From a virus: DNA of 28,678 bases. A model generated the notes under the pieces. The model was given only the letters and a program-made list of their open reading frames with translations. It was not told the DNA's origin and made no database searches. Shown here in pieces: positions 1 through 28,678 of this stretch (position 1 is its first letter; every line of letters starts with the position of its first letter). Position numbers and translations under genes: made by a program. The stretch lies in IMG/VR virus record IMGVR_UViG_3300034062_003694, positions 1-28,678 of that record; one strand, written 5' to 3'.

Positions 1-108
1 CATCTCGGCCTGCGCCTCCGTGGGCAGGCGACTGAACCATGATCGTTTTGGGCGATGGATCGTGCCGACGGCCTGCACGACGCTTTGCAGTGCGGACTTC
101 TTCGCCAT
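1..108 (-). CDS. Start of a small unknown phage protein, cut by the window edge
   Basis: An ATG at 106-108 opens a frame that stays open to base 1, giving 36 visible residues that begin MAKKSALQSVVQAVG and continue with a TrpPheSer-x-LeuPro segment. It lies four bases after the stop of the HELLH gene, which is operon-like spacing in the same direction as everything else. Basic N-termini followed by W-F-x-x-L-P remind me of small helix-turn-helix phage proteins, but that is a memory-based impression and too little is visible to assign a function. It is too short for a default ORF caller. The rest lies outside the window. Confidence 0.5.
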   Translation of the reverse strand, partial: MAKKSALQSVVQAVGTIHRPKRSWFSRLPTEAQAEM

Positions 109-112
109 GCGG

Positions 113-400
113 TCACTCCGTTTCGCGGTAGCCAAGCGTCCAGAGAACGCGAGCGATGTCGCGGGCGCTCTCGGTGATGTGCTCCTCCGAGACAGTCGGG
201 AAGCAGACGTGGAGGAGTTCGTGGATGATCGTCTCGAGACGAGCACGCTTGGAGAGCCGCTCGTCGACCAGAATCTTCCGTGGCATCTCCGGGTTCTTCG
301 CATCCGGCAGATACGCCCAGCCGGCCGCCTGACCCTTGAGCCGACAGAACCGCAGGAGCCAGCGAGCCCCGGCCACGGTGAAATGGTGGTCTTCCGGCAT
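113..400 (-). CDS. Small HELLH zinc-metallopeptidase-like protein
   Basis: This 95-residue protein carries HELLHV at about residues 60-65, an exact HExxH zinc-binding and catalytic motif. A downstream helix has SEEHITESARDIA, whose glutamates could supply the third zinc ligand as in gluzincin or SprT-like families. The segment before it (PRKILVDERLSKRARLETII) looks like the strand and helix that lead into the active site. Small one-domain proteins like this are common in phage genomes, often near structural or lysis genes. Its substrate is unknown: virion maturation, host protein cleavage and a purely structural zinc site are all possible. It is preceded by a 115-bp gap, so it may have its own promoter. 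The protease fold is likely, but activity is inferred. Confidence 0.75.
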   Translation of the reverse strand: MPEDHHFTVAGARWLLRFCRLKGQAAGWAYLPDAKNPEMPRKILVDERLSKRARLETIIHELLHVCFPTVSEEHITESARDIARVLWTLGYRETE

Positions 401-515
401 CTCTAAAGTGTCGGCCGGTAGCCTAATCTGTCAAGGGGAGTTTCGCTGCGATCTGGGGCAGCGCGCAATCGCGAGAGAAAAAGCCAGGATTTGACGTGCG
501 CTCTTCCGACTGACA
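401..515 (-). promoter_or_regulatory. Intergenic gap with weak promoter-like and hairpin signals
   Basis: This gap separates the lectin gene from the HELLH gene. On the minus strand it has a perfect TTGACA (434-429), but no convincing -10 box 16-18 bases downstream. Three bases after it is TTAGGCTAC (426-418), a 9-mer that recurs in the gap before the capsid gene at 20951-20943. A hairpin with a 6-bp stem (CGCTGC/GCAGCG, 8-base loop) spans 444-463 and has no T-tract after it on the minus strand. The gap may hold a promoter or processing site; the evidence is weak. Confidence 0.25.
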
Positions 516-1490
516 TTAGAGTTCAAGGGCAGCCCCGTCGTTATAAAGGGCCGCGATTTCGCTATCAGTTAGTGCGCGACCAAAAATAGCGAAGGCGTCA
601 ATATCGCAGGCTTCCCCTGTGCCGATTTGCATCCCCGTACTGCTGGAAGTGACGTTCGCTGTTTGAGTGGAACGCAGCACCCCGTTTGACCAGATTGCAA
701 ATAAATTAGCTGACCGTGTAACCACAATGTGATTAAACACACCGGGAGTAATTACAGCCTGTATTTGCACAGCAGCAGATGAGTTGTTTGCAAAATATAG
801 GTTGCTGGCATCACCAAAAAACGCACACCCGTCGGCCAGTTGCCCAACCGGCTGACTGCTAGGATTTGCGCCGCGTTTTAGCCAAAACGACAAAGAAAAA
901 TCCCCTGTCGGAACGCCCCTACTACTGTAAAGATTGTTTGATCCGTTGAACCTCGCGCAGTTTCCGGCCAACCCGGAGACAAACTGAACGCCGCCGTTAT
1001 TGGTGAAACTGTTTCCGTTTCCTGAACTATCCGAAAGGTCCGAAAGCCGCCAGAAGGCGAGAAGTTGACTGGTGTCAAACACTCCAGGCGTCACCGCAGT
1101 GGTCGCACTGCCGTAAGCCCCCTGACCAATGGCGTTCACCGCAGATACGCGGAAGACATACGCCGTCCCGCTTGTTAGCCCCGTCACTGTTGCGCTCGTC
1201 GCCGTGGACGTTCCGTCCGAGAACGTCGCCCACGTGCTGCCTCCGTTGCTGCTGAACTGCACGACGTAGTCGGTGATGGCGTAGCCACCGTTGTCTGCCG
1301 GTGCCGTCCAGTTGACAGTTGCCTGCGTGTCGCCTGGGATTGCTGTCGCGCTGGTCGGCGCGCCTGGGCGAGCCGGCCAAGTGTCGGCCAGACGCAGCCG
1401 GTACACCTCCCGCATCGTCCACATTCCGCTGGCGGACGATTTGGTCGGCGACGCAATCGCCCCGAGCACGCCACCGAGAAGGTCGCGCAT
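516..1490 (-). CDS. Tail or virion adhesin: anchor, fibronectin III domain and LamG-like lectin domain
   Basis: The 324-residue protein has three parts. Residues 1-40 form an anchor ending in GMWTMREVYRLRLADTWP; similar G-x-W-T/S-x-x-E-x-Y-x-x-R-x-x-x-x-W-P segments start many environmental phage structural proteins. Residues about 42-136 are a fibronectin type III domain (P-x-A-P-T-S at the start, WTAPADNGG, ITDYVVQ, YVFRVSAVNAIGQG). Residues about 139-320 look like a concanavalin-A/LamG-3 sandwich (LLAFWRLSD, FSLSFWLKRG, FNHIVVTRS, DIDAFAIFGRALTDSEIAALYN). FN3 plus lectin suggests binding to cell-surface sugars. The lectin half is much AT-richer (26 of 60 GC at 721-780) than the FN3 half (40 of 60 at 1201-1260), which suggests a swapped domain. 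It starts one base after the previous stop. Confidence 0.85.
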   Translation of the reverse strand: MRDLLGGVLGAIASPTKSSASGMWTMREVYRLRLADTWPARPGAPTSATAIPGDTQATVNWTAPADNGGYAITDYVVQFSSNGGSTWATFSDGTSTATSATVTGLTSGTAYVFRVSAVNAIGQGAYGSATTAVTPGVFDTSQLLAFWRLSDLSDSSGNGNSFTNNGGVQFVSGLAGNCARFNGSNNLYSSRGVPTGDFSLSFWLKRGANPSSQPVGQLADGCAFFGDASNLYFANNSSAAVQIQAVITPGVFNHIVVTRSANLFAIWSNGVLRSTQTANVTSSSTGMQIGTGEACDIDAFAIFGRALTDSEIAALYNDGAALEL

Positions 1491-1491
1491 A

Positions 1492-1866
1492 TTACGACAG
1501 TTCCTTCCAGAACGCGCTGGCCTTGAGTTTGGATGCGGTGCCGGCGGCGACGTAGATCGACTCGTCCTCCATCACCGACACGCCGGCGTCCTTCGTGACG
1601 ACGTACAGCGACGCGGCGGCTGGCACGGCGACCCGTGACGCCAGTTCGTATTCGGTTCCCGTATTCGTCGCTGACGTATACATCGACACCGTCACGACGA
1701 CGGCATTCGCCGTGTCCGTGTTTGCGACAATCACGCCGTCAATCAAAAACACTTTCCCGCTTGAGGCCGGATTGCTGACAAGCTGGCTTGCTGCTGTCGT
1801 TGCCAGCGATACCATTGAGTTATTTGCGTAGACGTTCGTAGCGCTGTTCAGGTTTGGGTTTGCCAT
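1492..1866 (-). CDS. Small beta-rich virion protein of unknown role
   Basis: This 124-residue protein is rich in Thr, Ser, Ala and Val and predicted by eye to be mostly beta strands (KVFLIDGVIVANTD, AVVVTVSMYTS, ASLYVVTKD, ESIYVAAG). It has no signal peptide or enzyme motif. It sits between the GRTG fibre and the FN3/lectin protein, eight bases from one and one base from the other, so a part in the fibre or tail tip is likely. I recognise the general style (short phage beta-sandwich with SSGKVF and a ...AGTASKL... end) but not a named family. It could be a fibre-connecting or accessory structural protein. Confidence 0.7.
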   Translation of the reverse strand: MANPNLNSATNVYANNSMVSLATTAASQLVSNPASSGKVFLIDGVIVANTDTANAVVVTVSMYTSATNTGTEYELASRVAVPAAASLYVVTKDAGVSVMEDESIYVAAGTASKLKASAFWKELS

Positions 1867-1874
1867 TGTGCGAC

Positions 1875-3767
1875 CTAAGTGAGTGCCAGGACTAATCCGA
1901 GTTTGACGCCGCCAGACGGCCCCGTCGGAAGCGTTAGGTTCAACGCTGGCGGCGACCCAGTGATCGACGCGGAAGCTGCCGTGCCGCCCGTGACGGTGCC
2001 GATAATGAGGCTTTGGGCCGTCAGCGCGCCGATCGTGATCGAACCGTTTGCGGTAGTCAGGCTTACGTTACTGCCAGCGACGATGCTGACTGATCCCGTC
2101 TGCCCGTTTAGTGACTGAACGTAATCGTGACCATGAGTGCTTGATGCTGCCGTGACGTCGGACGCCGAGAGGCTGACAGCCCCCGTCCGTCCGTTGACGC
2201 TGATGACGTTCGCAACACTCGTCAGATTTGTGATTTCAGATGCGAGGTGCGTGTGCGATGCCGCGGCGGCTGTCAGGTCGGCGGCCGTCAGTGAAACAAC
2301 GCCAGTTCGACCCTGCACGCTCACGACGTTGGCGACGCTGGTCAGGTTCGCGACTTCAGACGCAAGATGCGTGTGCGATGCCGCGGCGGCTGTCAGGTCG
2401 GCGCGAGTGATCGTCACTGCGCCGGTGCGCCCCTGAACGCTGGAGACATTTGCCACGCTCGTGATGTTTCCGATGTCGGAGACGGTCAGCACGACAGCCC
2501 CAGTCCTGCCGGCCACGCTCGTGACGTTCCCCACGCCGCCGCCGCCCGACGCGATCGTGATGCTTCCGGCAGCGGTCGTGACTGTGACGTTGCTCCCGGC
2601 AACAATGGAGAGGCTGCCGGTCTGTGCGTTCAACGTCTGAACGTAGTCGTGGGCGTGGGTAGCCGACGCAGCGGATACGTCTGCGGTCGTCAGCGTCACG
2701 GCGCCAGTGCGGCCGGCGACGCTCACGACATTGGCGACACTCGTGAGGTTCGATATATCGGAGGCGAGATGCGCGTGTGTCGTCGCGGCGGCCGTCAGGT
2801 CAGCGCGGGTGATCGTTACTGCTCCCGTGCGACCTTGGACGCTTGCGACATTCGCAACGCTCGTCAGCCCGACTACGTCTGAAACGCCATGCGTATGCGT
2901 AGCCGGCTGAAAGACTGTCGGCACAGACGACAGCGACGTGTACGAGATGGTGGGGATGCGGGCGATATTGAAAACGCCAGTCGTCACGTCCGTAGCGGCG
3001 TGTGTGTGCGACGCGGCAGCGGCAGTGATTTCCGTGCGGCTGATGACAACGCCGCCAGTGCGACCATTCACGCTGGAAACAGGCCCGTACTTTGCCGCTT
3101 CAGTAGCAAAGTCGGTAATGAAACTTGCGGCGTGCGTGTGAACGGCAGCGGCGCATGACAGCTCCGTTGAAGTCAGGACAACAGTCCCGGTTCGCCCGTT
3201 GACGCTTGACACGGGGCCATACTTCGCGGCCTGCGTTGCGAAGTCTGTGATGCTTGCCGCCAGATGCGTGTGCGTCGACTCGGCAGCAGTCAAGTCGGCG
3301 GCTGTCAGGGCTACAGTTCCGGTGCGCCCGTTGACGGAGAATACCGTTGGTGCGGCGTATCCAGTGATCTGTGCCGTTGAGTGCGTGTGCGAAAAAGCGG
3401 CCGCCGTCAAATCCGACGCGGTGAGCGAGACAGTCCCGGTGCGGCCGTTGATGCTGGCAACGCCAGCGGGGGCGAGTCCGACGATGTCAGTCGCGTTGTG
3501 TGTGTGTGCGGATGCTGCCGCGTCAAGTTCAGCCCTGGTGACGACGACGTTGCCTGTTCGGCCCTGCACCGACTGCACCGGCACATTGCGTCCGATGATC
3601 GTGAACGACCCGCTGGTCGTTGTGACGGTGATGTTCGCTCCGGCCTCGACCATGAGGCTGGGCACCTGGGCCTGCCATGCCGTCCCGACGCCCACGTCGA
3701 CTGTTTCGTTGTTCGTGATGACCGTTGAGATGCCGGTGGCCCCAACGACGGTGACGTTGATGCTCAT
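1875..3767 (-). CDS. Long tail fibre with 11 GRTG / HxH repeats
   Basis: The 630-residue protein has 11 copies of a (V/I)(N/Q/A)GRTG-x-V-x-(L/I) unit, most followed by a helical A-A-A stretch and a Thr/Ser-HisXHis motif (11 HxH motifs, mostly HTH, plus HAH and HGH). Two related but different units (NAQTGSLSI, NGQTGSVSI) interrupt the series. Such V-N-G-x-T-G-x-V-x-L repeats are typical of trimeric phage side-tail and tail fibres. Evenly spaced HxH motifs bind iron along the axis of the T4 gp37 needle, so metal-stabilised trimers are plausible. The N-terminus (INVTVVGATGISTVITNN) probably attaches to the tail and the short Gly/Pro end (about 600-630) forms the tip. It overlaps the upstream gene by ATGA. 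Confidence 0.88.
   Translation of the reverse strand: MSINVTVVGATGISTVITNNETVDVGVGTAWQAQVPSLMVEAGANITVTTTSGSFTIIGRNVPVQSVQGRTGNVVVTRAELDAAASAHTHNATDIVGLAPAGVASINGRTGTVSLTASDLTAAAFSHTHSTAQITGYAAPTVFSVNGRTGTVALTAADLTAAESTHTHLAASITDFATQAAKYGPVSSVNGRTGTVVLTSTELSCAAAVHTHAASFITDFATEAAKYGPVSSVNGRTGGVVISRTEITAAAASHTHAATDVTTGVFNIARIPTISYTSLSSVPTVFQPATHTHGVSDVVGLTSVANVASVQGRTGAVTITRADLTAAATTHAHLASDISNLTSVANVVSVAGRTGAVTLTTADVSAASATHAHDYVQTLNAQTGSLSIVAGSNVTVTTAAGSITIASGGGGVGNVTSVAGRTGAVVLTVSDIGNITSVANVSSVQGRTGAVTITRADLTAAAASHTHLASEVANLTSVANVVSVQGRTGVVSLTAADLTAAAASHTHLASEITNLTSVANVISVNGRTGAVSLSASDVTAASSTHGHDYVQSLNGQTGSVSIVAGSNVSLTTANGSITIGALTAQSLIIGTVTGGTAASASITGSPPALNLTLPTGPSGGVKLGLVLALT
2248..2403 (-). 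repeat. Exact 36-bp direct repeat inside the fibre gene, 120 bp apart
   Basis: The 36 bases at 2248-2283 recur without change at 2368-2403. Each copy encodes the same TADL/RADLTAAAASHTH-type segment of the GRTG/HxH fibre. The 120-bp spacing is 40 codons, one fibre unit, so unequal recombination would change fibre length without breaking the frame. Confidence 0.85.
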
Positions 3768-4132
3768 GGGTTCGTCACCGTCACAGTGCCGGAGAGAACG
3801 GTTCTGGTGACAAGGCCGGTGTCAACCCACCGCATGTACCAGCGATAGGCGATCCCCGGCGAGAGTTGGCTCGTTTGCGACTCGGAGAGGCCGAGCAGGA
3901 TTTGCCCCTGCGCGAGGTTTGTGTTGCTGATAGAGAACGTCACCGCGATGGAGCCGACTGTCTCGACGAACGACGAGCCGCCGCCGCCGGACGCAAAAAC
4001 GGCCGTGACGTAGATCGGGGCCGTCATCTGAAAGCCCGTCAGGTTGCGGTCGAAGTCCAGCGCAATGGCGACTTCATCCCCCTGGACGAAGGTGATGTCG
4101 AGCGAGCCGGGGAGTTGCGTAAAGACGGCCAT
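3764..4132 (-). CDS. Baseplate or fibre-anchor-like beta protein
   Basis: This 122-residue protein starts MAVFTQLPGSLDITFVQGDE and has strand-like blocks: VAIALDFDRNLTGF, IYVTAVFASG, IAVTFSISNTNLAQGQILLGLSESQTSQL, YRWYMRWVD and VLSGTVTVTNP. The pattern of an 'oomph'-type input (F-x-Q-G-D-x-x-x-x-x-x-D) and a final Y-x-W-x-x-x-x-x-D...V-x-x-G-x-x-x-V resembles the N-terminal domain of BppU-like phage baseplate proteins. That domain usually fixes a fibre to the tail, and this gene directly precedes the GRTG fibre with an ATGA overlap. The family call is from pattern only. Confidence 0.75.
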   Translation of the reverse strand: MAVFTQLPGSLDITFVQGDEVAIALDFDRNLTGFQMTAPIYVTAVFASGGGGSSFVETVGSIAVTFSISNTNLAQGQILLGLSESQTSQLSPGIAYRWYMRWVDTGLVTRTVLSGTVTVTNP

Positions 4133-4133
4133 A

Positions 4134-4418
4134 TTATCGTATTGTAGCCTTTCTGGCGTTGTGAATGGCTCGTTTTACGAGCATTCGCCCTACGGCGTCG
4201 ATGAACGGCAGGCCGCGTGCGGCGGCCTCCTCTCGCATGACAGCCACCACCTCCTCGATCCGCTCTGGCCTGCTGCATTCGTCTGGCCCCCAGGCGTCCA
4301 TCTGGGCCGCCTTGGCCCGACAGGAGCATGCGGGTGTGGGCTCGATGCCGATGCGTTTCAAGAGCTTGGAGAGTTCTGTGCCGGGGCGGCCAGATTGCGG
4401 TGGCGGTGGAGTTAGCAT
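4134..4418 (-). CDS. Small Cys-x-Cys protein of unknown function
   Basis: The 94-residue protein contains GTELSKLLKRIGIEPTPACSCRAKAAQMDAWGPDEC within its first half: a helix, then Cys-Ser-Cys, an A-x-x-M-D-x-W-G stretch and a further Cys. The second half is helical and rich in Glu and Arg (IEEVVAVMREEAAARGLPF, GRMLVKRAIHNARK). I have seen this G-T-x-L-x-x-L-L-x-x-x-G-I...C-x-C...M-D layout in phage tail regions, always without a known role. The cysteines suggest metal binding or a disulphide. It starts three bases after the previous stop and has no obvious Shine-Dalgarno, so reinitiation is likely. Confidence 0.75.
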   Translation of the reverse strand: MLTPPPPQSGRPGTELSKLLKRIGIEPTPACSCRAKAAQMDAWGPDECSRPERIEEVVAVMREEAAARGLPFIDAVGRMLVKRAIHNARKATIR

Positions 4419-4421
4419 TCG

Positions 4422-4967
4422 TTAAACAAAAGTAACCGTTTCATTAATGTCATCGCAGAGGAATATGGCGTTCACCATGCCGTTTGCATTGCTTGTTGTT
4501 GAGTGTCGCCACACAAACCCAGTAAGACTCCCTGGCGAACTTTCTTCAATTGTCAACCTAAACCGCGAATTTCCTTCCCCTCCGTCTGCTCTGGAAATTG
4601 TGCCAGACGAAGCATTCCTCTGCCCCTCTTGGTAAGCCCCCGAAGGCCGCACGCCGTCAACAACTGCCGACAGGGCGCTGCCATTAACTTCGTATGACTG
4701 CGTTTCTCCAGTATTCATAGCCGAACACAGAACAACTATTTTTGCGGGTTTTTTGTCTGAAAATGTTAGCGTCACCGCAGAGGGGTTGGTTCCTGTTTCG
4801 GCTCTTCCCTGCCAAAAACCATCTGGAACTCCGTCGTATGTTCCGTATTTAATAATGTTTCCGCTTATTGCTATTTGCAATCCCGGCCAGTCGTTCGATT
4901 GGGATAGAACGTCTATTTGCTGACATTTATCGCTGCAACACTTTGAGCAAGACAGTCCAAGAAACAT
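4422..4967 (-). CDS. Tail-associated protein with a cysteine cluster near the N-terminus
   Basis: The ATG at 4967 overlaps the preceding stop as ATGA; a GTG one codon upstream is the alternative. The 181 residues begin MFLGLSCSKCCSDKCQQ, four cysteines within nine residues. The rest has beta-type segments (GLQIAISGNIIKYG, SAVTLTFSDKKPAKIVVLCSAMNTG, YEVNGSALSAVV, FRLTIEESSPG) and ends NAIFLCDDINETVTFV. It has the look of a beta-sandwich domain, perhaps carbohydrate binding, but I recognise no family. The hydrophobic-Cys start could be read as a lipobox (LSC), though no positive n-region precedes it. The gene is AT-richer (29 of 60 GC at 4741-4800) than the repeat protein next to it (37 of 60 at 6061-6120), suggesting separate acquisition. 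Confidence 0.7.
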   Translation of the reverse strand: MFLGLSCSKCCSDKCQQIDVLSQSNDWPGLQIAISGNIIKYGTYDGVPDGFWQGRAETGTNPSAVTLTFSDKKPAKIVVLCSAMNTGETQSYEVNGSALSAVVDGVRPSGAYQEGQRNASSGTISRADGGEGNSRFRLTIEESSPGSLTGFVWRHSTTSNANGMVNAIFLCDDINETVTFV

Positions 4968-7363
4968 CACTCACACTCCGCCGCAATCAGATACCACTGG
5001 CTGCCTTCCTTCGACATCGCGCAGTTGCGCGACCCGCTGGCCGTCGTACCAACAGCTCCGAAGTTATTGATGACGCTGATCGTCCCGGTCGGCGAGGTGG
5101 AAAGCGTAATGCTCTTTGTCTGCCCCTTCGTCCATCGTCCAGTGAACGTCCCTGTCCTAAACGTGATTGGGGCTGGCGACACGACGTACCACGCCGTCGA
5201 GCCCCCGAAGTCTTTCCCCTTGACTACGGCAAGCCCAGGCACGCCTCCGCTACTCCCCCCGTCGAAGCCCTCGTAGTGGCCGACGGCGTTGTATGCCTGC
5301 ACCTCGGTGGTGGTGCCTTGAATTTTTATGCTGCTCTGCGATCTAAATTCCCACTGACCAGAGCCGGCGCGATCGGCCATCTTTACCGACGAAGAGCTGC
5401 CGCCGGTCAACGCAAAGAACTGGTCGCCGAACTTCCCGATTGCGAGCGGGTTTTCATCAACCTCGATGCTGTCAAAGAACTTGTTTGTGACATTGACCTG
5501 CTCTGGATTTTGCCGCCCCGCATACGGTTGCACGGTCATCAGACGCTCGGCATCGCGATCCCATCCGCTTGTGTCCTCCGTCGTGGCCGCGTGCATCGGA
5601 ATTGGGGCCGGCGCGATGACGATATTCACCGTCTGTTCGACGTTGTCTGGGTCTTTCGCTTTGGCATAGGCAAGCCCGTTCGGCAGATCAAGGTTTGTGT
5701 AGGCGTCGAAAACGCTCTTCACCTCGACTACCGGCCCTTGGTCTGCTGGTCTGACATACCACGTTGAGCCGTGCTGCCACGGCGTATCTCTTCCGATCGG
5801 CGTTGCAAGCTCTCCTGTGTAGACCTTGGAACCACTGCCGCCAGTCAGCGCGAAGAACTGATCGTTGAACTTCCCGATTGCGATCGGCTTGCCCTCTAAC
5901 TCGATCTCCTCGAAGAATTTGTTCGTGACATAGACGTCCGCCGCGGCCTGTCGCCCGTCAGCAGGCTGAACGGTGAGCGTCTTCTGGTCGTTTTGCTGCC
6001 ACGTTCCAGTCTCCTCGGTTTGGGCAACGTGCATCGGGATCGGCGCCGGCGAGATCACGATGTTGGTTGTCGACCCTGCGTCGTCCGGGTCTTTCACCTT
6101 CGCGAAGGCGACACCGCTGTGAAGGTCAAGGTGCGAGTAGGTGTCGAAGACGCTCTTGACCGCGACCGGCTGATCTTGCCCAGTGGGGTCGACGAACCAC
6201 GTTGACCCGCGCTGCCACGGCGTGTCCTTGTCGCCGAACTCTGTCCTGACGCCAGCCTTGACGGTGCTCGCAACTGGGCCGGCAATAACGTGATACGCCG
6301 TCCCGATCTTGCCGATGGCGAGCGGCTTGTCGCCGGCTTCAATAGTGTCGAAATGCTTGTTGACTGCGACAATCTGCCGCGTCTGCGGGATGCCGGCCGA
6401 AGGCAGAACAGTGACGAGCTTCTCTTCGTCACGCTGCCAATCGTTTCCGTTCGCGTACCTCGCGGCGTGCAGCGGCACAGGTGGCGGCCCGATCACGACG
6501 TTCGCTGTCTGGCCGTCGCCGGCTGGCGAGATTGTCTTCGTGAACACGACGCCGTGCGGAAGATCAAGCGTCGAGTAGTTGTCGAATACGCTGTAGACCT
6601 CGTATTCGTGCGTGCTTGAGGTGCCGCGGACATACCGCAAGGAACCTCTATTCCAATCGCCGGGCGTGCTCGTCCCCAGCCTTGTCGGCGGTGCATTCTC
6701 TGCCTCCGTGACGATCAAATTCCCGTCGACGTTTTTGGACACGACGCACCAAGTCATCGTCGGCGTCGGGCCTGACGCAGTGCCCTGCGTGGCCGTGGAG
6801 AGCGGGTAGTACGCCTGGCTGACGTTGCCTGCGGTCGCCGTCTTGCCCGTGGCGACGATTTGGCCGTTGACGACGGCGTAGAAGCCGATCTCCCTGCGCT
6901 CCCCCTTCTGCCACTCCCCGTCTGAAACACGGTACGCAGCCAGCGTCGTATCCGCCTGCGGCCCCTCGACCGCGACGTTCGCGCCTCCACGACTCTTCGA
7001 GACGATGCACCAAGTCATCGTCGGCGTCGGTCCTACCTTCTCCGACGGGTCGCCGTTGGGGAGCGCGATGAAGTCGCCGCACACGTTCAGGGCCGTCGCC
7101 GTGCCGTCGGCGGCCGTCGAGACAAGGCCGTAGGCCGTGCCGGTGTGCGTATAGAACGAGACTTGCGCGGTGCTGCCTTGATTCCAAGACACGGTTCTGG
7201 GGTACGCGGCGAGCCGGATGGGCTGCGGCGTCGACGCCGGAATCGTCTCAAACCTCGTCGGTATCTTGGTCGCCCCCGGCCCGTCGGGCATCCCATCAAC
7301 GCGCGCGATCGTGCGCTTAATGTCCTTGTGCAGGCCGTCGCTGATGAGAAAGCCGCGTGCCAT
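4967..7363 (-). CDS. Large repeat protein of the distal tail, alternating A and B modules
   Basis: The 798-residue protein is built of about ten modules of 70-90 residues, each marked by a W-x-x-(G/D)-(S/E) start (Trp near 60, 151, 237, 309, 383, 455, 529, 601, 671, 744). From 237 to about 660 two types alternate three times. Type A has V-x-S-V-F-D-x-Y-x-x-LDLP then NIVI-x-PAPIPMH. Type B has TVQP-x-x-GR then VTNKFFD-x-IE and AIGKF-x-x-x-FFALTGG. The first two modules share GPTPTMTWC-x-VSK. No enzyme motif is visible. Placement after the tape measure and before the fibres suggests a tail-tip, baseplate or spike component, possibly a chain of receptor- or glycan-binding beta domains. The start at 7363 lacks a clear Shine-Dalgarno but is followed by a plausible MARGFLISDGLH. 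Confidence 0.8.
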   Translation of the reverse strand: MARGFLISDGLHKDIKRTIARVDGMPDGPGATKIPTRFETIPASTPQPIRLAAYPRTVSWNQGSTAQVSFYTHTGTAYGLVSTAADGTATALNVCGDFIALPNGDPSEKVGPTPTMTWCIVSKSRGGANVAVEGPQADTTLAAYRVSDGEWQKGERREIGFYAVVNGQIVATGKTATAGNVSQAYYPLSTATQGTASGPTPTMTWCVVSKNVDGNLIVTEAENAPPTRLGTSTPGDWNRGSLRYVRGTSSTHEYEVYSVFDNYSTLDLPHGVVFTKTISPAGDGQTANVVIGPPPVPLHAARYANGNDWQRDEEKLVTVLPSAGIPQTRQIVAVNKHFDTIEAGDKPLAIGKIGTAYHVIAGPVASTVKAGVRTEFGDKDTPWQRGSTWFVDPTGQDQPVAVKSVFDTYSHLDLHSGVAFAKVKDPDDAGSTTNIVISPAPIPMHVAQTEETGTWQQNDQKTLTVQPADGRQAAADVYVTNKFFEEIELEGKPIAIGKFNDQFFALTGGSGSKVYTGELATPIGRDTPWQHGSTWYVRPADQGPVVEVKSVFDAYTNLDLPNGLAYAKAKDPDNVEQTVNIVIAPAPIPMHAATTEDTSGWDRDAERLMTVQPYAGRQNPEQVNVTNKFFDSIEVDENPLAIGKFGDQFFALTGGSSSSVKMADRAGSGQWEFRSQSSIKIQGTTTEVQAYNAVGHYEGFDGGSSGGVPGLAVVKGKDFGGSTAWYVVSPAPITFRTGTFTGRWTKGQTKSITLSTSPTGTISVINNFGAVGTTASGSRNCAMSKEGSQWYLIAAECE

Positions 7364-7369
7364 TTGAGG

Positions 7370-8449
7370 TTAGTTTATTCTTAGCTGAAGAGTGCCGGTG
7401 AGGTTGATTGCCGTCTGCACCTGTCTGCGCCAGAGAATTACCTTTGGGTCTGACGTGTCGCTGCGCGCCGTGCCGTCTTCGTTGAGCGGAACCGGCTGCG
7501 CAGACGGGCTTTGGTAGACCTCGTCGCCGGCGCCGGCGACCTTCACCATTGCGCGAACCTTGCCGCCGCTGTTTACTGCCTTTTTCTGCAACTTAAACGG
7601 CTCAATGATTGGGCCGTACTCGCCGTTTCGTTGGAGCGGAAGCGCAAACGGGTCTTGGTCGCCTCGCGGCGCGGCCGGGTCGAACACCTTTGTGTTGAAT
7701 CCAGAAAGCGGCACAAGAACGTCCCACCCTATTTCACCCTCCCCGTCGATGAAGTTTGGGCGGTACATGAATTCGTAAGAGTTCATGAACCCGCTGTATA
7801 CGGCGTTTCCGAAGGTTTCGACGTGAGGCGTTGCCTCAACGCCACGAAACATGACGGTGTGCGGCCCGCAACTGAGGAAGTTGCCCATGCCCATTGCAAT
7901 GCTGTTGATTTTTCCGCAGTGCTCCGCTCTTGCTGTGCCTGGGAAAGTCTCGAACTGCGTGACCCTAATTGTCGTGACCGGCGCCAGTCGAGAGACGCCG
8001 TCCATGATGTCGCCGGCACTGTTTGCCACGGGCAACCACTGGTTGCCTTGTGGATATGGCACCCACTTGACGGCTGGCATCTCATACAAACTCGTACTCG
8101 TCGAAAAGTTCGCCGGCCGAATCGTCGGCATGACGAGCATTGGGTCTGGCATCCCAGTGCCGCCGTCGCCTCCGTCGACCATGCCGGAGGTGCGGTACTG
8201 GCACGTCACTATCCGCACGAGCCGGCTCTCGCCGTCGGCTCGGCCCTCGACGCTCACGCAGGGGATCGGATTCGCCGAACTGTAGGGGTCGCCGATCTGA
8301 ACGCCGACGGCCGACATAATGTCGATCGACTCACTCGGCGAGTCGAGGATGATCTTGAAGACGCGCGTTGCGGTATCGGCCAGTTGCCCGCCGTCTGACG
8401 AACGGCTGAACTGGTTGCCCTGCGCGAGTTCGCTGACCAACTTGGGCAT
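7370..8449 (-). CDS. Unknown distal-tail protein
   Basis: This 359-residue protein follows the tape measure region and starts MPKLVSELAQGNQFSRSSDGGQ. It is a soluble beta-rich protein with several aromatic Gly/Pro loops (YPQGNQWLPVANSAGDIMDGV, CGPHTVMFRGVEATPHVETFG, EIGWDVLVPLSGFNTKVFDPAAPRG). There is no membrane segment or catalytic motif that I can name. In lambda-like phages this position is held by the distal tail or tail hub proteins, so one of those roles is plausible, but the sequence does not match the DUF or Siphovirus tail patterns I know. It ends seven bases before the repeat protein. Confidence 0.7.
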   Translation of the reverse strand: MPKLVSELAQGNQFSRSSDGGQLADTATRVFKIILDSPSESIDIMSAVGVQIGDPYSSANPIPCVSVEGRADGESRLVRIVTCQYRTSGMVDGGDGGTGMPDPMLVMPTIRPANFSTSTSLYEMPAVKWVPYPQGNQWLPVANSAGDIMDGVSRLAPVTTIRVTQFETFPGTARAEHCGKINSIAMGMGNFLSCGPHTVMFRGVEATPHVETFGNAVYSGFMNSYEFMYRPNFIDGEGEIGWDVLVPLSGFNTKVFDPAAPRGDQDPFALPLQRNGEYGPIIEPFKLQKKAVNSGGKVRAMVKVAGAGDEVYQSPSAQPVPLNEDGTARSDTSDPKVILWRRQVQTAINLTGTLQLRIN

Positions 8450-8452
8450 CTA

Positions 8453-8821
8453 TCAGCCCTCCGTAATGTCGACGCGGAGGCGGGTGCCGGCCGTGCCGAT
8501 CGCCTGGTAGTTCGCGCCGCTGCCGAGCCGAAAGAGCGCCGGCTCGCCGGCCCGCAGGGTGCAGAACCGGAGGAACGACCCGCCGGCGTCGATGCCGATC
8601 GCGGCCGTCGCATCGTTCGCCGTCGACAGGTTCCGCAGGAACGCCAGCCCTACGCTCGACAGGTTCGCCGTCGATATGTTGACTGGATTCGTCGACAGGG
8701 CGAGCGTCATGCTGTTCATTCCGACTTCGCTCATGGTCGCCGTCACGTTGACGACGGAGACAGAGTTGTTGAGGTATTCCTTGTCGAGCTTGAGGGAGAC
8801 GTTGTAGGAGATGTCTGGCAT
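8453..8821 (-). CDS. Small beta-rich tail protein
   Basis: The 122-residue protein alternates hydrophobic and Ser/Thr residues in strand-like runs (YNVSLKLDKEYLNNSVSVVNVTATMSEVGM, MTLALSTNPVNIS, GGSFLRFCTLRAGEPALFRLGSG) and ends AIGTAGTRLRVDITEG. A run like S-S-V-G-x-A-F-x-R-N-L-S-T-A followed by G-E-P-A-L-x-R-L is something I associate with phage structural genes of unknown role. It lies 13 bases after the tape measure and three bases before the next gene. A distal tail or tail-tip part is likely. An AAGGGAA 10 bases before the ATG is a weak Shine-Dalgarno. Confidence 0.7.
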   Translation of the reverse strand: MPDISYNVSLKLDKEYLNNSVSVVNVTATMSEVGMNSMTLALSTNPVNISTANLSSVGLAFLRNLSTANDATAAIGIDAGGSFLRFCTLRAGEPALFRLGSGANYQAIGTAGTRLRVDITEG

Positions 8822-8834
8822 GACTTTATTTCCC

Positions 8835-11800
8835 TTAGTTGGCTACTGGCTGTTCGTTGTCGGCGATAATCTGCAGAAGCCTGTTCGCTTCTCGTTGCAA
8901 GACCACGAGGTCTTGGTTCTTTGCGGGGTCGTCGCCTCGCAGTAGGCGATTTAGTTCCTGCTGACCTTGGGTCGTCGCGATGTCGGATGCGTTGAGTGCT
9001 GCTCGCGATGGGCCTTGCAGGACGGCATTTCTAACGGCATCGGCCATGCCTGCGATCGTTGGGGCTTCTCGCCGCATTATGCCTTCTCGGGCGCGGCCGA
9101 TGGCTTCGTTCATCCGGTCGCGAATTTTCTGGACGTCTTCTGGAAGACCGCTGCTTTCCTGCGCTGCGAGATTTGCGTACTCACGAATATCGGCGATCTG
9201 CTGCCGAAGTTCCTGCGCAGCGCGCTCTCCTTCCGTCAGCGTCAAGTCGCGTCCCCTCATCGGATCGCCGACAGGATTGCGCCTCTTTTCGATTTCTTCA
9301 AGAACCTGCCGCTCGCGCTCAAGCCCTTCGATGACCCTCCGGCGGGCAGCTTGCTCTTGCGCGAGCGCGTCCGCTGCTGCCCGCTCTGCCTCCGTCAGCG
9401 CGAAAAGCCGCCTTTCTCGCTCGGCAAACAGTTCGGCCTCTCTGTTAGCAAGCCTCTCTGCCGCCGCCGGGTCAACGACAGTGCCGTCAATCTTGGCTTG
9501 CGCCTCAAGGCGGTTGCGTATCTGGTCAATGCCAGAAATTTGGTCGTTGATTGCTATGACCGCCGGGTCGCTCATCGCCTCCGAGCGCCGGCGGTCGATG
9601 GCATTTTGCGCCCTCGCCGCCTCCTCGCGATCGCGAATCAACTGCTGCTCGGCCTCATCTCTGGCGCGACGATTGGCGTCCGCTGGGCGCTCGTTGAAGT
9701 TTCTCTGTGCGTCGTTGGCGATGTTCTCGGAGTCAGACAACGCCCCTTCGACGACGCGGCGAAGCCGGCCAACGGCACCTTCCATTGCGATGGCCGCCTC
9801 GGCCAGCAGCGCGGCCACCTCGCCGGCCCTCTGGGCGGCTTCAAGTTCCGCCCTAGCCTGCGCCGCGGCGGCCTCGTTGCCAGACTTTTGCGCAGCTTCA
9901 AGTTGTATCCTGGCTGCGAACTCCGCGTCGGCGGCGGCCGCGACTTGCGCAGTCAGTCTTCCAAATTCGTTCCTGAACCGCTCGTTGCCTTCCAGGGACG
10001 ACAGCGCCCGCGTCGTGCGCTCTCCACCGAAGGTTTGACCGAGGCGAACCTCGCGGGCGGCTTCGGCGATGGCGTCCCTGCGGAGCTGAATGTCGTTGAC
10101 GGTGTTCTGCGCCCGGCGAACAGCCAGCTCGCGATCCTCTGGGTTTCTTATCCCAGACGCATCGCGAAGCGCTTGCTGCGCTTCGTCGAGTTGCTGCGCA
10201 GTATTGTCGAGGGCGGCCTGGAAGTCTGCTGCTCCAGAGACGCCTCGCCGAATCGCATTCGCGACGTCTTCCTGGGCGCTGCCGATTGATGTTGCTGCTG
10301 CCCGCGACTCCTTCAGCACATCGAGCGAAAGCTGGTTGATTGCATCGAGGAGCGGCCCCTCAAGGCTGTTCAGAAGCCGCTGCAGCGCCGCAATGTCTCC
10401 TCCTCCGCCGGCAGAAGAAAGCCTCGAAATCTCCCTTTCGATAGCCGCACGCTGCGAGCGAACGGCTTCGACCGACGTGCCGGCGTCAACGGAAGCGACG
10501 TCCCGCTCAACCCTGGCCTGAATCTGGTTGACAGCGGCTGGGTTTCCGACTGGGATTCCCTGCGGCCCGAAAACGCCAGACCGCGCCACCATTTCGGAGT
10601 TGGCAATTCGCCGGAGGAGGTCAATGACGTCAGCGCCTGTAGCCCTTCTGTCGACTGCCTGCCGAGTGGCCTGCTCCTCTCGAACGCGAGACTCGTCGAG
10701 TTGCCTTGCGAGTATTACGCGGCGCCCTGGGTCTCTCTCGGACTCAAGTTGCCGCTGGATGTCAGACTGCCGCGATCTTTCGCGCTGGACGCCCTCATCC
10801 AGTTCAGACACACGGGATTCCCGCATCTCCCTTTGCTTCTTTGCAATGGACTCTAGTTCCTTTGCAAAAGCCCTTGCCTCCTTCGCCGGAGCAGAAAACG
10901 CATCCCTTGCTATCGAGTCGCCGAGAGACTCGAAGGCTTGGCGAAGGTCTTCTGCAAGAGACTTCTGGCGAGCCAGGGCGTCGTTTAGCAGCTTCGTCCT
11001 TCTGTCTGCCTCTTCAGCGCCAGTTGCCCATCGCAGAATGGCGCTCACGGCCTGCCCGGCAAGGACTGTCGAGAGGCCGATGAAAAGTCCCGTCGTTGCG
11101 GAGAGACCAGGAATCACGCCGGATTGCCCGAGGAGCAGCCCAAGTTGCGTGATGTTGTTGCCAACCGCGCGGAGTCTGTATTCCAGACCACCTGTAGCAG
11201 AGAACAAATCGTCAACAGCGAACAGCGCCTGCTGGAACGCCAACTGCGCCACCTGAGCGCTTCTGACGCTAATGGAGCCTGCGCTGTTTCGCGCCATCGC
11301 CATCGCTTTCTCGATCTGCTGCGTGTTGAAGGCGCCGCCGCTGAGTTGCGCGATGAGGGCAGCAAGCCCTTTCGTTGACTGTCGAATCTCATTGTCGAGC
11401 CTGTCGAGCTGCGCAATTTTTGAGCCATCGTCTATATCAGAGGCAGCGACTTGCGCGATCTTCTGCTGCAGTGCCGTCACGCTTGTTGTAACGCGGTCGA
11501 TTTCTCCCTGGATTGCGATACGCGCTGATCCGCCCGCAATCTGTCCGCGGAACTGCCGAGCAACAGACAGGTCGGCGGCTGCATCGCGGGCGCCCTGCGA
11601 CAACTGCTCGCCGCGGCCACCGGATGCCTCAAGGAACAGGTTCTGCTGGCGGCGAGCATCGTTCGCGACGTTGATGTCTGCGGCGAGCTTCTGGTATCGC
11701 TTCGCCTGCTCGTCGAGCAAGGCATTTCCCCGTGCCAGCGCAGCGTTTGCCGCCGTGATGTTTCCGCTCTTTGCGGAGTTGAAAGCGTCCCTGAAAGCCT

Positions 11801-13163
11801 TGTTCGCCTGCCTTGAGAATTTGTCGAGTTCCGCCGCTTGTTTCTGCAACTCCGGCGCGCCGAGCTCGTCGGCCTGCCGCTGAAGTTCTTTATTTCTCGG
11901 AATGATTTCGTCATTCAGCCGAAGCCTCGCCAGATTGGCGTCTCGGCGGATTTCTGCCCTGGGGACGCTCCCTCTCCCAGACTGCTCGATCTGGGCGCGC
12001 TCCCTGTCGAAGTCGCGCCGAATCGCCTGCCTGCTCCTCTCCGTAGACGAAAACAGCAGGCTGTTCGTCTTGCCCAGCAGGTCTCTGCCTGTGTTCAGTG
12101 AGTTCAGTGCCGCGCTGATGCCGTCGATGGCCCGCTTGACCTGCGACGCAGACGCCTCGCCGCGATTGAACTGCTCGACCAACCGGCCGGCCCCAGAGAT
12201 CAGCCCCTCGAACTGCGTGCCGCCGACGGCCCGGAGGGCACCGGCGGTGGTCTTGAGTTTCGCGATCAAGTCGTCAACTGCCGTCTCGGCGCGTGGCGAA
12301 ACGATCTGGTCGATCTGCGCGGATCGAATCTGCGTCTGCAGTTGCCTGTTGATGGCCTGCTGGCGCCGCGTCAGCGCGTTGAGGTCGCCTTGGGCGGCGG
12401 CCAGCGCCTCCTTGCGTCCGGTCGTCTCGCCATCGTCCGCGATCTGAAGTTGGACGCGAAGCACCCTAGCGGCCGCCTTCTCGATTCTGGCCGCGTTCCT
12501 GTCGGCCTCGATCGCGAGGTCTGCGAACACGCCGTCCTCGCGGAAGCGGGAGGGCAACTGCTCGGCGCTGCTGCGGAGGGCAATCGAGCGCTGGAGCGCT
12601 TCTTGTGCTCGCGGCTGCGCGAACGACGCTCCTACGTTGCTGATGTCGAGCGTCTTAACGAGGCGCCCGAGGTCGCCGGCTGCGGCTGCGGCTTGCCCGA
12701 GCCGGAGGAGGCGTCGCTGAAGGTCGTCTACTTCGGCAGAGAACTTCGACAGTTCTCCACCACCCTGAATAGCCCGATAGACGTCTTGAAACCGCCGCTG
12801 CACCTGGCCGAGGGCCGGGTACAGGCCGGCCTGCAGGTTGTTGCTCAAGCCCTCGATCTTCTTGACCAATTCCGTCAGCGGTTTGCCGACGTCCTCGAAG
12901 ACGCGAAACTGCTCGTCGAGCTTCTTGGGGTCGATCCCAAGGTCGATCCCCTTTGCCCGGAGGCTAGTGATTTCCTGAATCGTTCGCTGAAACTTCTGCA
13001 GTTTCGTCAGCGTGCCGTCGAGGGCGCGGGTGTTCAGGTTCAGTTCAATGCCCTGAACCTTCTTGGCGAATTCCGTCAGTTCCTTCTTCGCGGTTCCTAT
13101 GTTCCGCGTGAAGTCCTGCGTGTTCGCGGAAATGACCGCAGAGATTTTGCCTAGAAACGCCAT
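8835..13163 (-). CDS. Tail tape measure protein
   Basis: The 1442-residue protein is by far the longest gene. It is almost entirely helical and rich in Ala, Arg, Glu and Gln, with a conserved-type start (MAFLGKISAVISANTQDFTRNIGTAKKELTEFAKKV) seen in many tape measures. Long coiled-coil stretches fill residues 10-640 and 720-1440. One hydrophobic stretch at about 672-712 (ITQLGLLLGQ then GLFIGLSTVLAGQAVSAIL) is the usual membrane-active segment. The protein sets tail length and is released into the cell during injection. At about 0.15 nm per residue, the rule of thumb for tape measures, the tail would be near 200 nm, so a long flexible tail is expected. It follows the G/GT chaperone gene, as in lambda. 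Confidence 0.95.
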   Translation of the reverse strand: MAFLGKISAVISANTQDFTRNIGTAKKELTEFAKKVQGIELNLNTRALDGTLTKLQKFQRTIQEITSLRAKGIDLGIDPKKLDEQFRVFEDVGKPLTELVKKIEGLSNNLQAGLYPALGQVQRRFQDVYRAIQGGGELSKFSAEVDDLQRRLLRLGQAAAAAGDLGRLVKTLDISNVGASFAQPRAQEALQRSIALRSSAEQLPSRFREDGVFADLAIEADRNAARIEKAAARVLRVQLQIADDGETTGRKEALAAAQGDLNALTRRQQAINRQLQTQIRSAQIDQIVSPRAETAVDDLIAKLKTTAGALRAVGGTQFEGLISGAGRLVEQFNRGEASASQVKRAIDGISAALNSLNTGRDLLGKTNSLLFSSTERSRQAIRRDFDRERAQIEQSGRGSVPRAEIRRDANLARLRLNDEIIPRNKELQRQADELGAPELQKQAAELDKFSRQANKAFRDAFNSAKSGNITAANAALARGNALLDEQAKRYQKLAADINVANDARRQQNLFLEASGGRGEQLSQGARDAAADLSVARQFRGQIAGGSARIAIQGEIDRVTTSVTALQQKIAQVAASDIDDGSKIAQLDRLDNEIRQSTKGLAALIAQLSGGAFNTQQIEKAMAMARNSAGSISVRSAQVAQLAFQQALFAVDDLFSATGGLEYRLRAVGNNITQLGLLLGQSGVIPGLSATTGLFIGLSTVLAGQAVSAILRWATGAEEADRRTKLLNDALARQKSLAEDLRQAFESLGDSIARDAFSAPAKEARAFAKELESIAKKQREMRESRVSELDEGVQRERSRQSDIQRQLESERDPGRRVILARQLDESRVREEQATRQAVDRRATGADVIDLLRRIANSEMVARSGVFGPQGIPVGNPAAVNQIQARVERDVASVDAGTSVEAVRSQRAAIEREISRLSSAGGGGDIAALQRLLNSLEGPLLDAINQLSLDVLKESRAAATSIGSAQEDVANAIRRGVSGAADFQAALDNTAQQLDEAQQALRDASGIRNPEDRELAVRRAQNTVNDIQLRRDAIAEAAREVRLGQTFGGERTTRALSSLEGNERFRNEFGRLTAQVAAAADAEFAARIQLEAAQKSGNEAAAAQARAELEAAQRAGEVAALLAEAAIAMEGAVGRLRRVVEGALSDSENIANDAQRNFNERPADANRRARDEAEQQLIRDREEAARAQNAIDRRRSEAMSDPAVIAINDQISGIDQIRNRLEAQAKIDGTVVDPAAAERLANREAELFAERERRLFALTEAERAAADALAQEQAARRRVIEGLERERQVLEEIEKRRNPVGDPMRGRDLTLTEGERAAQELRQQIADIREYANLAAQESSGLPEDVQKIRDRMNEAIGRAREGIMRREAPTIAGMADAVRNAVLQGPSRAALNASDIATTQGQQELNRLLRGDDPAKNQDLVVLQREANRLLQIIADNEQPVAN

Positions 13164-13167
13164 CGAA

Positions 13168-13808
13168 TCATCCTTGATTCAGTTTCATCAACTCTGCGGC
13201 TATCTGTTCCTGCGACTGCTCCGGCTTGAAAGCCGATGGAATGAACGCGCTCTCGTCAGGCACGTCACCCTTTTTGTAGTTGCCAGAGGCGCACATAACG
13301 ATCCTGCAGAGCCGCGCCGTTTGCTGCCACGAATCCGGCAAAGGCCACCGCTGGTCGTATGCGAACCATTCCGACAACTCCTCGCTATCAATCTCCGACA
13401 GCAACTGCTTTACTGTCTTTCCGAGCGCCAGCGCTAGGCGGAAGTAGAACCGCCGCTCTGGTCGCTCGGAGAATCTTTTCCCAGTGCTTCGACGTCTTCG
13501 CTCCTGAACGCATTGACGGCCCACGCCTTGTCGAACAGGCGGTTGATGACGATCGCCGACTTGCCACCAAGCTGGTCGACTTCGTCGTCGGTGAACAGCC
13601 TGGCGCCCTTGTCGTCCGACAACGTAAGCACAAGAAACCTTGAGCGGAAGTTCTTCATCTTTTCGGTCGAGTACGACTCCTCGAACGAGTCGCGCTCTGT
13701 GCCTGAGAGCGTCTTGATGAACACATCGCCGCCCCACTCGGGCACGTTGACCGGGCCGTCGAGCTTGACGTCATTCGCCGCCAGAATCGCCTTCTTGTTC
13801 AGAGCCAT
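13168..13808 (-). CDS. Tail assembly chaperone GT fusion made by -1 frameshift
   Basis: Ribosomes that slip back one base at GGGAAAA (13482-13476) after 111 codons of the G frame continue for 102 codons, giving a 213-residue GT protein. The T part reads RFSERPERRFYFRLALALG, then TVKQLLSEIDSEELSEWFAYD, a pattern typical of lambda T / DUF4035 proteins (R-L-A-x-x-L-G-x-x-V-x-x-L-L...E-L-x-E-W-x-A-Y). It then runs to FKPEQSQEQIAAELMKLNQG. The T part has no good start of its own: the open frame upstream is Arg-rich nonsense read out of frame with G. G and GT together hold the tape measure for tube polymerisation. Use of the slip site is inferred from sequence, not measured. Coordinates give the whole span including the slip. 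Confidence 0.88.
13434..13808 (-). CDS. Tail assembly chaperone, lambda G-like short form
   Basis: This 124-residue protein is the product when no frameshift occurs. It starts MALNKKAILAANDVKLDGPVNVPEWGG and contains VFIKTLSGTERDSFEESY and DDEVDQLGGKSAIVINRLFDKAWAVNAF. This is the usual fold of phage tail assembly chaperones: a beta N-terminus describing 'V-x-V-P-E-W-G-x-x-V-x-V-x-x-L-x-G-x-E-R-D', then helices. It ends GSTSA after the slippery site. It lies just after the third tail-tube-like gene and before the tape measure, the standard place. It should act transiently in the cytoplasm and not be present in the mature tail. Confidence 0.9.
   Translation of the reverse strand: MALNKKAILAANDVKLDGPVNVPEWGGDVFIKTLSGTERDSFEESYSTEKMKNFRSRFLVLTLSDDKGARLFTDDEVDQLGGKSAIVINRLFDKAWAVNAFRSEDVEALGKDSPSDQSGGSTSA
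13476..13482 (-). other. Programmed -1 ribosomal slippery heptamer GGGAAAA
   Basis: On the mRNA strand the heptamer GGGAAAA sits in the G frame as CTG GGA AAA, exactly the X-XXY-YYZ register needed for tandem slippage. It differs only in the last base from lambda's GGGAAAG. After the slip the codons read AGA TTC TCC GAG, joining G to the T-like frame. Confidence 0.9.
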
Positions 13809-13809
13809 A

Positions 13810-14175
13810 CTAACTCCCTTGATAATCAGTCATCTGAAACCGCAGCGACCCCCGGACGACCTCGCCGACGCGGGCTTCCGTGGACGCCGAAACCAAAATT
13901 GCCCTCCTGGCAACCGAATACGAAGTAGATGAGAAGGACAGTTGCCCCACGGTGCCGACGATCGTCTGCGTGTCGAGCGTCCCGTGGTGCAGGTAGTCCA
14001 CGTTGATTGTTCCGCCCGTCCAGTCGCCGGTCGGAACCATGACCATGAAGCCTTTGGCCGTCGAGGCGTCGGTCATGTTCGTGACCTCGGCCGTCGGCGT
14101 CTCCACCGAGATGCCCGTCACATACCCCCAGCTTCCGCCGAAGGAGAACGTCGCGCTCTGCGGAATACCTGGCAT
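13810..14175 (-). CDS. Tail-tube-like protein, third tandem paralog
   Basis: The 121-residue protein starts MPGIPQSATFSFGGSWGYVTGISVE and ends GEVVRGSLRFQMTDYQGS. It shares with its two upstream neighbours a F-x-F-G-G-S start, a V-D-Y strand in mid protein, VG-x-LSFSSTS-x-x-x-AR, and a G-(D/E)-(I/V)-V-R-G-S-x-x-F end. It has the most diverged middle, with a Trp and Met-rich insert (FMVMVPTGDWTGG). Position between tail terminator and chaperone is that of the major tail protein in siphoviruses. It may form the tube itself, or a specialised end ring. The ATG follows AGGTG at a suitable distance. Confidence 0.75.
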   Translation of the reverse strand: MPGIPQSATFSFGGSWGYVTGISVETPTAEVTNMTDASTAKGFMVMVPTGDWTGGTINVDYLHHGTLDTQTIVGTVGQLSFSSTSYSVARRAILVSASTEARVGEVVRGSLRFQMTDYQGS

Positions 14176-14183
14176 GGCTACAC

Positions 14184-14534
14184 CTAGATTCGAAACGACG
14201 CACTGCCGCGAACGATGTCACCGAGACTGGTCGTGACCTGCGACGAGACGCAGGTAGCGGCAGTGCTCGAAAACGCGACTCTGCCGGAGACGGACAGAGC
14301 CCCGACGGCGCCGACGCTCGGGATCGTCTGGCCGATGTAATCGACGTCGACTGTCTGCAGCGAGTCGACCGACTTGTGCAGGTAATACACGGGCTCTGTG
14401 TCGTTCGGCCCCAGCCCCATGTGCGGAGCCGACACCCGTTGCCGCTCGGCGCCACCGTTGACGGTGACGCTGGTGACGGTGTAGTTCGACCCAGCGAAGG
14501 CGAAGTAGGTGCCTTGTGAGCTGACCCCAGCCAT
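14184..14534 (-). CDS. Tail-tube-like protein, second tandem paralog
   Basis: The 116-residue protein begins MAGVSSQGTYFAFAGSNYTVTSVTV, very like the first paralog (MAGISSQGLTFQFGGSNLTVTSVQV). It continues with SAPHMGLGPNDTEPV, VDVDYIGQTIPSVGAVGALSVSGRVAFSSTA and ends GDIVRGSASFRI. The match along the full length shows a gene duplication. The repeated beta pattern fits a tail-tube monomer, though 116 residues is shorter than lambda gpV. It starts after the first paralog's stop with AAGGCGAC before the ATG. Confidence 0.78.
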   Translation of the reverse strand: MAGVSSQGTYFAFAGSNYTVTSVTVNGGAERQRVSAPHMGLGPNDTEPVYYLHKSVDSLQTVDVDYIGQTIPSVGAVGALSVSGRVAFSSTAATCVSSQVTTSLGDIVRGSASFRI

Positions 14535-14540
14535 GTCGCC

Positions 14541-14876
14541 TTACGCGACGCGGAAGGTCGCGCTCCCGCTGATGAGGGCACCCACCGAACCGCCGATCGA
14601 GGCCGACGCGAGCGTTGCGGTTCCGCTGAACGACATCGGGCCAGAGATTTGCAGGGTGCCGGAGGTTCCGGCGGAGAGCACCGTATTCGAGATGTAGTCG
14701 ATCGTAACCTCGCGCTCTGTGGCAAAGCCGCCGACGAACTCACGGCGGCCGTTCGGGGCGATGCCGAGGTGCGAGCCGTCAATGAGGTCTTGGGTGTCAC
14801 TGACCTGAACCGATGTGACCGTGAGGTTGGAGCCACCGAACTGGAACGTGAGTCCCTGTGACGAAATGCCAGCCAT
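14541..14876 (-). CDS. Tail-tube-like protein, first tandem paralog
   Basis: The 111-residue protein starts MAGISSQGLTFQFGGSNLTVTSVQV, then SHLGIAPNGRREFVGG, VTIDYISNTVLSAGTSGTLQISGPMSFSGTATLASAS and ends ISGSATFRVA. It has the strongest Shine-Dalgarno of the three (AAGGAGG eight bases before ATG), which suggests the highest expression and perhaps the main tube subunit. All beta, no enzyme motif. The order tail terminator, three tube-like genes, chaperone, tape measure supports a tail role. A decorating or spacer ring role is the main alternative. Confidence 0.8.
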   Translation of the reverse strand: MAGISSQGLTFQFGGSNLTVTSVQVSDTQDLIDGSHLGIAPNGRREFVGGFATEREVTIDYISNTVLSAGTSGTLQISGPMSFSGTATLASASIGGSVGALISGSATFRVA

Positions 14877-14903
14877 CTTTTGCGCCTCCTTGCGCCTAAA
14901 CTG

Positions 14904-15332
14904 TTACCCGGTAGCCTCTGACCACCGGATTGAGTAAAGTTGTCGAACTTCGTATGCCGGTGGAAGTTGAGCGCCAACTTCGGTTGGGTCGATGTAGTCG
15001 TCGACCTCCGAAACCAGCCTCATATCACTAATTGTAACCCCCGCCAGCGTCCCGGTGTTTCCATCCAAAGCCAGCCGAACCTCGTCCGCAAGCTCGCGGA
15101 CGGCGTCGTAGCTGAGCGCCCAGCAGGAAATCTGCAGGCTGACGACAGGCTGGAAAAGCGGGCCTGTCAAAGTCGACTCGCGCTGAATGTTGACGCGCCG
15201 ATAGGCGATAAGCGGCATTGATGCGCCGGACTTTGGCACAGCGATCGGATAAATCTGGAATCCGACAAGTCGCGCCACGGCCGGCGTTGACGCCAACTTC
15301 ATGTAGACGTGTTTTTCTGGCGAAAGAAGCAT
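14904..15332 (-). CDS. Tail terminator / tail completion protein (DUF3168-like)
   Basis: The 142-residue protein starts MLLSPEKHVYMKLASTPAVARLVGFQIYPIAVPKSGASMPLIAYRRV. The order helix, V-x-x-R-(I/L)-Y-P, P-x-x-x-x-x-P-(L/Y)-I-x-Y, then SLQISCWALSYDAVRELADEVRLALDG is typical of phage tail completion proteins such as lambda U/SPP1 gp17 types. These form the ring that stops tail growth and joins the head. It overlaps the HK97 gp10-like gene by one base (TAATG). The position before the tail-tube genes is standard. Confidence 0.88.
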   Translation of the reverse strand: MLLSPEKHVYMKLASTPAVARLVGFQIYPIAVPKSGASMPLIAYRRVNIQRESTLTGPLFQPVVSLQISCWALSYDAVRELADEVRLALDGNTGTLAGVTISDMRLVSEVDDYIDPTEVGAQLPPAYEVRQLYSIRWSEATG

Positions 15333-16054
15333 TATTTAATCGCTTCGTTGATGGCGTCGATGATTCCAGACCGCAGGATGCCCTGGACTTTCGACGCGTT
15401 TGACTTGATGGTGTTTTCCATGAGGTGAAAACCCGGCATAGCGCCGTAGGTTTCGCCTGGGTGCAGCGTGAAAACCCTCGGGCCGTCGCCAATGTCGGGG
15501 AGGAAGTCGTGCGTGTATCCCTTACCGGCACGGGCTTTGCGCGTCGGCTCGTTCCAGCTCGACATCAAGAAGTAGTAGCCACGGCTGCGTTTTGCGAACT
15601 TCTCGCTGTCTTCGAGAACGGCGTGAACGGTCATCTTGCGGTTAATCATCTTGTGGACGCTGACATACGTCTTTTTGTTGCGCGTGCTGGGGCGCCTTGG
15701 CCCTTTCGTTCCGAACTCAAGGAGCCAGCTGTGGTTCCCGCTCGCCATCTTGCCAGTCGCTCCGGCTGTACCAGTGTGGCGCGGGCCGGCAATAGCCACG
15801 GCGTTGCCGCTTGGATACTTCTTTGTCTTGATAGTCGTACTCTTGGCGAGATTGCCGGTTGCGTCGTGCGTGAGCGCTTTCTTTTTGTATTCGTCCCGGA
15901 TTGGGACGGCGGCCTCGAAGAGAATCTTCTCCAGCGCATCTTGCCGGCCGAAGGTTCCGAGAAGAGTCTCCATAATGTCGAGCATCGGGCCTGCGCCGGT
16001 AACGGTGACGCGAATGAACGATTCGGCGAGTGCTAGGTTCGACGACATTGCCAT
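15332..16054 (-). CDS. HK97 gp10-like head-tail or minor tail protein
   Basis: The start at 16054 is chosen over a longer open frame because GGGAGG lies seven bases upstream and the ATG overlaps the previous stop (ATGA). The 240 residues contain a helical N-terminus (GAGPMLDIMETLLGTF), then AAVPIRDEYKKKALTHDATGNLAKST and the family signature HSWLLEFGTKGPRRPS, where E-F-G-T is the hallmark of HK97 gp10-type proteins. The C-terminus (PGFHLMENTIKSNASKVQGILRSG) resembles the usual final helix. At 240 residues it is longer than the common 130-160, with extra sequence around MTVHAVLEDSEKFAKRSRGYYF. It probably works in tail completion or neck assembly. Confidence 0.88.
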   Translation of the reverse strand: MAMSSNLALAESFIRVTVTGAGPMLDIMETLLGTFGRQDALEKILFEAAVPIRDEYKKKALTHDATGNLAKSTTIKTKKYPSGNAVAIAGPRHTGTAGATGKMASGNHSWLLEFGTKGPRRPSTRNKKTYVSVHKMINRKMTVHAVLEDSEKFAKRSRGYYFLMSSWNEPTRKARAGKGYTHDFLPDIGDGPRVFTLHPGETYGAMPGFHLMENTIKSNASKVQGILRSGIIDAINEAIK

Positions 16055-16371
16055 CACTGCACCTCCCTTGCAAGAATTTCGTGCATCGTGCGGTTTTCTC
16101 GCTCGACAACGCTCGAGATTTCCATTGGCCGGCCGCGCCACACGATTCGGTGCGTGTGCGTCAGGCCGGGGAGAAAGCGAACGCGAATCTTGTGCGACGC
16201 GAGCGCGTTTGCCTGCTGCGCCTGGAGGATTTCGCGGCTCGACATTCCGTCGACGCTCGCCCAGACTGTCGCAAACGTGCTCCACGACAGTGTTGCCTCT
16301 CCAAGAGAGTTTCGAGACTCCACCGGCGCCTCGATCGTGACTCGCTCGCGCATGGTGCCTGCTTTTATCAC
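16054..16371 (-). CDS. Head-closure / head-tail joining protein (SPP1 gp16-like)
   Basis: The 105-residue protein has the typical M-R-E-R-V-T-I-E start, then N-S-L-G-E-A-T-L-S-W-S-T-F-A-T-V-W-A-S-V, a SSREILQAQQANALASHKIRVRFLPG block and a HRIVWRGRPMEI end. This is the Phage_H_T_join / SPP1 gp16 pattern. The protein forms a ring between connector and tail that closes the filled head. The start is a GTG at 16371 in a GTGA overlap; the ATG six codons in (MRERV) is an alternative. Confidence 0.92.
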   Translation of the reverse strand: MIKAGTMRERVTIEAPVESRNSLGEATLSWSTFATVWASVDGMSSREILQAQQANALASHKIRVRFLPGLTHTHRIVWRGRPMEISSVVERENRTMHEILAREVQ

Positions 16372-16853
16372 GTTATCGTGCCCTCACCGATGAGGACGAG
16401 TTCGCAGGAGCCGTTTGTGTCAGATGAAACGCCGAGGTAGCCGCCGGCCGTGCTCCACCCAGTTGCGTCTGAGCGGCACATGAACAAAACTGCGCCTGGC
16501 TTTACCTCGATGCCGCCGGAACCTGGCGTGACGTTTGGGCCAGTCTCCCAGTCAATCTTCGACATTGTGCTGAAAGGCGTTGCTCCGGTGTTCTTGATGT
16601 AGATGGTCTTTATCGCAGAGAAGTTCACGTTTCCTCGGCTGTCCGTGAAGTCCGTGAAGTCCTCGCCGCCAAAAAAGTATTCCCCATCAAACGCGCCGCT
16701 GAAACTCCACACAATCTGCGCCTGGTTCGCCCCGGTGCCGTCCGTGAGCGTGAGGGCATACGACGCTGGCGTCGCCCGCAGGGTCTTCGACAAGTCGCCT
16801 GTGCTCGTCTCGTGGGCGAGGATCGACAGCATGATTTGGGCGTTGAGTGGCAT
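16368..16853 (-). CDS. Neck-region virion protein, second of a paralogous pair
   Basis: The 161-residue protein starts MPLNAQIMLSILAHETSTGDLS and has GGEDFTDFTDSRGNVNFSAIKTIYIKN, then GSGGIEVKPGAVLFMCRSDATGW and a final TNGSCELVLIGEGTIT. The same order and spacing occurs in its neighbour upstream: S-x-G-x-x-(E/N)-V-(D/N)-F-S, then (C/Y)-(V/I)-KN, a (I/V)-(R/K)-x-G-(G/A)-x-(M/L)-x-x-C, then TNG-x-x-(Y/C)-E-(I/L)-x-(V/L)-(M/I)-G. The two are clearly duplicates. It is all beta by eye and has no enzyme motif. Located between connector and head closure, it could be a decoration or neck protein. It begins one base after the neighbour's stop. Confidence 0.75.
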   Translation of the reverse strand: MPLNAQIMLSILAHETSTGDLSKTLRATPASYALTLTDGTGANQAQIVWSFSGAFDGEYFFGGEDFTDFTDSRGNVNFSAIKTIYIKNTGATPFSTMSKIDWETGPNVTPGSGGIEVKPGAVLFMCRSDATGWSTAGGYLGVSSDTNGSCELVLIGEGTIT

Positions 16854-16854
16854 A

Positions 16855-17343
16855 TCAAGTTCCCATCACATAGATTTCGTAGGACTGGCCGTTCGTGCCG
16901 CCGATGCGGAGGATCGAGCCGCCAGAGGTGGTCGCGAAGCCGGCCGAGTTAGGGCATGACAAGAGCATTGCGCCGCCCTCGCGGATCGGGTAGCCGCGGA
17001 GCGTCAGGCTCCCCAGGTTGATCATCGGCGAGAAGTTCCAACTCGTGACGTCTTGCCTGAACACGCTGAACTGCGACCCCGTCCAGCCTGCTGAGAAGGC
17101 GATCTGATTCGTCTTCGACAGGTTCTTGACGCAGAGCAACTTCACGACGGCGATGCCGAGCGTCGAGAAGTCGACCTCGTCGAAGCCACCGGACGAAATT
17201 GTCCGACGGTCGCTGAACACCTTCGTGCAGTCGCCGACGTCGAACGAAAACTCAATCGGGTGCTCCTCTAGGCCGCGAGTCAGGCCGCTCTGCGACAGGC
17301 GCCGCGCTGTCACGCTGGCACGCACCTGCGCTAAGACGCTCAT
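16855..17343 (-). CDS. Neck-region virion protein, first of a paralogous pair
   Basis: The start at 17343 overlaps the connector stop (ATGA); the longer open frame upstream is a Arg-rich out-of-frame read through the connector gene. The 162 residues start MSVLAQVRASVTARRLSQSGL and include ISSGGFDEVDFSTLGIAVVKLLCVKN, YPIREGGAMLLSCPNSAGFATTSGGSILRIGGTNGQSYEIYVMGT. It matches the downstream 161-residue protein in domain layout. The role is unknown. I infer a structural part of the capsid or neck because both copies sit between two head-tail joining genes. Confidence 0.75.
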   Translation of the reverse strand: MSVLAQVRASVTARRLSQSGLTRGLEEHPIEFSFDVGDCTKVFSDRRTISSGGFDEVDFSTLGIAVVKLLCVKNLSKTNQIAFSAGWTGSQFSVFRQDVTSWNFSPMINLGSLTLRGYPIREGGAMLLSCPNSAGFATTSGGSILRIGGTNGQSYEIYVMGT

Positions 17344-17978
17344 CTGTATCCGCCCCAGCCGCTTGCTGCCATGAGGGTCTCGAACGTCATCGGGACGGCC
17401 ATCATCTGCCCGGCAGTCGCCGCCTCGCGGTTTGCATACCAGTGGCCGACAAGAAGCAGAATCCCGTGCTTGATTGTCTGCGGCACTGACGAGCCAGACG
17501 CCCCGTACCCCGCAGACCAGCGAACGGTGACGCTGTTTTCGTCTCCGCGAACCGGAGGCCACACTTCGAGGTATCGAGGGTAGATGCGCCCTGGGGTGGC
17601 GTATGAGTCGACCTGAAACGCGCTTGCGGCGCTAGTCATCACCTGCGACGCGCCGCCCTGGTCTCTGTATGTCACCGTCACGGTAGCCGAGAGCATCGGC
17701 GGCCGCGGCAGCACGATCTCGTGCTCTGGAAAGTTGTCGTACCTCGCCTCCCACGTTGTCGTGATCAGCGTGGTGTCCAGCCGCCCTTCGACATACTCTC
17801 TGGCACCGGCAATTAAAGCCGTGATGAGTGTGTCATCCGTGCTTGTGTCGACCCTGCAGTGCGCCTTTGCTTCGACAAGCGTCACCGGCTCAACGGTCGG
17901 CGCAACCGCGCGAACGAGGCTCCGGTAGGGAGTGAGCGCAATGTCTGGGTTTTCTGGTGACGGAAAAATCAGAGTCAC
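17340..17978 (-). CDS. Head-tail connector protein (phiE125 gp8 / HK97 gp6-like)
   Basis: The 212-residue protein contains AVAPTVEPVTLVEAKAHCRVDTSTDDTLITALIAGAREYVEGRLDTTLI, the clear N-terminal pattern of phage connector proteins (E-P-V-T-L-x-E-A-K-x-H-x-R-V-D...D-x-x-L-x-x-L-I-x-A-A-R). It is followed by strands with LPRPPMLSATVTVTY, then VTVRWSAGYG and VPQTIKHGILLLVGHWYANRE, the usual C-terminal helix. It forms the first ring under the portal. It starts with GTG in a GTGA overlap with the small gene upstream. Confidence 0.93.
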   Translation of the reverse strand: MTLIFPSPENPDIALTPYRSLVRAVAPTVEPVTLVEAKAHCRVDTSTDDTLITALIAGAREYVEGRLDTTLITTTWEARYDNFPEHEIVLPRPPMLSATVTVTYRDQGGASQVMTSAASAFQVDSYATPGRIYPRYLEVWPPVRGDENSVTVRWSAGYGASGSSVPQTIKHGILLLVGHWYANREAATAGQMMAVPMTFETLMAASGWGGYR

Positions 17979-18163
17979 TGCTGCCTGCGCTTTCTTGACT
18001 GAACCACAACCGCCGCTTTCTCGCTTCGCTCCTCGACCGTCGCCTCCTCGACAACCTCTTCGACGAGCCGCCTCGACTTCAGCAGGTTTGCGAAGCCGTC
18101 TGGAAAATCAAAGACCATGCCGGGTTTGTACCCGTCGAAGCCGCAGATGATGCGAACTTTCAT
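17975..18163 (-). CDS. Small head-module protein of unknown function
   Basis: The 62-residue protein starts at 18163 in an ATGA overlap with the glycosyltransferase stop. It begins MKVRIICGFDGYKPGMVFDFPDGFANLLKSRRLVEEV, the pattern of small proteins (K-V-x-x-(I/L)-x-x-F-x-x-Y-x-x-G-x-x-(F/V)-x-(F/W)-P-x-x-x-A-x-x-L-(I/L)-x-x-x-x-(A/V)-E) common between capsid and connector genes in phages. The tail (EEATVEERSEKAAVVVQSRKRRQQ) is charged and likely disordered. It may help connect capsid and neck. The function is unknown. Confidence 0.75.
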   Translation of the reverse strand: MKVRIICGFDGYKPGMVFDFPDGFANLLKSRRLVEEVVEEATVEERSEKAAVVVQSRKRRQQ

Positions 18164-18888
18164 TTTAGAACCCCCCAGGCTGTCTCTGGCGGCTTCTGGC
18201 CGCCGTTCCAAAAGTCGGTCGTGTGCTGCTGCACCTTGCCGCCGTCGACCTCGCGGCTGGGCCAGGTGATCATCAGTTCGGCGTGGCCGACGCTGATGTT
18301 CGTCGCGAGGCCCAGCTTGTTGCCGGCCTTAGCGAACCCTCGCCAGAACGAGATGTCCTCGTCCGTGTGCGAGCCATTCCAGTCGCCCTGCTCGTTCGGC
18401 GTGGCGACGAACCACGGCTTCGCCATCTTCTTGATCGCGTCTGTCTTGATCAGAGTCAGGCCGAAGTGTGCCGTCTCGACGAGTTGCACGGGCTTCGAGA
18501 ACCAGTCGCCGTCGACTATCGTTTTATCGTCGCTGCTCACGCCGGGGAGGGCAAACATCACGCACTGGCTCTCCCGCTTCGTCTGAAGCGGGGCGATCGC
18601 GTCGACGCCGCTGTGCATCATCAAGGCCAGGAGCGCCTCGACGGTCTTTGCGGAGAAGACAGTGTCGTAGTCGATCGTGAGAATCGCGTCGTACTTGTCG
18701 ATGACGCTTTCGATCGACCGCGTCAGGCACTGCCCGAAAAAGACCCCCGTATGTTTGATGACGGGAATCTGGTGCGGAGTCAGAGCCGAGTGAACACAGA
18801 AAAAATTGTCTGTGAAGCCGAGGCGCGGGGTGCTCATTACGGCAGCTACCCGCACCTCGGCTTCACACTGACCAACACGAATCAACAT
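18160..18888 (-). CDS. Glycosyltransferase-like protein, GT-A type
   Basis: The start at 18888 has AAGGAG seven bases upstream. The 242 residues contain YDAILTIDYDTVFS, where D73-x-D75 fits the metal- and sugar-nucleotide-binding DxD motif of GT-A enzymes. Other matching segments are VDAIAPLQTKRE, VETAHFGLTLIKTDAIKKM (a typical 'acceptor loop' strand) and GSHTDEDISFWRGFAKAGNKLGLATNISVGH (a D-E-D and final His, as in the catalytic end of GT2-like folds). The N-terminus (RVAAVMSTPRLGFTDNFFCVHSAL) fits a sugar-nucleotide fold start. Its gene lies among head genes, so the virion or host glycans are possible targets; DNA modification is less likely. The fold is likely, the substrate unknown. Confidence 0.82.
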   Translation of the reverse strand: MLIRVGQCEAEVRVAAVMSTPRLGFTDNFFCVHSALTPHQIPVIKHTGVFFGQCLTRSIESVIDKYDAILTIDYDTVFSAKTVEALLALMMHSGVDAIAPLQTKRESQCVMFALPGVSSDDKTIVDGDWFSKPVQLVETAHFGLTLIKTDAIKKMAKPWFVATPNEQGDWNGSHTDEDISFWRGFAKAGNKLGLATNISVGHAELMITWPSREVDGGKVQQHTTDFWNGGQKPPETAWGVLK

Positions 18889-18917
18889 CTGACGCTCCTT
18901 CTTAGTGAGGAGCGGGC

Positions 18918-18967
18918 GCGCATCCTTGCGCCTCACCGGCCATCATTGGCCGTCCCGCTGGACGGGA
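18918..18967 (-). promoter_or_regulatory. Three back-to-back GC hairpins after the decoration gene
   Basis: The 80-bp gap holds three perfect hairpins: 18953-18967 (TCCCG/CGGGA, 5-base loop), 18937-18952 (CGGCCA/TGGCCG, 4-base loop) and 18918-18931 (GCGCA/TGCGC, 4-base loop). The first begins just after the decoration gene's stop at 18969. No T-tract follows on the minus strand, so these are not ordinary intrinsic terminators. They could protect the 3' end of capsid mRNA or reduce read-through to the glycosyltransferase. Confidence 0.5.
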
Positions 18968-18968
18968 A

Positions 18969-19415
18969 TCAGCCGGCGACCCACGCGAGGACGTTCGCCT
19001 GCGACGCGTTCGCAGGGGAGTTCTCGCCGCGAGACAGGCGGCCAGTGATCGCGACGTTGGCGGTTACGCCAGGGGTGTACGACACCCGCAGGTAGCGCTT
19101 CCGGGCCTTCGTGTTGATGTCGAGCTTCACGGCAGAGGTCAGCGCGGTGCCAGCCACCGAGATCGCAGGAACCGTAAAGCCGCCGGTGCCGCCCATCACG
19201 AACGCTGTCACGTTCGAGTAGTCGGTGCTCACCGAGTCCGACTCCTCAACACGCAGCACGTTGGCAAACACGGTCGAGGCGTTCGACGCACGCAGCACAG
19301 TGAGGCTGGCGTAGTCGTACCCGAGCGTGTCGACCGTCAGCGTGGCCGTCGCCGTGGAGCCGATGGTGTTGGCGGGGAGTTCGCTGACCACACGGTTGTT
19401 CTGGGAATCACTCAT
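18969..19415 (-). CDS. Probable capsid decoration or small head protein
   Basis: The 148-residue protein directly follows the major capsid gene with a 29-base gap and an AAGGAAGG Shine-Dalgarno. It is rich in Thr, Ser, Val and Ala and looks all beta (STATATLTVDTLGYDYASLTVL, FANVLRVEESDSVSTDYSNVTAFV, FTVPAISVAG, KRYLRVSYTPGVTANVAITGRLSRGEN). No enzyme motif. Its size and position match head-decoration or stabilising proteins such as lambda gpD or the lectin-like decorations of other phages, but no signature fixes the family. Confidence 0.7.
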   Translation of the reverse strand: MSDSQNNRVVSELPANTIGSTATATLTVDTLGYDYASLTVLRASNASTVFANVLRVEESDSVSTDYSNVTAFVMGGTGGFTVPAISVAGTALTSAVKLDINTKARKRYLRVSYTPGVTANVAITGRLSRGENSPANASQANVLAWVAG

Positions 19416-19444
19416 TTCAGGGTTCCTTCCTTGATGTTGGTGGT

Positions 19445-20797
19445 TTAGGCGGTCGTCCGGAGTCCGACCACCGGGCCGACTTCGGTCGTTGATCCGAGCG
19501 TGTGATGCACGATGTCGAACCGCATCGTGCCCTGCATCAGAAGTTGATCCGTGGTCGCGTAGACCTGGTCGTACAACTTCATCGAGAACTCACGCCGCGA
19601 GGCGTAGATGCTCGACAGGCCGAGGTTGCCGAACAGCACCTTGACCTTGTTCGCATCGGCGCCGAGCGTGCTGTCCATGACGTGAACGAGCCGCACCGGA
19701 AATCCGAGGAACGACTCCCCGGAGCCACCGCTGACGTCCGACACCGTGTTGCCGCCGACGGCGTACTTCAGGCGAGCCATGCTGGCTGCGTAGCCGGCCG
19801 GGCTCACATAGAAGGCAGCGCCGCTGCGGGCATAGATCGGCAACTTGCCGATCATCGCCAGGAAGTCTTCGAGGTCGAGCGTCTCGAAGCCGCTGTTGCC
19901 GGTTGCGGCCGACACCAGAGAAGCCGAAACACCCGAGCCGGCGATCGCCGTAACGAGGCCGGTGATGCCGCCCGCGTTCGAGTCGCCCGCACCAAGCCAG
20001 CCGACTTGGTCAATTTTCAGAGCCAGACTGGTTCCGAACTCCTGGGTGACGGCGTCGGCGATGTTCACATACGACGCCGAATCCTCCATCACCTCGCTCG
20101 ACAGCCGAGTCGCCACGGCGAGCTTCTTGCTGTTGAGGGTCACGTTCGTCCAGGCAGGATCGCTCTCGGCGATCGAGCCGGCTTCGCCGACGAAGTACGC
20201 CGTGGTGCCGGTCGCACGCTTCGGGATCGTCATGACGTCGCGGGCGAGGGTCACTCGCTCGCAGGCGCCAGGCATCGTGCCGTAGGTCTCGACCAGACGG
20301 ATCACGCGAGCGGCGAACTCCGGGGGCACGAGATGGCCGCCGGCCGAGTTCACGTTCTCGCCGAGGGCGCGGGCCTCGACGCCGTGGTCGCGGCACCACC
20401 GGAGGTCGTCTGAGTTCTTGAACACGGTCGCCCGAATCCAGCGCCCCACGCGGTAGGCGTCCTCAACCGACTGCGGCCCTTCGTTGAAGGCGCGAAGTTC
20501 GGTGTGGTGGGGCAGGTTGTGGCGGATTTCCACCTTCTTGTCGGCCGGCTTCTCGGCCTCCGGCTCGACGGCCTTCGCGGGGGCGGCACGCTCGACCACG
20601 GCCCGCAGTTCCGCCTCCTTGGCGGCGAGCTTCTGCTCAAACTCAAGATCGGACTGAACCTTGTCGGCCTCGTCGGTCAGACGACGGAGTTCCGTGGTCT
20701 GCTCTTCCGACCGCTCTTCCGTGTCGGCGAGTTCGTTGAGGCGGGCCGCAATCGCGGCCGCACGATCCTGAAGACGCTTGAGGTTGCTCGATGCCAT
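19445..20797 (-). CDS. Major capsid protein, HK97 fold, with N-terminal scaffold region
   Basis: The start at 20797 has AGGAGT about eight bases upstream; a longer open frame to 20842 lacks this. The 450 residues begin with a coiled coil (1-75, rich in Glu, Leu, Arg) that is the delta/scaffolding region of HK97-type capsids, then an Ala/Pro/Glu linker. The mature shell begins around 120-155 (GGHLVPPEFAARVIRLVETYGTMP). Later typical parts are VMTIPKRATGTTAYFVGEA, KKLAVATRLSSEVMED, FLGFPVRLVHVM and VLFGNLGLSSIYASRREFSMKLYDQVYATTDQLLMQGTMRFDIVHH. The scaffold should be removed by the protease encoded upstream. No separate scaffold gene is needed or seen. Confidence 0.97.
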   Translation of the reverse strand: MASSNLKRLQDRAAAIAARLNELADTEERSEEQTTELRRLTDEADKVQSDLEFEQKLAAKEAELRAVVERAAPAKAVEPEAEKPADKKVEIRHNLPHHTELRAFNEGPQSVEDAYRVGRWIRATVFKNSDDLRWCRDHGVEARALGENVNSAGGHLVPPEFAARVIRLVETYGTMPGACERVTLARDVMTIPKRATGTTAYFVGEAGSIAESDPAWTNVTLNSKKLAVATRLSSEVMEDSASYVNIADAVTQEFGTSLALKIDQVGWLGAGDSNAGGITGLVTAIAGSGVSASLVSAATGNSGFETLDLEDFLAMIGKLPIYARSGAAFYVSPAGYAASMARLKYAVGGNTVSDVSGGSGESFLGFPVRLVHVMDSTLGADANKVKVLFGNLGLSSIYASRREFSMKLYDQVYATTDQLLMQGTMRFDIVHHTLGSTTEVGPVVGLRTTA

Positions 20798-20905
20798 GTT
20801 CGACTGACTCCTGTTGAGCCGGCCGAAATAGCGATGACGCAACGGCCGGCGGGTGAAAAATCCCGCAAGCGCGCCGCGCCTTGAGTCCTCAAAGCACTCG
20901 CACCG

Positions 20906-20931
20906 AGTTACCGAAAGTCCTTCCGGTAACT
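20906..20931 (-). promoter_or_regulatory. Hairpin in the leader of the capsid gene
   Basis: The gap 20798-20975 contains a perfect inverted repeat, AGTTACCG...CGGTAACT, an 8-bp stem whose 10-base interior can pair a further three bases. It lies 109 bases before the capsid ATG on the same transcript. There is no T-tract after it, so it is not an obvious terminator. Just upstream on the transcript is TTAGGCTAC (20951-20943), shared with the gap at 401-515. A capsid promoter, processing site or leader structure could lie here; no convincing -35/-10 pair was found. Confidence 0.45.
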
Positions 20932-20975
20932 TGTATCTCTCTGTAGCCTAACAAGTTGGGCATAGGGCGTGCAAG

Positions 20976-21164
20976 TCAGTCGACCCACTCAAGGTCAAGG
21001 TCTTTGAGAAGTCGCAGGAAGTCCTCCTCCTGCATGGAGTCCTTGAGTCTCGCGTAGTAGGAGTCATTTTCGGCGCACGAGCGCTCATACGACTCCCTGT
21101 CTTGCATAGACCAGCCGCGTTCGTGCTCGTCAATTTCTTCCCATTTTGGCCTTTTAATCGGCAT
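20976..21164 (-). CDS. Small acidic protein coupled to the kinase/ART gene
   Basis: The 62-residue frame begins one base after the stop of the 754-residue gene (TGA-A-ATG) and has GAGGAG within that gene's end as Shine-Dalgarno, so translation is probably coupled. It has 18 Asp/Glu against 10 Lys/Arg and is helical (WEEIDEHERGWSMQDRESYERS, then MQEEDFLRLLKDLDLEWVD). No family is recognised. Its position suggests a dedicated partner: an inhibitor that protects the producing cell, or a loading factor for the effector-like protein. Both ideas are inference. It is clearly better than the overlapping 73-codon frame at 20948-21169, which lacks coupling. Confidence 0.65.
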   Translation of the reverse strand: MPIKRPKWEEIDEHERGWSMQDRESYERSCAENDSYYARLKDSMQEEDFLRLLKDLDLEWVD

Positions 21165-21165
21165 T

Positions 21166-23430
21166 TCAAATCTCCTCGACCTCTATTACCCGCACAAGCC
21201 TCGCGTCGTTGTGCATCGAATATCCGCTTTTCAGCGCGCCTTTATAGTACCCGTCAATCTTCGTCATCCACTCGGTTTCGCTGACCTTGGCTCCGTTTTT
21301 GTAGCCAAGGAAGCCGTCCTCTTTGCGAACGATGAAGTACGCTTTTTTAACTTTGTATTCCGCGCCAGGGAGGGCTATGACCTCCTGCTCCTTCTGGTGG
21401 GCGAATATCGTCCCCGCCGTATCCTTGGCTCGCTTTGGGTTCGATATTTTTACGAGGACTCGGCCTTGCTGCCCCTTCGAGAACTCCAGACCCTTCGCCC
21501 TGCTGGTAGTCATCGAGGCGTGCGTCGTGTTGCTGTTGCCCTCAAATGAGTGCGAAAATCTCCCGGACTTCAGCCACGAGTTTACCTGAGATTCCGTGAT
21601 GTTTTTCATTCCTCGGTAGACGGTTCCGCCGACAAATTGCGGCATTTTTGCGACCGCGGCAACAAAATGCCGGTATTCGTTGGTTCCGGCGGTTTGGGCA
21701 ACAGCGCCGTGCTTGGCGTCCTGGTCTTTGATCCAGCCTGAGCTGCCGCCCCACTTTGTCACAGCGTTCTGCTCGGCGCCGGTCATGAAAGACCACAGTT
21801 TTGATCCAAGCGACTTTCGCTTTTCCCAAGTCCACCCTTTGCCGGTTGTTTTTGGTATTCCTTCCGGAACAGATGCCGTCAGGTCTTCTGGCGAAGAGGC
21901 TTTCTTTGTTGGCGCTGGCTTGCCGGCGGCCTTGGCTTCTGCGGCTTGCTTTTTCTGCCACTCCTTCAGGCTCTCGAACCTTTGCTTGAGCACGCTCCGC
22001 ATCTGCTCTGTTTTTGCCGCGGCCAGGATGATTTCTTTGTTTTTCAGAACTTTCGTGATCTGGGAGCTGATCTCTTTGTTGCTCAGGCCGCCAAAAACGG
22101 CGGCAGCCGAGGCGTTCATCGACGGGTTTCGCAGAGTGTCAATTTCGTGCGCCACTGGGCCAAACCCAGCCGGGTCTCCGGCTGTTGGCGACTTCAGCGC
22201 CCCCTGCGCTCTGTAAAACAAGGCGCCGCCGTTGTCGACGCGGTAAACCTTTCCGTTCTTGGCGACGACAATGTTGTCCATGTTCATGCCGATGACGTCC
22301 CTGTTTCCGAGAAGGGCGTCAACAACGAAGTCCTTTTTCAGCTTTTCTACGGCCGCTTCGTATTTCTTCGTGTCCGTGGCCTTGAGGTCTGCCAAAGTTT
22401 TGCCGTCGACAAACTCTGCAACCTTCTTGACTGTGCCATCCGAGTCAGCGTGCAGTTGCTGCTTCGGAACCGCTACGCCAGCCGCGCGGTACAGTGCGTC
22501 GGCCTCGGACTCCGACTCGATGTGCGCCTTGTGCTTTCCGGACTTCACCACAAACTTGTTGCCATCCGAATCCTGGGCCAGCACTGCGCCGGTGCTTCCG
22601 CCAAGCGCTTTTGTAACCTTCAGGTCTTGCGGCTTCGGCGTAGTGGCTGGCGACAGCATTTCGTCGACTGGCGTTTTGTCGACGCGCAGAGCCGGGGCAG
22701 GCTTTTGAATTGCCGCTGTTTTCGCCATTGCCTCCGCTATGGCCTTCTGTTTTGCAGCCGCCTCCGCTTCAGCGATCTTCTTCGCTTCGGCGACCGCCTT
22801 TGCCTTCGCCTCTGCCGCTTTAATTTCCTCAATCTGCTCTTTGACGCTCTTCGGCGTACCCGCAACGGTCAGTTGCTTCGACGCCTCGGCAGTCTTCTGC
22901 TTCATGGCGGTTTTCGCTTCCGCCAACTGCTCAGCAACGCTCTTTGGTGTGCCGACGACGCTGACCTGCTCATTCGCCTTCTTGACGCGAATCTTTTGCA
23001 GCATCGACTTCTTCTTGGCCGCAGCAGCTTCGGCGGTTTTTTGCTGCTCTTCGGCGGCCTTCTTTTGCTTTGCGCCCTTGCGGACGAGCGCGGCTTTTTT
23101 CTTCTGTGAAATCTCCTGCTTCTTTTTCTTTGCGAGAGAGGCCGCAGCGTCGGTCTTCTCCTTTGCAACTTCCTTTTTCAGTTGCTTTACGTTCGGCATC
23201 TTGAGCACATAAGGTTTGTTGGGGATGCCGTCTTCCTTGGCGCAGTCGTTGCCCTTTCCAAACCCGCCTGCACCAGTTCCGCAGCCAGTCTTCTTCCCGC
23301 TGCGGGCGGGGCGGCCGGGGCGCATGCGCGGCTTCTTCTTGCGCTGCTTTGGCCTGCCGCCGCCCATGCGGGCGCGGAGTTCCTCTTCTGCGCGAGCGAG
23401 CGCCTCGCGGAGCCTAGCGAGTTCGTCCAT
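21166..23430 (-). CDS. Kinase-like plus ADP-ribosyltransferase-like fusion, possible capsid-borne effector
   Basis: The 754-residue protein starts inside the protease gene (17-base overlap). Residues 1-70 hold Lys/Arg-rich sequence and a CGTGAGGFGKGNDCA motif (C50, C63). Residues 80-240 are Lys/Ala/Glu-rich coiled coil with two copies of V-x-GTPKSV-x-EQ (around 160 and 191). Residues 270-410 look like a HipA / actin-fragmin-type kinase fold: a Gly-rich loop LGGSTGAV, FVVK (K296), hinge VAEFVDGKTL, then LLGNRDVIGMNMDNIVV and YRVDNGGAL with D399 as the metal site. Residues about 525-700 look like an R-S-E ADP-ribosyltransferase: VYRG (R606), ASMTTS (639-643) and EQEVIALPG with E681-x-E683. It resembles T4 Alt in logic. 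Activity and delivery into hosts are inferred. Confidence 0.82.
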   Translation of the reverse strand: MDELARLREALARAEEELRARMGGGRPKQRKKKPRMRPGRPARSGKKTGCGTGAGGFGKGNDCAKEDGIPNKPYVLKMPNVKQLKKEVAKEKTDAAASLAKKKKQEISQKKKAALVRKGAKQKKAAEEQQKTAEAAAAKKKSMLQKIRVKKANEQVSVVGTPKSVAEQLAEAKTAMKQKTAEASKQLTVAGTPKSVKEQIEEIKAAEAKAKAVAEAKKIAEAEAAAKQKAIAEAMAKTAAIQKPAPALRVDKTPVDEMLSPATTPKPQDLKVTKALGGSTGAVLAQDSDGNKFVVKSGKHKAHIESESEADALYRAAGVAVPKQQLHADSDGTVKKVAEFVDGKTLADLKATDTKKYEAAVEKLKKDFVVDALLGNRDVIGMNMDNIVVAKNGKVYRVDNGGALFYRAQGALKSPTAGDPAGFGPVAHEIDTLRNPSMNASAAAVFGGLSNKEISSQITKVLKNKEIILAAAKTEQMRSVLKQRFESLKEWQKKQAAEAKAAGKPAPTKKASSPEDLTASVPEGIPKTTGKGWTWEKRKSLGSKLWSFMTGAEQNAVTKWGGSSGWIKDQDAKHGAVAQTAGTNEYRHFVAAVAKMPQFVGGTVYRGMKNITESQVNSWLKSGRFSHSFEGNSNTTHASMTTSRAKGLEFSKGQQGRVLVKISNPKRAKDTAGTIFAHQKEQEVIALPGAEYKVKKAYFIVRKEDGFLGYKNGAKVSETEWMTKIDGYYKGALKSGYSMHNDARLVRVIEVEEI

Positions 23431-25009
23431 GAGACGCCGACTCCAGGGCTTTTGCCTTCAGTCGCGCTGCCGTCCCGGCGGCGTCGATAGAGCGAGGCTC
23501 TTCTTCCTCGGGGTCTGGCTTGCCAAGAGGGTCTTCGATTGCAAGTTTCTCTTCTGGGATGATCCAGAGCTTGCATAGACCTTCCGACGCAATCTCTCCA
23601 GACACGACGTCGCACGACCCGCCGCTGTTAAAGAAGACGCAGTTCTCGCACTTCATCCCCTGGCTTCCGAACGCACTCTTCTTCATGTAGTGAGCGCCGT
23701 CTGGGCCGTCCTGCGGCCACATTTCGCCGTCCTGCGCAATCTTCTCAATCGCCTCGTAGAGCGCGTAGTTATTCGGCGACAGCGAGCCTGCGGTCGGCTG
23801 ATTTTCGACAGGCTCTTCCTCAGCCTGCCGCTCCTCGACGGCCGGCTCCTCGACGCTCCGCTCTGACTCCATGGCGGCGGCCTTGCGGGCAGACCAGTTC
23901 TTGCCGGCATTTCCGCCCCACAGGAGCCACGCCACGAAACCGGGCTTCTCCTCGCCGGCTTTGTCCCAGCCTGGGGACTTGCTCGCCGAATCATGGCGGG
24001 CGAACCATGCGTTCATCTCGCGAACGTGGTCTTCGGTGAGTTCCTCGCGCCTGGCGATCTTGTTGGCGCGGGCCACGGTCTCCGGCTTGAGGCCGTCGCC
24101 AGACTTGCCTTCTTCGTGGAGCTTGAGGCCACGCTTGGCCGCCGAAGCCATGCCGGTGGTCGGCCGCAGGTTCACGGCGCGTTCGTCTGGCATCTGGTCG
24201 ATGAACGCCGGCGCCTCGCCCATGATGCCGCTCGCGGCGACGAGTTCGCTCATGTATTTGCCGACGTACTCGTCAGACTCTTCCCAGTAGCCTTCTTCGT
24301 GTTCGTACTTGAGCACGAGCACAACAGGGTCGCCTGGCTTGGCTTCCATTGGCTCCGACGTGTAGTCGCCGAGCGTGCCCTCCTCCATGACGTACTGGAT
24401 GCGACCCACGCCGCCATCCCATGCCACGAAGTCGCCGGCTGCGTACATGACCGGGGCGCTGCGTGCCATCTCCAGTGCGCGGCGGCTCACGAACGTCTCG
24501 GTCGCGTTGTACGCCGGCTTGAGCACCGGCCCGACGTCGAAGAGGCCGTCGATCGTCCGGATTTCGCGCAGTTGCCTGCCGTCGGCCGTCTTGCTCCATG
24601 CTTCGCCGGCTCCCTTCACGCGGAACGCGAAGCTCGATCCACGGACATCGCCTCTTTCGATGGCCTCGACGACGTCAGCGCGAGACTCCGGCGGGTCGAT
24701 TTCATATCGCAGGCCGCGATCGTCGACGAACAGCCGAAGAGTCCCGGATGACTCGCGGCCCAGCAGAAACATCGGCTCGTGGTTGTAGAGCGCGACGACG
24801 TCCGTGCCGCGCTTCATGACGTCATCGAAGGCGCCTGGGGCGATCCGCTCCACGAACCCGCCAAGGTCTTGGCTGTCGCTGTTGAACAGGGCGGCGTAGC
24901 CGCGGATGACTGGCTTCTTTTTGCCGGTCTTGTCGCACAGGCACCGCTCAACGGTCGCTTCGGCCTCGATCAGCCGGCGTTCAACGTCTTCTCGACTCTG
25001 CTCGTCCAT
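23414..25009 (-). CDS. Prohead protease with three extra C-terminal modules
   Basis: The start at 25009 has GGAGG ten bases upstream and overlaps the portal end by 40 bases. Residues 32-185 of 531 are an HK97-type serine protease: IRGYAALFNSDSQDLGGFVERIAPGAF, H77 in LYNHEP, S125-S126 in RGSSFAFRV. Residues about 190-258 look like a small SH3-type barrel (GDFVAWDGGVGRIQYVMEEGTLG, EGYWEESDEYVGKYMSEL). Residues 290-380 form a helical module (AKRGLKLHEEGKSGDG, ELTEDHVREMNAWFARH, PGFVAWLLWGGNAGKNWSARK). Residues 454-486 carry C-x2-C-x8-C-x12-C with LWIIPEE, an iron-sulphur or zinc-type site. The protease should cut the capsid scaffold. The modules are known separately in phage genes, but their work here is unknown. 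Confidence 0.93.
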   Translation of the reverse strand: MDEQSREDVERRLIEAEATVERCLCDKTGKKKPVIRGYAALFNSDSQDLGGFVERIAPGAFDDVMKRGTDVVALYNHEPMFLLGRESSGTLRLFVDDRGLRYEIDPPESRADVVEAIERGDVRGSSFAFRVKGAGEAWSKTADGRQLREIRTIDGLFDVGPVLKPAYNATETFVSRRALEMARSAPVMYAAGDFVAWDGGVGRIQYVMEEGTLGDYTSEPMEAKPGDPVVLVLKYEHEEGYWEESDEYVGKYMSELVAASGIMGEAPAFIDQMPDERAVNLRPTTGMASAAKRGLKLHEEGKSGDGLKPETVARANKIARREELTEDHVREMNAWFARHDSASKSPGWDKAGEEKPGFVAWLLWGGNAGKNWSARKAAAMESERSVEEPAVEERQAEEEPVENQPTAGSLSPNNYALYEAIEKIAQDGEMWPQDGPDGAHYMKKSAFGSQGMKCENCVFFNSGGSCDVVSGEIASEGLCKLWIIPEEKLAIEDPLGKPDPEEEEPRSIDAAGTAARLKAKALESASHGRTR

Positions 25010-26571
25010 GTCGCAATCGCCTCCTCGTACTGCTTTCCGCTGCGGTGACAATCCAGCAGCAGGTCTCGTGTTTCGTTCATCCAGTTGGCCGCGAACTCGT
25101 CGATGTGGCGGCCTGTAGCCTTTGCGGCATCGCACAATTCTGTCTTCATGCGGGCCTCGTGGGCTTCGAGCCACGCGGCCATCTTGGCCGGCTTCTTGCG
25201 TCGCTCCAGAATTCCGTCTGCCTCGACTGACGCCAGCTTGCGGAGCGTCTGGGCGAACAGCACTTCGGCGGCGCTGCGTGCGGCGTCGACTGGCGGCGGC
25301 TCCTCTTCTGCAGGCGGTGCCGCTGCTTCGCCCTCCGTTGGCGGCATTTCCTCGACCGGAGCCTCGACGACCGGCTCCGGAGGCGCAACGACGAACGACT
25401 CAAGCAGGGCCATGTTGACTTGCACGAACCGCTTGTCGCCTTCGTCGATCGGATTCAGCCCCTCGCTCGTTCTTATCTCGTTGATCGAAAGAACCCCGAG
25501 CGACCAGAGTTCCCGGTAATACTGCGCACGGCCGGCGTTGTCGCCTCGCATCAAGCCTCGGACGTCGAACTCCGCAAAGTAGTTCTCATCGTCCATGATG
25601 AGGTCGCGGCGGCAGGCTGTTTCCCAGCGGCGCAGCCAGGGCACAAGGCTGAACGTCACGAAGTCCAGCCCCTGCTGCTCGACCGACGAGTACGAACTCT
25701 TCGTCAGGTCGCCGATCATGTAGGCCGGAACGCGAAAGATTCTTGCGATGTCTTCGACTTGATATCGCCTGGTCTCAATGAGTTGGGCCGACTCGTTTGT
25801 GCCAGACAATTCCTTGATTTTGATGCCGTGCGGCAACACGGCCGTCTTCGAGTTTTGGTTGGGGCCGCGGTGCATATCCTCCCACGACTGCCGCAGGCGC
25901 TGGGCGGTCTCCGGCTTGATGGGCTGATCGCTTTCCAAGACCACGCCCGGCCTCGCTCCGTTTCCGAAGTATGCGCCGCTGTGGAGTTCCGTGGCCCGCG
26001 CCAACCCGATCGCGTCTCGAGACAGCATCGTCGGGACATACCCCGTCACGCCGTCTTGCGTCAGCCAGCGCAGGTGAAAAATCTGATCCTGCGTGTACGT
26101 CGTCGGCGAGGACTTCTCCGGCTCTTGGTACAGATACCGCAGCCGCCCGTTCTTCAGCCGTTCGCAGGTCATGCGCGACGGGTGCAGGGGCCAGAGTTCC
26201 GTCACGGCGCCGTACTTGCCTGGGCGAATCTCGGCGTAGGCGTTGCCCCACAAAAGAAGCCAGGACTGCATGAGTTCGCGGAACTCGAAGCTCGTCATCC
26301 AGCCGTTTGGTTGCTCAGAGAGAATCAAGTGCAGCGGCATTCCGGCGGCGACTTCCTTGCCGCCGCCAACGAGCCGGCGGTACAGCGAGAACGGCAGGGC
26401 CGCCACTGACTCCGAAATCACGCGCACGCAGGCCAGGACGGCGCTGCACTGCAGTGCTGTCTCCGGCGACACCGAGACGCCGGCGACGGTGCGTCGACTT
26501 TCCGTCAATTCCTCGAAGACTCGGGAAATGTTTCGCATCTCGACGATGTCTTCAACTACGGCGTCTTCCAT
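24970..26571 (-). CDS. Portal protein, HK97 type
   Basis: The start at 26571 overlaps the large terminase stop by one base (TAATG). The 533-residue protein has the order of HK97 portals: S-A-V-L-A-C-V-R-V-I-S-E-S-V-A-A-L-P (43-60), HLILSEQPNGWMTSFEFRELMQSWLLLWGNAYAEI (81-115), LWPLHPSRM, IFHLRWLTQDGVTG, FGNGARPGVVLE, then RRYQVEDIARIFRVPAYMIGD and SSVEQQGLDFVTFSLVPWLRRWE. Residues about 395-430 are a Pro/Glu-rich linker and 430-533 a helical extension (ILERRKKPAKMAAWLEAHE, EEAIATWTSRVEKTLNAG). It forms the twelve-fold vertex for DNA entry and exit. Confidence 0.97.
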   Translation of the reverse strand: MEDAVVEDIVEMRNISRVFEELTESRRTVAGVSVSPETALQCSAVLACVRVISESVAALPFSLYRRLVGGGKEVAAGMPLHLILSEQPNGWMTSFEFRELMQSWLLLWGNAYAEIRPGKYGAVTELWPLHPSRMTCERLKNGRLRYLYQEPEKSSPTTYTQDQIFHLRWLTQDGVTGYVPTMLSRDAIGLARATELHSGAYFGNGARPGVVLESDQPIKPETAQRLRQSWEDMHRGPNQNSKTAVLPHGIKIKELSGTNESAQLIETRRYQVEDIARIFRVPAYMIGDLTKSSYSSVEQQGLDFVTFSLVPWLRRWETACRRDLIMDDENYFAEFDVRGLMRGDNAGRAQYYRELWSLGVLSINEIRTSEGLNPIDEGDKRFVQVNMALLESFVVAPPEPVVEAPVEEMPPTEGEAAAPPAEEEPPPVDAARSAAEVLFAQTLRKLASVEADGILERRKKPAKMAAWLEAHEARMKTELCDAAKATGRHIDEFAANWMNETRDLLLDCHRSGKQYEEAIATWTSRVEKTLNAG

Positions 26572-28088
26572 TACAGCACCAGAAGTTCGGGTTCGAGCTG
26601 CGGCCCATACGTCTCGCCGCTGGCAAGAGAGAGCGCCATGATGCAGGCGATGATGCCGTCGATCCGGCCGATGTCGTGGGACGACTTCTTGACCGGCTTG
26701 ATGAGTCCGTCCTCGTTGGATTTCACCTGGACGTTGCTCGCCTGCCACGAAAGCACGGGGTTGCCGGCATGGCGGAGTCGTCCGGAAATTACGAGGTTCT
26801 CCAGCATTCGCGTCGGCGCATTTAAGGGGCCAAAACCCTGTCCGAACGGGTGTACGGTCTGCCCTTCGGCCGACAGTTGAGTCATCAAGTGAACCGCATT
26901 CCAGCGATCCACAGCGATGCCCTTGACCCAGTTTTTCTCGCAGAATTCGAGAATGTAATCCCGAATCTGGTCGTAATCCGTTATGTCACCATCAGTTAGT
27001 TTAACAAATCCATCTCTGACCCATTGGGTATATGGCACCCTGTCCTGCTTCTCGCGCTTGTCGGCGTTCTCCTCTGGTATCCAGAACATCGCCTTTACAT
27101 CGAAGCTGCCGTCAGCGTCAGGCCACACTGCGACGAACGCCGTCGTGTCGTAGGTGCTGGCAAGATCGAGTCCGCAGTAACACGGCCTGCCTGTCGTGTC
27201 TCTGATCTCGGCATTGCACGCCTCCCAGGCGCCGTGGCGGAAGAACTTCTCCTCAGAGGACGTCCACTGGTTCAAGTGGAGGCGGCGAAAGGTCATTTCG
27301 TCGGCTGCCGACTCCCTGGCCTTGGCGGCCATCTGCTCGAAGTAGTCCTCCTTGATGGTCACGCCGAAGTTCGGATTCGCTGACTCCCATGTGCTTTTCT
27401 CGAAAGGGTCTGCGTCCGACGCGGCCGCAAATATGCAGGGTAGGAACGTGTCGTCCTTGAGCACTCCGTCGCGAATCTTCTCCGCTCGCTCCCAGGTTTT
27501 GAAGCACGGGGACTGCCGGTCGTAACCAGCCGTGGTCAAGAAAATAGTCAGCGGCTGCCGCCTGGCGCCGGTGGCCGTCTCCAAGACGTCGACCAGCTCT
27601 CTGTCTTTCTGGACGTGATACTCGTCCACAAGGATGCACGACGGGTTGTAGCCATGCTTCGTGGCAGCCTCGCTGGAAATAGTCTTCATGACCGCGTTGG
27701 TGCCAGGAACAGCGATACTGTTGCGGTACAGCTTGCAGCGGGAGAGCAAAGTCTCGTTGCTCTCGACCATCTGCTTGGCGGCGTCATGTAGAAGTGCGGC
27801 CTGCTGGCGGTCGCCGGCGGCCACGATCACCTCGGCCCCGATGTCGTCGCAGAACAACATATAGAGGCCGATGGCGGCGCAGAGTTGCGTCTTGCCGTTT
27901 TTGCGTGGTATGGCGAGCAGGCTAGAGCGGTACTGGCGAAGCCCGTCATCCCGCCGCGTGTTGAACAGTTTGTCGAGATACTCGGCCTGCCACGGGAACA
28001 GCTCAAACGGCTTTCCGGCGTGTTCGCCGCGAGTGTGGCGCAGGCACGAGATGAAATCGCGTATATCAACCACCGGCCAGCAGCGCAC
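26571..28088 (-). CDS. terL: Large terminase subunit
   Basis: The 505-residue protein has all marks of a phage packaging motor. FELFPWQAEYLDKLF is the N-terminal Q-motif region, IPRKNGKT (60-67) the Walker A variant of Terminase_1 enzymes, ILVDE (152-156) the Walker B with catalytic Glu, and TTAG (185-188) the coupling motif. The nuclease domain starts at CGLDLAST (D308), with VDRW (D394) and RIDG (D477) as further metal ligands. It pumps DNA into the prohead and cuts it. A GTG at 28088 is used here; the frame overlaps the small terminase by 23 bases and has no clear Shine-Dalgarno, so a start up to five codons later is possible. Confidence 0.97.
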   Translation of the reverse strand: MRCWPVVDIRDFISCLRHTRGEHAGKPFELFPWQAEYLDKLFNTRRDDGLRQYRSSLLAIPRKNGKTQLCAAIGLYMLFCDDIGAEVIVAAGDRQQAALLHDAAKQMVESNETLLSRCKLYRNSIAVPGTNAVMKTISSEAATKHGYNPSCILVDEYHVQKDRELVDVLETATGARRQPLTIFLTTAGYDRQSPCFKTWERAEKIRDGVLKDDTFLPCIFAAASDADPFEKSTWESANPNFGVTIKEDYFEQMAAKARESAADEMTFRRLHLNQWTSSEEKFFRHGAWEACNAEIRDTTGRPCYCGLDLASTYDTTAFVAVWPDADGSFDVKAMFWIPEENADKREKQDRVPYTQWVRDGFVKLTDGDITDYDQIRDYILEFCEKNWVKGIAVDRWNAVHLMTQLSAEGQTVHPFGQGFGPLNAPTRMLENLVISGRLRHAGNPVLSWQASNVQVKSNEDGLIKPVKKSSHDIGRIDGIIACIMALSLASGETYGPQLEPELLVL

Positions 28089-28554
28089 TCATTGGGTCTG
28101 CCGACTTGCCTTGGCGGTCGATCACTGCCATCCCCAGACGAGTCCTGTCCGCGGGGGTGAAGCCGAGCACGGCTTCCAGTTGTCGAAGCTGCTCGTGACA
28201 GGCTGCGGACTGCGCAAAGGCCGGCGTGGGCTTCGCCGTCTTCTCCTCGCCGCCGCGGCCCGTCATCGAGTGGTAGTGAATTGCCTGCTTGGCGAGTTCC
28301 TCCTCGGCCGAATACCAGCGGTCGAGGGTGGCGGCATACCGAACAACGGTGTGCTTGTCGGTCTTCGCCAAGACGCCCATCGCATCGAGGTTCTTGCAGG
28401 CTTCGGTGAAGAAGTCTGCAGCCCGCTCCCGCAGGAACGAGGGCGCGTCGGGGAGTTTCTCGTAGAACTCTCCCAGCTCCTCGCGATGATCGGCACGCCA
28501 CGACCCCTTGAGGGCGAGAACGTGCTTCGGCTGTGGGGGCGGGCCTCGTCGCAT
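28066..28554 (-). CDS. terS: Small terminase subunit, P27-like
   Basis: The start at 28554 follows TAGGAG at good spacing; the longer frame to 28611 has no ribosome site. The 162 residues start MRRGPPPQPKHVLALKGSWRADHREE, the P27-family small terminase pattern (P-x-P-x-x-L...L-x-G-x-x-x-x-x-R). Then follow LPDAPSFLRERAADFFTEACKNLDAMGVL, typical 'll-x-x-x-D-x-x-x-(l)-x-x-y' helices, and LRQLEAVLGFTPADRTRLGM near the end. It recognises the packaging site and guides the large subunit. The sequence identity with known families cannot be checked here. Confidence 0.88.
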   Translation of the reverse strand: MRRGPPPQPKHVLALKGSWRADHREELGEFYEKLPDAPSFLRERAADFFTEACKNLDAMGVLAKTDKHTVVRYAATLDRWYSAEEELAKQAIHYHSMTGRGGEEKTAKPTPAFAQSAACHEQLRQLEAVLGFTPADRTRLGMAVIDRQGKSADPMSALLAGG

Positions 28555-28678
28555 TGACAATGCTCCTACTCTTTCTAGAATACAGGCCAACACTAAGGCG
28601 CGCGCGTTCATGCGGGAAACCGGGGGAGTTGCAATCCAGGGGGATTTTTACCTAAACCCGTGACGGCGCCCGAGACGT
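28555..28678 (-). promoter_or_regulatory. Region upstream of the small terminase
   Basis: No gene is supported here. The small terminase Shine-Dalgarno lies at its inner end. Further out, two GGGGGA/CCCCCT-type tracts lie around a GTTGCAATCC core (about 28622-28648), giving an unusual direct repeat. Sites for terminase cutting often lie near terS, so a cos or pac element is possible, but nothing proves it and the window ends here. Confidence 0.25.

Follow-up and report, generated by a model that had tools for sequence, protein, structure and literature searches.

Tandem tail-tube paralogues of an environmental siphovirus: a constant first gene and an exchanged cassette

Organization of the tube gene locus

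The DNA analysed here, referred to as the window, is an IMG/VR virus record of 28,678 bases with its structural genes on the minus strand, to which all coordinates below refer unless stated otherwise. They form a siphovirus structural module comprising the terminase subunits, portal, protease, capsid, connector, head completion, HK97-gp10-like, tail terminator, tube and chaperone genes, a tape-measure-sized ORF, and tip and fibre genes. The tube slot is bordered upstream by the tail terminator (14904..15332; PF11367, 2.8e-14; phrog_347 tail terminator, 1.9e-9) and downstream by the tail assembly chaperone (13434..13808; phrog_344, 7.9e-25). Between these two genes, the place of siphophage tube proteins, lie three tandem genes, each with its own start and stop: A (14541..14876, 111 aa), B (14184..14534, 116 aa) and C (13810..14175, 121 aa). 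The tube genes of all relatives with an intact slot are likewise in tandem between terminator and chaperone. A strong Shine-Dalgarno sequence of gene A, AAGGAGG (14885..14891), lies within the conserved GGCGCAAGGAGGCGC and has a duplex energy of about -10.9 in the window. A small inverted repeat, GTCGC-GTAAG-GCGAC (14535..14549), spans the stop of A and immediately precedes the B start. The 1442-aa ORF at 8835..13163, which has no PHROG match, was assigned as the tape measure protein by size and position; annotated phages with a related chaperone carry their tape measure in the corresponding position.

Several other genes of the module were recorded. A second tandem pair of related genes (16368-16853 and 16855-17478), located between the connector and head completion genes, matches phrog_22694, a family of unknown function, in both members; these are probable small virion proteins. 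A 258-aa ORF with a weak glycosyltransferase match (18160-18936; PF13632, below cut-off) sits between the capsid and connector genes, an odd site for such an enzyme. Likely fibre or adhesion proteins are encoded at 516-1490, with fibronectin III and laminin-G/lectin-like domains, and at 1875-3767, where numerous matches to tail proteins and a weak one to a phage tail repeat were obtained. The 122-aa gene (8453-8821) and the 359-aa gene (7370-8449) that follow the tape measure belong to no known family.

Homology and predicted fold of the tube proteins

An earlier note on this DNA, made from its letters, had described three tandem, related short genes at 13810-14876, all tail-tube-like, in the slot usually held by one tail-tube gene, and had proposed pairwise alignment and fold prediction as checks. 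The ORFs are located there, flanked by terminator (PF11367) and chaperone (phrog_344), and the Streptomyces phages and AbIPP1, among the inspected named phages with related chaperones, have a single annotated major tail protein there. A tblastn search of the window with A recovered B at 42% identity (E 3e-20) and C at 32% identity (E 2.5e-5). The z-scores of global alignments are far above chance (A-B 18.3, A-C 8.1, B-C 7.5; 0 of 1000 shuffles as high), with the neighbouring chaperone, terminator and 161-aa gene, taken as controls, at chance level in the same test. Profile-profile comparison of the family alignments gave probabilities of 99.8% for A/B, 98.3% for A/C and 98.7% for B/C. By these comparisons, A, B and C are true paralogues. 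The 122-aa gene after the tape measure was also considered as a fourth tube paralogue, being a weak top match of the B profile, and was rejected by profile-profile comparison.

No Pfam or PHROG family and no useful PDB sequence match was found for A, B or C, and the three genes gave no match to named phages at either the DNA or the protein level. Since the search of curated families was empty, their identity rests on fold, position and homology. AlphaFold2 was run for A and C on alignments of the locus proteins and returned all-beta models, with a pLDDT of 85.7 for A and of 72.6, or medium confidence, for C. The best PDB matches of the A model are the GTA neck/tube protein 6toa_G, the YDC107 tail core 9mfe and lambda V (8k36), and those of the C model are the Sf11 tail, lambda V and the YDC107 tail core; the top matches of the two models also include monocin tube, Hcp and Dit-type proteins. 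Among the matches of the A model in a viral model library are proteins that bear the names tail tube protein and major tail protein TP901-1. The helix beside the sandwich is very short in our models, with 3 helical residues in the A model and 4 in that of C, whereas ordinary tube proteins have a longer one at this place. In the GTA tube protein, an alpha-helix lies beside the beta-sandwich (PMC8718954). The fold-prediction check thus agreed with the earlier note for A and C, whose models match the solved tube proteins of GTA, lambda (V) and YDC107, and B would take the same fold, judging from its 42% identity to A.

Profile searches of about 9,800 proteins gave further indications. The A and C profiles had Streptomyces phage major tail proteins as their top-ranked matches, with weak E-values (0.016 at best); the C profile placed the phiSASD1 and Dubu tube proteins 1st and 2nd, and the A profile ranked the same Streptomyces proteins 2nd to 4th. 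The REF-x-GG stretch is present in A in canonical form. Taken together, the fold of A and C, the homology and the gene position support the assignment of A, B and C as tail-tube proteins.

Copy number and gene order among relatives

Loci around the tube and chaperone genes were gathered from viral contigs, nearly all of the relatives being metagenome contigs. Among the 152 loci in which terminator and chaperone are both present, the automatic count gave two tube genes in 109, three in 38, four in 5 and one in none. The 68-aa "fourth copy" of L108, L109 and L238 was rejected as an overlapping-frame artefact, which inflates the count at two of the five four-copy loci (L108 and L109). In an extension to 411 loci, the few environmental loci that appeared to be single-copy were not so: each such IMG/VR locus, when read, had a second tube-like ORF of 103-128 aa. 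The only real single-copy locus among the 411 is that of the isolate AbIPP1, which, like the other named phages with related chaperones (phiSASD1, Dubu and Wentworth), has one annotated tube gene in the slot. The question of the earlier note, how many copies relatives carry, is thus answered for the intact slots with two in most, three in some and four in a few.

The order of the genes is fixed in the tube gene tree, in which the first gene falls in an A clade, the last in a C clade and the optional middle gene in a B clade beside A. The exception is a divergent three-copy pair, L101 and L103, in which the middle gene groups inside the A side. B was found only in loci with three or four copies and, as placed by the tree, is the extra copy nearest to A. 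A single match was obtained in the genome collection, at L183 (6001-6735). This contig, from a Planctomycetaceae MAG, has two tube genes; it is a hint that points to the host, too little to name it.

Translation signals of the tube genes

In 56 near relatives, the ribosome site of A is near-perfect; its duplex energy averages -10.75, with 98% of the values at or below -7, compared with -3.9 for B and -4.5 for C, and the starts of B and C are often 2-6 bases past the preceding stop. Ribosome-site strength is a weak proxy for protein amount, and coupled starts can yield equal amounts. The match of codon usage to the capsid gene is slightly better for A, the difference being slight. In distant relatives, the ribosome sites of A and C are of similar strength. 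The ribosome sites and junctions are indirect evidence, compatible with A as the abundant subunit in the group of the window.

The inverted repeat at the A-B junction is common in near relatives and shows no covariation, and the hairpin was dropped as a claimed element of the window's group. A different, conserved hairpin, CATGACGG-N4-CCGTCATG, occurs at the junction of tube genes 1 and 2 in distant relatives (L162, L131, L160, L168 and others; alignment A4), with the ribosome site of the second tube gene in the loop and the start codon in the stem. Two of its pairs are changed on both sides, and 71% of the gene 1/gene 2 junctions of the distant relatives fold better than z = -2, compared with none of the A or chaperone starts. 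This suggests that, in the distant relatives, translation of the first tube gene may open the second.

Constant A and variable C

The three paralogues differ strongly in conservation. The mean pairwise identity over 56 distinct near relatives is 80% for A, 75% for the terminator, 67% for the chaperone, 54% for B and 50% for C. The variable positions of C are concentrated in loops at residues 14-18, 37-45 and 63-74, with length changes at residues 14 and 66, whereas the core is conserved, with less change in the strands and the C-terminal TDY region.

These differences bear on which gene encodes the main subunit. C, not A, adjoins the chaperone, as single tube genes do, whereas A adjoins the terminator, and it is the C profile that ranks the tube proteins of the Streptomyces phages phiSASD1 and Dubu first. 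The ancestral main tube gene could accordingly be C, corresponding to the one gene found elsewhere, with A forming a conserved special ring adjoining the terminator. We regard this arrangement as unlikely. It is A that has the strong ribosome site, among near relatives, and the slightly better codon match; A carries the canonical REF-x-GG and its profile ranks the same Streptomyces proteins almost as high; and a main tube protein is not expected to vary beyond its terminator and chaperone. We prefer A as the constant, probable major tube protein, and C as the variable member.

Exchange of C and of the B-C cassette

The distribution of the third copy does not follow the flanking genes. On the tree of terminator and chaperone, the third copy was gained or lost at least 7 times, whereas the C tree needs only 4 changes of copy number at the fewest, which indicates that B follows C. 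Two pairs of loci illustrate this at close range. L010, with three tube genes, and L019, with two, share 100% identity in the terminator, 99% in the chaperone and 96% in A, and 53% in C. L084, with B, and L018, without it, share 99% in the terminator, 98% in the chaperone and an identical A (100%), and 55% in C. Within the tube slot, both pairs differ only after A: DNA identity above 95% ends six bases past A. It is regained where C ends in L010/L019, and in L084/L018 about 80 bases short of the end of C. Looser pairs repeat the pattern (L022 with L023 and L065, L074 with L081, L107 with L104). Over all close pairs, C is at 59% identity or less in 14 of the 14 pairs with different copy number, which are not independent and involve two lineages (L018 and L019), and at 65% or less in 27 of the 119 pairs with equal copy number. 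As read from these comparisons, A stays nearly constant while C moves between phages as a cassette, either by itself or together with B, a result that the earlier note had not foreseen.

All of the loci compared in this way are metagenome contigs, and such breaks could in principle be assembly chimeras of mixed populations. We hold this to be extremely unlikely, as the same cassettes recur in contigs of different samples, the breaks are located at gene ends or close to them, and copy number tracks the type of C.

The window itself carries an exchanged block. Compared with L084, its proteins are 97% identical in C and 88% in B, and 75% in the terminator and 62% in the chaperone; compared with L074, the terminator is at 92%, the chaperone at 75% and C at 45%. 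At the DNA level, B and C of the window are 87-92% identical to L084, whereas terminator, chaperone and neighbours are at 56-71%, and the opposite holds against L074 and L081. From this opposition between block and flanks, the B-C cassette (13810..14534) is imported from another, L084/L017-like lineage. The two genes that follow the tape measure are likewise closer to the donor lineage (L017/L084) than to the backbone lineage (L074/L081), the 122-aa gene at 91% and the 359-aa gene at about 66-69%. Over 26 loci, C and the 122-aa gene are correlated in their similarity after the backbone is accounted for (partial correlation 0.41, 0 of 300 permutations), a correlation that is not specific, given values of 0.27-0.35 for capsid and connector; the correlation with the 359-aa gene is weak (0.15, 26 of 300 permutations). 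When L019 is compared with L007, clear changes are seen in two genes, C and the 359-aa gene. These similarities hint at a link between C and the tip that does not in itself imply contact.

Proposed composition of the tail tube

The earlier note had left a choice between a mixed tube and one tube with end rings or decorations. In a mixed ring, A and C, with B if present, would alternate in each hexamer in fixed proportion, as an unfused counterpart of T5 pb6, in which two non-identical tube domains alternate in a pseudo-hexamer (PMC5717097). At least two diverged paralogues are present in every environmental relative, and the short coupled spacing and the hairpin holding the second start in distant relatives would favour fixed ratios. 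Against this, L084 and L018 combine the identical A with different B/C sets, so that the pattern and contacts of the rings would have to change with no change in A, and the conservation of A is far above that of C. This argues against obligatory mixed rings, and we consider such rings improbable. Neither option of the note is thereby proven; the obligatory mixed ring loses ground and a constant A with lesser B and C gains it.

We therefore favour a model in which A is the constant main tube subunit and C and B are lesser tube-fold subunits on a cassette exchanged by recombination; taken as a whole, we give this reading an even chance. Most of the tube around the tape measure would most likely consist of A. 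C would be a second tube-fold subunit kept by each relative, with a weaker, coupled start that yields less protein, and B an optional extra copy from the A branch that arrives with particular C types. We infer that C, and B with it, form minority rings, at one tube end or scattered, in which the variable C loops would face outward. The recombination that swaps C or B-C, with breaks at the end of A and at or close to the chaperone start, leaves A, the terminator and the chaperone in place. The data establish the paralogy, the folds of A and C, the range of copy numbers, the gene order and the exchange with its breakpoints; the proportions of the subunits, their places in the tail and the cause of the exchange are inferred.

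The reason for the exchange is a matter of conjecture. Monomeric tube protein activates DSR2 (PMC10981675), and sensing of free tube protein by DSR2-like sensors, or co-adaptation with the tip, is a possible pressure behind the exchange of C. A tube of constant A plus an exchangeable part (C alone, or B with its matching C), swapped whole at gene borders in answer to such host pressure or to exchanged tip proteins, is an extension that we advance tentatively, at somewhat less than even odds. A stronger version would make B and C chiefly decoys or diversified targets, which would weaken the sensing of free tube protein by the host and would enter the tail little or not at all. The activation of DSR2 and the standing of C as the variable, exchanged member are in its favour. 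The strict keeping of C in all relatives suggests a structural need instead; we judge decoys to be very unlikely.

Tube proteins are usually treated as one uniform polymer. A large environmental phage group in which at least two diverged tube genes are always present, one of them traded like a receptor-binding gene, would imply that the tube is a multi-part, locally diversifying structure. The natural pairs of near-identical phages whose tube slots differ mainly after A make mixed rings versus special rings, and selection on tube proteins, directly testable.

Comparison with known tube systems

A literature search, with most subscription journals outside its coverage, found no phage group whose two to four tube genes are separate, diverged and exchanged as a cassette. 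Two apparent precedents were set aside: the "two major tail proteins" of JBD30 are neighbouring subunits in a ring, and the "two tail tube proteins" of a pelagiphage are tail tube A and B. For actinophages, two annotated major tail proteins are listed, such as gp17 and gp19 of Microbacterium phage Damascus and members of clusters EL, AM, AU, AW, BI, CC and DJ (PMC11080557, PMC10652937); in the available parts of these sources the pairs appear as annotation only, and paralogy, copy-number variation and exchange are not described.

The single major tail proteins of siphophages (phiSASD1 gp34, Dubu gp12, Wentworth gp20, Rhodobacter GTA Rcc01691 and lambda gpV) share with A, B and C the slot between terminator and chaperone and the tube fold, and their profile similarity to A and C is weak but top-ranking. 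They differ in being one protein of about 130-145 aa (longer in lambda gpV), compared with two to four paralogues of mostly 106-136 aa here, and in the helix, very short in the A and C models, and the curated family match, absent here. The tail of SPP1 contains two tube proteins, gp17.1 and gp17.1*, at a ratio of 3:1 (PMC7666168); the SPP1 proteins are produced from one gene by frameshift and share a core, whereas the present genes are separate and 32-42% identical. Microcystis phage Mae-JY09 (L180) has a tandem pair of 233 and 137 aa in the same slot (2770-3471 and 3481-3894) with the shared tube motif AESSTFGADWKQYV-GL-DAT; it belongs to another sequence group, and its first copy has a C-terminal extension. 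As in A, B and C, the two non-identical tube domains of T5 pb6 arose in one phage by duplication; in T5 they are joined in one fused protein that forms trimers (PMC5717097), whereas here they are separate genes, one of them optional and exchangeable.
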